Positions 1 to 64,000 of a stretch of DNA of 64,000 nt are shown here, one piece after another. The stretch is from the NCBI GenBank assembly GCA_029008095.1, contig JAQXJB010000004.1:1-64000 (forward strand). Direction: 5' to 3'. The notes under the pieces are model-generated. The model saw nothing but the letters and a program-made list of their open reading frames with translations, was not told where the DNA came from and searched no databases. The position numbers were made by a program, and so were the translations under genes. Within the stretch, counting starts at the first letter, position 1. Each line of letters starts with the position of its first letter. Source of the stretch: Clostridiales bacterium. GTDB taxonomy: Bacteria > Bacillota > Clostridia > Oscillospirales > Oscillospiraceae.

Positions 1-821
1 CCGAGGAGGAGATCCGCCAGCGGGTGATGGAAATGCTGGAGGTCGTGAGTCTGAAGGGCTTTGAAAAGCGCCGCATCACGGAGCTGAGCGGCGGCCAGCA
101 GCAGCGTGTGGCCATCGCCCGGGCCCTGGTGAACCGGCCCAAGGTGCTGCTTCTGGACGAGCCTCTGGGCGCTCTGGATCTGCGCCTGCGCAAGGACATG
201 CAGAACGAACTCAAGCGCATCCAGCAGGCCATGGGCATCACCTTTATTTACGTCACCCACGACCAGGAGGAAGCTCTCTCCATGTCCGACACCATCGTGG
301 TCATGGATAAAGGCCAGATTCAGCAGATCGGACGGCCGGAGGATATCTACAACGAGCCCAAGAACGCCTTTGTGGCTGATTTCATCGGCGAAAGCAACAT
401 CCTCGACGGCGTCATGATTGAAGACTACTGCGTGGAGTTCTTCGGCCGCAAATTCCAGTGTGTGGACAAAGGCTTCTCCCCCAAGGAGCCTGTGGACGTG
501 GTCATTCGGCCCGAGGACATCGACTTCGTGGAGGCCGATCAGGGCCATCTGTGCGGCACTGTCACTTCTATCACCTTCAAAGGCATGCAGTATGACATTA
601 TCGTGGACTTCTACGGCTTCAAGTGGCTCATCCAAACCACCGACCTGTCCCCCGTGGGCAGCCGCATCGGCATCAAGATTGACCCCGACGGCATCCACGT
701 TATGAAAAAGAGCCAGTACTCCGGCATGTTCGGCGACTATTCTTCCTACTCCGAGGAGTACGAGGAGATCGGCGACGCCAGTCTGGAGTCGGAAGAGGAG
801 GAGAGCGCGGATGAAGAATAG
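1..821 (+). CDS. potA: Spermidine/putrescine ABC transporter ATP-binding protein PotA (5' truncated by window edge)
   Basis: [15 protein letters not shown] signature, Walker [13 protein letters not shown]-terminal TOBE-like region; frame open to the window start; followed by potBCD-like genes. Confidence 0.93.
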
Positions 822-1692
822 GCGCTCGGGCTTTGCCGTCCCCTATGTGGTGTGGATGGCTCTGTTCGTGGTCATTCCCATTATCATCATGGCGGTCTAT
901 GCCTTCACCACCGCCGCCTTTGACGGCACTCTGGAAAATTTCGCCCGCATGGGTACCTATCTGTCGGTGTTTTTGCGTTCCTTCCGGCTGGCTATCATCG
1001 CCACGCTGGTCTGCCTGCTCATCGGCTACCCCCTGTCCTATATGATGGCCAAGGAAGGCCCTCGGTTCCAGAAGATAGCAATGGTGCTTATCATGCTGCC
1101 CATGTGGATAAACTTTCTGCTGCGCACCTACGCCTGGATGTCCATTCTGGAGACCAACGGCCTGATAAACCAGTTGTTTCAGCGAATCGGTATCATCGAC
1201 CTGTATAACAGCATCGCCATCCATTTCGTCTCCGATCCCGCCAATTACGTGCCTATCACCCACTTTAAAATGATCGGCACCTCCGGCGCGGTGGTGCTGG
1301 GTATGGTATATAACTATCTGCCCTTTATGATCCTTCCCATCTATTCGGTCATCGTCAAGCTGGATCACTCCCTGTTGGAGGCCGCCCGGGATCTGGGTGC
1401 CAACTCCTTCGGCGTGTTCCGCAAGGTGATCTTTCCCCTTTCCCTGCCGGGAGTTCTGTCCGGCGTGACAATGGTATTTGTCCCCTCCGTGTCCACCTTC
1501 GCCATCTCCCGCCTGCTGGGCGGCGGCACTCAGATGCTGCTGGGCGACCTCATCGAGCAGCAGTTCCTTGGCGGCGCCTACAATCCCCATCTTGGCGCGG
1601 CCATCTCTCTGGTTATGATGCTTGTGGTCGTGGTGTGCATGGTGGTCATGAACCACTTCGGTGAGGGCGAAGAACAGGCGGTGATGCTATGA
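811..1692 (+). CDS. potB: Spermidine/putrescine ABC transporter permease PotB
   Basis: Multi-TM permease with EAARDLGAN loop; overlaps potA stop. Confidence 0.92.
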
Positions 1693-2519
1693 AAAAGCAG
1701 CGCCGTGTTGGAAACCGCCTGTTTATGGCTCTGGTATTCCTGTTCCTCTACCTTCCCATTTTCCTGCTTATCATTTTCTCCTTCAATTCCGGCAACAGCA
1801 ACGCGGTGTGGAAGGGCTTCTCCCTCCACTGGTATACGGAGCTGTTCCGGGACCGCATAGTCATGGAGAGTCTTTACACCACTCTGCTGGTATCTCTGCT
1901 GGCCACGGTTATCTCCACCATCGCCGGTACCTTCGCCGCCATCGGCTTTTTCAACATGCGCCGCCGCTGGCGCAGTCCGCTTATGACGGTGAACAGCATT
2001 CCCATGATGAACGCCGATATCGTCACCGGCGTGTCTCTCTGCCTGCTCTTTGTGGCCTTTTTCTCCTTCTGGAACAGCTTTGACCTGCCCAGACTGTCCA
2101 TGGGCTTCGGTACGCTGCTTATCGCCCACGTCACCTTCAACATTCCCTATGTGATCCTTAACGTGCTGCCCAAGCTGCGGCAGATGGACAAGAATCTGGT
2201 GGACGCCGCAATGGATCTGGGCTGCACCTGGATGCGTGCCTTCTGGAAGGTCATCCTGCCGGAGATCAAGCCCGGCATCGTCTCCGGCGCTCTCATCGCC
2301 TTTACCATGTCCGTAGACGATTTCGTCATCTCCTATTTCACCGCAGGCTCGTCCACACAGACCCTCGCAATGGCGATCTACGGCATGACCAAAAAGCGCA
2401 TAACTCCTGAGATCAACGCGGTCTCCACCCTGCTTTTCGCGGTGGTGCTGCTCCTGCTGGTCATCGTTAATGTGCGGGACGCCCGGGCGGAAAAGGCTGC
2501 CGCCAAGCGGCATAACTGA
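1689..2519 (+). CDS. potC: Spermidine/putrescine ABC transporter permease PotC
   Basis: Multi-TM permease with DAAMDLG loop; 4-nt overlap with potB. Confidence 0.92.
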   Translation: MKKQRRVGNRLFMALVFLFLYLPIFLLIIFSFNSGNSNAVWKGFSLHWYTELFRDRIVMESLYTTLLVSLLATVISTIAGTFAAIGFFNMRRRWRSPLMTVNSIPMMNADIVTGVSLCLLFVAFFSFWNSFDLPRLSMGFGTLLIAHVTFNIPYVILNVLPKLRQMDKNLVDAAMDLGCTWMRAFWKVILPEIKPGIVSGALIAFTMSVDDFVISYFTAGSSTQTLAMAIYGMTKKRITPEINAVSTLLFAVVLLLLVIVNVRDARAEKAAAKRHN

Positions 2520-2587
2520 GTTCTTTCGGCTTGAGTAAATACAGGCCCTGAGATAATATTTTTAAACACAACTGGAGGAATGATCAA

Positions 2588-3664
2588 TTGAAAAAAATAC
2601 TTGCCTTGGCCCTTGCCGTTCTGATGCTTTCCGGAACACTTACCGGCTGCAGCGGCGGCGAAAAACAACGTGTTGTAAACGTTTGCAGCTGGGGTGAATA
2701 CATCGACACCGATCTGATTACCCAATTTGAGGAAGCTACCGGCATCAAGGTCAACTACCAGACCGCCGAGAGCAACGAAGCCCTTTATTCCCTGCTGAAA
2801 AGCGGCGGCGCTGACTTTGACGTCATCGTCCCCTCTGACTATATGATAGCCCGCCTGATCGCGGAGGATATGCTGGCGGAGCTCAACTACAACAATATCC
2901 CCAACTACGCCAAAATCGACCAGAGATACAAGGGTCTGAGCTACGACCCCGAGAACAAGTACACCGTCCCCTACACCTGGGGCACAATGGGCATCATCTA
3001 CAATTCCTCAATGGTCGAGGAGGAGATCACCAGCTGGAGCGCCATGTTTGACGAGAAGTACGCCGGCAACGTGCTGCTCATCGGCAACTCCCGCGACGCC
3101 TTCGCTATGGGCCTTCTTTATTTGGGCTACGATGTGAACACCACCAATGAGGCGGAGATCCGCGAAGCCTATCAGCTCCTGGCCAACGCCAACGCAAAGG
3201 GCGTATATCAGGGCAAGGTAATGGACGAGATCTTCCAGAAGATGGAGGGCGGCAACGCCGCCATCGGCACCTACTACGCCGGCGACTATCTGACCATGCT
3301 GGAGAATAACGAGGATCTGCGCTATGTAGTGCCTGAGGAGGGCTCCAACTGGTTCGTGGACGCCATGTGCGTGCTCAAGAGCGCCCAGCACAAGGAAGAG
3401 GCCGAGGCATGGATAAACTTCATCGCCTCCACCGAGGCCAGCCTGAAGAACATGGACTATATCTGGTACGCCTCTCCCAATACCGAGGCGCTTGAGCAGT
3501 ACCCCGCCTATTACGAGGAGACCTACGGCGAGCCTCTGGACATGGAGCTCTACGAGATCATGGCCGCTCCCCTCGAGGTTCTGGAGCGCTGCGAGCTCTA
3601 CACCAATCTCCCCTCTGACATTCTGAACCTATATAACGATCTCTGGATACAGCTCGGTATATAA
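2588..3664 (+). CDS. potD: Spermidine/putrescine-binding lipoprotein PotD (TTG start)
   Basis: Lipoprotein signal LSGTLTGCSGG, VNVCSWGEYIDTDLI motif; SD ggagg upstream of TTG. Confidence 0.92.
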   Translation: MKKILALALAVLMLSGTLTGCSGGEKQRVVNVCSWGEYIDTDLITQFEEATGIKVNYQTAESNEALYSLLKSGGADFDVIVPSDYMIARLIAEDMLAELNYNNIPNYAKIDQRYKGLSYDPENKYTVPYTWGTMGIIYNSSMVEEEITSWSAMFDEKYAGNVLLIGNSRDAFAMGLLYLGYDVNTTNEAEIREAYQLLANANAKGVYQGKVMDEIFQKMEGGNAAIGTYYAGDYLTMLENNEDLRYVVPEEGSNWFVDAMCVLKSAQHKEEAEAWINFIASTEASLKNMDYIWYASPNTEALEQYPAYYEETYGEPLDMELYEIMAAPLEVLERCELYTNLPSDILNLYNDLWIQLGI

Positions 3665-3689
3665 GCTCGAAACGCCATATAAACACACT

Positions 3690-3726
3690 ACGCCCCGGCT
3701 TCACAGCCGGGGCGTAATCTTTTTTT
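3690..3726 (+). terminator. Rho-independent terminator after potD
   Basis: cgccccggcttcacagccggggcg stem followed by T-rich tract. Confidence 0.75.
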
Positions 3727-3745
3727 ATTTTATATCAGACGTAAA

Positions 3746-4975
3746 TCACTTTGCGTTTCTCTTCTTCAGATAGCTGTCAAGATACTTCATGAGAAGTACG
3801 GGGATAACAGCGGTGACAGCGCCCATGATGAAGGTTGAGGTAACGTTCGAGATGGTGGCATGGAGAACGTTAGCGGAAAGGAAGTTAAAGAAAATGGAGC
3901 TGAAGCCGAGAGCCAGCATGGCAACGCCGTAATTGGTACCGGAATTCTTGGGTCCAAAGAGGTCGGTGCAGAGGGCAGCGTTGAGGGCAGAGGGTCCGCC
4001 GTAGGCAAAGGCGATGATCGCGATAGTGGCGAAATATCCGTAACCGGTGATGAAGGTCATCAGGATAGCTCCCAGAAGGGTGATGCCGCAGAGAATATAC
4101 ATGGTGTTGGTGCGGCCCAGCTTATCGGAGAGGGTAGCCATGATAAGGCGGCCGGCGGCGTTGGTGATGCCGGTAAAGGATACGCAGGCGATAGCCATAG
4201 CCTCAACGAGTCCGCGCTCCATGCCGAGATCCTTGATGAGGGGAACACAGAGGTTCCATGTGCCGTTGATAAAGAAGATGGAGAAAAACAGCGCCCAGAA
4301 GGCCGGGGTCTTGATGGCCTGACCAAGGCTGAAGCTGGTGGCGGAGACGGTCGCCTTCGGCAGATTCAGACTGCTGATATACTTCTCATCGGGCAGAGTG
4401 ATGAAAACGCAGGCAACAAAGCCGAGGATAGCGAAAACGACGGCCAGAATAAGAAACACGGGGACGAAATTCACTATGCCGTCAGCACCGCGGTTGAGCT
4501 CCATGAGCCAGTTGGAAACAGGGGTAAAGATAACCGTGGAGAGGCCGAATGCAGAGCAGGCCAGGCCGGAAGCAAGGCCGCGCTTATGCGGCAGCCATTT
4601 CTGGATGCAGGAGATGCATGCGCCATAGGCAAAGCCGGAGCCGAGACCGGCCATGATGGCATATGTAAGATCAAATACCGCGATGTTCCTTGCTACGGAG
4701 GAGAGTGCAACGCCGACGGTGAAGAGAGCCACACCAAGGATGCAGGTGAGCTTGGGGCCTTTCTTATCGTTGATGAAGCCGCCTATAAGATTGCCGAAAA
4801 CAAAGGCAAAGAGCATGTAAGAGGATACCATGTTGGCAGCGCCTCTGTCCCAGCCGTAGGCGGCGACGATATTGCCCTTGAAGGCGCTCCAAAGATAAAG
4901 TATACCGACGCAAAGCTGAACGACCAGGCAGCCGATGATTGCCGGTATCATTTTTTTGCTTTTCATTTCATCCAT
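3746..4975 (-). CDS. MFS transporter, OFA (oxalate/formate antiporter-like) family
   Basis: 12-TM, 409 aa, LYLWSAFKGNI N-terminus typical of OFA MFS. Confidence 0.82.
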   Translation of the reverse strand: MDEMKSKKMIPAIIGCLVVQLCVGILYLWSAFKGNIVAAYGWDRGAANMVSSYMLFAFVFGNLIGGFINDKKGPKLTCILGVALFTVGVALSSVARNIAVFDLTYAIMAGLGSGFAYGACISCIQKWLPHKRGLASGLACSAFGLSTVIFTPVSNWLMELNRGADGIVNFVPVFLILAVVFAILGFVACVFITLPDEKYISSLNLPKATVSATSFSLGQAIKTPAFWALFFSIFFINGTWNLCVPLIKDLGMERGLVEAMAIACVSFTGITNAAGRLIMATLSDKLGRTNTMYILCGITLLGAILMTFITGYGYFATIAIIAFAYGGPSALNAALCTDLFGPKNSGTNYGVAMLALGFSSIFFNFLSANVLHATISNVTSTFIMGAVTAVIPVLLMKYLDSYLKKRNAK

Positions 4976-5202
4976 CCTATCTGTATATAATAGTATACTT
5001 CTGAAAATATCACCAACGCCCCTTTATGTCAAGTACCCGGCGGTTTTTTCGCCGTCCCGCGCAGCCATCCGGGTATTCCACAATTTTACATATTTGTTTC
5101 CCGTACGAAAATGTCAATGGGCAATTTGTATCATTTTCTCTAAGACAGCCTTGTCGAATTTCGTAGGATATAACGTAACTTTTTGTTTCTTTTTGTAGAA
5201 AC

Positions 5203-5231
5203 TTGACATCTTTTGCGTTGAGCTGTATAAT
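5203..5231 (+). promoter_or_regulatory. Sigma-A promoter, exact consensus TTGACA-N17-TATAAT
   Basis: TTGACA 5203-5208, 17-nt spacer, TATAAT 5226-5231, upstream of the 3D-domain gene. Confidence 0.85.
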
Positions 5232-5293
5232 CCACGAAGTTTTTGAATAAATTTTTTATACAACATTTAACTCTATTTCAGGTGGTGTTTATC

Positions 5294-6034
5294 ATGTTCC
5301 TGCAGCGGCATAAAGGCCGGCTGATCTGCGCGGCGGCACTTTTCGCCGCGTTTCTGGTCATCGGCAGCGCGGCGCAGAATCTTAATATCACAAACAACGA
5401 AGCTGCGCCGGACATAACCCCGGATATTACCCTCTCCGCACCTACCCCCGACCCTGAGGTCAAGGTGGGCAAGACCGCAACCTACGCCTCTCAGGCCGGG
5501 TTCACGGATACAGGCGAGACCATCCCGGCTATTACCGTGGAGGAGCCGGTGCTCATTCTGCCCGCTGACGCGGACGAGGCTGCTGAGCCTCCCGAAGAAG
5601 CGTCCGAGACTCAGACACAGCCTGCCGGGGAAACGGCGGCTCCCGCGCCCTATCTCAGTTACTATGAAAAAGGGCATTTCAAGCCCGGTGAGGACGGCGT
5701 GCTCATAACAGCCGACGGCGAGGAAATTCGCTACAGCTCTGTTATCCAGGTCTCCGCCACGGCATACACTACCGAGCGGCAGGAGAACAAAATAACCGCC
5801 ACCGGCACTGTGGCTCATGTGGGCGGCATCGCCGTTGACCCCAAGGTCATCCCTTACGGCACGAAGATGTATATCCTTTCCGAGGCCGGAGCCTGGGCCT
5901 ACGGCTACGCCGTGGCTGAGGACTGCGGCGGCGGCATCAAGGGCAACAAGGTAGATCTCTTCTTTGATACCTACGACGAATGTATTCAGTTCGGCGTTCG
6001 CAACGCGCTGATATATATCCTTGAAGAACAGTAA
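5294..6034 (+). CDS. Membrane-anchored 3D-domain protein (cell-wall lytic transglycosylase-like)
   Basis: Single N-terminal TM, Pro/Thr/Glu-rich linker, C-terminal VSATAYTT...AVDPKVIPYGTKMYI...AEDCGGGIKGNKVDLFF 3D motif. Confidence 0.85.
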   Translation: MFLQRHKGRLICAAALFAAFLVIGSAAQNLNITNNEAAPDITPDITLSAPTPDPEVKVGKTATYASQAGFTDTGETIPAITVEEPVLILPADADEAAEPPEEASETQTQPAGETAAPAPYLSYYEKGHFKPGEDGVLITADGEEIRYSSVIQVSATAYTTERQENKITATGTVAHVGGIAVDPKVIPYGTKMYILSEAGAWAYGYAVAEDCGGGIKGNKVDLFFDTYDECIQFGVRNALIYILEEQ

Positions 6035-6189
6035 GACACACCCCGGAAGCATGGCTTTCGGGGTGAAGTTTTTCATTTCAGCATTATCATGTTGACACGC
6101 TCACAGGTTCATGCTACCATATATTTAATATTTTGTAAATATTATCTAATCCGATCAGAGGATGTTTATTGAAGCAGGAGGGAAACCAT

Positions 6190-6948
6190 ATGAAGTACCG
6201 CAGTTTACTTTTGGCGGCCCTTGTTCTTTCTTTGACCGCCTGTACCCCGGCATCCCCCACTGAACCAAAGCAGTATGAAGCCACAGTACTAAGCGCAGAC
6301 AGGGAATCGCTGACCGTTATACCCTTTTCCACCGAAGAGGAATACACCGGAGAAGCGTTGACTCTGCCGGCAGACGGTTCCCTCCTCTCCCGAGGCGACC
6401 ATATTCAGGTAATCTATGGCAAGGACCCGGCAGGCAAGCCCCTCTCCCTGACCCGTATCGGCGAGGTATTTGCCGTAACGGACAGTCTGCCCGATGGCGA
6501 AACAACTGTCATATATGACCGGGATAAAGACGCCATTTTCAGTTTTGTTCTCCCGGATGCATGGAGCTACGAAGAGGAATACAGGGAAAACGGTGCCGTG
6601 TTTGTCCGGATATCCCGTAAGGATGAAACCCGCATTACCAATCCCTTTGAGATCATCCTGTACTCTTTCCCGCAAGACGGAACATATCGCGGAGTAGAAC
6701 ACAGCCCGCGCGAGGAGGTAAGCGAGGTTACGCTGATAAGTGGTTTGAGCGCGCAATTCTCCTCCCGCCCTAACGCCAAAGAGCCTATAAAGTTTATGCT
6801 GGAAACGGATCTTCGTTTTTATGAGACCCGGCAAACAGACCCGCCGTTCTCTTATCTCATCATCGTTTCCTGCCCCGGCGTATACTGGAACGACGGATAT
6901 GAGGATATGGTATACGCATTTCTCAACAGCATCACGCTGCTCAAATGA
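6190..6948 (+). CDS. Hypothetical lipoprotein
   Basis: Lipobox LSLTACTPA; SD ggagg before ATG. Confidence 0.65.
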   Translation: MKYRSLLLAALVLSLTACTPASPTEPKQYEATVLSADRESLTVIPFSTEEEYTGEALTLPADGSLLSRGDHIQVIYGKDPAGKPLSLTRIGEVFAVTDSLPDGETTVIYDRDKDAIFSFVLPDAWSYEEEYRENGAVFVRISRKDETRITNPFEIILYSFPQDGTYRGVEHSPREEVSEVTLISGLSAQFSSRPNAKEPIKFMLETDLRFYETRQTDPPFSYLIIVSCPGVYWNDGYEDMVYAFLNSITLLK

Positions 6949-7040
6949 CAAACAAGAGGGGCTGTCGTAAAATGTGACAGCCCCTTCCCCGATTTTACAC
7001 AGGTCATGCCGCACCGCTAAAGCAGTGCGGCTTTTTTGCT

Positions 7041-7697
7041 TTAATAGATTCCCAATTTCAGAAGCACAGCCCAGTTCGCGTCAATATAAAAGCGCGTGCC
7101 GTCTGCTGTATTTTCCTCGGTTATTTTTACGGGGTATATTTGGCTCAGCATAAAATCCGCGTACTCCTCTGCCGAAACGCCAAAGGTGTTGTTCTCTCCG
7201 TAACCCATGCTGAGAAGCTTTTGTCGATACGCTGCTCCGCCTGTGTCGGCTACCGTTTTTTCACTGTGCCAAAACCGATTTTCTTCCGAAAGCGCATATT
7301 CGTTGCCGCCGATTGTATATCCCACGGTTTCTTTTTCGCCCAAAGCTTCGGTTATTTTCTCCTTCAAAGCTTCCGCGCCGCTTTTATCCTTTGGAATCAT
7401 ATAAACTCCGCTTAATAACAGTCCTTCTTCTCCCACATATTCCGAAAAACAGTACTTCAGATTTACCTGAACATCGCAAACGACAGTTTCCGTTTCTATG
7501 ATACTTACGTCACTTTCCATGCTGCTTTCGAGATTGCTTTTCATCTCTTCCATCGAAGCTCCCCACTGCGTAGAAGAAACGATACCGTCAATCGTTTTAA
7601 CCGTTTCCGGGTCTTGATTGGTTTCGGTTTTGCCGCATGAACAAAGTATAACGGCAGACAAAATGCTGGTCAGCAATAATGCAGCGATTTGCTTCAT
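7041..7697 (-). CDS. Hypothetical lipoprotein
   Basis: Signal peptide with lipobox AVILCSCGK; SD aggtga 5' of ATG at 7697. Confidence 0.6.
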   Translation of the reverse strand: MKQIAALLLTSILSAVILCSCGKTETNQDPETVKTIDGIVSSTQWGASMEEMKSNLESSMESDVSIIETETVVCDVQVNLKYCFSEYVGEEGLLLSGVYMIPKDKSGAEALKEKITEALGEKETVGYTIGGNEYALSEENRFWHSEKTVADTGGAAYRQKLLSMGYGENNTFGVSAEEYADFMLSQIYPVKITEENTADGTRFYIDANWAVLLKLGIY

Positions 7698-7713
7698 AAA
7701 ATTCACCTAACTT

Positions 7714-10143
7714 TCACCGGTATTGTGTATTGCTTACGATCTCGTTATATATCCGCTTTTCTCTGCTCTGGCAGGTAAAGAGTATGATCTGCCGCTCTTT
7801 GGCCAAATCACATAAAAGTTCAAGGGCGGCCCTGGCCCGCTTATCGTCAAAGCCAAGCAGAGCGTCATCCAGAATAATGGGGCAGCTCTCACCCTCGGGC
7901 AGAGCCAGCAGGCAGATAGCCAGGCGCACAGCCAGATAAAGCTGGCCCGTGGTTCCTGTGCTGAGATACTCCGCTCCGCGCTCCGCCCCGTTTGCCCGGG
8001 CGGCGGTGAAATTGAACTCCCGGTCAAAGCCGACCCTGTCGTAAGCGCCGCCGGTCATGGCGGACATAAGCTTACCCGCGAGACTGCCCACTATGGGTGA
8101 GAATCGCTGCTGAAGCTCGGCGTTGGCCTCGTCCAGAACGGATATGGCAAGGCTCAGGGCATCATACTCTTCCTCGGCTTCCGCCAGCTCTGTTCGGAGG
8201 TTTTCCAGTTCCGTGGAGACCACCAGCGGGTCGCCCAGATGCCGCAGCTCGCCCTCGGAGACCGCCAGCATACGCTCCAGCTCAGCAGCCCGCACGCGGG
8301 CGCTTTCAAGCCCGGACTGCGCTTCATCCCGCTCCATCCTCGGCTGAGGCAGCTCCTCCACATTCTCCGGCAGCTCCGGCAGCTCGCCAAGGCTCGCTTT
8401 CAGCTTCAGCGCCGCTTCATATGTACTCTCAGCCCGGCTCAAAGCGTTCAGCAGGCCGTCCTTTTCCTCGATGCGAGCCGGTATATTCATGGCTGCAGGG
8501 TCTATATTCAGGGCTGCAAGCGCTTCACAGAGAGTGGCTGACGCCGCTTTTTCCTTTTCAGCAGCCGCGTATGCCCCATCCAGAGCCGGCGCAAGGCTGC
8601 GCTCCACCTGCAGCGCGGCGGCGGTCTCGTTTTTTGCCTGCTCAAGGGCGTTCAGCAAGGCTTCGCGCTCATCTATGCGGCTCCCGGCGCGTTCGGGAAT
8701 GGTCTCGCCGCCGATGGCGGCAAGGGCGTCCATCAGCTCCCGTTCCGCCTCCCGGCTGCGGCTCCCGGCCTCCTTCGCGAGATTTTCGTAAACCGCCAGC
8801 TCCGCCTTTTTCGCCTTATCAGCGGCTGCGGCACGGCGCTCATGGGAACGCTTTCGCAGCAGAAACACCAGCAGCATCGCCGCTCCTGCCACAGTCAGCA
8901 GCGCGGCAGCAATAAGCACGGCGAATAAAGGAGCGGCAAAGTAAACCGCGAATCCGGCAAGGCCAAACAAAATCATAATGACTGCCGCGGCGGCAAGAGC
9001 CGCTCCGGGCTTTTTTCCCCCTTCGGGCGCGGCGGCAGCCGTCTCCGCAAAGCGGGTAAGCTCGTCCCGGGTCTTTTCCGCCCCGGCGCGGGCATTTTCA
9101 TACTCAAACAGAGCTCGGCGCGCGGCGGCTATACCCGCTGCGCTCACGCCTCGGGCGGCTTCAGCGGCGGCCCGGCAATGATTCTCCGCCCGCTCCAGTC
9201 CGGCCTTTGCGGCGGCGTGGCGGGCTATCACGTCCTCGCCGGCACGCTTCTCCGCCGCCGCCTCCCTGTATTCCGAAAGGGCAGTCCGAGCCGCGGCAAT
9301 CTTGGCGTCAGTGATATCACCGGCTTCACGTCGGAGCTTTTCCAGCTCCGCCGCCGCCCGCTCACGGGCGGCTTCAGCGGCGGCAGCTTTCTCATGCTCC
9401 GCCTTTATCTTAGCAACATCATGTAGGTACAGTTCGTTCTCCAGCTCGCCGACGCGGGCAAGAGCTTCCTCCCGCTCGGCATATATCCCGCCAAGACGTG
9501 CGTTTTCCTCGCTCATCTTCCCCAGAGCCGCGCTCTTCTCCGCGATACGTCCCTCAAGCTCGGCCACACGTCCGACCCGGGCGTTATGCTTACGCTTTAC
9601 TCTCCAATTATGCAGGGTGGCCCGGGCGGTGGAATATGCCTCATCCTCCTCGCTGCCCGATGTGATGAGGGCGGAAATGCGCTTTTCCAGCTCCGCGTCC
9701 CTGTCCACGGCCATAGCGCCGCCGGAAATAAACGCGCTGCGGCGAAAAACGGACTCGGGTATACCGAGAATGATTTCGCCAGGCGCCTTGCCGCATAGCT
9801 CCGGCACTTTTTCGGCGGTTCCGCTGATTTGGGCTTCACAGCTCCCCATCGGCTTGCCCGCCGCGCCCTTGCGGTGGAGGGTGACGTCGCCGCCCCTCCA
9901 TTCAAGGCGCATAGACCCGGTCATGGGGTAATTGCCCCATGGCAGAAACCTCTTTTTATCCGGAAGCTGACCCGCCTTCTCGCGCTGGGAAGTATTTATT
10001 CCGTAAAGCATCGTGCGGATAAAGCCGCACCAGGTGGATTTTCCCGCTTCATTGGGAGCCTCGATGATATTCAGCCCCGGCTCAAGCTCCATATGGGCGT
10101 TTTCCAGTCCGCCAAAGGAGGCGTCCATATTCTTAATGATCAT
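7714..10143 (-). CDS. AAA/SMC-like ATPase (YhaN/SbcC-like)
   Basis: N-terminal Walker A APNEAGKSTW, long Ala/Glu coiled coil with a TM pair, C-terminal STGTTGQLYLAVRLA and PIILDDALLGFD. Confidence 0.85.
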   Translation of the reverse strand: MIIKNMDASFGGLENAHMELEPGLNIIEAPNEAGKSTWCGFIRTMLYGINTSQREKAGQLPDKKRFLPWGNYPMTGSMRLEWRGGDVTLHRKGAAGKPMGSCEAQISGTAEKVPELCGKAPGEIILGIPESVFRRSAFISGGAMAVDRDAELEKRISALITSGSEEDEAYSTARATLHNWRVKRKHNARVGRVAELEGRIAEKSAALGKMSEENARLGGIYAEREEALARVGELENELYLHDVAKIKAEHEKAAAAEAARERAAAELEKLRREAGDITDAKIAAARTALSEYREAAAEKRAGEDVIARHAAAKAGLERAENHCRAAAEAARGVSAAGIAAARRALFEYENARAGAEKTRDELTRFAETAAAAPEGGKKPGAALAAAAVIMILFGLAGFAVYFAAPLFAVLIAAALLTVAGAAMLLVFLLRKRSHERRAAAADKAKKAELAVYENLAKEAGSRSREAERELMDALAAIGGETIPERAGSRIDEREALLNALEQAKNETAAALQVERSLAPALDGAYAAAEKEKAASATLCEALAALNIDPAAMNIPARIEEKDGLLNALSRAESTYEAALKLKASLGELPELPENVEELPQPRMERDEAQSGLESARVRAAELERMLAVSEGELRHLGDPLVVSTELENLRTELAEAEEEYDALSLAISVLDEANAELQQRFSPIVGSLAGKLMSAMTGGAYDRVGFDREFNFTAARANGAERGAEYLSTGTTGQLYLAVRLAICLLALPEGESCPIILDDALLGFDDKRARAALELLCDLAKERQIILFTCQSREKRIYNEIVSNTQYR

Positions 10144-10144
10144 C

Positions 10145-11230
10145 TCAGCCCTCCTCCCTGTTCTCCAAAGCCGCGAGACCGTAGCTCACGGCCCGGACTA
10201 CACGCCCACGCTCGGCCTCCGACCCGGCGGCGTCATACATGGCCTTCATGCGGCGCAGGAAGCCGCCCTTCAGGGTATTATCACCGGCGGCAGCCCAAAG
10301 TTCAGTCCTGGGCCGGGTCTCATCCCGTACTTCAATCCGGCAGCAAAGCCCCGCGAGAGCGCTTTCAAGAGCGGCTGTATCGGGAGCCTCGTCCCGCTCG
10401 CCGCGCAGGATAACGCGGTAAATATCTCGTCCGCAGCCCTCCGGCAGAGCGGCGCGAACAGCTTCGTCCGCGTCTCTGCCCGTTATATCGACTGTCAATA
10501 TCTCATATTTTCTGCCGGAAAGGGGCTGGAATTGCAGCCTGCAATCGCCCTTTTCCACAGTTCCCCACAGCAGACCCTTTTCCCCGGTCTCGTCGAAACC
10601 GCGCCCCATAGCGCAGCCGGGGTAGGCATAGAAGGTCTCTCCCGCCCTCCGCACGCCGCTGAAGCTGTGGACATGTCCAAGGGCGAGGTAATCAAGCCCC
10701 GAGGCGGCAATATCGCTCTCGGATATGCAGCCGTACTTGCTGTCGGGAATACCGGTCTCGCCGTGGAGCACCATGATATTTACGCCCCCGCCATCGGCAT
10801 GGAAGCTCGCCAGAGGCGGCTGAGCACTGTCTGAAAGAAACGCCGCACCCCATACGGTGCAGCCAAGCTCCGGAAGTTCAATTTTTTCCGGGGCAGGCGA
10901 GGTGAAAACATGAACGTTTTCCGGCAGCTTCATACGCGCCCAGGGCGAGCGCGGGCCGTACCAGTCGTGGTTGCCGGGAGAGATAAAAATTCTCGCCCGG
11001 GTCTGCTCAAAGGCACGGCAGAGAGCGTCCGCTGTTTCACCGAAGCAGCGGTCACTGTCAAAAAGGTCTCCGGAAAGGAGCAGCAGATCTGCCGAAACCC
11101 GCTCGGCCTGAGCCGCGATATCCTCCAATATCCGCCGCTGCTCACGGCGTAGCATGGCCGCCTGCTCCGCCGTGAGGGCGGAAAAGGCGGAATCCAGATG
11201 GAGGTCTGCGGCGTGAACTATTTTTACCAT
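10145..11230 (-). CDS. Metallophosphoesterase/DNA repair exonuclease (YhaO/SbcD-like)
   Basis: MVKIVHAADLHLDS, LLLSGDLFD, SPGNHDW, ALGHVH calcineurin-like motifs; adjacent to SbcC-like gene. Confidence 0.87.
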   Translation of the reverse strand: MVKIVHAADLHLDSAFSALTAEQAAMLRREQRRILEDIAAQAERVSADLLLLSGDLFDSDRCFGETADALCRAFEQTRARIFISPGNHDWYGPRSPWARMKLPENVHVFTSPAPEKIELPELGCTVWGAAFLSDSAQPPLASFHADGGGVNIMVLHGETGIPDSKYGCISESDIAASGLDYLALGHVHSFSGVRRAGETFYAYPGCAMGRGFDETGEKGLLWGTVEKGDCRLQFQPLSGRKYEILTVDITGRDADEAVRAALPEGCGRDIYRVILRGERDEAPDTAALESALAGLCCRIEVRDETRPRTELWAAAGDNTLKGGFLRRMKAMYDAAGSEAERGRVVRAVSYGLAALENREEG

Positions 11231-11287
11231 AAAAATCTCCATTCCGCCGCGATGTGCGGCACAAATCAAATAGTGTGATTTTTCACA

Positions 11288-12064
11288 CTAATCACATATC
11301 CTCATGGCCTCCGCCGAAAGGCAGCGCCCGGTTTTCGGGTCGATCTCAAAAACAGCGCATTCCAGCTTGCAGGGGCCGTCTGCGGCGGCGAAGCGGCTTT
11401 TCGGCTCGCCCCGAAACATGGCGATGGACTGTTCCGGCCTTACGCCCAGCACGGAAACGGCGGGGCCGGTCATGCCAAGGTCGCTGATATAGCCCGTACC
11501 CTTGGGAAAAACCGCCGCGTCGGAGGTCTGGACATGGGTATGAGTGCCCCATACTGCGGAGACCCGGCCATCCAGCATATAGCCCATTGCCAGCTTCTCG
11601 GAGCTGGCCTCGGCGTGGAAATCCACCAAAGTGACGGCGCAGGGCTCATCCTTCAGGAGCTTATCCACCATCAGGAAGGGGTTATCCGGGCCGAAATCCA
11701 TAGAGCAGCGTCCGATAAGGTTTATGACCTTCACCGGGCCGAATGGGGACTCATAAACGCCCACGCCCCGCCCTGGGCACTGAGGGGCGAAATTCGCTGG
11801 GCGCAGAATATACGGCGACTCATCAAGGTAATCGAATATTTCCCGGCGGTTGAAGCTGTGGTTGCCGAGAGTTATAACGTCCGCACCGGCGCTGAAGATA
11901 TCCTCGGCCTGCTCCGGGGTTATCCCAAGCTGGGAGGCGTTTTCTCCGTTCACCACGGTGAAGGCCGCCCCGGTGATCTTTAGAAGGCTTCTCAGATGCT
12001 TCGCGAGATAATCAACGCCCTTTTGGGCGACAACGTCGCCAACGGCAAGTATTTTAACGGACAT
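11288..12064 (-). CDS. ymdB: YmdB-family metallophosphoesterase (TIGR00282)
   Basis: MSVKILAVGDVVAQKGVDYL, VNGENAS, TLGNHSF, VDFHAEASSEK, VWGTHTHVQTSD motifs. Confidence 0.88.
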   Translation of the reverse strand: MSVKILAVGDVVAQKGVDYLAKHLRSLLKITGAAFTVVNGENASQLGITPEQAEDIFSAGADVITLGNHSFNRREIFDYLDESPYILRPANFAPQCPGRGVGVYESPFGPVKVINLIGRCSMDFGPDNPFLMVDKLLKDEPCAVTLVDFHAEASSEKLAMGYMLDGRVSAVWGTHTHVQTSDAAVFPKGTGYISDLGMTGPAVSVLGVRPEQSIAMFRGEPKSRFAAADGPCKLECAVFEIDPKTGRCLSAEAMRICD

Positions 12065-12188
12065 ATAGCGCCTCCATTGCATTTTCCGGATATTTTGTGG
12101 TATACTTGTTTTATAAATTTTAGTATATCACAGTGGGTTCTTTTTTACAATTTTTCCGGACAAAAAATACATATCGGGAGGCGTTGAT

Positions 12189-12614
12189 ATGCAGCTTGAG
12201 GAAATCATGACAGTACACGTATCCATCAAAGGCGGCGAGGTGACCGCTTTTCAGGGCGAGGACGGCAGCGGAGTTGTAATGATACCCTTTGACGCCACCA
12301 TTGACGGCAAATATTTCACCGGCACGGTGCTGCCCGGCGGAATTGATACGCAGGTCATCGGACCAAAGGGCTATCCACACACCCTCTCCGCCCGTTACAT
12401 GGCAAAGGGCAAGGACTATACCGGCGCGGACTGCACAGTCTACATAGAGAACAACGGCGTTATCTGCAAGGACGTGGAGGGCGGCTATATGCGCACCACC
12501 CCCAAATTCGTCACCGACAGCAAGGCGCTGGACTTTCTCAACAAACAGCTCTTCTGCGGCAAGGGCGAGCCGGAGGGCGAGGGAGTCAAAATTACCCTGT
12601 ATAGAATCCTGTAA
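12189..12614 (+). CDS. DUF3237-family protein
   Basis: PGGIDTQVI...LSARYMAKGKDYTGADCTVYIENNG...TTPKFVTDS; SD ggaggcg. Confidence 0.65.
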   Translation: MQLEEIMTVHVSIKGGEVTAFQGEDGSGVVMIPFDATIDGKYFTGTVLPGGIDTQVIGPKGYPHTLSARYMAKGKDYTGADCTVYIENNGVICKDVEGGYMRTTPKFVTDSKALDFLNKQLFCGKGEPEGEGVKITLYRIL

Positions 12615-12680
12615 GGCAGCTAAAATGAATGAGTGGGTGCGCAGCCTTGGCGGAAAATCAAAAAATATTTGAACAAGCCC

Positions 12681-12709
12681 TTTACTTTTCCCAAAATATG
12701 TGATACACT
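12681..12709 (+). promoter_or_regulatory. Sigma-A type promoter for rpsO
   Basis: TTTACT-N17-TACACT about 110 nt upstream of rpsO. Confidence 0.6.
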
Positions 12710-12819
12710 TCCAAGGCTATCCCCCCGGCTTAGTCAAGGGACAAGGCCGTTTACGGCTCCCTTTCACCCCTTCACTCAGCCCCGAGGGAATATACAAAAC
12801 AAGAAAGGAAATGATTCCC

Positions 12820-13086
12820 ATGATGCTGAAAGAGCAGAAGACTGCCATCATCGAAAACAACAGAACCCACGAGACCGACACTGGTTCTCCTGAGGTTCAG
12901 ATCGCCATCCTCACCGAGCGTATCGCTCAGCTCACCGAGCACCTCAAGGTCCACAAGAAGGACAACCACTCCAGAAGAGGCCTTCTGAAGATGGTCGGTA
13001 AGCGCCGCAACCTCCTTGACTACCTCGCCAAGAAGGACATTGAGCGCTACAGAGCCTGCATCGCAAAGCTCGGTATCCGTAAGTAA
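12820..13086 (+). CDS. rpsO: 30S ribosomal protein S15
   Basis: [18 protein letters not shown]...[27 protein letters not shown] aagaaaggaa. Confidence 0.96.
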
Positions 13087-13094
13087 GCAAAGCT

Positions 13095-13128
13095 GTTTGA
13101 GGCTGTCTCGCTTATGCGGGACAGCCTC
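13095..13128 (+). terminator. Stem-loop after rpsO (no U-tract; attenuator or processing hairpin)
   Basis: gaggctgtctcgc-ttat-gcgggacagcctc. Confidence 0.45.
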
Positions 13129-13228
13129 GTAGTGCATTATGTGCGGCGCGGAATATAACGCCCGCAAGCAAAAAGAAAACCAAGTAATTACGGCACGGGT
13201 CCAACACCTATGCCTACAAAAAAAATAT

Positions 13229-13339
13229 GGGGAGAATGCCGAATCCTTTTAGCAGTTGAAAGACGTCCCTGAGCTTTTCAGAGCCGCGTTTCAAGTGCTA
13301 AACGATTTGGCTGAACATTCTCCCCAGGAAAAGGAGAAT
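13229..13339 (+). promoter_or_regulatory. Structured pnp leader with possible SD-sequestering alternative
   Basis: Nested pairs 13229-13238/13316-13325, 13239-13245/13304-13310, 13248-13254/13296-13302, 13256-13261/13289-13294; alternative 13317-13323/13333-13339. Confidence 0.6.
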
Positions 13340-13343
13340 ACCG

Positions 13344-15494
13344 ATGATAATCACCAAAAGAGAATTCACCAACGAAAAGCACTATCAAATCGATTACTGC
13401 GGCCGTCCCCTCATCATGGAGGTCGGCAAGCTGGCGGAGCTGGCTAACGCCGCCGTGCTGGTAAAGTACGGCGAGACCACCGTTCTGGCCACCGTGACCG
13501 CCTCCGCCCGTCCCAAGGACGGCATCGACTACTTCCCCCTCGCCGTAGACTTCAACGAAAAGCTCTACGCCGTCGGCCGCATCCCCGGCAGCTTTATGCG
13601 CCGCGAGGGCAAGCCCAGCCTCCCCGCTGTTTTGGCTTCCCGTCTTATCGACCGTCCCATGCGTCCCCTCTTCCCCTCCGACCTGCGCAACGATGTTGTT
13701 ATCACCTGCGACGTTCTTTCCGTTGACAGAGACTGCTCCCCCGAGATCGCCGCTATGATCGGCGCCTCCGCCGCGGTTTCCATCTCCGACGTTCCCTTCA
13801 ACGGCCCCATCGGCGGCATCGTTCTGGGCTGGGACGGCGAGAAGTATCTCTTCAATCCCACTCAGGCGGAGCGGGAGAACAACAAGATGACCGTCACCGT
13901 GGCCACCACTATGGAGAAGATCGTCATGATCGAGGCCGCTGCCGACCAGATCCCCGAGGACATCATGTACGAGGGTATCGTTCAGGCTCACGAGAAGATC
14001 AAGCCCGTTATCGAGCTCATCAACACTATGGTAGCCGAGATCGGCAAGCCCAAGTTCAGCTATGAGCACGCCGCCTTTGACGACGAGCTCTTTGAGAAGC
14101 TGGTCGCCAACGAGTTCGAAGGCATGGAATACTGCATGGACACCGACGACAAGAACGTCCGCGAGGCCCGCGTAAACGATTGGATAAGCGCGATGGAGGA
14201 AAAGTACGGCGAAGAGCACCCCGACATGATGCAGTACATGGACGAGATACTCTACAAGCTGCAGAAGAAGGTCGTTAAGAAATGGCTGCTCATGGGCAAG
14301 CGCGTTGACGGCAGAGCCATGAACGAGATCCGTCCTCTCGCCGCCGAGGTTGGCGTTATTCCGAGAGTACACGGCTCCGGTCTCTTCACCCGCGGCCAGA
14401 CCCAGGTTCTCACCATCGCCACTCTGAACACCATTGCCGCCGCCCAGAAGCTGGACACCATCTGGGAAGAGGAAACCAAGCGCTTCATGCACCACTACAA
14501 CATGCCCTCCTACTCCACCGGCGAGGCCCGCGCCAGCCGCAGCACCTCCCGCCGCGAGCAGGGACACGGCGCTCTGGTAGAGAAGGCCATCGAGCCCATC
14601 ATCCCCGATGTAGCCGATTTCCCCTATGCCATTCGCCTTGTCTCCGAGGTTCTTTCCTCCAACGGCTCCACCTCTCAGGGCTCCATCTGCGGCAGTACCC
14701 TGGCTCTCATGGACGCCGGCGTGCCCATCAAGGCTCCCGTTGCCGGTATCTCCTGCGGTCTTATCCAGGACGGCGATGATTGGACCACCTTCATCGACAT
14801 TCAGGGCGTTGAGGACTTCCACGGCGAGATGGACTTCAAGGTAGCCGGCACCAAGACCGGTATCACCGCCATCCAGATGGATCTGAAGAACGACGGTCTG
14901 AAGCACGAGATCGTTAAGAACGCATTCGAGATCACCCGCGAGGCACGCATCCAGATCCTTGACGAGATCATGCTCCCCGCTATCTCCGAGCCCCGCGCCG
15001 AGCTTTCTCCCTATGCTCCCAAGATGATAAGCATGAAGATCGCCGTGGACAAGATCCGCGAGGTCATCGGCTCCGGCGGCAAGACCATCCAGAAGATCGT
15101 TGCCGACACCGGCGCCAAGGTGGACATCGAGGACGACGGCAGCGTATTCATCTCCAGCGAGAGCATGGAGGCCTGCCTGGAAGCCAAGCGCACCATCGAG
15201 AACATCGTATTCGTTCCCGAGGTTGGCGCTATCTATCAGGGCAAGTGCGTAAGCTACCTGACCAGCAAGAAGGACGGCTCTCAGATGGGCGCGTTCATTG
15301 AGATCGTTCCCGGCAAGGACGGCCTGTGCCACATCAAGGATCTTGAGTTCAAGCGCACCGAGAAGGTGGAGGACGTGCTGAAGATCGGCGACTTGACCTG
15401 GGTAAAGGTCATCGAGATCGACGACCGCGGCCGCATCAACCTCTCCCGTAAGGACGCTTACAAGGAGCGCAAGGCTCAGGGTCTCGAGGACTGA
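13344..15494 (+). CDS. pnp: Polyribonucleotide nucleotidyltransferase (PNPase)
   Basis: Full-length PNPase with RNase PH domains, KH (VIGSGGKTIQKI) and S1 domains. Confidence 0.97.
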   Translation: MIITKREFTNEKHYQIDYCGRPLIMEVGKLAELANAAVLVKYGETTVLATVTASARPKDGIDYFPLAVDFNEKLYAVGRIPGSFMRREGKPSLPAVLASRLIDRPMRPLFPSDLRNDVVITCDVLSVDRDCSPEIAAMIGASAAVSISDVPFNGPIGGIVLGWDGEKYLFNPTQAERENNKMTVTVATTMEKIVMIEAAADQIPEDIMYEGIVQAHEKIKPVIELINTMVAEIGKPKFSYEHAAFDDELFEKLVANEFEGMEYCMDTDDKNVREARVNDWISAMEEKYGEEHPDMMQYMDEILYKLQKKVVKKWLLMGKRVDGRAMNEIRPLAAEVGVIPRVHGSGLFTRGQTQVLTIATLNTIAAAQKLDTIWEEETKRFMHHYNMPSYSTGEARASRSTSRREQGHGALVEKAIEPIIPDVADFPYAIRLVSEVLSSNGSTSQGSICGSTLALMDAGVPIKAPVAGISCGLIQDGDDWTTFIDIQGVEDFHGEMDFKVAGTKTGITAIQMDLKNDGLKHEIVKNAFEITREARIQILDEIMLPAISEPRAELSPYAPKMISMKIAVDKIREVIGSGGKTIQKIVADTGAKVDIEDDGSVFISSESMEACLEAKRTIENIVFVPEVGAIYQGKCVSYLTSKKDGSQMGAFIEIVPGKDGLCHIKDLEFKRTEKVEDVLKIGDLTWVKVIEIDDRGRINLSRKDAYKERKAQGLED

Positions 15495-15554
15495 TTGAAA
15501 ACCTTTCATCGATATTAACGTTATTGCGCAGGGCACTGCCCTGCGCAATAATCA

Positions 15555-15602
15555 AAAAGCTCCCGCTGTTTCACAGAAAAACAGCGGGAGCTTGGCTTTT
15601 TC
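15555..15602. terminator. Bidirectional terminator between pnp and the esterase gene
   Basis: aaaaagctcccgctgtttcacagaaaaacagcgggagcttggctttttc. Confidence 0.8.
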
Positions 15603-15605
15603 AAA

Positions 15606-16514
15606 TCACTTTTTCAGTACGGAATCAAGGAACTGGAAGCGGCGTTCCTCCGCTTCGGGGGTGCTGAAGGCTGGGTCGCCGTGCTTGCAGTCGGGGAAGG
15701 TCTCGAAGATAGCGCGTCCCTTGCCGCATACGGCGTTTATCTTATCGGCAAGGTCGATGGAGTTCTGATAGGGCACGACCTCGTCGGCGGAGCCTGCCTG
15801 AATGAGCATGGGCGGGCAGTGGGGGTTTATGTAGTTTCCGGGCCAGCCCATCATGGCGAGACCGGGCTTCTCCCGGCAGTTGATATCCATGAAGATATCC
15901 ATGAAGTTTTCCATCTTGGGCGCGCCGGGGAACATGGGCTCGGAGTCCTCGGTGAACTGGGACTGCATGACGGGGTCATGCACGCCGAAAAGGCTGATGA
16001 CCGCCTGAACAGCGCTGCTGTACTCAGCGTTGCCCATGCTCAGATCCTCAAAAGCGCCTATACCGGCGGTAGCGCCAAGCATGGTCACCATATAACCGCC
16101 CGCGGAAGCGCCCACAACACCGATATGGTCAGTATCCAGCAGATAGGTGGAAGCGTTGGCGCGGAGGAATCGGATGGCCGCCTTCACGTCATGAACGGGC
16201 TTGGGGAACTTGGCCTCGTCGGAAAGGCGGTGGTCAACGCTGACCACCGCATAGCCCCGGCGGATGCCGTTGGCAACATAGTGAATCTGGAAATCGCGGC
16301 GCTCGCCGCCCCAGAACGCACCGCCGTGGATGAACACGATGACTGGGAAGGGACCAACGCCCTCATCGGGCAGATAGATGTCCATTTTCTGGTTCTTGGA
16401 TTGGTCAGCGTAGGCGATGTCAAGGAATTTGCGCTTTACACCGCTGACGTCAGCCATGGGCATGGCGAAGCCGCCCTCCGGAACCTCAGGGGTATAGATT
16501 TTGATAACGTCCAT
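15606..16514 (-). CDS. Alpha/beta hydrolase (BD-FAE/esterase-like)
   Basis: VIVFIHGGAFWGG, GVVGASAGGYM, catalytic C-terminal D/H region. Confidence 0.85.
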   Translation of the reverse strand: MDVIKIYTPEVPEGGFAMPMADVSGVKRKFLDIAYADQSKNQKMDIYLPDEGVGPFPVIVFIHGGAFWGGERRDFQIHYVANGIRRGYAVVSVDHRLSDEAKFPKPVHDVKAAIRFLRANASTYLLDTDHIGVVGASAGGYMVTMLGATAGIGAFEDLSMGNAEYSSAVQAVISLFGVHDPVMQSQFTEDSEPMFPGAPKMENFMDIFMDINCREKPGLAMMGWPGNYINPHCPPMLIQAGSADEVVPYQNSIDLADKINAVCGKGRAIFETFPDCKHGDPAFSTPEAEERRFQFLDSVLKK

Positions 16515-16668
16515 AATATCCTCCTTTGCCGCTTTTGCGGCAAAAATTTATACAAATTTAATTCGGTATTCATTCCGTTTCTTCGGCATTTTACTGAATT
16601 ATATCACGCCGCCGCTCTATTTTCAAGATATAAGAATGACTTGCATTTTCCAAAGGCATAAGAAACAC

Positions 16669-16697
16669 TTGTAAGCCATTGTATTTTGGGGTAAAAT
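16669..16697 (+). promoter_or_regulatory. Sigma-A promoter for pgi
   Basis: TTGTAA-N17-TAAAAT. Confidence 0.6.
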
Positions 16698-16742
16698 AAG
16701 GGTACATAACATTTCAATAGAAATTTCAATAAAGGTGAGTTT

Positions 16743-18002
16743 ATGATAAAAACCGATATTTCCGCCCTGCTCCCCTTCATTCCCGAGGGCATTGAGCCCT
16801 GGCTGGAAAAAGCCGGGGAGGCCGCGTCCAGGCTGAAGGACGAAAAGGCATTCGCCGGCTGGCTGCATCTGCCCTCCGGCACATCCCGGGAGCTGCTGGA
16901 CGCGGTGAACGCCGCCGCCGCGAAGATACGCGGCGAATCCCAGATACTGCTGGTGATAGGCATAGGCGGCTCGTACCTCGGCGCCCGGGCGGCGCTGGAG
17001 CTGCTGCGCCCCACCTTCGGCAGAGACGGCGAACCCGAGGTCATCTTCGCGGGCAACAATCTTTCCGGGCAGTACGCCGCCGAACTGCTGGCCTACCTTG
17101 AGGACAAGGATTTTTCCATCAACGTCATCTCCAAGTCCGGCACCACCACCGAGCCCGCCGTGGCCTTCCGGATATTCTACCGCCTGCTCGAAAAGAAATA
17201 CGGTGAGGGCGCTCCCGGCCGGGTATACGCCACCACGGACGCGAACCGCGGCGCTCTGCGCATGATGGCGGAGAAGGCCGGCTTCACCCGCTTCGTCATT
17301 CCCGACGACGTGGGCGGGCGCTACTCCGTTCTCACTCCCGTCGGCCTGCTGCCCATCGCGGCGGCGGGCATAGACATAAACGCGATGATGGACGGCGCCA
17401 AGGCCGCCGAGGCGGAATATCTTCGCAATAGCGCCGACAACTCCGCACGGCTCTATGCCGCCGCCCGGCAGGCTCTTTACGCCAAGGGCAAAAAGGTGGA
17501 GACCCTCAGCTTCTGGGAGCCCCGCTTCCGCTTTCTGGGCGAATGGTGGAAGCAGCTCTTCGGCGAGAGCGAGGGCAAGGAGGGTCTCGGTATTTTCCCC
17601 GCCTCCCTTGAGCTCACCGCGGACCTCCACTCTATGGGTCAGTACATGCAGCAGGGCGAGCGCATGCTCTTTGAGACCATGCTCTACTCCGCTCCCTCCA
17701 AAACCGTCGCCATCCCCTTTGACGAGGCCAACTCCGACGGCCTGAACTACATTTCCGGTCGGGACATAGATTATGTAAATCGCACCGCTCTCGAAGCCAC
17801 CGCCAGGGCTCACGCGGACGGCGGCGTGCCCTGCATCCGGCTGGATATGCCTGCCGTCACCGCCGCCAGCGTAGGCAATCTTTTCTACTTCTTCGAGGTC
17901 TCCTGCGCTATTTCGGCCTACATTTCCGGGGTATACCCCTTTGACCAGCCGGGCGTGGAGGCATATAAGAAAAACATGTTCGCCATGCTGGGAAAAAAGT
18001 AA
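16743..18002 (+). CDS. pgi: Glucose-6-phosphate isomerase
   Basis: IGIGGSYLGARAALELL, VISKSGTTTEPAVAFR, IPDDVGGRYSVLTPVGLLP. Confidence 0.95.
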   Translation: MIKTDISALLPFIPEGIEPWLEKAGEAASRLKDEKAFAGWLHLPSGTSRELLDAVNAAAAKIRGESQILLVIGIGGSYLGARAALELLRPTFGRDGEPEVIFAGNNLSGQYAAELLAYLEDKDFSINVISKSGTTTEPAVAFRIFYRLLEKKYGEGAPGRVYATTDANRGALRMMAEKAGFTRFVIPDDVGGRYSVLTPVGLLPIAAAGIDINAMMDGAKAAEAEYLRNSADNSARLYAAARQALYAKGKKVETLSFWEPRFRFLGEWWKQLFGESEGKEGLGIFPASLELTADLHSMGQYMQQGERMLFETMLYSAPSKTVAIPFDEANSDGLNYISGRDIDYVNRTALEATARAHADGGVPCIRLDMPAVTAASVGNLFYFFEVSCAISAYISGVYPFDQPGVEAYKKNMFAMLGKK

Positions 18003-18133
18003 CGTTTTTGAATCAAAAATTCACAAATTGGTGTTGAAGTCAGAGCGAAAAAATGTTATCATTAGCACATAAATAGGATTCCTTATTTCGGCGGAACCTT
18101 TCCGTCAATAAAATAAAAGGGAGAGTGAACCAC

Positions 18134-18538
18134 ATGGTCAAGGTTATCATGGGAATTAAAGGCTCCGGCAAGACGAAGCAGCTTATCGAGATGGTCAAGA
18201 CCGCTATCGAGGCTGAGTCCGGCGATGTCGTAGTTCTGGAAAAGGATCAGAAGCTCACTTATGACATTCCGTACAAGGCAAGACTTATCTTCGCCAACCA
18301 GTTCAGCTTTGGTTCCTTTGAGTTTTTGAAAGGATTTATCAGCGGACTTCACGCGGGCAACTATGACATTACCCACGTTTTTATAGACAGCCTTTATAAG
18401 ATGGTCGACAGCAAGGAAGGCGTTGAAGATTTTCTGGCATGGCTTGATAAATACAGCGAAGAGGCTAACATCAAGTTCACCATCACCATCAGCGCGGATA
18501 TCGCCGAGGCTACCGACGGCATCAAAAAGTTTTTCTGA
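18134..18538 (+). CDS. Small P-loop (ATP-binding) protein of unknown function
   Basis: Walker A MGIKGSGKT near N-terminus; 134 aa; promoter-like TTGAAG-N17-TATCAT and SD upstream. Confidence 0.65.
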   Translation: MVKVIMGIKGSGKTKQLIEMVKTAIEAESGDVVVLEKDQKLTYDIPYKARLIFANQFSFGSFEFLKGFISGLHAGNYDITHVFIDSLYKMVDSKEGVEDFLAWLDKYSEEANIKFTITISADIAEATDGIKKFF

Positions 18539-18553
18539 TTCTCTACGCTTCAG

Positions 18554-18583
18554 CGGGACGGGTTTTCCCCGTCCCGCTTTTGA
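18554..18583 (+). terminator. Rho-independent terminator
   Basis: agcgggacgggttttccccgtcccgctttt. Confidence 0.75.
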
Positions 18584-18661
18584 TATCAGTTTGAATTTCC
18601 TTAAACCCCACAAGGCAGCTCCGCTGCTTAGCTTCAATACTATTTCAAGGAATGATGTGAA

Positions 18662-19675
18662 ATGAAAAAACTGCTTGACAGCGTTATCGCCCTTCTTGAA
18701 GGCGGCTCGGACGCAGTTCTCGTAAGTGTCATAGGCTCCACCGGCTCCACGCCCCGCGGCGCCGGCGCCAAGATGCTCGTTCGCCCCGACGGCAGCTCTA
18801 TCGGCACCATCGGCGGCGGCAGGGTGGAATATGAGGCGCAGAAGCACGCGGCTGCTATCTACGCCGACCGCCGCTCAGGCACCGTGGGCTACAATCTCGC
18901 CCCCAACGACGTTGCAGACCTGGGTATGATATGCGGCGGCAAGGTGACGGTATACTTCCAATACATCGCCGCCGGGGACGAAAACGCCCTGGCTCTGCTG
19001 CGCTATCTCCGTACCGCTCTGGAAGGCACCGAGAGCGTATGGCTGGTGCGCAAGCTTAAGGACAACGACGTTATCGACATGGGTCTTTATACTCAGGGCC
19101 GCCTGCTCTTTTCCTCCACCATTGACGTGGACGCCATCCGGCCTATGCTCAAGAGCCGCACCATGATAAGCGAGGACTATCATGTTGAGCCCATAGTCAC
19201 CGAGGGCACCGTCTATGTATTCGGCGGCGGTCATGTTTCCCAGCAGCTTGTGCCTGTTCTTAGCAAGGTAGGCTTCCGCGTGGTCGTTTTCGAGGACAGG
19301 CCCGAATTCTCCACCCCTGAGCTTTTCCCCACCGCGGCGGAGATCATACGCGGCGATTTCAAGGACATCAAGGGCAGCGGAGTGGAACTTACCAGCCGCG
19401 ACTATGTTGTTGTAATGACCCGCGGCCACCAGAACGACTATGAGGTTCTCGCCCAGGCACTTCCCACCGGCGTGCCCTATGTTGGCTGCATCGGAAGCAG
19501 CCGCAAGGTGGCCACCACTACCGAGAGGCTGCTGGCGGCAGGCGTTTCCCGCGAGATGCTCGCACACTTGTATAGTCCCATCGGTCTCTCCATAAAGGCC
19601 GAGACCCCCGAGGAGATCGCAATAAGCGTCACCGCCCAGCTCATACTCCATCGGGCGGAGCGCGGCGGCAACTGA
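18662..19675 (+). CDS. XdhC/CoxI family protein
   Basis: VIGSTGSTPRGAGAKMLV, GGGHVSQQLVPVL, YVGCIGSSRKV motifs. Confidence 0.9.
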   Translation: MKKLLDSVIALLEGGSDAVLVSVIGSTGSTPRGAGAKMLVRPDGSSIGTIGGGRVEYEAQKHAAAIYADRRSGTVGYNLAPNDVADLGMICGGKVTVYFQYIAAGDENALALLRYLRTALEGTESVWLVRKLKDNDVIDMGLYTQGRLLFSSTIDVDAIRPMLKSRTMISEDYHVEPIVTEGTVYVFGGGHVSQQLVPVLSKVGFRVVVFEDRPEFSTPELFPTAAEIIRGDFKDIKGSGVELTSRDYVVVMTRGHQNDYEVLAQALPTGVPYVGCIGSSRKVATTTERLLAAGVSREMLAHLYSPIGLSIKAETPEEIAISVTAQLILHRAERGGN

Positions 19676-19699
19676 GCCCTGACGGAAGGAGTATAAACA

Positions 19700-19792
19700 A
19701 TGTCATTGGATGAAACACTCACAGATACCGTGTGCTCCGCCACGGAGCTGCCCCACCGGCTTAACGCGGACGCGGAAGACTCCGGATATTGA
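19700..19792 (+). CDS. 30-aa small ORF overlapping the MATE start codon
   Basis: MSLDETLTDTVCSATELPHRLNADAEDSGY; SD ggaagga; stop TGA overlaps next ATG (TGATG). Confidence 0.4.
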   Translation: MSLDETLTDTVCSATELPHRLNADAEDSGY

Positions 19793-30819: not shown

Positions 30820-31782
30820 TCAACCGTCTTTCTTCTTGACCTTAATATCCTTGTCGAACTGAGAATTGATGCGCTCAGTGAATTCCATCGCGCTGTCGAT
30901 GCCCATGCGCTTCTGGCGGTTCGCCATAGCCGCCGTCTCGATGATGACGGCAAGGTTGCGTCCCGGCTTTACCGGCACGGTGATCGAGGGCACCTTCACG
31001 CCGAGAATATCGGTATATTTATTATCGATGCCAAGGCGGTCATACATATATCCGTCCTGCCAGGGCTCGATATTGATTATCAGCTCCACCTTTTCGCTGT
31101 CCTTGACCGCGCCCATACCGAAGAGCTTGCGGACATCGATTACGCCGATACCTCTCAGCTCCACATAATAGCGGATGATCTCAGGGGCGGTGCCGATGAG
31201 GGTATTATAGGAGACACGCTTTATCTCCACCGCGTCGTCAGCCACCAGACGGTGGCCGCGCTTTACCAGCTCAATGGCTGCCTCGCTCTTGCCTATTCCG
31301 CTTTCACCTATGAGCAGCACGCCCTCGCCGTAGACCTCCACCATAACGCCGTGGCGGGTAATACGTGGTGCGAGATGCTCATTAAGGCTGGTGATGATAT
31401 TAGCCATGAATTCCGAGGTATCGCGGTCGGTACGCAGCAGGGGCGTATGATACTTCTCCGCCAGCTCGATGCAGCTCGGGTCAACCTTCATGCGGTTGCA
31501 GATGATGAGGGCGGGTATATCATGCTTGAACAGCAGCTCATATATCTTTCTCCTCTCCTCCTGGGGCAGAGTGCGAAGATACATTATCTCGATTATACCC
31601 ATTATCTGCAGGCGCAAATTGTCGAAGTGATTGAAGAAACCGATAAGCTGCATACCCGGGCGGTTTATGTCAGGCGTATGAACCAATATCTCCTCATAAT
31701 TCTCGGGGATATACACCTTCTCCAGTTCAAATTCATCCACCAGCTTATAGAGCGGCACGGAATATTCATGTCTCTGGTCCAT
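30820..31782 (-). CDS. hprK: HPr kinase/phosphorylase
   Basis: LIGESGIGKSEAAIELVKRGHRLVADDAVEI, ELRGIGVIDV; SD aaggagg before ATG 31782. Confidence 0.95.
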   Translation of the reverse strand: MDQRHEYSVPLYKLVDEFELEKVYIPENYEEILVHTPDINRPGMQLIGFFNHFDNLRLQIMGIIEIMYLRTLPQEERRKIYELLFKHDIPALIICNRMKVDPSCIELAEKYHTPLLRTDRDTSEFMANIITSLNEHLAPRITRHGVMVEVYGEGVLLIGESGIGKSEAAIELVKRGHRLVADDAVEIKRVSYNTLIGTAPEIIRYYVELRGIGVIDVRKLFGMGAVKDSEKVELIINIEPWQDGYMYDRLGIDNKYTDILGVKVPSITVPVKPGRNLAVIIETAAMANRQKRMGIDSAMEFTERINSQFDKDIKVKKKDG

Positions 31783-31993
31783 AGTGGCTGCCTCCTTAGT
31801 GCGAAATTTATCCATACGTTTTATTGTATTATATTTTTGGAATTTTTACAATGCTTTTTCCCTGCGCAGCAAGAAATATTTGCTTTGGCCGCAAATTCCT
31901 GTTGATTTTTTGCCGAGTTTAGGTAATAATATATGATGTATCGAAAAAAGCGGGAATATTTTCCCGCAAAAGCTTGAAAATTCAAAAAAAGAT

Positions 31994-32022
31994 TTGACAA
32001 AGCCGCTTTGATACACTATAAT
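31994..32022 (+). promoter_or_regulatory. Exact consensus sigma-A promoter TTGACA-N17-TATAAT
   Basis: TTGACA 31994-31999, TATAAT 32017-32022; upstream of yceD-rpmF. Confidence 0.9.
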
Positions 32023-32179
32023 AATCGGGCATCATGGTTAAGGCATCGTTAGGCTTCGGCCCCTTTGCCTTCCGGTTCCTGCGCCACGCTTTTCAGGAAC
32101 AGCCACGAAGCATGGGCACAAATTCGCCCGATAAAACCGGCGCGGATCTGTTTCCCGCCGTCTTTCAGGGGTGAAGATT

Positions 32180-32674
32180 ATGCTATTGGATCTGCACACA
32201 ATAATCGCCAGCCCCGGCAGCGTACCGTTTTCATATGAAGCGGATATTTCCGATATGCATTTCGACTCCGTCAGCGAATTTCTCACTCCGCTGCGGGCCG
32301 AGGGCAAGGTCGTAAATTCCGCGGGTGTGCTTACGCTCACCGCTTCCATCAGCGTGAAAATGCTCTGCGTCTGCGACAGGTGCGGCACCGAGTACGAGCA
32401 GGAAAAGAACCTCGAGATCACGGCGAAGCTCGCCGAGGAACTGGAGGACGAGGATAACCCGGACATCTACCTTGTTGTTGACAGCAAGGCGGATCTGGAC
32501 GAGATAATCATCACTTCGTTCGTGCTCGACATGGATACGAAATTCCTTTGCAGCGAGGATTGCCCCGGCCTCTGCCACCAATGCGGCAAGCCCCTCAGGG
32601 ACGGACCCTGCGGCTGCAAAAAGGATATAGACCCCAGATTAGCTGTATTAGGGCAGCTATTGAACGACAATTAA
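32180..32674 (+). CDS. yceD: DUF177/YceD family protein
   Basis: CDRCGTEYEQEKN and C-terminal DPRLAVLGQLL; immediately upstream of rpmF. Confidence 0.88.
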   Translation: MLLDLHTIIASPGSVPFSYEADISDMHFDSVSEFLTPLRAEGKVVNSAGVLTLTASISVKMLCVCDRCGTEYEQEKNLEITAKLAEELEDEDNPDIYLVVDSKADLDEIIITSFVLDMDTKFLCSEDCPGLCHQCGKPLRDGPCGCKKDIDPRLAVLGQLLNDN

Positions 32675-32717
32675 AATTAAACGCTGCTCGCACAGCTAAG
32701 CACGAGGAGGTGTCAAA

Positions 32718-32900
32718 ATGGCGGTTCCCAAGAGAAAAGTATCTAAGGCAAGAAGAGATACCAGACGTAACTCTCACTGGAAGCTCACTACTCCCGGTAT
32801 CGTTGCCTGCCCCAAGTGCGGGGTTTACCACCTGCCCCACAGAGTCTGCAAGGCCTGCGGAACTTATGACGGCAGAGAGGTCATTGCTCAGGCAAAGTAA
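32718..32900 (+). CDS. rpmF: 50S ribosomal protein L32
   Basis: MAVPKRKVSKARRDTRRNSHWKL, CPKCGVYHLPHRVCKACGTYDGREV. Confidence 0.96.
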   Translation: MAVPKRKVSKARRDTRRNSHWKLTTPGIVACPKCGVYHLPHRVCKACGTYDGREVIAQAK

Positions 32901-32917
32901 TCTCAGAAGCTTTTAAG

Positions 32918-32947
32918 AATAGAGGGGAGGGATTACCTCCCCTCTAT
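32918..32947 (+). terminator. Rho-independent terminator after rpmF
   Basis: agaggggagggattacctcccctctatttctt. Confidence 0.7.
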
Positions 32948-33035
32948 TTCTTATGATTTTCAGCTATTCCGCATATCCGCCCGGCAAATTATGAGCCTGG
33001 CAAATGATAACCTCTACTCAAAAGGAGTGACACCC

Positions 33036-34343
33036 GTGGCATACAACACCATAAGCTCCGTCGATCCCGGCAGTCTGGCCGAGGCGGCGGGAGTCCGAGC
33101 CGGTGAGACCGTTCTGAAGGTGAACCGCCGGGAGATAAACGATGTGCTGGACTTCAAGTATCACTCTGAGAGCAAGAAGGTCGTGCTGCTGCTCCGGAGC
33201 GAGAACGGCAAGACCCGTAAGGTGAAAATAAAGAACCCGGATTTTCAGCCCCTCGGCCTCAACTTTGAGGAATACCTCATGGACAAGGCACGCCGCTGCG
33301 CCAATAACTGCGTCTTCTGCTTCATCGACCAGCTCCCCAAGGGGCTGCGGGAAACCCTTTACTTCAAGGACGACGACTCCCGCCTTTCCTTCCTTCAGGG
33401 AAATTACGTCACACTCACCAATCTCTCCGAGCGTGAGGTACAGCGGATAATCGACCTGAAGATAAGCCCCATGAACATCTCCGTCCACACCACCAACGCC
33501 GAGCTGCGGGTAAAGATGCTCCGCAACAAGAACGCCGGAGAGTGCCTGAACATCATGCGCCGCTTTGCCGACGCGGGCATAAAGATGAACTGCCAGATAG
33601 TCTGCTGCCCCGGCCTCAACGACGGTGAGGAGCTTCTGCGCACCATGATGACCCTCACGGTGCTCTACCCTCAGGTGGACAGCGTTTCCATAGTGCCCGT
33701 GGGCATAACGAAGTATCGCGGCGGGCTATATCCCCTCAAGCCCGTTGACAGAAAAAAGGCCGCGGAAATCATCGACATTGTCGATAACTACGGCGACGAA
33801 TTCGCGAAAAATGTGGGACGGCGCATTTTTTACTGCTCCGACGAGCTTTATCTTCGGGCAGGCCGCCCCCTTCCCGATACAGAATATTACGACGAATACC
33901 CCCAATATGAAAACGGCGTGGGTCTCATGCGCTCCCTATCCGACGAATTTGAGAGCGCTCTGAAGCTGCTCGACGAGGACCCGGTCTCCTATTTCTCCGT
34001 GGCCACCGGCGAGGCGGCCGCCCCCTTTATCAAGGGGCTTATTGAGAAGCTGGGCGAGAAGTGCACGAACGCCCACGGCAAGGTATATCCCATCAAAAAC
34101 AACTTTCTCGGAGACAGCGTGGACGTAGCGGGTCTTGTTTCCGGCGGCGATATCCTCGCTCAGCTCAAGGGCAAGGAGCTGGGACGCAGGCTGCTGATCC
34201 CCGCCGTAATGCTCCGCCACGGCGGCGACGTTTTTCTGGACGACGTGAGCCTGGAGCAGCTCTCGGCAGAGCTGGGAGTGCCCGTGATCCCCGTTCCCAA
34301 CGACGGAGGCGCCCTTCTCGACGCCATGCTGGGACTGAACTGA
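33036..34343 (+). CDS. DUF512 radical-SAM-like protein with PDZ-like N-terminus
   Basis: RCANNCVFCFIDQLPKGLRETLYFKDDDSRLSFLQGNYVTLTNL; GTG start after SD aaaggag. Confidence 0.88.
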   Translation: MAYNTISSVDPGSLAEAAGVRAGETVLKVNRREINDVLDFKYHSESKKVVLLLRSENGKTRKVKIKNPDFQPLGLNFEEYLMDKARRCANNCVFCFIDQLPKGLRETLYFKDDDSRLSFLQGNYVTLTNLSEREVQRIIDLKISPMNISVHTTNAELRVKMLRNKNAGECLNIMRRFADAGIKMNCQIVCCPGLNDGEELLRTMMTLTVLYPQVDSVSIVPVGITKYRGGLYPLKPVDRKKAAEIIDIVDNYGDEFAKNVGRRIFYCSDELYLRAGRPLPDTEYYDEYPQYENGVGLMRSLSDEFESALKLLDEDPVSYFSVATGEAAAPFIKGLIEKLGEKCTNAHGKVYPIKNNFLGDSVDVAGLVSGGDILAQLKGKELGRRLLIPAVMLRHGGDVFLDDVSLEQLSAELGVPVIPVPNDGGALLDAMLGLN

Positions 34344-34367
34344 CATTACACAAAGGAGGCAAACGAT

Positions 34368-35696
34368 ATGGCAAAGCCCCTGGTAGCAATAGTAGGACGC
34401 CCCAACGTGGGCAAATCCATGCTTTTCAACAAGCTGGCCGGAAAGCGCCTTTCCATCGTGGAGGACGTGCCCGGCGTCACCCGCGACAGACTTTACGCCG
34501 ACGCCGACTGGAACGGCCGGGAGTTCACTATGGTCGACACCGGCGGTATCGAGCCCAAGACCAACAGCGAGATACTCCGCTTTATCCGCGAGCAGGCTGA
34601 GATAGCCATAGAGACGGCGGATGTCATCGTCCTTGTGACCGATATACACACCGGCGTTACCGCCGCCGACAGCGAGATAGCTTCCATGCTCCAGCGCTGC
34701 GGCAAGCCCGTTGTTCTGGTAGTGAACAAAATGGACTCCACCGGCATTACCGACCCCGGCATCTATGAGTTTTACTCGCTCGGCCTGGGCGACCCAATCG
34801 CCGTTTCCGCCGTTCATGGCCACGGCACCGGCGACCTGCTGGACGCCTGCGTAAAGGCCTTCCCGCCCGAGGACGAAACCGAGACGGATGACGACACCAT
34901 TTGCGTTGCAATGATAGGCCGTCCCAATGTGGGTAAATCCTCCCTCACCAACTATATTCTGGGCGAGAACCGCGTTATCGTAAGCGATGTTGCCGGCACG
35001 ACCCGCGACGCCGTGGACAGCTATTTCGAGAACGAGCACGGCAAGTACCTTTTCATCGACACCGCCGGTATGCGCCGCAAATCCAAGGTCGAGGACAAGA
35101 TAGAAAAATACAGCGTGCTCCGCGCCCAGCAGGCCATTGAGCGCGCCGACGTATGCCTTATCCTTATCGACGCCCAGGACGGCGTTACCGATCAGGACAC
35201 CAAGGTGGCGGGCATGGCGCACGAGGCAGGCAAGGCCTGCATCATCGTGGTGAACAAATGGGACCTTATTGAGAAGAACGACAGGACTATGGACAAGATG
35301 CGCAAGGACATCATGCGCGACCTGAGCTTCATGACCTACGCTCCCATCGTGTTCATCTCCGCCCTCACCGGACAGCGTGTGGACCGTCTCTTTGAGCTCA
35401 TCAACTACGTCAATGACCAGAGCTCCATGCGCATCACCACCGGTATGCTCAACAACGTCCTTGAGGACGCCACCGCCCGCGTGCAGCCCCCCTCCGACAA
35501 GGGCCGCCGCCTGAAGCTCTATTACATGACACAGACCGGCATAAAGCCACCCTGCTTTGTGATCTTCGTAAACAACGCCGAGCTTTTCCACTTCTCCTAT
35601 CAGCGTTATATCGAAAACCAGATACGCGCCGTGTTCGGACTGGAAGGCACGCCCATAAAAATCGTCGTCCGTCAGAAGGGCGACAAGGACAACTGA
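34368..35696 (+). CDS. der: Ribosome biogenesis GTPase Der
   Basis: Two tandem G domains (GRPNVGKSMLFN, GRPNVGKSSLTN) and KH-like C-terminus. Confidence 0.96.
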   Translation: MAKPLVAIVGRPNVGKSMLFNKLAGKRLSIVEDVPGVTRDRLYADADWNGREFTMVDTGGIEPKTNSEILRFIREQAEIAIETADVIVLVTDIHTGVTAADSEIASMLQRCGKPVVLVVNKMDSTGITDPGIYEFYSLGLGDPIAVSAVHGHGTGDLLDACVKAFPPEDETETDDDTICVAMIGRPNVGKSSLTNYILGENRVIVSDVAGTTRDAVDSYFENEHGKYLFIDTAGMRRKSKVEDKIEKYSVLRAQQAIERADVCLILIDAQDGVTDQDTKVAGMAHEAGKACIIVVNKWDLIEKNDRTMDKMRKDIMRDLSFMTYAPIVFISALTGQRVDRLFELINYVNDQSSMRITTGMLNNVLEDATARVQPPSDKGRRLKLYYMTQTGIKPPCFVIFVNNAELFHFSYQRYIENQIRAVFGLEGTPIKIVVRQKGDKDN

Positions 35697-35701
35697 CAAA
35701 T

Positions 35702-35733
35702 GATCCCCGTGTTCTGTGCGAACACGGGGATCA
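35702..35733 (+). terminator. Strong stem-loop after der
   Basis: gatccccgtgttc-tgtgc-gaacacggggatc perfect 13-bp stem. Confidence 0.65.
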
Positions 35734-35750
35734 TCATTATGGCAAAAATA

Positions 35751-35970
35751 GGCTTTTCCGTGATGCCTATCTCTCAATAACGCCGGAGATTCTTCGCACT
35801 CCCGCCTTCGGCGGGGCTCAGAATGACATAGTCTTTCGGTTTTGTGTTTTGTCATTACATCGGACAAATCTAAAAGCCGCGTCATTCTGAACGTAGTGAA
35901 GAATCTCCGCACTTTAACCCAGCTTGGACGTATAGATGTGTGAGTGCATCCTTATAAGCGCAATCGTTTT
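35751..35970. repeat. MITE-like dispersed repeat family A, copy 1
   Basis: GAGATTCTTC/GAAGAATCTC and TCAGAATGAC/GTCATTCTGA inverted arms; shares flanks and architecture with 53266-53488. Confidence 0.75.
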
Positions 35971-35982
35971 TCGGCAGACCGT

Positions 35983-37287
35983 TTATCTTCTCCTGCTCCT
36001 CACCGCATTCATGGCCGCCTTGGCAACGGCCTCCTGCTCGGCTGTCACCTCGCTGTTTTCCTTATAGCGAACGGTATTATATACCTCGGCAAGCTCCTGT
36101 ATCTCGGCAATGCCCAGCTCGGCGCTGAGCTCACGGGGCGTATAATACACGGCACGGCGGTTGACACGGTTGCTGTTCAGCAGATTTTTATAGGCGAAGC
36201 GCACCCGCATCCGTCCGTTGGGCATATCCTCGAATTTTTCGGGAGTGGCGGTGAACTTATCGAAAAAGCTCTTTACACTGTCCCGCCCCTTCTTCAAAAT
36301 GCCTTTCAGATCCAGCAGACGCTCCACGCTGTCCTCGTAGGCCTCCACCTGCCGCACCTTGAAGAGCTTTTTCAGCCAATCTCTCACGCTGCCGCGTCCG
36401 CCCCTGCCGTCAGGTTTGGGTATGAACACGGCTATGGCGGTAATGAGAGCCAGAATGAGCATGATGCTGATAAATATCGGCACAAAAATACCGTCGCTTG
36501 TGCCGGGATCAAGCTCCACGGCTTCGCTCACCTCTTCGGTGACCTCCGGAGTTGCCGTCGGCACCATCATGGCGTCGCCGCCTCCGCTGGTGAGAGCCTT
36601 GAGTACGCTCCATACGCAGCGGAGCAGGAAGCCCAGACCGGCGCTCAGTCCTTTCTGGAGGAAGCTCAGGTTGGCAAGCGGCACGGCGATGAGCAGGAAC
36701 ACTGTCAGCATGATAAGGTTACGGCTGCGAAGTCCCGCGGGTACAGCCATCACAGCTCCGCCCTTAACATTATGTAAACCGTTGTGCAGGCTGTTTGTAT
36801 TGAAGCTGTAAAGGCTGAGGAGGAAAGCGCCCAGGGCGCAGTAGGTGATGGGCATTATCTCCCTGATAACTCCCGTATTCAGATAGAAGTAGGAGCAATC
36901 GAAGATGTAAAGGATTATTGACGCCAGCGCCACCTTGGGCGGGAAGGGCTGATCGCCCCGAAGGCCAAGGAAGAATATTCCCGCTCCCAGCAGCATGCAT
37001 GCTATTATGTAAACCACGTCCATAGTCTCATGAGCCGGGAAAACGAGCCATATCAGCGCGGCCGCGGCCAGAGCCGAGATGGGCAGCAGGGCATAGCGCA
37101 GAGCCTTTATATTCCGGGCGCAGAGTCCGGCAACGAAGCAGATAAGCAGCGGCCAGCCGCATACGCTGCGGCTGTACCAGGCCCAGCCCATAGCGGGAAG
37201 CTGTTCCATGAGCACCAGCAGAGAAAACGCAAAGGCGGCGGACAGCAGCAGATTTATCAGCCACATTCCGAGTTTATCGGCTTTCAT
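35983..37287 (-). CDS. Membrane protein with DUF4129-like C-terminus
   Basis: Multi-TM N-terminal half; C-terminal YYTPRELSAELGI...AEVYNTVRYKENSEVT; downstream of DUF58 gene with ATGA overlap. Confidence 0.75.
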   Translation of the reverse strand: MKADKLGMWLINLLLSAAFAFSLLVLMEQLPAMGWAWYSRSVCGWPLLICFVAGLCARNIKALRYALLPISALAAAALIWLVFPAHETMDVVYIIACMLLGAGIFFLGLRGDQPFPPKVALASIILYIFDCSYFYLNTGVIREIMPITYCALGAFLLSLYSFNTNSLHNGLHNVKGGAVMAVPAGLRSRNLIMLTVFLLIAVPLANLSFLQKGLSAGLGFLLRCVWSVLKALTSGGGDAMMVPTATPEVTEEVSEAVELDPGTSDGIFVPIFISIMLILALITAIAVFIPKPDGRGGRGSVRDWLKKLFKVRQVEAYEDSVERLLDLKGILKKGRDSVKSFFDKFTATPEKFEDMPNGRMRVRFAYKNLLNSNRVNRRAVYYTPRELSAELGIAEIQELAEVYNTVRYKENSEVTAEQEAVAKAAMNAVRSRRR

Positions 37288-38369
37288 CTGCCCAGCACCC
37301 CCTTTATGCGCACCCACGAAACGGAATTATTCATCTTTCGCAGGGTCTCGGCACGGGTCTGGAGAGAATCGCTCCAATAGGCGGAGATCATAACAATGTC
37401 CATCTCCGTTGTACCCGCGTTTATAAGGCTATCCAGCATGGAGTGGAAGCCCTTCTGCATTTTTATGTTCAGCACAGCCAGAGCCTCAAGTATCTCATTG
37501 AGCTTGGCCTCGCCTGTGCCGGGAGCCACATAGACCGGCTCATCGCTCTTAGCTTTGTTCTCGCCGTTGGAGCAGAAGCCCGCGTCAATGCCGTTATCGC
37601 AGCACCATGCCGCCAGAGCGGCGGCGATATTCACGCCGTTCTCAAGAAATTCCACATCCTTGGGCTCCATCGCCCCGTAAAGCAGATCGTTGATCTGGCA
37701 GTTCAGGCACAGCAGCACTCGGGGTGAAACGGTGTAGTCATGGGTCTTTACCTGCAAAGCGCCGGTGCGCGCCGTCGCTCCCCAATGTACGTCCTTGCGG
37801 CTGTCGCCGGGGCGGTATTCGCGGATGCCGTTCACCAGCATGGGATCCGGCATGATCCAGCGGCGCACGGTCACATCACCCTGCCATTTCAGGGCGGACT
37901 CGGGCATATCCTCCGGCTTGGGAATGGCGGGGTACACATATATTTTGGCGTCTCCCATATAGTCCTGACGGGCGTTGGCCAGGCCGAAAAGGTCGCCGGC
38001 CGCTATGCTCGCCTTGCTGCAGTCGTAGTAACCGCGTTTGGTGCAGAGTATCTCGTGGCGGCGGGTTATGCGGGAATAGCCGCCGAGGAAAAACAGGCTC
38101 TTATGGAAAAGCTCCATAGCTATCTCAAGATTTTCCTGGCTTTTGAATTTCAGCTCAGACGGCACGCGGGATTCCACGCGCACCCAGGGCACGGGGATGA
38201 GCTTATCATTGCTCAGTACCTCCACCAGATTCACTTTTTCTCCGGCGAACACGCGTTTTTCCGAGAAGTGCCGCTCATAGCTGACCTTTTTCAAGGCATT
38301 TTTATTATAGTACGCGACCTGAAGAAGCGCAAAAATGCCCACGATCACGATTATCCAAAAGGCGGTCAA
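37284..38369 (-). CDS. DUF58 domain protein
   Basis: GIREYRPGDSRKDVHWGATARTGALQVKTHD signature. Confidence 0.9.
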   Translation of the reverse strand: MTAFWIIVIVGIFALLQVAYYNKNALKKVSYERHFSEKRVFAGEKVNLVEVLSNDKLIPVPWVRVESRVPSELKFKSQENLEIAMELFHKSLFFLGGYSRITRRHEILCTKRGYYDCSKASIAAGDLFGLANARQDYMGDAKIYVYPAIPKPEDMPESALKWQGDVTVRRWIMPDPMLVNGIREYRPGDSRKDVHWGATARTGALQVKTHDYTVSPRVLLCLNCQINDLLYGAMEPKDVEFLENGVNIAAALAAWCCDNGIDAGFCSNGENKAKSDEPVYVAPGTGEAKLNEILEALAVLNIKMQKGFHSMLDSLINAGTTEMDIVMISAYWSDSLQTRAETLRKMNNSVSWVRIKGVLGR

Positions 38370-38422
38370 TGCTCCACCTCCTATTCTTAAATGACGCGAA
38401 TGGCGCGGCGATGGCGCGGTTC

Positions 38423-39391
38423 TTATTCGCCTATCTTATCCGCGTTGGGGTCCTCGGTGGGCACGGCGACGGACTTGAGCAGATCATTGACCACCTGAGC
38501 GGCCTTGTCCGCAACGCCGTAGCCGGTGCGGGTTATAATGCGGTGGGCGAACACGGGTACTGCCAGCTTTTTCACATCGTCAGGCAGTACATAGTCGCGT
38601 CCCTGAACGGCGGCGTAGGTCTGGCAGGCGCGCATGAGCCAGAGGAGACCTCTGGGACTTACTCCCAGAGAAACGTCTGCGGCGGTACGGGTGGCCTCGG
38701 TGAGTGCGACCATGTAACGGCGGACCGGCTCGCTGACCTCCACCCTGCGGCAGGCGGCCTGAGCGGCCATTATCTCCCCGCCGGTGGCAACGGGCGTAAG
38801 CTCCTCAAGAGGGCTGTTATTGATAAATCTGTCCAGAACGGCCATTTCGCCCGCGGTATCGGGATAACCCAGATTCAGGCGGAAAAGGAAACGGTCGAGC
38901 TGAGCCTCGGGCAGCGGGAACGCGCCGGAGGACTCCACGGGGTTCTGGGTGGCAATGACGAAGAAGGGCTCGGCCAGGGCGCGGGTAACGCCGTCAACGG
39001 TTATCTGTCTTTCCTCCATGCACTCCAGGAGCGCGGACTGGGTTCTGGGAGTGGCGCGGTTTATCTCATCGGCAAGCAGAATATTGGTAAAAGCGGGACC
39101 TTCCCGGAACTCAAACACATACTCCTTCTGGTTGAAAATGCTCATGCCGGTGATATCGGAAGGCAGCAGGTCGGGGGTGAACTGTATGCGCTTGAAGCCG
39201 CAGTCGATGGACTTGGCCAGGGACTTCGCGGTAACGGTCTTGCCGGTACCCGGAACATCGTCCAGCAGCACATGACCTCCGGAAATGAGCGCTGTTATAA
39301 TAAGTTCTATTTCCATGCTCTTGCCTACCATGACCTTCTCGATATTTTCCCTTATCTTAGCAGCCAAGGCGGATACTTCCTTTATCTCCAT
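38423..39391 (-). CDS. MoxR-family AAA ATPase
   Basis: HVLLDDVPGTGKTVTAKSLAKSI, LLADEINRATPRTQSALLECMEERQITVDG. Confidence 0.93.
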   Translation of the reverse strand: MEIKEVSALAAKIRENIEKVMVGKSMEIELIITALISGGHVLLDDVPGTGKTVTAKSLAKSIDCGFKRIQFTPDLLPSDITGMSIFNQKEYVFEFREGPAFTNILLADEINRATPRTQSALLECMEERQITVDGVTRALAEPFFVIATQNPVESSGAFPLPEAQLDRFLFRLNLGYPDTAGEMAVLDRFINNSPLEELTPVATGGEIMAAQAACRRVEVSEPVRRYMVALTEATRTAADVSLGVSPRGLLWLMRACQTYAAVQGRDYVLPDDVKKLAVPVFAHRIITRTGYGVADKAAQVVNDLLKSVAVPTEDPNADKIGE

Positions 39392-39560
39392 AATATGTAA
39401 ACCTCCTCACAAATTTTTGCTCTTACTATATTTATATATTGTATACGTTTCACAATCATTGGTCAAGTATTTTTACGAGTTATTTGCAAATTGCACACAT
39501 TTCCGTAAATAAAATCCTATGAGCGCCTATATTAGGATAGAAGAACTCCAATTTTGCTAT

Positions 39561-39603
39561 TGAATAGCTAAAAAAAATATGCTAAAATATGAGAAATCGA
39601 TTG
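39561..39603 (+). promoter_or_regulatory. Promoter TTGAAT-N17-TAAAAT with LacI-type operator at +1
   Basis: -35 39561-39566, -10 39584-39589, GAAATCGATTGC operator core AATCGATT 39596-39603. Confidence 0.65.
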
Positions 39604-39678
39604 CAAAATCGTGAAAGCTTTTGGCGTTCCGGCCTCAGAAGTATGTCGGCCCGCCTTTAAAAATAGGAGGAAACCAAA

Positions 39679-40185
39679 ATGTCCAAGGAAAACATGACCA
39701 AGGAAGAGATCCTCGACCTTTGCGGCAAAACTGCCCGCGAGGCTCAGATCCGCGACGACGTATGCTCACGCAGCACCCTTATCGGCCTGAAGGCATATTT
39801 CGACTTCATTCCCGATGAGCTTATCCGCGCTTCCATGTCCCTCTGCGGCGGCGCGGGAGCAAGCAGCGGCAGCTGCGGCACCTATACCTGCGGCCAGCTG
39901 GCCGTAGGCCTGAAGTACAACGTACCCCTGGAGGACGAGCTGAAGAACCCCGACCTGCAGGATATCGGCGCTGCCAAGTTCCAGGCCTTCCGTGACAAGT
40001 ATCTGGCCGAGATGGGCACCACCATGTGTCCCGAGTTCCAGAAGAAGGTTTTTGGCCGTACCTTTATCTTCACCAATCCCGCAGACTGCGAGGAATATTG
40101 GAAGATCGAGGATCACGCAGTCAAGTGCGCCGACGTTGTTGAAAAGGCTACCCGCGTTATCGCGGAGTTCCTTCTGGACAACTGA
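39679..40185 (+). CDS. C_GCAxxG_C_C family redox protein
   Basis: CGGAGASSGSCGTYTCGQLAVGLKYN motif. Confidence 0.75.
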   Translation: MSKENMTKEEILDLCGKTAREAQIRDDVCSRSTLIGLKAYFDFIPDELIRASMSLCGGAGASSGSCGTYTCGQLAVGLKYNVPLEDELKNPDLQDIGAAKFQAFRDKYLAEMGTTMCPEFQKKVFGRTFIFTNPADCEEYWKIEDHAVKCADVVEKATRVIAEFLLDN

Positions 40186-40213
40186 TCGATCCGGCAACAG
40201 GAGGCATACATAA

Positions 40214-41845
40214 ATGAGAATTCTGGTAGTTGGCGGCGTTGCCGCCGGCGCATCCGCTGCAACCAAGGCCCGCCGCACCAACGAGGATGCCGAGATAGTC
40301 CTTTTTGAGAGAGGCAACTATGTTTCCTTCGCCAACTGCGGCCTGCCCTACTACATCGGCGGCGTCATCGAGGATCGCGACGAGCTGCTGCTCGTTACTC
40401 CCGAGATGTTCAAGGACCGCTTCAACATTGACGTTCGCATCAACCACGAGGTCGTGGGCGTGGACGCCAGAAACAAGACCATCACCGTAAAGACTCCCGA
40501 GGGCGAGACCACCGAGGCTTATGACAAGCTCATTCTCGCCACCGGCGGCCGTCCCATCGTCCCCCCCATCAAAGGAATTGAGCAGGACGGCGTATACAAT
40601 GTATTCACCGTACCCGACGCTGACCGCATCGTTTCCAGACTTGAGGCCGGCACCAAGAGCGCCGTTGTTGTCGGCGGCGGCTTTATCGGCCTTGAGTCCG
40701 CCGAGAACCTCCGCGAAAAAGGCGTTAAGGTCACCATCATCGAGCGCCTGCCCCAGATAATGAGCAATATGGATCAGGAATTCTCCGACGTCCTTATCGG
40801 CCACTTTGAGGAAATGGGCATCACCGTACTCACCGGCGCATCCGTAAGCGAGATCACCGGCGACGGCAAGGCCAACGGCGTTGTCCTCGCGGACGGCACC
40901 GCCATCCCCGCCGACATGGTCATCATGGCCGCAGGCGTGCGCTCCAGCACCGAGCTGGCCGTTCAGGCCGGCGTAAGGATCGGCGAGACCGGCGGCGTAT
41001 GGACCGACGCGACCATGCGTACCTCCGACCCCGACATCTACGCTGCGGGCGATATGGTGGAATCTCTTAACCTCGTTTCCGGCAAGAAGGTGCGCATCCC
41101 CCTGGCAGGCAGCGCCAACAAGCAGGGCCGCGCGGCCGGCTGCAACGCGGCTGGCGGCAAGCTTCTCTTCAAGGGCGTACTGGGAACCGCCATCATCAAG
41201 ATAGGCGAGCTCACCGCTGCCCGCACCGGTCTGAACGCCCGTGAGGCCGCAGCCCTTGGCTGGGACTTTGAGAGCGTTTACGTTCCCGGCTTCAGCAACG
41301 CCACCTACTATCCCGACGCAATGCCTATGGTTCTGAAGCTCACCGTAGCCAAGCAGGACGGCCGTATCCTCGGCGCCCAGGGCGTTGGCCGCAAGGGTAT
41401 CGACAAGCGTATCGACGTGCTTGCCACAGCCATCTACTCCGGTCTCACCGTTTTCGACCTTGAGAATCTGGATCTGGCATACGCGCCCCCCTATTCCTCC
41501 GCAAAGGATCCCGTCATTCTCGGCGGCATGATCGCTGCCAACATGATAAGAGGCGAGATGGACTACGTCCTGCCCTCCGATATTCCCGCCTGCAAGGAAG
41601 CCGGTGACGTCATCCTTGACGTCCGCAGCCAGGAGGAATATGACGCGGGTCACATTGAGGATTCCATCCTCCTGCCCATCGACGAGCTCCGCGAACGCTA
41701 TCAGGAGCTGGACAAGAGCAAGACCTATGTGGTATATTGCGGAGTAGGCTACCGCGCCTACAACTCCGCCCTCTTCCTCAAGGCCCACGGCTACCGCGTC
41801 AAGAATATGAGCGGCGGCTGGCGCGCCTGGACTATGAGTGTATAA
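40214..41845 (+). CDS. FAD-dependent oxidoreductase fused to rhodanese domain (CoA-disulfide reductase/NADH oxidase-like)
   Basis: GGVAAGASAATKARR, NCGLPYYIGG, VVVGGGFIGLE, C-terminal DVRSQEEYDAGHI...VVYCGVGYRAY rhodanese. Confidence 0.9.
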   Translation: MRILVVGGVAAGASAATKARRTNEDAEIVLFERGNYVSFANCGLPYYIGGVIEDRDELLLVTPEMFKDRFNIDVRINHEVVGVDARNKTITVKTPEGETTEAYDKLILATGGRPIVPPIKGIEQDGVYNVFTVPDADRIVSRLEAGTKSAVVVGGGFIGLESAENLREKGVKVTIIERLPQIMSNMDQEFSDVLIGHFEEMGITVLTGASVSEITGDGKANGVVLADGTAIPADMVIMAAGVRSSTELAVQAGVRIGETGGVWTDATMRTSDPDIYAAGDMVESLNLVSGKKVRIPLAGSANKQGRAAGCNAAGGKLLFKGVLGTAIIKIGELTAARTGLNAREAAALGWDFESVYVPGFSNATYYPDAMPMVLKLTVAKQDGRILGAQGVGRKGIDKRIDVLATAIYSGLTVFDLENLDLAYAPPYSSAKDPVILGGMIAANMIRGEMDYVLPSDIPACKEAGDVILDVRSQEEYDAGHIEDSILLPIDELRERYQELDKSKTYVVYCGVGYRAYNSALFLKAHGYRVKNMSGGWRAWTMSV

Positions 41846-41874
41846 GTATATAAACGAAAGGAAGCGTTTTTTTC

Positions 41875-42684
41875 ATGACCATACAGCAGTATAACGAATA
41901 TGGCAAGTTTCTGGAAAGCACTCTCCGCCTGGAAACCTATCCCATCGCTGTAAAATTCTTTGACAATCTCGAGGATATCCCCGCAGGTACCATCTTCCCC
42001 AAGCGCGACATGGGCAAGCACATGGCATTCTGCCAGGCAAAGGCCATGACCAGAATGAGAGGCATGACCATTGCTCTGACCAAGGAAGACCATTGGTGCT
42101 GGAATCCCCTCATTGCTTTCGGCATGGTGGACTGCACCCCCGGCACCGAATACTTCAACGTTATCAAGAAGTACATAGGCGTTCCCGAGGACAAGGCCGA
42201 GGAGTTCCTGGCCAACTTCCCCCGTCTGGAGCTGGGCAAGTGCAAGGCTGTTGTTACCTCTCCCCTCTACAAGGCAGAGTTTGAGCCTGATATCATCCTC
42301 GTTTACTCCAACACCATGCAGCTCAACTGCATTCTCCGCGCCGTTAAGTCCATGACCGGTACCTACGTCAAGAGCGAGTTCGACGGCATTGACTCCTGCG
42401 CCTACGCTACCGTTCCCCCCATGCTCAACGGTCAGTATCGCATTACCGTTCCCGACCCCGGCGATGTTGAGCGCGCCCGCGCCGGCAAGGACGAGATGAT
42501 TTTCTCTATTCCTCCCGCGAGACTGGAAGAGGTATGCACCGGCTTGAAGATGCTTGAGGACATGCACATGAATTACCGCAACACTCCCTGGCTCTATCCT
42601 CTGGATTTCGAGCGTCCCCCCTTCTACAACGAAGTATTCGAGATGTGGGGTCTGGAAAAGGGCGAGGATTGGAACAAGGTCTGA
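41875..42684 (+). CDS. DUF169 family protein
   Basis: LRLETYPIAVKFF, KRDMGKHMAFCQAKAMTRMRGMT pattern. Confidence 0.8.
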   Translation: MTIQQYNEYGKFLESTLRLETYPIAVKFFDNLEDIPAGTIFPKRDMGKHMAFCQAKAMTRMRGMTIALTKEDHWCWNPLIAFGMVDCTPGTEYFNVIKKYIGVPEDKAEEFLANFPRLELGKCKAVVTSPLYKAEFEPDIILVYSNTMQLNCILRAVKSMTGTYVKSEFDGIDSCAYATVPPMLNGQYRITVPDPGDVERARAGKDEMIFSIPPARLEEVCTGLKMLEDMHMNYRNTPWLYPLDFERPPFYNEVFEMWGLEKGEDWNKV

Positions 42685-42813
42685 GCCTTACAGCATACAC
42701 CACAGCATAAAACAGCTTCAGTCCCTGCCGCGCGGAACGCCGGAAAAATTATTCAGGCTTTCTTCATCATAAAAAATGTTATGCTCGGCAGGGGCTATCT
42801 TCTCGAAGTTTCT

Positions 42814-42846
42814 CGCAATCGATTGCGCTATTTTGCAATCGATTGA
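42814..42846 (+). promoter_or_regulatory. Tandem LacI-type operators CGCAATCGATTGCG and TGCAATCGATTGA, 20 bp centre to centre
   Basis: Perfect 14-nt palindrome 42814-42827 plus second site around 42835-42846. Confidence 0.6.
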
Positions 42847-42926
42847 TTAACGAGATAAAGTGCGCATTTTACATTCACAGCAATTATGTATCGAATACGA
42901 TATATGATTCTATAAGGAGGCAACAC

Positions 42927-44117
42927 ATGAAGATCACAAAGGTAGACGTATTTCAGTTTCGCTGTGACGTCCCCATACCCAACCGCCCCGTAGGCTGCCG
43001 CATCTACACCGATGAGGGCATTTACGGCGACGGCGAGGGCTCCATGTCCTATGGCACCGGCTCCGAGGCCGCGTTCGGCATGATCGAAGCTCTGGCAAAC
43101 ATGATCATCGGCATGGACCCCCTTGACAACGAGGTCATCTGGGACAAGATGCACCGCGGCACATTCTGGGGACAGAGCCCCGGACCCGCCGTTTTCTCCG
43201 GCATGAGCGCCATAGACATCGCCCTCTGGGATATCAAGGGCAAGGTCTGCAACATGCCCCTTTACCGCCTGCTGGGCGGTAAGCAGCGCAAGGATCTGCG
43301 CTGCTATGCCAGCCAGCTGCAGCACGGCTTCAAGGGCTATCACGATTTCGCTTTCACCACGGACAAGTACGAGGAGGTTTCCAAGTATGTGGTGGACGAG
43401 CTGGGCTATGACGCCATCAAGATAGACTTTCTCACCTTCGACCGCGACCCCTCCCGCCCCCTGGGCAACGAACAGCGCCGCGGCCCCATGAGCCCCTACT
43501 ACGTTCAGCTCGCCGAGGAACGCGTGGCCGCCGTCCGCGAGGCCGTTGGCCCCAACGTGGATATAATCGTGGAGAACCACTCCAACCTGGACGCTCTCTC
43601 CGCCGTTCAGCTCGCCCGCGCCATCGAAAAGTACAACATTTTCTTCTTTGAGGAGCCCAACACTCCCTCTCCCAAAACAGCCAAGTATATCCGCGAAAAT
43701 GTAAATATCCCCATCGCCAACGGCGAGCGCATATTCTCCCGCTGGCAGTATGTTCCCTACTTTGAGGATATGTCCATTCAGATCGCCCAGCCCGACCTGA
43801 CAAGCTGCGGCGGCCTGACCGAGGGCAAGAAGATATGCGACATGGCGCACACCTATGACGTGGCCGTTCAGGCTCACGTCTGCGGCACGCCCCTCTCCAC
43901 CGCCCTCTCCCTGCACCTTGAGTCCTCCATCCCCAACTTTATCATCCATGAGCAGCACTGCGTATGCCTGCATCAGTACATGAAGGATCTCTGCATTCAT
44001 GATTATCAGCCCGTGAACGGCCGCTTCGTAACTCCCGAGCTGCCCGGCATCGGCAACGAGTGGACAGAGAAAGCCATGACCGAGGCCCGCATGAAGAAAA
44101 CCGTCACCAAGGAATGA
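42927..44117 (+). CDS. Mandelate racemase/muconate lactonizing enzyme family protein (enolase superfamily, sugar-acid dehydratase-like)
   Basis: YTDEGIYGDGEGS, FFFEEPNTP, IANGERIFSRWQY, HVCGTPLSTA. Confidence 0.9.
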   Translation: MKITKVDVFQFRCDVPIPNRPVGCRIYTDEGIYGDGEGSMSYGTGSEAAFGMIEALANMIIGMDPLDNEVIWDKMHRGTFWGQSPGPAVFSGMSAIDIALWDIKGKVCNMPLYRLLGGKQRKDLRCYASQLQHGFKGYHDFAFTTDKYEEVSKYVVDELGYDAIKIDFLTFDRDPSRPLGNEQRRGPMSPYYVQLAEERVAAVREAVGPNVDIIVENHSNLDALSAVQLARAIEKYNIFFFEEPNTPSPKTAKYIRENVNIPIANGERIFSRWQYVPYFEDMSIQIAQPDLTSCGGLTEGKKICDMAHTYDVAVQAHVCGTPLSTALSLHLESSIPNFIIHEQHCVCLHQYMKDLCIHDYQPVNGRFVTPELPGIGNEWTEKAMTEARMKKTVTKE

Positions 44118-44158
44118 TCATTCCTTAAATATATTTTATAAAGAAAGGACAGAAAAAA

Positions 44159-45901
44159 ATGAAGAAGCATTTAGCGCTTATCCTCGCACTTGTTTTCATT
44201 GTTGCCCTGTTCGCCGGCTGCGGCGGCACCAACAACAGCAACACTGACAACACCAACAGCACCAACAATAACACCACCAACACCAACAACAACACTCCTG
44301 ACGGCAACGATCAGGAGAACAGCCCCTACAAGTTCGCCGCCGGCAAGTTTGCCACCGACGAACGCGGCGTAGCCACCGAAAAGTATGACTACGAACTGCC
44401 TTTCTGCACCACTGATGAGACCCTTACCTTCTGGACTGTCAGCTGGAACCCCGAGTACATTCCCGCCGATGGTTTTGACTCCATGCCCTTCCCCAAGGAG
44501 CTGAAGGCTCAGACCGGCGTCAATGTAGAGTACACCATCGTTACCAGAGACGCCATGCAGTCCAACTTCGCCGTTCTTCTGGCCGCCGATGACCTCTGCG
44601 ACCTCATGTGCCACGGCGCAAGCTACTATTCCGGCACCGTCAAGGAATCCGTTGAGGAAGGCTATTTTGTCAACATCTATGATTATCGCGAGTACTGCCC
44701 CAACTATATGTACGAGGCTGCTTACCGCGACCCCGATGATAAGGCCACCTATGCCGACGTATTCTATGAGGACGATTTTGTTTATTCCTTCTGGGATCTT
44801 TATGACGGCAAGGTCGTCAGCATGGGTCCCGTTGTCCGCAACGACTGGGTCGAGCAGGTCGGCATGACCCGCGAGGGCATCAAGACCTGGGATGATGTCT
44901 ATGATATGATGGTCGCAGTCAAGAACGCCGGTCTCTCTACCGCCCCTTGGCAGCTTATCAGCACCATTGAGATCTCCGGCGCCAAAATTTTCAGTGCCTT
45001 TGATACCGTTGGCTATACCGACACTGCCTCTCTCCAGCAGCCCTATCAGATCAACGGAGAGGTTCAGCTGCTCCACTCCAACCAGAATGACCTTGACCTT
45101 GTCACCTATCTCAACAAGTGCTGGAACGCCGGTCTCATCGATCCTGACTGGGCCGGCTGCGCCGACAACAACGCCTACATTCCCAAGGTAGACAACTGCG
45201 GCTTCTTCGCCACCACCACCTCCGGCATCATGACCCTCGAGAGCAACGGCACCGATCCCAACGCTGAATGGGTTACCATCCAGAAGCTGCTCAAGACAGA
45301 AGACCAGGTTCTCCATGTTGGCGAGGCTGCTTCCCGTAAGTCCTACGGCGAGACAAGCGTCAGCGCAAGCTGCGAGAACATTCCTCTTGCCATTACCTGG
45401 TGCGACTTCCGTTATTCCGACGGAGCATACAACCTCATCAACTACGGCGTTCAGGGTCACACCTGGGATTACAACGAGAACGGCGAGATTCGCCTGACCG
45501 ACTTCGTTCTGAATAATCCCGACGGCCTGTCAGCCACCTGGTGCCTGCTGCTTCACGGCCTGAACAATCTGGCTGACTGCGGTCTTGAGGACAGTAACCG
45601 CAAGCTGGCCTACGAAGGCGGCAGCAAGTATGTTGAGTTCGGTCAGATTTGGACTCTCTTCCAGTATGACGGCGCTTACGAGTGGCCTGCCGGTCTGAAC
45701 CTCAGCGACGAGGATCAGCAGGAGGTCAATGAACTTGCCGGCGACGTAGTCACCTATATCTCCGAGAACTTCACCGCCTTTGTTGACAACTCCAAGTCTC
45801 TCACTGAGTGGGATTCCTATGCAGCAGGTCTTTCCTCCATCGGCGGCGATGCCATAAAGGCCATCTATCAGGATACCCTGGACGCTTACTACGCAGCATA
45901 A
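44159..45901 (+). CDS. Extracellular solute-binding lipoprotein (family 1/LipO-like)
   Basis: Lipobox LFAGCGG, Asn/Thr-rich linker, LTFWTVSWNPEYIP...LKAQTGVNVEY. Confidence 0.85.
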   Translation: MKKHLALILALVFIVALFAGCGGTNNSNTDNTNSTNNNTTNTNNNTPDGNDQENSPYKFAAGKFATDERGVATEKYDYELPFCTTDETLTFWTVSWNPEYIPADGFDSMPFPKELKAQTGVNVEYTIVTRDAMQSNFAVLLAADDLCDLMCHGASYYSGTVKESVEEGYFVNIYDYREYCPNYMYEAAYRDPDDKATYADVFYEDDFVYSFWDLYDGKVVSMGPVVRNDWVEQVGMTREGIKTWDDVYDMMVAVKNAGLSTAPWQLISTIEISGAKIFSAFDTVGYTDTASLQQPYQINGEVQLLHSNQNDLDLVTYLNKCWNAGLIDPDWAGCADNNAYIPKVDNCGFFATTTSGIMTLESNGTDPNAEWVTIQKLLKTEDQVLHVGEAASRKSYGETSVSASCENIPLAITWCDFRYSDGAYNLINYGVQGHTWDYNENGEIRLTDFVLNNPDGLSATWCLLLHGLNNLADCGLEDSNRKLAYEGGSKYVEFGQIWTLFQYDGAYEWPAGLNLSDEDQQEVNELAGDVVTYISENFTAFVDNSKSLTEWDSYAAGLSSIGGDAIKAIYQDTLDAYYAA

Positions 45902-45910
45902 ACCGTTTTT

Positions 45911-45942
45911 CTCCGCTGTCCGGTACCCCCGGGCAGCGGAGC
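45911..45942 (+). terminator. Stem-loop terminator after the solute-binding protein gene
   Basis: ctccgctgtccgg...ccgggcagcggag. Confidence 0.55.
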
Positions 45943-45948
45943 GATATT

Positions 45949-46112
45949 AAGGAAGCTCTGAATCAATACGTCTGCGGCATCTTGTGGAAAATTTTCGCGG
46001 CAATATCGTTGTGTTTTCTTGAAATAAACCCATTATTCCTGCAAAAACACGCCTCATTGCCACAAAAATTTTGCTCACAAGCTGCTCTTGCCGATTTATT
46101 CAGAGCTTCCTT
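45949..46112. repeat. MITE-like imperfect palindrome with terminal AAGGAAGCTCTGAAT / ATTCAGAGCTTCCTT
   Basis: 15-bp perfect terminal arms; inner arms also align imperfectly. Confidence 0.75.
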
Positions 46113-46139
46113 TAACTCCAACTATAAGGAGCTGTCACA

Positions 46140-47324
46140 ATGAAAATAACAAAGGTTGAACTTTTTCTCTTCCACTGCGACACCACCGCTCCCGCAAAGC
46201 CTGTCGGCATACGCATGTATACCGACGAGGGCATTTACGGCGACGGCGAAGCCTCCATGTCCTACGGCAACGGAGCCGAGGGCGCATACGGCATGCTGGA
46301 AAGCCTCATTCCCCTGGTTCTGGGCATGAATCCTCTGGCCAACGAGGTCATCTGGGACAAGCTGCACAAGACCACCTTCTGGGGACAGAGCCCCGGCCCC
46401 GCCGTGTTCTCCGCCATGAGCGCCATAGACATCGCCCTCTGGGACATCAAGGGCAAGTATTACAACACTCCCCTGTATAATCTCCTCGGCGGCAAGTTCC
46501 GTAATGAGCTTCGCTGCTACGCCAGCCAGCTCCAGCTTGGCTGGGGCGCCGAGTATAATATGGCCTTCTCCAACGAGGATTACGCAGCTATGGCCAAAAA
46601 AGCCGTGGCTGACGGCTATGACGCCATCAAGGTCGACTTCACCTGCTTCGGAAGCGGTCCCCAGGACAGGATATCCCATCTCCAGCGCTCCGGACTGCTG
46701 GCCCCCAAAATGCTCAAGCTCATTGAAGGCCGCGTCGCCGCAACCCGCGAGGCAGTGGGTGAGGACGTGGACATTATCATAGAGAATCACTCCGGTCTGG
46801 ACGCGCTCTCCGCCGTTCAGATAGCCGAGGCAGTGGAGAAATACAACATTTTCTTCTTCGAGGAGCCCAACACTCCCTCCCCCAAGACGGCCAAGTGGAT
46901 AAGCGAGCGCACCCGCATCCCCATAGCAAACGGCGAACGCATCTTCTCCCGCTGGCAGTATTTCCCCTATTTTGAGGACATGTCCCTGCAGGTAGCCCAG
47001 CCTGACCTGACAAGCTGCGGCGGCGTGACCGAGGGCAAGAAAATATGCGACATGGCTCACGCCTATGACGTTTCCGTCCAGCTCCATGTCTGCGGCACGC
47101 CCCTTTCCACCGCCCTCTCCCTGCATCTGGAGTCTTCCATTCCCAACTTCGTGATTCATGAGCACCATGTAAACAATCTCCACGACCACATCAAGGATCT
47201 CTGCATCTACGATTACCAGCCCGTTAACGGCGTTTACACCGTGCCTGATCTTCCCGGAATCGGCAACGAGTGGAGCGAGAAGGCTCTCGCCACTCCCGAC
47301 CGGAAGAGCGTATTTGAACTCTGA
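46140..47324 (+). CDS. Mandelate racemase/muconate lactonizing enzyme family protein (paralog of 42927..44117)
   Basis: Same motifs; nearly identical blocks at protein and DNA level. Confidence 0.9.
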   Translation: MKITKVELFLFHCDTTAPAKPVGIRMYTDEGIYGDGEASMSYGNGAEGAYGMLESLIPLVLGMNPLANEVIWDKLHKTTFWGQSPGPAVFSAMSAIDIALWDIKGKYYNTPLYNLLGGKFRNELRCYASQLQLGWGAEYNMAFSNEDYAAMAKKAVADGYDAIKVDFTCFGSGPQDRISHLQRSGLLAPKMLKLIEGRVAATREAVGEDVDIIIENHSGLDALSAVQIAEAVEKYNIFFFEEPNTPSPKTAKWISERTRIPIANGERIFSRWQYFPYFEDMSLQVAQPDLTSCGGVTEGKKICDMAHAYDVSVQLHVCGTPLSTALSLHLESSIPNFVIHEHHVNNLHDHIKDLCIYDYQPVNGVYTVPDLPGIGNEWSEKALATPDRKSVFEL

Positions 47325-47518
47325 TTCTTCCACTCCTTTCTTCCTTTTCTTGACAGTACCGCAGAAGCAATGTGCGGAGCTGCCCCGCCGCCGTGTCCTT
47401 CAAAGGGCGCGGCGGAAAACTTTTTGAGATTATTTGTATTTATGGGGAACATATGCCCTTGACCATTCGTCTAAACCCATGATATAGTCCCAAAAGAACA
47501 TATTTTTAGGAGGATACC

Positions 47519-48565
47519 ATGAAAAACTTCAAGAAGATCATTGCACTGTTTCTCGCCCTGACTCTCTGCCTGGGTTCAGGCATCAGCGCCCTGGCATACA
47601 GTGACGATACCACCATGGCTCAGGCCGACGCGCTGAATACTCTCGGTCTTTTCCAGGGCTCCGACAAGGGCTACGAGCTTGACCGTGCCCCCAGCCGCCT
47701 TGAGGCGCTCATTATGCTCATCCGCCTCTCCGGAAAGGAGAACGAAGCTCTCTATTCTTGGGAGCCTCTGACCAGCCCTTTTACAGATGTACCCACCTGG
47801 GAGGGCGCCGCTGAGTACATAGCCTATGCTTACAACAACGGTCTCACCGACGGTGTGACCGACACTACCTTCGACCCCGACAGCCCCGCCACCGCTCAGA
47901 CCTTTGTCACCTTCGCGCTCCGCGCTCTCGGCTACACCGATGAGACCGTGTGGGATAACTGGGAGACCCTGGGCAGAGACGCCGGCATCATCACTGCTGA
48001 TACAGATCTCGCCAACTTCAAGCGCGGCGACGCGGTTCTCGTTTCCTACGCCGCTCTCAGCGCGAAGCTCGCCGGCAGCGACACCACTCTCAATGATTGG
48101 ATGCTTGATAACGGCATATACGGCGAGCTGGCATATAACGTTGCCCGCAGCATCGTTGGCTATCCCGTGACCGCCGAGTCCTCCATCATGGAGATCTACG
48201 GCAAGCTCTATGCCGGTCTTGAGAACGGAATTTCCCTCTCCAGACTTATGGCTACACCCTTCGACGCGGAAAGCGCAAGCTATTTTATCGGCGCATCTGA
48301 TCTGGACATCGTTGAGGGCTATGCCTGCGAGCCCATGATGAGTTCCGTCGCTCACTCCGTCTGCCTGGTAAGACTTGCCGAAGGCAGCGACATTGAGGCC
48401 GCAAAGACCGCCATCCGCGAGAACGTGAACCCCAACAAGTGGATCTGCGTAGGTGTTGACCCTGCCAACATCCGCGTTGAGAACATCGGCAATCTCATTC
48501 TTCTGGTAATGGACAACAACAACTGCCAGCAGATCGCCGACGCCTTCCTGTCTCTTGCTCAGTAA
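47519..48565 (+). CDS. SLH-domain protein
   Basis: Signal peptide; ADALNTLGLFQGSDKGYELDRAPSRLEALIMLIRL and AYNNGLTDGVTDTTFDPDSPATAQTFVTFALRALGY. Confidence 0.85.
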   Translation: MKNFKKIIALFLALTLCLGSGISALAYSDDTTMAQADALNTLGLFQGSDKGYELDRAPSRLEALIMLIRLSGKENEALYSWEPLTSPFTDVPTWEGAAEYIAYAYNNGLTDGVTDTTFDPDSPATAQTFVTFALRALGYTDETVWDNWETLGRDAGIITADTDLANFKRGDAVLVSYAALSAKLAGSDTTLNDWMLDNGIYGELAYNVARSIVGYPVTAESSIMEIYGKLYAGLENGISLSRLMATPFDAESASYFIGASDLDIVEGYACEPMMSSVAHSVCLVRLAEGSDIEAAKTAIRENVNPNKWICVGVDPANIRVENIGNLILLVMDNNNCQQIADAFLSLAQ

Positions 48566-48566
48566 A

Positions 48567-49712
48567 ATGAAGCGTCTCGCGGCGGTTACGCTGCTCCTTG
48601 CTCTGCTGCTCTGCGCCTGCGGCGGCCCGGCGAACACCATCCCGGATACGCCCTCCGCCCCTGTGTCCACCCCGGACGAAACGCCCCAGGCCACTCCCGA
48701 CACAGCTCCGGACAGCACACCGGATGCAACACCGGAGACAAGTCCCGAGGCCACCCCGGATGAAACACCCGAGGCCACCCCGGATGAAACGCCCCAGGCC
48801 ACTCCCGAGGCAAGCGCTGAGCCTACCCCGAAACCTACTCCGACTCCTGAACCCACTCCCGAGCCTACTCCCGAGGCGCCGGCAGGCCCCGTAGTTGATA
48901 AAAGCATACTTCTCAGCTTTGACGGAATGTATTTTGAGCCCCGCCCCGCCGTGGACGACGCCGCTGTTACCCGTCTGGCCGAAAAGATGACCTCCCTGCG
49001 GGACAGCTACTTCGCGGATAACAAGGTATATTACGCCATTGTTCCCGACAAAAGCTGGTATTTCCGGGACAAAACGGACAAGTATTTTGACCATAAGGCG
49101 ATTTGTGACAGCCTTGCCGCCCAGCTCTCCGGCTTCACCGCCATCGACCTGACGGATACTCTCAGCGGCTCTGACTACTATGTCACCGACCCCCATTGGC
49201 GGCAGGAAAAGCTTTCGTCCGCTGTTTCCGCCCTGTCCTCCGTCATGGGCTTCAGCTATACCAAGACCGCCTACACGACTCAGTCCGCGGGAAGCTTCGT
49301 CGGCACCTACGGCAGCAAGGCCGATGGCTTCGCTCCTGAGACCCTCTATTACCTCACCAGCGATGTCACCGAGGCCGCCAAGGTCAATAACTTCCAGCAG
49401 CCCGAATTCCGCAAGGTCTACGACTCCGCCAAGTTCAGCACCAACGGCTACGACTTTTTCCTCTCCGGTGCTACGCCCCTGACGGTCATTGAGAACCCCA
49501 AGGCCGCCGAAAAGCGCGAACTGGTCATTTTCCGCGACTCCTTCGGCTCCTCCATAGCACCGCTGATGCTGGAAAGCTACTCCAAGGTCACTCTCGTCGA
49601 CCTTCGTTACATGGTCAGCTCTCTGCTGCCAAATTATGTGGATTTTACCGGCGCGGACGTTCTTTTTCTCTACTGCGACGAGCTGGTAAACAGCAGCTTC
49701 CTGCTGAAATAA
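48567..49712 (+). CDS. DHHW/AlgX-like SGNH-type lipoprotein with Pro/Thr/Glu repeat linker
   Basis: Lipobox LLLCACGG, ATPDETPEATPDETPQATPE repeats, YYVTDPHWRQEK and FRDSFGSSIAPL motifs. Confidence 0.75.
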   Translation: MKRLAAVTLLLALLLCACGGPANTIPDTPSAPVSTPDETPQATPDTAPDSTPDATPETSPEATPDETPEATPDETPQATPEASAEPTPKPTPTPEPTPEPTPEAPAGPVVDKSILLSFDGMYFEPRPAVDDAAVTRLAEKMTSLRDSYFADNKVYYAIVPDKSWYFRDKTDKYFDHKAICDSLAAQLSGFTAIDLTDTLSGSDYYVTDPHWRQEKLSSAVSALSSVMGFSYTKTAYTTQSAGSFVGTYGSKADGFAPETLYYLTSDVTEAAKVNNFQQPEFRKVYDSAKFSTNGYDFFLSGATPLTVIENPKAAEKRELVIFRDSFGSSIAPLMLESYSKVTLVDLRYMVSSLLPNYVDFTGADVLFLYCDELVNSSFLLK

Positions 49713-49713
49713 G

Positions 49714-49752
49714 CTTCAAGCCCGGACATGAACAATGTCCGGGCTTCATGTT
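49714..49752 (+). terminator. Rho-independent terminator
   Basis: aagcccggacatgaacaatgtccgggcttcatgtttt. Confidence 0.75.
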
Positions 49753-49847
49753 TTACCGTTACTGCCGCGTGAAGCACAATGCCGCTTGACACGCGCCGCC
49801 GTCAGCATATACAATAAGGCAAAACAGAAAAATAAGGGTGATACCAT

Positions 49848-50729
49848 ATGATGAACATACTCGGCGTGGATGTGGGCGGTACATACGTCCGCATGGGGAC
49901 CTTAAGGGACGGCAAAATCGAAAACCTCGTCAAACGAAGCTCAGCGGAGATATTCTCCGCCCCCGGAGGCGCGGCGGCGGGACTTTCTCAGGCGCTGAAG
50001 GAATACGCCGGCGGCAAAAAATTCGCCGCAGCGGGCGTCTGCATACCCGGCACCGTCAGCCGGGACGGCGAGCGGGTGCTCAACGTGCCCAACATCCCGG
50101 GTCTCAATGACGTTCCCCTGCGGGACGCCCTCACCGACGCACTGGACGCGCCGGTATTCGTTGAAAACGACATCACCATGCTCACCACCGGAGACTCCCG
50201 CCGTCTCGGGCTTGAGCGCGGCGTGGTATTCGGCTGCTACATAGGCACGGGCCTCGGCGGCGCGGTGCTGGTGGACGGCAAGCTCCTGCGGGGCAGGAGC
50301 GGTCTTTGCGAGCCGGGTCATATCGCCATTTACGGGCTTGACCGTCCCTGCGGCTGCGGCAAGACCGGCTGCGCCGAGCCCTATGTGGCAGGCCGCGCCC
50401 TTGAGCATCTGCTGGCTGACAGATACCCTGGCCACAGCATTGCGGAGATATTTGACCTTATGAGCGATGCGGAGCTTAAGGAATATGTGGATATCCTCGC
50501 CCATCTTCTGGCCTCGGCGGTGCAGCTTCTTGACCCTGACGCGGTGATAATGGGCGGCGGCGTATGCGCTATGAGCGCCTTCCCCCGTGAGCTGCTGCTG
50601 GAACGGCTGGCCCAGCTTTGCATGGCTCCCGTTCCCGCTTCCACGCTGAATCTCCTCTATCCCGTCGTCTCCGACGCCTCCGGCGTTTACGGAGCGGCTG
50701 TATTCGCCCAGAACAGCCTGATATTATGA
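49848..50729 (+). CDS. ROK family sugar kinase
   Basis: LGVDVGGTYVRMGTL, GCYIGTGLGGAVL, GHIAIYGLDRPCGCGKTGCAEPYVAG zinc motif. Confidence 0.9.
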   Translation: MMNILGVDVGGTYVRMGTLRDGKIENLVKRSSAEIFSAPGGAAAGLSQALKEYAGGKKFAAAGVCIPGTVSRDGERVLNVPNIPGLNDVPLRDALTDALDAPVFVENDITMLTTGDSRRLGLERGVVFGCYIGTGLGGAVLVDGKLLRGRSGLCEPGHIAIYGLDRPCGCGKTGCAEPYVAGRALEHLLADRYPGHSIAEIFDLMSDAELKEYVDILAHLLASAVQLLDPDAVIMGGGVCAMSAFPRELLLERLAQLCMAPVPASTLNLLYPVVSDASGVYGAAVFAQNSLIL

Positions 50730-50748
50730 TCGTATATTCCGGGTTCAT

Positions 50749-50787
50749 TTAACCTCGATTTAACATTACTGCCGTACCTTTTTTACA
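50749..50787 (+). promoter_or_regulatory. PhoP-box-like direct repeats, 11-bp phased
   Basis: TTAACC 50749-50754, N5, TTAACA 50760-50765, TTTACA 50782-50787 (22 bp further). Confidence 0.6.
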
Positions 50788-50890
50788 TCATGGGAATAGA
50801 ATATCCATATAAATGGATATTTTATTCGATTTAAGACTTGCGTAGCAGCCGCGAACTATGGCACATTACGCAATCATGTGAGGTGATAAG

Positions 50891-51568
50891 ATGATCTATC
50901 TGCTTGAAGACGATGACAGCATCCGAAAGCTTGTCATATACACTCTTGAAAGCCAGGGCTACCGGGCCGAGGGCTTTGCCCGTCCCTCCGCCTTCTGGCG
51001 GGCTATGGACACCAACATGCCCGAGCTTATACTGCTGGATATCATGCTGCCCGAGGAGGACGGTCTGAGCATACTCCGCCGCCTGCGCTCCTCCGGTACG
51101 ACCAAAAATCTGCCCGTGATAATGCTCACCGCAAAGAACACGGAATATGACCGGGTCATCGGCCTTGACAACGGCGCGGACGATTTCATCTCCAAGCCCT
51201 TCGGCATGATGGAGATGGTCGCCAGAGTGCGCGCCGTGCTCCGCCGCACCCACCCCGCTGAGGAGAACGCGGCGGAATTCAGCATCGGCGAGCTTTACGT
51301 CTGCCCGGAGAAGCATATTGTGCGGGTTTCCGGAAACGATGTGCCTCTTACCCACAAGGAATTCGAGCTGCTCTGCCTGCTGCTGGATAGCCGCGGCCGG
51401 GTACTGACCCGCGACGTTATCATGGATAAAATATGGGACAGCGACTTTGACCGGGAAAACCGCACCGTGGACGTCCATGTCCGCACGCTTCGCTCCAAGC
51501 TCGGAGAGGCCGGAGCTTACATAGAGACCGTGCGCGGCGTGGGCTACAAAATAGGAGACGATAAATGA
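50891..51568 (+). CDS. phoP: OmpR/PhoB-family response regulator (PhoP-like)
   Basis: LLDIMLPEEDGLSILRRLR receiver and C-terminal VDVHVRTLRSKLGEAGAYIETVRGVGYKI winged helix. Confidence 0.88.
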   Translation: MIYLLEDDDSIRKLVIYTLESQGYRAEGFARPSAFWRAMDTNMPELILLDIMLPEEDGLSILRRLRSSGTTKNLPVIMLTAKNTEYDRVIGLDNGADDFISKPFGMMEMVARVRAVLRRTHPAEENAAEFSIGELYVCPEKHIVRVSGNDVPLTHKEFELLCLLLDSRGRVLTRDVIMDKIWDSDFDRENRTVDVHVRTLRSKLGEAGAYIETVRGVGYKIGDDK

Positions 51569-53211
51569 CGCTGAAAATTTTCCGCAGCTCATTGATCGTG
51601 GGTCTGTGCGTCCTCGTCATTTCCTTCACGCTGTCCATGTTCGTTCTCTACAACTACCACGAGGATCAGGTCTATACCGAGCTCACCTCCGAAGCCAGGA
51701 ACATAGTCCACGGTCTTGATCTGGCCGGCGATGAATTTTTTCAGGATTTTCAACCACTCAACCGCGTGACCCGCGTGGCCGGGGACGGAACGGTGCTTTA
51801 CGACAGCGTGGCCGACGCCGCCTCGATGGAAAACCATCTTGACCGCGAGGAGATAAGCGGCGCGCTTTCAAACGGCTTCGGTCAGAGCGCCCACTACTCC
51901 CGAACACTGATGCAGAAAACTCTTTATTACGCCCTGCTTGCCGGAGACGGAACAGTCGTGCGCGTTTCCTGCGTGGAGCGTTCCCTTTTCGCTACCGCGG
52001 GCACCATGATGTCCGGTATTATCTGGGTTCTGGCGCTGACTCTTGCGCTCTCCGCTATTCTCGCCTCCCGCATGGCGAGGAAGATAGTCCGTCCCCTCAA
52101 CGAGCTGGATCTCGACCACCCGGAGCTAAGCCCGGACTACAAGGAGCTGACTCCTCTGGTGAACCGCCTGAAGGAGCAGAATTCCACCATTCGCCGGCAG
52201 ATAGATGAGCTGAGCATGAAGCAGAGGGAATTTTCCGCTATAACGGACAACATGAGCGAGGGCTTCCTGCTCATCGATAACCGCGCCGCCATTCTTTCCT
52301 CCAACCTGAGCGCCATGCGTCTGCTCAGCGCTCACAGGGACTCCGGCCTCCGCAACCTGCGGCAAAGCGACTGCCCCGAGGCTCTCAAGCGCTGCGCCGA
52401 GGCTGCTCTGGCAGGACGGCGGTCTGAGATATCTATGCCCGCCGAGGACCGCAGTCTCTGCCTCATCGCCAGCCCCGTAGTATCCTCCGGTCAGGTGACC
52501 GGCGCGGTGATAATGGTGATGGATATAACCGAACGGGAACAGCGCGAGACTCTGCGCCGGGAGTTCTCCGCCAACGTTTCCCATGAGCTGAAAACGCCCC
52601 TTACCTCCATATCCGGCTTCGCGGAGCTGATGAAGGAGGGAATCGTCCCGCCCGAGAAGGTCACCGAGTTCGCCGGTGATATTTACGCCGAATCTCGCCG
52701 TCTTATCGCGCTTGTGGACGACATAATCAAGCTTTCCGGCCTTGACGAGGACTCGCCCGCCTTTGAGAAGGAGCCTGTGGAGCTCTATTCCCTCTCCGCC
52801 GGGATATTGGAAAGTCTGCGCCCCATAGCGGCAAAGCGTAACATCACGCTTAACCTCAGCGGCGAGCCGACAGAGCTGAAGGGCATACGCCACATTCTCA
52901 GCGAGATGATATATAATCTCTGCGACAACGCCATAAAATATAACAAGGATGGCGGCCGCGTGGATGTAAGCATACGCCGCAGCGGCGCGAACACCATAGT
53001 TACCGTGGCGGACACCGGCATCGGCATCCCCTACGCCCACCAGGACCGGGTATTCGAGCGCTTCTACCGGGTGGATAAGAGCCACTCCAAGGAGATAGGC
53101 GGCACGGGTCTGGGTCTTTCCATCGTGAAGCACGGCGCGCAGTATCACAATGCCCGGATAGAGCTGAAGAGTGAGCCGGGAAAGGGCACTGCCGTATCTA
53201 TCATTTTTTAA
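51565..53211 (+). CDS. phoR: PhoR-like sensor histidine kinase (HAMP/PAS)
   Basis: FSANVSHELKTPLTSISGFAELM, NLCDNAIKYN, DTGIGIP, GGTGLGLSIVKH. Confidence 0.88.
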   Translation: MTLKIFRSSLIVGLCVLVISFTLSMFVLYNYHEDQVYTELTSEARNIVHGLDLAGDEFFQDFQPLNRVTRVAGDGTVLYDSVADAASMENHLDREEISGALSNGFGQSAHYSRTLMQKTLYYALLAGDGTVVRVSCVERSLFATAGTMMSGIIWVLALTLALSAILASRMARKIVRPLNELDLDHPELSPDYKELTPLVNRLKEQNSTIRRQIDELSMKQREFSAITDNMSEGFLLIDNRAAILSSNLSAMRLLSAHRDSGLRNLRQSDCPEALKRCAEAALAGRRSEISMPAEDRSLCLIASPVVSSGQVTGAVIMVMDITEREQRETLRREFSANVSHELKTPLTSISGFAELMKEGIVPPEKVTEFAGDIYAESRRLIALVDDIIKLSGLDEDSPAFEKEPVELYSLSAGILESLRPIAAKRNITLNLSGEPTELKGIRHILSEMIYNLCDNAIKYNKDGGRVDVSIRRSGANTIVTVADTGIGIPYAHQDRVFERFYRVDKSHSKEIGGTGLGLSIVKHGAQYHNARIELKSEPGKGTAVSIIF

Positions 53212-53224
53212 GTAAAATGGAGAA

Positions 53225-53246
53225 ATAGTGTGATAAATCACACTAT
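53225..53246. repeat. Short dyad ATAGTGTGA-TAAA-TCACACTAT
   Basis: Perfect inverted repeat; related copies at 11270-11291, 29879-29900, 53499-53516. Confidence 0.75.
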
Positions 53247-53265
53247 ATTCAGAGTGTCAAAAAAG

Positions 53266-53488
53266 CGTTTTTCCGTAAGTGCCTATCTCTCGATAAGGTC
53301 GGAGATTCTTCGCACTCCCTGCTTCGCAGGGGCTCAGAATGACAAAATCTTTAGGTGCTGCGGTTGGTCGTTACTGTGCATAAGACTTCAAGTTTATGTC
53401 ATTCTGAACGTAGTGAAGAATCTCCTAACTACGACTCAGATGGTAAGTACCAATCTGTAAGTGCTTCCTCATAATCACAATCGTTCTT
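53266..53488. repeat. MITE-like dispersed repeat family A, copy 2
   Basis: Same inverted arms and flanks as 35751-35970; inner hairpin CCCTG-CTTCG-CAGGG covaries with CCCGC-CTTCG-GCGGG. Confidence 0.75.
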
Positions 53489-53498
53489 TGACAAGCTG

Positions 53499-53637
53499 AG
53501 TGTGAAGTTTCACACTATATTCTTTAAAAGCCCATCGCCTCGCCCTTCGGGCAACCGGCGATGATGGCTAAAATCCTCCATGCGGAGGAGATTTTTAAAA
53601 CTATTTGTGCGGTGCTGCCGCATGGAGGATTATTATG
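53499..53637 (+). repeat. SD-containing dispersed repeat, copy 2 (upstream of HD-domain gene)
   Basis: Aligns with reverse complement of 29762-29900; 53573-53585/53618-53630 13-bp inverted repeat contains ggagga SD. Confidence 0.8.
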
Positions 53638-54294
53638 TTAACATACGAAGAGATAAAGAACAACGAAACCATAAGAACCTATATCCGTAAGGCCGACCAG
53701 TCGCTGGTGGCTCTGGGCTTCACCGAGCACAGCTTCGCCCACGTTACCCTTGTGGCGGAGAACTGCGGCTATATACTCAAGACTATGGGATACTCTGACC
53801 ACGAGGTGGAGTTGGGCAAGATAGCCTCATACCTCCACGATATCGGCAACATCGTCAACCGCTTGGATCACTCCCAGAGCGGCGCGGTCATGGCCTTTCG
53901 TATACTGGATAACCTTGATATGCCCCCCGAGGACATCGCGGAGATAGTCACCGCCATCGGCAATCACGACGAGGGCACCGGCACCCCCGTGAGTCCCATC
54001 GCAGCAGCGCTCATTCTGGCCGACAAGTCCGATGTGCGCCGCAGCCGCGTCCGCAACCCGGACACCACCTCCTTTGACATCCATGACCGGGTGAACTATT
54101 CGGTCACCAAGTCCCAGCTCAAAATAAATGAGGAAAAGACCCTCATAAAGCTCAAGCTCTCAGTCGACCCCCACTACGGCTCCGTGATGGATTACTTTGA
54201 GATATTCATGCAGCGCATGATACTCTGCCGCAAGGCGGCCGAGTTCCTCGGTCTGCAGTTCAAGCTAATCATCAACGAGCAGCAGCTTATATAA
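53635..54294 (+). CDS. HD-domain phosphohydrolase
   Basis: HSFAHVTLV, GKIASYLHDIGNIVNRLDHSQSGAVMA, GNHDEGTG. Confidence 0.85.
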   Translation: MLTYEEIKNNETIRTYIRKADQSLVALGFTEHSFAHVTLVAENCGYILKTMGYSDHEVELGKIASYLHDIGNIVNRLDHSQSGAVMAFRILDNLDMPPEDIAEIVTAIGNHDEGTGTPVSPIAAALILADKSDVRRSRVRNPDTTSFDIHDRVNYSVTKSQLKINEEKTLIKLKLSVDPHYGSVMDYFEIFMQRMILCRKAAEFLGLQFKLIINEQQLI

Positions 54295-54309
54295 GCCGCA
54301 AAAACATCA

Positions 54310-54342
54310 AGACCGGGATGCCCTTGCATCCCGGTCTTTTGG
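54310..54342. terminator. Terminator between convergent genes
   Basis: gaccgggatgcccttgcatcccggtcttttgg. Confidence 0.75.
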
Positions 54343-54344
54343 CG

Positions 54345-54740
54345 TTACACCCTATATTTTGCAACAGTTTCTTCCAGAAGGTCGGCCACCATAAGCAGCA
54401 GCTCGTAGCAGCGGATATCATCCTTCTTATATTTGGGGACGAGTTCATCGCAGAGCGTGCTTCCAAAGCGCTTTTCAAACTCGCCGATAAAGCCGCCGGT
54501 CACGCCGTGCGCGGTTTCCTTGTCCACATTTACGCAGATTAACTTTCCAAGGGCGGCGACAGAGCCGGAGATAGCTCCGCAGGTGATACCGAAGCCCATG
54601 CCGCCGCCAAAGCCGCGCATAAGGCTTATCTCATTTTCACTGAGCCCCATGCCGTATTCTTCGTTTGCTGCCAGAAGCATACTCTCAGCGCAGTTGTGTC
54701 CCTCGTCCAGAAAATATCTTTTGACCTTATCTCTCAGCAT
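54345..54740 (-). CDS. C_GCAxxG_C_C family protein
   Basis: GHNCAESMLLAAN, GFGGGMGFGITCGAISGSVAALGK. Confidence 0.85.
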   Translation of the reverse strand: MLRDKVKRYFLDEGHNCAESMLLAANEEYGMGLSENEISLMRGFGGGMGFGITCGAISGSVAALGKLICVNVDKETAHGVTGGFIGEFEKRFGSTLCDELVPKYKKDDIRCYELLLMVADLLEETVAKYRV

Positions 54741-54998
54741 ATGTATTCCCCTTTCCGCCGCGCTGCGCGGCCTTTCATGAAAAATTATATCACCACGTTT
54801 TGCTCAAGACAATGATTATTAAACAAAGTGTAAAATTTTCACCGGAGGTCGATTTCTATTGATTTTTTCGCGGTGAAATTATATTATTGTAATATAAATC
54901 ATGAGTGGGGAAATGGAATTTCCTCTGCTTTCCCCATGAATCGCGCCGTATTACGCGTTCATGGGGTATTGTTTTAATAAAGCTAATGGAGAATGGTT

Positions 54999-56747
54999 AT
55001 GAAAGTTATAGAAAACAGTATGCAGGAATCTATCGCCGTCTGCAAGGTCATCGACACAAACGTTGCCAACTGTCAGGACTGTTACCGTTGTGTCCGCTCC
55101 TGCCCGGTGAAGGCCATACGCATCACCAACGGACAGGCCCACATAGAGCAGGAGTTCTGCATACACTGCGGCACCTGCGTGCGCCAATGTCCCCAGCAGG
55201 CGAAGTACATCGTCAGCACTCTGGACGCGGTCAAGGAGCTTCTGGCCTCCGGTCGCCCGGTAGCCGCCAGTGTGGCCCCCTCCTTTGCCGCGGCCGTTGA
55301 GCCCGGACTCGTGTATAAGATACCCACCGCCCTGCGTATGCTGGGCTTCAGCAAAGTTTCGGAGACTGCCGAAGGCGCTAAGCTGGTGTCCGACCGCAGT
55401 CTGGAATGCTTGCCTAAGGGCAGTATATGCACCACATGTCCCGCCGTGGTCAGCTATGTTGAAAAATATCACCATGAGGCTCTGAACCGCATGATACCCG
55501 TGGTATCTCCAATGGTGGCTCACGGCCGCATGATAAAAGAAGCCTTCGGCGAGGAATTCGCCGTGGTATTCATCGGCCCCTGCGCCGCGAAAAAGGCCGA
55601 GGCCTTGCGCCCGGAAAACCGCGACGCCATCGACGCGGTCATCACCTTCCGCGAGCTTTTCGACTGGCTTGAAGAGGCAAAGCTGGATATTGCCGATCTT
55701 CCGGACGGAAGCTTTGACTTCACCGGTCTGGCTGACGGCACCTTGAAGAACGCCCGTCTTTTCCCGGTGGACGGCGGTATGCTCAAGACCTGCGGCAAGG
55801 CCAGCGATGGCACAAGCTCCGAGGTCATGTCTCTCTCCGGCGCCAAGCAGGTCACATCCTTCTTCGATGTTGACCCCGAAAAGGTGGAATTCAAGCTGGT
55901 CGAGCCCCTGTTCTGCCCCGGCGGATGCATAGACGGCCCCGGCTTCACGGGTCTGGGTAATATATATTACCGCAAGAACGCCGTCATTTCCTATGCCGAG
56001 AGCGCCGGTGAATATGACGGCAAGCGCTTCGGCAATCAGGAAAATGTGGACACCGAGCCCTGGTTCATCCCTCTGGAGACCCGGGCAGATGAACCGGTAA
56101 GCGACGAAGCCATTCAGCAGGTATTCCAGAAGACCGGCAAGACCGATCCGCGCAACCAGCTCAACTGCGGCGCCTGCGGCTACGCCTCTTGCCGTGAAAA
56201 CGCCATCGCCGTCGTCCGCAACATGGCCGAGCCTGAGATGTGCATACCCTACATGCGCCGCCTGGCCCAGCAGCGCGCCGACCGCATAATCGAGACTACT
56301 CCCACTGCGGTGGTCATCGTGGACAAGGATCTGAAGCTTATCCATATGAACCCTGCCTTCCACAAGATGTTCATGTGCAGCAACTCCATCCTTGGCCGCC
56401 ACATCTCCTACATATTCGACGCCCGGGACTTCGAAACACTTGCCAGCAGCGACACGGACGAGATGGAGGCCGTGCGTACCTATTACGGCACTCGCTATCA
56501 CCTCACTCTCTACGCAATGCGCAGCGAGGAACAGTATGTCGGCATGTTTACCGATATTTCCCACATTAAGCTGGACGAGAGTCAGATGCACCTCATTGAG
56601 CGCCAGCTTCTCGTAAACGCCAGAGAGCTGCTGGAGCATCAGATCAGCTTCTCTCAGGAAATGGCGCACCAGCTCGGACGAAACACGGCAAAGACGGAGG
56701 AGCTGGTAAAGCGTATGCTTGACCTCTATGAGGACAGGGATCTTTGA
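54999..56747 (+). CDS. [FeFe]-hydrogenase-like sensor protein (2x[4Fe-4S] ferredoxin, H-cluster-type domain, extra Fe-S, PAS)
   Basis: CQDCYRCVRSCPVKAI, CIHCGTCVRQCPQQAK, CTTCPAVVSYVEKYH, GPCAAKKAEA, FCPGGCIDGPG, CGACGYASC, PAS domain. Confidence 0.87.
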   Translation: MKVIENSMQESIAVCKVIDTNVANCQDCYRCVRSCPVKAIRITNGQAHIEQEFCIHCGTCVRQCPQQAKYIVSTLDAVKELLASGRPVAASVAPSFAAAVEPGLVYKIPTALRMLGFSKVSETAEGAKLVSDRSLECLPKGSICTTCPAVVSYVEKYHHEALNRMIPVVSPMVAHGRMIKEAFGEEFAVVFIGPCAAKKAEALRPENRDAIDAVITFRELFDWLEEAKLDIADLPDGSFDFTGLADGTLKNARLFPVDGGMLKTCGKASDGTSSEVMSLSGAKQVTSFFDVDPEKVEFKLVEPLFCPGGCIDGPGFTGLGNIYYRKNAVISYAESAGEYDGKRFGNQENVDTEPWFIPLETRADEPVSDEAIQQVFQKTGKTDPRNQLNCGACGYASCRENAIAVVRNMAEPEMCIPYMRRLAQQRADRIIETTPTAVVIVDKDLKLIHMNPAFHKMFMCSNSILGRHISYIFDARDFETLASSDTDEMEAVRTYYGTRYHLTLYAMRSEEQYVGMFTDISHIKLDESQMHLIERQLLVNARELLEHQISFSQEMAHQLGRNTAKTEELVKRMLDLYEDRDL

Positions 56748-56762
56748 TTGGCGGTGAAGTGA

Positions 56763-57911
56763 TTGCGATTTTTTGAAGATATTATCCAGCAGGTCACCAA
56801 GACCGGCTACCGCGTCTGCGGCGACCATGTAATGTGCTACCGCACGGTGGCGGTCACCTATCTGGTGGTGGCCGATGGCATCGGCTCCGGCGTTTACGCC
56901 AATATCGCCGCCATCACCTGCGCCGAGCAGCTCATGGGGCTGTTCAAAAGCTCCATCCAGTTCAAGGCAGGCTGCGAGATGGTGGCCGACTCCATGCACC
57001 GGGCCAAGATCGAAGACGCACCCTATGCGGCGTTCACCTGTGTGAAGATAAGCAGCGACGGCAGCTACGCCATCTTTTCCTATGAAGCTCCGGAACCCAT
57101 CCTTATCACCGGCGGCTTCGCCAAGGTGCTTGAGCCCCGGTATTACAAGGCCAAGTACGACTATGTTGGCGAGATATATGGCCACCTGAATCGGGGCGAT
57201 TCCATCCTCGTTTTCAGCGACGGCGTCGACCAGGCCGGCATGGGCAACGGCATGGGTATGGGCATCGGCTCCGAGGGCGTTGTGAAATGGCTGGAAAAGC
57301 AGAAAACAATGGGCACGCCCGAGCCGGATTTCCCAACTATACTTAAAAATCTCACTGATATGACCGCCTCTGTTTCCGGCGGAGTTCACGCCGACGATAC
57401 CACCGCCGTCATTCTAAAGTGCCGTGAGGCAAGAGACCTTATAATAGCCACCGGCCCTCCCAGCTCAAAGCAGAAGGATAACGAATTTGTCAACCGCCTG
57501 GTCGGGGCCTATGGCAAGAAGGTCATCTGTGGCTCCACCACCACGGATATCATCGCCAAGGTGATGGGCGCGAAGGTAACTTCCGTCCGCTCCTCCGAGC
57601 CCAACAGTCCGCCGGAGTATCACATAGACGGCATCGACCTTGTTGCCGAGGGCGCGATGACTCTGAGCCAGGCCTGCAATATAATCAATGAGCCGCTGGA
57701 GGCTATTTCCGGCAGCGGCGTCGTGGAACGTTTCTGCCGCATGATGCGTGAAAGCGATATCATCACCTTTATGCTTGGCACGGCTCTCAATTCCGCCCAC
57801 GGAGACCTGCTCTTCAAGCAGCTCGGCGTACGCCCGCGCCGTGAATCTGTCGTTACGCTGGCCAAAAGCCTTACCAAAATGGGCAAGGTGGTTATCATAG
57901 AGGATTATTGA
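56763..57911 (+). CDS. PP2C/SpoIIE-type Ser/Thr phosphatase (TTG start)
   Basis: VADGIGSGVYANIAA, LVFSDGVDQAGMG, GGVHADDTTAVILKC. Confidence 0.83.
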   Translation: MRFFEDIIQQVTKTGYRVCGDHVMCYRTVAVTYLVVADGIGSGVYANIAAITCAEQLMGLFKSSIQFKAGCEMVADSMHRAKIEDAPYAAFTCVKISSDGSYAIFSYEAPEPILITGGFAKVLEPRYYKAKYDYVGEIYGHLNRGDSILVFSDGVDQAGMGNGMGMGIGSEGVVKWLEKQKTMGTPEPDFPTILKNLTDMTASVSGGVHADDTTAVILKCREARDLIIATGPPSSKQKDNEFVNRLVGAYGKKVICGSTTTDIIAKVMGAKVTSVRSSEPNSPPEYHIDGIDLVAEGAMTLSQACNIINEPLEAISGSGVVERFCRMMRESDIITFMLGTALNSAHGDLLFKQLGVRPRRESVVTLAKSLTKMGKVVIIEDY

Positions 57912-57965
57912 CGAAGCCCAGGCGGCACAGACGCAATTGTGCGATACTGCCTTATATAAGAAAGG

Positions 57966-58661
57966 ATGAAGAGAATGTCTGTTTGTATAAGCTGTGGCAA
58001 CGAAATTGCCGAAAACGTAAACTTCTGCATGCATTGCGGCGCTCCTCAGGCAGCGACTGCCGCGGAGGAACCGAAAGAGATATGCGCCGAGGATACCGCT
58101 GAAAAGAGCAGCGAGACCATTGAAGCCGCCGATGATGTCTCCACCGAGCTGACGCCCACCGTTGAGGAGGCCGCCGAAGCTCCCGCCGAACCGGTATTCA
58201 TTCCCGAGCCCACCCCTGCCGAAGAGAAGAATGCACCCGCCTTCGAGTCTGCGGTTATCCCCCCTGCTCCTGCGTATGAGCCGCCAAAAACCGCCTCCGT
58301 CACCTATGCCGAGCCTGCCGGCGAGAAATCCCGACCGGAATTCACTCCTACGCCCGTTCCTGCGGAGGATCCCGAGAAGCCCGGTCCCAAGAGCAAATGG
58401 GGCATTATGAGCACCTGGGGCTATGTGGGCGCCACTCTGCTGATGTCCATCCCCATTATCGGTTTTATCATCACAATAGTCTGGGCCTGTGGAGGCTGCC
58501 GCAAGTATGCCAAGCGCAACTACGCCCGCGCCACGCTTATCTTCCTTTTTGCGGGCATTATCCTCGCCGTTGTCTCCGCCCTGATACTGCGCTTTATATT
58601 CCCCGAGCTCATCGTCTGGGCATTTGAATACCTGAATTCCGGATATACTATTATTTTCTGA
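57966..58661 (+). CDS. Zinc-ribbon membrane protein
   Basis: CISCGNEIAENVNFCMHCG zinc ribbon; disordered Pro/Glu linker; C-terminal TM pair. Confidence 0.75.
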   Translation: MKRMSVCISCGNEIAENVNFCMHCGAPQAATAAEEPKEICAEDTAEKSSETIEAADDVSTELTPTVEEAAEAPAEPVFIPEPTPAEEKNAPAFESAVIPPAPAYEPPKTASVTYAEPAGEKSRPEFTPTPVPAEDPEKPGPKSKWGIMSTWGYVGATLLMSIPIIGFIITIVWACGGCRKYAKRNYARATLIFLFAGIILAVVSALILRFIFPELIVWAFEYLNSGYTIIF

Positions 58662-58669
58662 TACAAAAA

Positions 58670-58701
58670 ATCGCACCGCTTTCACGGTGCGATTTTTTAT
58701 T
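58670..58701. terminator. Bidirectional terminator
   Basis: aaaaaatcgcaccgctttcacggtgcgattttttatt. Confidence 0.8.
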
Positions 58702-58711
58702 CAGAACTTTC

Positions 58712-60142
58712 TTAGTTTGTCTTTTCTCCGCTGGGCTTATTGGCCTTATGGCGGCGGTGATAATTGCGCTTATTGGCGTTGGGCTTAGCCTGGGCGACCG
58801 CGGCGGCAACGGCTGCTGCTCTTGCCTTGGCCTTATCGTCCATGACCTGCTGATGAGACTCGGTTTTGGGCTGCTGCTCACGCTTTTCCTGCTGGGGCTT
58901 GCCGCCGTTTCCACGGCGGTGGGAGCTATGCTGAGCGCCGGACTGCTGAGACGGTTTCTCCTGCTGGTTCTGCTTCTCCTGCTGCTCCTGCTTGGGCTGC
59001 TGCCCCTTGGATTTCTGACGGTTGGGCTGATTTTTCTGCTGCCCCTGCTTTTCCTGTCTGTTCTGAGTCTCCTGCTTAGGCGGCTCGTTCTTTTCGGCGT
59101 CAGGCTGAGCATTCTGGGCGCTCTGAGGCTTCTTGCTTCTATGGCGGCGGCCTCCGCGGTGACGGTTCTTGCCCTCGTTCTCCTGCTGCTCCGGTTTCTC
59201 CTCGCGCTCCTGGGGCTTATCGTTGATAAGAGCGGGCATAGGGTCGATGCGTCCAAAGCCGCGGCGGGAACTGACGCTGCCGGCTATATCCTCGGGCTCT
59301 TCCTCCGGCGGCTCCGGCTCCTTATACACTCCTCCCACGGTGAAGCCCAACTCACGGGCGGGGTATGACCGAAGCTCGGTAATGCTCTCCTCGGCCAGCT
59401 TTACCTTAACGGTGCGGCGCAGGAGGTTTACCTCCTTGACAGTGCCCTTGCCCTCGGGGGTATCCACCTCAGTTTCCACCTTGGGAACGGTCTTGAGCAA
59501 ATGCTCATAAGCATCCTGCTCATATTTCAGGCAGCACATAAGTCTGCCACAGGTACCTGATATCTTGGTGGGGTTAAGGGAGAGGGACTGGGTCTTGGCC
59601 ATCTTGATGGAGACCGGCTGGAAATCCTCCAGGAAGGAGGAGCAGCAGAAGGGTCTGCCGCAGATGCCGAGACCACCCACCAGCTTGGCGCTGTCACGGA
59701 CGCCTATCTGGCGCAGCTCAATGCGGGTGCGGAACACGCTGGCCAGATCCTTTACCAGCTCGCGGAAGTCAACTCTTCCGTCGCTGGTGAAGAAAAACAG
59801 TATCTTGCTGCCGTCGAAGCTGTATTCAACATCCACCAGCTTCATTTCAAGACCTCTCTCGGCTATCTTCTTCTGGCAGAAATCAAAAGCGGTCTTTTCT
59901 CTTTCCTTGTTGGCCTGGGCAACAGCCTTATCATCATCGGTGGCGATGCGGATAACGGGGCGCAGCGGAGGGACGATGGCCGTTTCCTCCACATAGTGAG
60001 CGCCGCGAACACATTCGCCGAATTCCAGGCCCTTGGCGGTCTCCACGATGACGGAGTCGCCTATGCGCGGTGTGGTGCCGGCAGGGTCAAAGAAATACGC
60101 CTTGCCCTTGCTGCGGAACCTTACGTTTACTACCTCTGGCAT
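58712..60142 (-). CDS. PSP1 domain protein, RicT/YaaT-like, with long Q/K/R-rich tail
   Basis: GLGICGRPFCCSSFLEDFQPVSIKMAKTQSLSLNPTKISGTCGRLMCCLKYE signature. Confidence 0.9.
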   Translation of the reverse strand: MPEVVNVRFRSKGKAYFFDPAGTTPRIGDSVIVETAKGLEFGECVRGAHYVEETAIVPPLRPVIRIATDDDKAVAQANKEREKTAFDFCQKKIAERGLEMKLVDVEYSFDGSKILFFFTSDGRVDFRELVKDLASVFRTRIELRQIGVRDSAKLVGGLGICGRPFCCSSFLEDFQPVSIKMAKTQSLSLNPTKISGTCGRLMCCLKYEQDAYEHLLKTVPKVETEVDTPEGKGTVKEVNLLRRTVKVKLAEESITELRSYPARELGFTVGGVYKEPEPPEEEPEDIAGSVSSRRGFGRIDPMPALINDKPQEREEKPEQQENEGKNRHRGGRRHRSKKPQSAQNAQPDAEKNEPPKQETQNRQEKQGQQKNQPNRQKSKGQQPKQEQQEKQNQQEKPSQQSGAQHSSHRRGNGGKPQQEKREQQPKTESHQQVMDDKAKARAAAVAAAVAQAKPNANKRNYHRRHKANKPSGEKTN

Positions 60143-60159
60143 ATATATCCTCGTTTCTT

Positions 60160-60978
60160 TTATCGTGCTTCGCCGGCAAGGCGGCCCAGCCTTACGGCCA
60201 GCGCCCCGGCGGTGTGACCCGCGCCGGTGTTATTGGTAACTCTACGGCGCAGAAGCTCGTCCACCGCTTCCTTTGCGGTGAAGAGCTGCTTTCTTGCTGC
60301 GGAGTCCTGTTCTCCGCGTATTTTCAGGGCAAAAAGCATCGAGAGTGATTCCAGAACGCCGTCAAAGTCCTCCCTGTCCAGCTTGGCTTTTTCCAGCATG
60401 AAGCAGGCGGATGCTATATCCATAGGACTGCGGCGGAGGAAGGAGTCAAAAACGGCGCGGGCATACTTGTCCTCGTCGCCCATGCCCTCCTCACCGTCTG
60501 CCAAAAGCTCCGTGCAGCGGGAGCGCACCGTGTCCAGAATGGCGGCGGAATTGGCGGCCGTCAGGACGAAGGCCGAGCGTGCCGGCGGCTCTTCCAATAT
60601 TTTGAGCATGGCGTTCTGCGCGTTTATGTTCATTTCGTCTGCGGAGGGGATGAGATATACCTTTCGCGGCGCTTCATTCGGCATAATATAGGCATCCCGG
60701 ACTATCTCGCGCACCTGATCCACCACATAGCTGCTCTTATCCGGCAGCTTTTCAAGCCGGATAAAGTCCGGATGGATGCCCTTTGCCAGCTTCACGCAGT
60801 GGGTACAGCAGCCGCAGGGCGCTTCCCGGTCGGGGCAGATGAGCGCGGCGGCGATATATGCCGCAAGCTCTTCCCTGCTTTCCGGCGCGCCGCCCAGTAC
60901 CAGCCACGCATGGGACAGCGTCCCCGCCCTGGCCTGAGCCTGTATTCTCTTTTTCTGTGCGTTATTGCGCTGGGGCAT
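60160..60978 (-). CDS. holB: DNA polymerase III delta' subunit-like protein
   Basis: HAWLVLGG, zinc module CPDREAPCGCCTHCVKL, NAQNAMLKILEEPP. Confidence 0.8.
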   Translation of the reverse strand: MPQRNNAQKKRIQAQARAGTLSHAWLVLGGAPESREELAAYIAAALICPDREAPCGCCTHCVKLAKGIHPDFIRLEKLPDKSSYVVDQVREIVRDAYIMPNEAPRKVYLIPSADEMNINAQNAMLKILEEPPARSAFVLTAANSAAILDTVRSRCTELLADGEEGMGDEDKYARAVFDSFLRRSPMDIASACFMLEKAKLDREDFDGVLESLSMLFALKIRGEQDSAARKQLFTAKEAVDELLRRRVTNNTGAGHTAGALAVRLGRLAGEAR

Positions 60979-61144
60979 GATTATTATATCCTCCAAAGAC
61001 GGTTATAAGCATATACAGATTTAATATATCACAAGAGGTCATGATTTACAAACATTTTTATCGCTTATGTCAAAAAACTTAGTCGCCTATTGATTTCCAG
61101 GCACAAAAACTCCCCCGCATCGCTGACGCAGGGGAGAGTAAACG

Positions 61145-62074
61145 TCAATTTTCAAAAAGCAGTGTACTGAAATACCTCTCGCCGGTATCGGGCAGGATGG
61201 TGACCACGGTCTTGCCGGGGCCGAGTTCTTTAGCGAGGCGCAGGGCGGCGGCGACATTAGTACCGCTGGAGATGCCGCAGAGTATGCCCTCCTCCCGGAT
61301 GAGCCGCCTGGTGGTATTGATAGCCTCGTCATCGGTGACGATGGCGACGTCATCATAGATATCCATATTTAGATTGGCGGGGATAAGGCCGTCGCCTATG
61401 CCCATCTGGAGGTGGGTTCCGATATTGCCGCCGGAGAGGATGGCGGCGTTTTCCGGCTCCACGGCCCATATTTTTATATCCGGATTCTTAGCCTTCAGCG
61501 TGCCGCCGATGCCGGATATGGTGCCGCCGGTGCCGATACCGGAGCAGAAGCCGTGGATGGGAGCGTCCACCTGGGCAAGTATCTCCTCTCCGGTGTGTTC
61601 CTTATGTACCTGTGGGTTGGCGGGGTTTTCAAACTGCTGAGGCACCCAGACACGCTCATCCTCCTCCGCCATGCGCAGGGCGGTTCTGAGGCACTGGTCG
61701 ATGCACTCGCCTATATCCCCCGCGTCGTGGATGAGCACCAGCTCCGCGCCGTAGGCTTTGATGAGCTTTCTTCGCTCCTCGCTGACGGAGTCGGGCATGA
61801 TTATGCGCACATGATAGCCCCTCACCGCGCCCACGAGGGCAAGGCCGATACCCTGATTGCCGCTGGTGGGCTCCACGATTATGGTATCGGGTCTGATGAT
61901 ACCCTTCGCTTCCGCATCGATTATCATATTGTATGCCGTGCGGGTCTTGATAGAACCGCCTATATTTACTCCTTCGTACTTCACCAGCACCTGAGCGCAG
62001 CCGGCAGGCACAATGCGCGAGAGCTTTATAACCGGCGTATTGCCTATTGCTTCAAGAACATTAGAATAAATCAA
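61145..62074 (-). CDS. cysK: Cysteine synthase A (TTG start)
   Basis: LEAIGNTPVIKLSRI, VKYEGVNIGGSIKTRTAYNMI, PTSGNQGIGLA, GIGTGGTISGIG; ggaggt SD upstream of TTG gives 309 aa. Confidence 0.93.
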   Translation of the reverse strand: MIYSNVLEAIGNTPVIKLSRIVPAGCAQVLVKYEGVNIGGSIKTRTAYNMIIDAEAKGIIRPDTIIVEPTSGNQGIGLALVGAVRGYHVRIIMPDSVSEERRKLIKAYGAELVLIHDAGDIGECIDQCLRTALRMAEEDERVWVPQQFENPANPQVHKEHTGEEILAQVDAPIHGFCSGIGTGGTISGIGGTLKAKNPDIKIWAVEPENAAILSGGNIGTHLQMGIGDGLIPANLNMDIYDDVAIVTDDEAINTTRRLIREEGILCGISSGTNVAAALRLAKELGPGKTVVTILPDTGERYFSTLLFEN

Positions 62075-62103
62075 ACAGATACCTCCATAATCAGGATACA
62101 CCC

Positions 62104-62134
62104 ATTGTAATATATTGGGGGGAGCCATTACAAT
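62104..62134. promoter_or_regulatory. Inverted repeat ATTGTAAT-N15-ATTACAAT upstream of cysK
   Basis: Perfect 8-bp arms 62104-62111 / 62127-62134. Confidence 0.5.
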
Positions 62135-62195
62135 AAAAAAAAGAAATGACCCTTGACTGATCGTCTTTCAACTTTCTCAGTCAAGGGTCATTTCT
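62135..62195 (-). terminator. Strong intrinsic terminator
   Basis: GAAATGACCCTTGACTGA / TCAGTCAAGGGTCATTTC 18-bp perfect stem, 17-nt loop, T8. Confidence 0.9.
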
Positions 62196-62516
62196 GTGAA
62201 TTCTTGATATCTAACATCTTTGATTAACCTCTCTTTCTGCGGATTTGAGACTTCGTTTTCTCGCCGGTCTGTTCGTTTTCCGTCTTTGTTTTATGCTCTC
62301 TGTGGCATAATTTCTCTTATGCGAGAATAGGCTTATCGGAATTCTGGCTCTTACTCAGTCTCGCTGCTCTCGGCTTTTTCACTCAGGTCAGTTGATTTCT
62401 CACCTCAAATATTCGGTTGGATTTTTACCCTCCCAGGGGTCTCTATATTAAATTTTCCTGAGCTTTTTCGCTTTGAGCCTTTGGCTGTTACCGGAACATT
62501 GGTATCACCCTTTCTT
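62135..62516 (-). ncRNA. Candidate structured ncRNA or cysK leader (~380 nt), family unknown
   Basis: Promoter TTGCCA-N17-TATCTT (62551 to 62523, minus), no substantial ORF, many local hairpins with A-rich loops, ends in 18-bp perfect stem plus U8. Confidence 0.6.
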
Positions 62517-62522
62517 GCTTAT

Positions 62523-62551
62523 AAGATAGCATAAAAATTGCCCCTTGGCAA
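62523..62551 (-). promoter_or_regulatory. Sigma-A-like promoter for the candidate ncRNA
   Basis: TTGCCA-N17-TATCTT on minus strand; -35 overlaps TTGCC-AAGG-GGCAA dyad. Confidence 0.55.
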
Positions 62552-62662
62552 TACGCTTTTTATACAAAACTCACAATTTTTCTTTGTGTAATTCATAGAT
62601 TTACTGGCAATTATGTTTAAAACCATTGACTTTGACAGTGTAATTTGGTATGATAGATATGT

Positions 62663-62690
62663 TGGGCGCGCCGCAACTGCGGCGCGCCCG
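62663..62690. terminator. GC-rich hairpin after zinc-ribbon gene
   Basis: gggcgcgccgca-ac-tgcggcgcgccc. Confidence 0.6.
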
Positions 62691-62696
62691 TTCTGT

Positions 62697-63980
62697 TTAA
62701 AACTCTATTTTGCGTCTGCCTCCGTCCTTGAGGCTTATCTTATACCACACGCCGGGCTCGCTGCCCCGGCAGTCCAGATAGAAATAATCCCCCAGAACCG
62801 CGCCGCCGTCCCAATAATTGCCCTCACCCAGATCTACCCGTCTGCCGTCGGCGTGGAGCGCGGTCCAGCGTCCGGGAGGGCCATAGGTGAAGCCAACGGC
62901 CCGGCTGCCGTCGAAATATTCCCGGAAGTTCTCGGTGGGGTCGATATCGCCCAGGATCCACTTCCCTCCATAAGGCTGCAGGCCGCCCGCGCCGCCGTCA
63001 TAAAGGCCGGTGCGGTACACCCGGCGGGTGAGATTTTCCGTTCCGCCATCGTCCAGCGCCGCGTATATCACGCCCTCGCTGAAATCGATGAAGGGGATAT
63101 ACTTCCAGCAGAAATCGCCGCGCTCTTCCGGGCTTTCGCCCAATTCAACGCCCAGGCCGGCGGCCATGAGCGGCAACTGCGCTCCGAGAGCATCGGCGGC
63201 GGGCGTCACCGTTCCGCCGGCGTCAATGATAAGCACGCCGCGCTTGCACTTACTGTCCTGACAAACCATATAAAGACTGCTCCGACCAGCGCCGCGAAGA
63301 ATGAAATCCTCGCCGCGCCATAGCTCCCGCAGGCCGCTGCCGTCATGGCCGCAGACCATAAGGCTCACCTTATCCGCCATGCGGCGGGAATTATACGCGA
63401 ACAGGAATATTTTTTCCTCGGTGACGATAAAGCGCTCCATTTCGCCGTATTCTTTCCCGCTTATGTCCAGCGCCACGCTGAAGCCCCCGGCAGGAGTATA
63501 GGTATAGAGCCGATAGACCCGGGCTGTATTTCCGCCGCAGTCCACCATAGCGGAAAGCCATAGCCTTCCGTTTTTCCAAAGCTTGCCGCAAAATGCAAGC
63601 ACTCCCTCCGGCAGACCAATACGCTCGGCCTTCACGCCCTCCGCGTCCACCCGGAAAAGCTCCCTGCCGTATTCGGTGCTGAGATAATGCCCCTCCGGCG
63701 ACCCCGCGCCCACGGAAAAGATGCTCCGCGCATCCCAGAGAGCCGCGAAGCTCTGCCACGCCGGGTATTCGTCAGCGGCAGCGGGAATGGGCGCGGGCTT
63801 CGCCGCCGGTACCTCCGCGGATTTCACCGCCGCGCCGCAGGCGATACAGAACCTGTCCCCCGCCTCCAGCTTTTCTCCGCATTGGGCGCAAACTATATCT
63901 TTCTCCACAGCCGCGCCGCACTGAGCGCAGAACCGCGCGCCCTCCCGCAGAGCCGTGCCGCAGCTTTTGCAATTTGCCAT
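62697..63980 (-). CDS. Multi-zinc-ribbon protein with DUF5050-like beta-propeller-type C-terminus
   Basis: CKSCGTALREGARFCAQCG, CAQCGEKLEAGDRFCIACG zinc ribbons followed by repeated beta-rich segments. Confidence 0.75.
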   Translation of the reverse strand: MANCKSCGTALREGARFCAQCGAAVEKDIVCAQCGEKLEAGDRFCIACGAAVKSAEVPAAKPAPIPAAADEYPAWQSFAALWDARSIFSVGAGSPEGHYLSTEYGRELFRVDAEGVKAERIGLPEGVLAFCGKLWKNGRLWLSAMVDCGGNTARVYRLYTYTPAGGFSVALDISGKEYGEMERFIVTEEKIFLFAYNSRRMADKVSLMVCGHDGSGLRELWRGEDFILRGAGRSSLYMVCQDSKCKRGVLIIDAGGTVTPAADALGAQLPLMAAGLGVELGESPEERGDFCWKYIPFIDFSEGVIYAALDDGGTENLTRRVYRTGLYDGGAGGLQPYGGKWILGDIDPTENFREYFDGSRAVGFTYGPPGRWTALHADGRRVDLGEGNYWDGGAVLGDYFYLDCRGSEPGVWYKISLKDGGRRKIEF

Positions 63981-64000
63981 AACGAAACATCCTCCGTTTA

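Follow-up and report, generated by a model that had tools for sequence, protein, structure and literature searches.

The DNA analysed here (the window, 64,000 nt at its full length, from a Clostridiales bacterium) carries rpsO and pnp in tandem on the plus strand, and the gap between the two genes holds a long hairpin (Table 1). The core of this hairpin is built of two helices, TTTAGCA (13248-13254) with TGCTAAA (13296-13302) and TTGAAA (13256-13261) with TTTCAA (13289-13294), and in the apical part CTGA (13269-13272) pairs with TCAG (13278-13281). The segment ATTCTCC (13317-13323) of the outer 3' arm is the exact complement of GGAGAAT (13333-13339), which contains the Shine-Dalgarno (SD) sequence of pnp; a 9-nt loop separates the two, and the ATG follows at 13344. 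Both the helices and this perfect complementarity had been proposed in a sequence-only reading of the window. We found all the helices where that reading had placed them, folding as one hairpin (z about -6.8), and the complementarity is exact.

Table 1. Genes and leader elements at the rpsO-pnp locus of the window.
Feature	Position	Strand	Basis
rpsO (ribosomal protein S15), upstream gene	12820..13086	+	TIGR00952, 133.9 bits
Outer 5' arm GGGGAGAATG, putative anti-anti-SD, resembles SD region GGAGAAT	13229..13238	+	sequence; 5' arm x 3' arm swap test, z -24.7
Middle stem, 5' strand CCGAATC, partner 13304-13310 (one G-U)	13239..13245	+	
Conserved core, 5' strand UUUAGCA-G-UUGAAA	13248..13261	+	covariance model R2 match 13242-13308, 58.6 bits; covariation
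Apical stem-loop, sequence variable, covarying	13262..13288	+	alignment columns 22-29 with 45-52
Conserved core, 3' strand UUUCAA-G-UGCUAAA	13289..13302	+	covariation; R2 match
Middle stem, 3' strand GATTTGG	13304..13310	+	
Outer 3' arm CATTCTCCCC; putative anti-SD, 13317-13323	13316..13325	+	sequence; swap test; predicted folds
pnp SD region GGAGAAT, alternative partner of 13317-13323	13333..13339	+	
pnp (polynucleotide phosphorylase, 716 aa)	13344..15494	+	NF008805, 864 bits; TIGR03591, 849 bits

The hairpin at 13229-13325 (97 nt) folds with -46.6 kcal/mol (z -6.75; 0/200 shuffles as good) and the whole pnp leader with -60.6 kcal/mol (z -6.8; likewise matched by 0/200 shuffles). The long fold of the leader exceeds chance. 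The 7-bp SD:anti-SD hairpin taken alone reached -7.1 kcal/mol (z -1.6), 10 of 200 shuffles folded as well, and with the window as background its strength ranked 26 among 58 ORF starts. As these values are ordinary, the strength of the SD hairpin in a single sequence was dropped as evidence, and a regulatory second pairing had to be tested across species; judged from the sequences, the significance of the SD:anti-SD pairing comes only from this comparison.

Scans of positions 12600-13400 detected no sigma-70-like promoter in the rpsO-pnp gap and no G+C-rich hairpin followed by a U-run, as an intrinsic terminator or attenuator would have. After rpsO, at 13096-13129, there is a strong G+C-rich hairpin (GAGGCTGTCTCGC…GCGGGACAGCCTC) without a U-run, present also in the congeners L002 and L033, and in many relatives the hairpin at the corresponding place does carry a U-run and looks like a terminator. 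The form lacking the U-run suggests that transcription may read through into pnp in the window.

Conservation and covariation of the leader core

To describe the distribution of the leader, pnp and its upstream region were gathered from relatives (labels with L denote leaders and those with G genomes). An automatic rule recognised a shared core, TTTAGCAGTTGAA-(apical stem)-TTCAAGTGCTAAA, in 44 of 54 leaders, and two further carriers (L023, L054) were recognised by eye. The pnp leaders L017, L026, L040, L042, L052, L053 and L057 of the same order lack the core motif, apparently through losses or start mis-calls. A covariance model built from 30 leaders (R1) matched, under strict filters, in 115/245 genomes of the order and phylum-wide in only 4/300, three of which belong to the same order; a broader model from 79 sequences (R2) matched in 52/291 genomes of the class. 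Strict filters drop weak model matches, so that such presence counts are lower bounds. Near relatives had a single significant R2 place per genome, with G016 as the exception; the near-palindromic core accounts for the additional minus-strand rows, which fall on that one place again. We also scanned a collection of one genome per species (84,980 species) for the exact core pattern. Among the matches listed, at least 80, pnp follows within 200 nt in 74, and 2 further ones, at a contig end, have rpsO upstream. Named carriers include Oscillospiraceae, Flavonifractor, Pseudoflavonifractor, Intestinimonas, Oscillibacter, Butyricicoccus, Agathobaculum and Monoglobus, a group to which the window probably belongs. 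On this comparative evidence the leader is a conserved RNA lying directly upstream of pnp, usually once per genome.

Several matches were set aside. The second match of G016 lies between convergent genes and is terminator-like, and the L091 match is unrelated to pnp. In the pattern scan, 4 of the 80 matches listed are due to chance: L302 and L307 are antisense within a gene resembling translation elongation factor Ts, L312 lies inside a coding sequence and L261 beside an unrelated gene. Three sampled genomes of the order, G043, G044 and G047 (estimated completeness 85-100%), have no full PNPase match, and the core motif is absent from all three.

In the alignment of 79 sequences (A2), standard pairs filled 92.4% of the cells vs. 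72.3% in shuffles, and compensatory double changes occurred at 16 of the 21 core pairs, with 313 double-change cells vs. 97 in shuffles. The covariation score was 0.544, compared with 0.167 for shuffles and at most 0.139 for slid controls. Two pairs, A10-U64 and U15-A59, are strictly conserved and uninformative either way. Between the two core helices there is a purine mismatch (window site 13255.13295), seen as G.G in 48/79 sequences, G.A in 11/79 and A.G in 5/79, and a second one at the distal end (13262.13288) is G.G in 33/79. In the window both are G.G, on the two sides of the 6-bp UUGAAA/UUUCAA helix, an arrangement common in relatives. Within the helix the core sequence is nearly invariant, where pairing alone would permit change. 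Such strictness seems more than cleavage by RNase III would by itself demand and hints at a partner that recognises the sequence.

Two pairings of the 3' arm and predicted switching

Since the arms outside the core vary too fast for a global alignment, we used a swap test on a set of 104 dissimilar leaders: pairing energies were computed between each 3' arm (from downstream of the core, ending 20 nt ahead of the start codon) and a 20-nt SD region, either its own or that of another leader. Starts and SDs were assigned by rule, and some may be wrong (e.g., L035). Own 3'arm:SD pairs averaged -10.19 kcal/mol vs. -7.52 for swapped ones (permutation z -12.7, p at the 5e-5 floor, n = 104), and own 5'arm:3'arm pairs reached -19.2 vs. 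-11.2 kcal/mol (z -24.7, n = 104). In the same set, the control pairings gave z -2.4 for the 3' arm with the ORF start and z -0.1 for the 5' arm with the SD. Two further sets repeated the 3'arm:SD signal: 72 leaders of named genomes that are dissimilar to the original set gave z -8.3 (z -1.0 in the ORF control), and 22 members of the class that lie outside the order gave z -3.3 (z -0.6 in the control). Reducing the original set by stricter clustering to 62 or 16 leaders left z at -9.2 and -5.2, respectively.

Individual leaders illustrate the point. The 5' arm, 3' arm and SD segments of L016 (AAAAGGAGTAATCC / CTACTCCTTTT / AAAAAAGGAGTAATC), L051 (AGAAAGG / CCTTTCTT / AAGAAAGG) and L097 are all unlike those of the window, and L097 has nine consecutive pairs, GTCTTTCTC:GAGAAAGAC. 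Several leaders, e.g., L022, L044 and L048, show weak anti-SD pairing. The 5' arm also engages 80% of the 3'-arm nucleotides that pair with the SD, against 59% predicted by rotation (p 1e-14). The comparisons support a dual pairing of the 3' arm, in that evolution has preserved two pairings that exclude each other, one of them over the SD, as expected of a translational on/off switch. In 95% of leaders the 3' arm pairs more strongly with the 5' arm than with the SD, so an intact RNA would by default keep its SD free.

Absence of covariation in either helix from homologous leaders, which the sequence-only reading had named as speaking against it, was not what we observed, given double changes at 16/21 core pairs and swap tests with z -24.7 and z -12.7. 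Its proposal that the 5' arm is a copy of the SD region that titrates the anti-SD held in part: the 3' arm does co-evolve with both the 5' arm and its own SD. The cleavage and degradation of the 5' arm and their effect on translation would follow by analogy with other bacteria.

Folding of both states, which the same reading had suggested, agreed with it. Thermodynamic predictions, which ignore ribosomes and kinetics, put P(SD unpaired) at a mean of 0.47 in the whole leader and of 0.28 once the 5' half is taken away (p 5e-9); when the 3' arms come from other leaders, the decrease stops at 0.38 (p 1e-4 vs. own). For the window the value fell from 0.63 to 0.17-0.25 and returned to 0.62 when the anti-SD was removed as well. 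The effect is uneven, with a predicted accessibility drop above 0.3 in only 34% of leaders. Loss of the 5' half is predicted, according to these folds, to hide the pnp SD.

Candidate mechanism and alternative explanations

The account we lean towards is that of a cis-regulatory pnp leader in which RNase III cuts the hairpin, PNPase strips the 5' strand and the freed 3' arm covers the SD. In the intact hairpin the 3' arm (anti-SD) would be held by the 5' arm, leaving the SD free and pnp translated. RNase III would then cleave the double-stranded core, and the 5' fragment would remain annealed until PNPase, once abundant, degrades it from its 3' end. The liberated 3' arm would fold onto the SD and turn pnp translation off, and the new 5' end would be open to attack by other RNases. 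We infer the cut by RNase III, the trimming by PNPase, the effect on translation and the direction of control: if the RNA is on while whole and off after losing its 5' strand, some agent has to remove that strand, and RNase III together with PNPase fits. An RNase III gene is present in the window's own genome. RNase III is known to repress pnp in E. coli, S. coelicolor, B. burgdorferi, C. jejuni and S. pyogenes (PMC8708148), and passages of PMC6431027 interpret the S. pyogenes data as retro-regulation by PNPase through a duplex. At somewhat less than even odds, the leader might be described as a sensor of nuclease activity, the input of which is the exonucleolytic loss of one of its own strands: PNPase would erase the anti-anti-SD arm and the remaining arm would shut the ribosome-binding site, a direct feedback on translation that an order of Clostridia and part of the class would share.

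A circuit like that of E. coli, with the hairpin serving only as an RNase III site, PNPase degrading the 5' strand, the mRNA decaying faster and the anti-SD being incidental, appears unlikely to us. RNase III does target pnp leaders of other bacteria (PMC8708148; passages of PMC6431027), and the class members L196, L200 and L257 have long pnp-leader hairpins with other cores and no clear anti-SD; yet the strong co-evolution of the 3' arm with its own SD was seen in two independent sets, and decay alone needs none. We likewise give little credence to a protein-binding switch, in which the KH/S1 domains of PNPase, S15 or another protein would bind the invariant core and stabilise or open the hairpin without cleavage. 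The near-invariant helical core with its conserved purine mismatch (G.G in 48/79) and the position of rpsO immediately upstream would suit such a switch, but the hairpin is already very stable (-46.6 kcal/mol), and neither a known binding motif nor a match to an Rfam ribosomal-leader family was recognised.

Selection of the SD-sequestered form by transcripts beginning in or after the 5' arm, or by a temperature shift, is very improbable. Any transcript without the 5' arm is predicted to be sequestered, but the promoter scan showed nothing sigma-70-like in the gap from rpsO to pnp. Nor would warming promote the alternative pairing, which is far weaker than the 5'arm:3'arm duplex. Chance or a bidirectional terminator, which would account for the two weak model matches elsewhere (G016, L091), can practically be dismissed for the leader itself: the terminator scan was empty, placement is pnp-specific and the covariation refutes this explanation.

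Relation to known pnp leaders

The window shares with E. coli-type pnp autocontrol a long hairpin in the rpsO-pnp gap. The E. coli leader (Jarrige 2001; Carzaniga 2009; both cited in PMC3997798) has the same location and is likewise long and double-stranded, and strand removal by PNPase is the proposed sensor step of its autocontrol by RNase III and PNPase. However, the E. coli locus (L210) is unrelated in sequence, its best R2 score of 4.8 bits (E 0.95) giving no sign of homology, and the best SD partner there is the segment immediately upstream (-32 to -21, -6.3 kcal/mol), not the 3' arm of the hairpin. Actino-pnp (RF01688; PMC2864571, Table 1) is also a conserved cis-regulatory RNA named for pnp, but it occurs in Actinomycetales. 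An Rfam search of the window at gathering and permissive thresholds returned nothing up to E 5, Actino-pnp included, and a search (cmscan) of 20 relatives up to E 1 gave only two sub-threshold chance matches; with no RF01688 match in either, the leader is not Actino-pnp. Actino-pnp is not known to have an SD-pairing arm. The S. pyogenes pnp 5' UTR, another Gram-positive pnp leader, resembles ours by description: passages of PMC6431027 report a predicted RNase III cut, a 22-nt strand that was seen and a proposed retro-regulation by the duplex, and mention no anti-SD arm. SD-sequestering riboswitches use the same mutually exclusive anti-SD pairing, although there the input is ligand binding and here it would be strand loss.

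Literature searches of open-licence papers yielded no description of this leader RNA. Precedents exist both for alternative SD pairing and for pnp leaders processed by nucleases, so the leader is not categorically new; what would be new is that strand loss, itself a presumed step, is read out via a maintained anti-SD. PNPase autocontrol is a classic of RNA decay, and how strand removal leads to repression is best studied only in E. coli; well over 100 natural variants in an abundant gut lineage would encode a simple and testable answer, a built-in anti-SD. If true, this would add a structured RNA family outside Rfam and an example of a nuclease-driven RNA switch, and would point to repeated origins of double-stranded sensors in pnp leaders (E. 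coli, Actinomycetales, Clostridia).

The pnp leaders of other Clostridia (L194, L196, L198, L200, L203, L206, L209, L241) also form a long hairpin; its core is a different one, GUAG-NNN-GUAGAUUG…AAUCUAC-NNN-CUAC, and these leaders may be a sister family. Among them, L206 again combines a 5' arm resembling an SD (AAGGAG) with a 3' arm that reads CUCCUU. L254 and L257 have very long pnp-leader hairpins of yet another sequence, and in L257 GACCGAAGAGCAUG… pairs with …CUCUUCGGUGUC.

Follow-up and report, generated by a model that had tools for sequence, protein, structure and literature searches.

The gap upstream of cysK in a 64,000-nucleotide stretch of DNA from a Clostridiales bacterium (the window) raises the question whether the structured region on its minus strand is an RNA gene of its own or a leader through which a terminator controls cysK, the gene for a PLP-dependent enzyme. 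A preliminary description of the window left both readings side by side. Here, we compare the locus with its relatives, and ask what such an RNA might do.

Anatomy of the RNA unit

The whole unit occupies positions 62551-62135 of the minus strand, between a gene for a zinc-ribbon protein (62697-63980) and cysK. Its main promoter, TTGCCA-N17-TATCTT (62523-62551, minus strand), has the -35 element at 62551-62546 and the -10 element, extended by a TG, at 62528-62523, and matches in position the family consensus TTGnAAAA...TATATTATAG. The predicted RNA of about 380 nt (62135-62516, minus strand) has a start placed from the -10 element and ends with the U tract, and both ends are conserved among relatives. 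For the terminator (62135-62195, minus strand), positions 62195-62177 pair with 62160-62142 and are followed by U8 ending at 62135. The stem, described before as a perfect 18-bp helix, is indeed perfect and reaches 19 bp when the terminal A-U pair is counted. Promoter, A/G-rich short helices, GCATAA hairpin and strong stem with U8 were all found as the preliminary description had them, and the minus-strand RNA region also contains two copies of GAAAACGA. The region as a whole folds 4.2 standard deviations better than dinucleotide shuffles, an excess owed mainly to the terminator; for the interior by itself, the folding z is -2.1.

Two details of the earlier picture have to be revised. The gap, then read as being without a substantial ORF, carries two micro-ORFs. 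The suggested closing helix UGAUACC/GGUUAAUCA is unsupported because its 5' partner changes among relatives (GAUACC, GAGUCC or GAUUCC) while the 3' partner AGAGAGGU stays nearly invariant.

Relatives and distribution

A comparison with Rfam had been proposed together with the candidate; run on the window with the covariance models of Rfam 15 (4227 families) at the gathering cut-off, it matched no known family. Lax limits added nothing but animal microRNA noise on the terminator stem, and 20 loci with relatives gave only tRNAs, in one locus and away from the RNA. Literature searches for the peptide of the second micro-ORF or for the DNA motif returned nothing relevant. The RNA family belongs to none of the families tested and is absent from Rfam and the searchable papers.

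More than 140 relatives were gathered from Oscillospirales and neighbouring orders. BLASTN with the genomes of 98 relatives revealed two conserved blocks, one per end, and an interior that is not conserved. For the 3' block, a search pattern was used that fixed ATG-YTA-GAT-A, and neither the rest of the frame nor the stop; part of the base-level conservation in this block was thus demanded by the pattern. More than 119 stretches in genome contigs are among the matches listed, and all but one of these come from gut or rumen Clostridia, nearly all uncultured (Oscillospiraceae and other Clostridia). A match in Motilimonas was regarded as chance. A covariance model built from the 3' module (R1) was run over genome samples and matched in 34 of the 121 family genomes, in 45 of 299 from the order and in 8 of 293 from the class, counts that are lower bounds because the model ran with strict filters; in a phylum-wide sample of 250, it matched the window's own genome alone. 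Phage records gave no meaningful match to the RNA unit. Genomes carry one to four copies, sometimes in tandem. A weak second model match in the window's genome (contig C26, E = 0.003) covers the end of a coding region together with its terminator, lacks the micro-ORF and was treated as chance.

The relatives share a common layout of a phased divergent-promoter region, a 5' micro-ORF, a fast-evolving folded interior, a 3' micro-ORF and the terminator. The occurrence of more than 140 of them in unrelated gene neighbourhoods strongly supports an independent structured RNA that has promoter and terminator of its own, as first proposed for this gap. Judged by these sequence comparisons, the minus-strand unit is very probably an RNA gene that stands alone and represents a new family, with the anatomy described here. 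This adds an RNA gene family to a large share of the gut microbiota that is for the most part uncultured. Since its micro-ORFs of 3 and 9 codons fall below most annotation lengths, gene finders and RNA surveys would miss it.

Relation to cysK and genomic position

The idea of a terminator-controlled cysK leader draws on the position of cysK, 60-70 nt downstream on the same strand. In the relatives, the RNA lies upstream of unrelated genes, and of 113 copies, 69 have a convergent and 44 a co-directional downstream ORF. Clustering of the neighbour proteins of about 130 loci showed no family adjoining the RNA beyond 12 loci. With a convergent majority downstream and no recurring neighbour family, the RNA is therefore not a leader; the co-directional regulated gene directly downstream that marks a cis-acting leader or attenuator is not a feature of the family. 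Furthermore, cysK has a promoter outside the RNA unit, TTGTAA-N18-TACAAT (62104-62133, minus strand), where the preliminary description had seen no good one between terminator and gene. It is conserved in two congeners (G001, G002) that keep cysK without an RNA there. We reject the leader as the function of the family and consider it highly improbable as an explanation here; in this one genome, read-through may still affect cysK locally. The cysK promoter sits inside an inverted repeat, TTGTAAT...ATTACAA, which is conserved in both congeners and is possibly an operator.

The same congeners show what an empty site looks like: their zinc-ribbon gene and cysK are 91 and 72 bp apart, and they carry their own RNA unit beside an acetyltransferase gene. 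At this acetyltransferase site, the window's genome (locus L222, contig C19) has no RNA and a divergent-promoter-like remnant, TTGACT-N17-TATATT, with an ATTAGGGTCGC hairpin, which suggests that the RNA was lost there. Flanking genes were compared within 12 genera: copies share none in 9 of them, occupy the same place at least in part in two, and share only the upstream side in one.

Empty site, unshared flanks, tandem copies and the patchy distribution would all be expected if the unit were a non-autonomous mobile element with the RNA as cargo and the end hairpins as transposition signals. However, target duplications, terminal repeats or a linked transposase were not seen at the inspected junctions or among the neighbours, so insertion and rapid loss both fit, and differential loss after rearrangement would look alike. 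Besides, both ends read as ordinary terminators, and the conserved DNA lies between the promoters and not at the ends. We regard such an element as rather unlikely; it would be compatible with the dual-function RNA that we favour below.

Two observations stand apart from this. In another genome (locus L227; genome G053, contig C51), about 0.5 kb separates a copy of the RNA from a convergently oriented gene that resembles cysteine synthase, probably by coincidence. Elsewhere in the window, two genes of the mandelate-racemase/enolase superfamily (Pfam MR_MLE; 42903-44117 and 46140-47324, plus strand) flank an ORF of 580 amino acids (44159-45901); the pair looks like a duplicated sugar-acid dehydratase locus.

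A micro-ORF that ends in the terminator

The second micro-ORF (62188-62217, minus strand) reads M-L-D-I-K-N-S-Q-K-stop and follows a Shine-Dalgarno sequence, AGAAAGAGAGGT (62227-62238, minus strand), that was located by family alignment. Its last codons and its stop fall inside the terminator. The 3' block of the family consists of the Shine-Dalgarno sequence AGAGAGGU and M-L-D-[T/I/N]-K-x-x-[Q/E]-K with a stop, and the overall pattern, M-L-D-x-K-x-x-x-K (MLDIKNSQK in the window), was collected from 142 distinct copies. In 139 of these the frame closes after 8 or 9 codons, with the stop in the stem base of the terminator. Nine codons were found in 127 copies and eight in 12, whereas three run on in another frame; a length change thus amounts to exactly one codon in 12 copies and to another number of bases in only 3.

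The stem itself is well supported by covariation, with 95.9% of cells paired compared to 80.5% after shuffling, 156 double changes compared to 40, and changes on both sides in 17 of the 18 modelled pairs. Under this covarying stem, the 126 aligned nine-codon copies use three alternative stops (60 TGA, 51 TAA, 15 TAG). TGG, which the stem would tolerate equally, was never seen at the stop position, where about 7 cases were expected from the observed base frequencies. Codon 3 is invariably Asp and codon 5 invariably Lys (AAG or AAA). The excess of silent changes in codons 5-9 of near-neighbour copies is weak (20/67, 0.30, with 0.20 expected), and predicted folds do not leave the start codon clearly unpaired (mean 0.45). 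The frame is retained in variants whose body differs (MIEPIHFVK, MIEPKHFEK, MTDFKTEQR). A sub-type in loci L022 and L025 reads M-I-E-P-x-H-F-x-K, with an otherwise identical layout.

A purely noncoding RNA, in which the ATG...stop frames are RNA motifs that read as ORFs by accident, would account for the base-level conservation of AGAAAGAGAGGT and ATGTTAGAT in the 3' block, which was partly demanded by the search pattern. It does not fit with the codon-sized length changes, the choice among three stops that spares TGG, the invariant Lys and Asp codons and the frame kept by variants with a different body. We therefore consider the noncoding alternative improbable and, from these patterns in the sequence, micro-ORF 2 as in all likelihood translated.

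The 5' block and the folded interior

Micro-ORF 1 (62488-62499, minus strand) is ATG TTC CGG TAA (M-F-R-stop) with AGAAAGGG 5' of it. In most of 85 readable copies, the 5' block of the family runs from AGAAAGGGUGAUACCAAUG through one or two codons to a stop; the usual micro-ORF is AUG, two codons and a stop, and a start with its stop at codon 3 or 4 recurs in most readable copies. This Shine-Dalgarno sequence with its few codons probably serves to load a ribosome and would shield the end of the RNA. In two copies (L102, L148), the 5' block, Shine-Dalgarno sequence and ATG TAC ... stop, is duplicated in tandem. A stem between micro-ORF 1 (UACAGG) and CCUGUA ahead of the second Shine-Dalgarno sequence, suggested by the short copies, was discarded, as matched copies pair no better than shuffled ones.

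The purine-rich interior (62242-62487, minus strand) evolves fast; its length among relatives ranges from 7 to about 550 nt and is mostly 100-250. Compared to dinucleotide shuffles, the interiors of 98 copies have a mean folding z of -1.9. No consensus fold emerged when whole interiors were aligned with MAFFT, and the hairpin UUCUC-GCAUAA-GAGAA (62312-62327, minus strand), which recurs in relatives, was therefore tested by motif and position. The family motif YYC-GCUUA(A)-GRR occurs in 40 of 140 relatives within a span of 30 nt that lies upstream of the second Shine-Dalgarno sequence, as against 0.23 in shuffles. The stem sequences of this GCUUA-loop hairpin differ among copies, and its distance to the second Shine-Dalgarno sequence is fixed. 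An outer stem that encloses the hairpin (62278-62341, minus strand; UUCCG at 62341-62337, CGGAA at 62282-62278) was predicted and compared by eye: in several relatives its sequence varies and the pairing is kept. In a few relatives the interior is nearly absent (7-34 nt), and the fold is therefore not needed everywhere.

This last point could speak for a small mRNA, with the nine-residue peptide as product, perhaps a leaderless signal or an inhibitor, and the interior as untranslated region. The peptide block is the best-conserved part, the interior varies or is nearly absent, and peptide positions 4, 6, 7 and 8 vary like a code. On the other hand, interiors fold better than chance and the hairpin recurs, and the peptide is hydrophilic, without a receptor gene as regular neighbour; a peptide alone also leaves the position of the stop in the terminator stem unexplained. 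On balance, a small mRNA seems rather unlikely to us, and we take the body as a fast-evolving fold that is probably the trans-acting part.

Divergent promoter and putative operators

Upstream of the main promoter, the plus strand carries a divergent promoter, TTGACT-N17-TATGAT (62626-62654), which has a helically phased counterpart in 54 of 101 copies and none in shuffles. The family form is TTGACA-N17/18-TATAAT, with the transcript starting near (U)GUUGGG and a hairpin soon after. In the window, the predicted start GTTGGG, a 12-bp G+C hairpin and a weak U tract (62661-62698, plus strand) would give a short RNA or a leader. Distances between divergent and main promoter cluster at about 65, 75 and 85 bp, i.e. 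at helical turns. Pairing of the GUUGG of the divergent RNA with CCAAU at start codons, noted by eye, was dismissed as too short and broken by CCGAUG variants.

Two operator-like sites lie between the promoters (62560-62592), ATTACACAA at 62592-62584 and TTTGTATAA at 62568-62560, with the family consensus TTTG[CT]ACAA. Counted from the -35 element, 31 and 27 of 72 promoters carry a site at -42 and -18, respectively, where 0.8 and 0.5 are expected by chance. These paired sites form a shared putative operator upstream of dispersed RNA genes, as in csRNA regulons. A transcription factor probably binds them, and it looks as if one regulator controls both promoters. A search for the sites outside the RNA promoters indicated no regulator gene.

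Proposed function and comparison with known systems

Taken together, the sequence evidence makes a stand-alone dual-function RNA the probable explanation, i.e. a folded RNA that also carries a translated micro-ORF and in which translation would be coupled to the RNA's 3' hairpin. The main promoter would produce the folded RNA of about 380 nt, and micro-ORF 2 at its 3' end would be translated into a hydrophilic peptide of nine residues. A ribosome at a stop codon covers about ten bases beyond it, which here is most of the 5' arm of the stem. As the stop is built into the stem base, the finishing ribosome would have to melt this base, and translation and the formation or persistence of the 3' hairpin should therefore be coupled. 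The ribosome could hold up termination or, by opening the hairpin, give access to decay, and the amount of RNA or its 3' end would then report how well the RNA is translated; the peptide itself may or may not matter. That this coupling is the purpose of the layout is a tentative proposal, somewhat more doubtful than not. A bolder version, in which the units are roaming cassettes that sense their own translation, with RNA length or lifetime as readout of a ribosome-opened terminator or 3' hairpin, and are moved as whole units between genomic sites, we consider unlikely. In any case, the near-invariant stop within the terminator stem offers a natural test of how translation and intrinsic termination act on each other.

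Leader-peptide attenuators of the tna, trp or erm type contain a short ORF positioned so that its translation interferes with a terminator. The unit resembles them in the short ORF set against a terminator, but has no regulated downstream gene, the downstream ORF being convergent in most copies. Overall, the unit appears to work most like a dual-function small RNA, with a multiplicity reminiscent of csRNAs. Like the CiaR-dependent csRNAs of streptococci, it occurs as several stand-alone RNA genes in one genome, each with a promoter and a terminator, and has putative sites for a shared regulator upstream; csRNAs are reported as noncoding (PMC8186281, PMC4507080), whereas the unit has two micro-ORFs and a divergent promoter. 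VcdRP of Vibrio cholerae is a small transcript that acts both as RNA regulator and as template for a small protein, the 29-residue VcdP (PMC8672173). The same double use, as folded RNA and peptide template, is proposed here from the sequence, with a much shorter peptide of 8-9 residues and a stop embedded in the terminator. Leaderless communication peptides are strongly hydrophobic and encoded beside a RopB-type receptor gene (PMC10518010). Their ORFs of 8-10 codons are as small, have their own ribosome site and a divergent arrangement, yet we judge the two alike in size only: the M-L-D-x-K-x-x-x-K peptide is hydrophilic, and clustering of the neighbour proteins showed no constant neighbour gene that could be a RopB-type receptor.

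The proposed coupling is testable since an isolated carrier exists, Vescimonas fastidiosa MM35, in which the unit lies upstream of spoVAC on the 861-kb replicon pMM35_01. This copy (locus L195, NZ_AP023416.1 61234-69278) is unannotated and located between a TetR regulator gene and spoVAC, and its micro-ORFs read MT and MMLDIKSEG.
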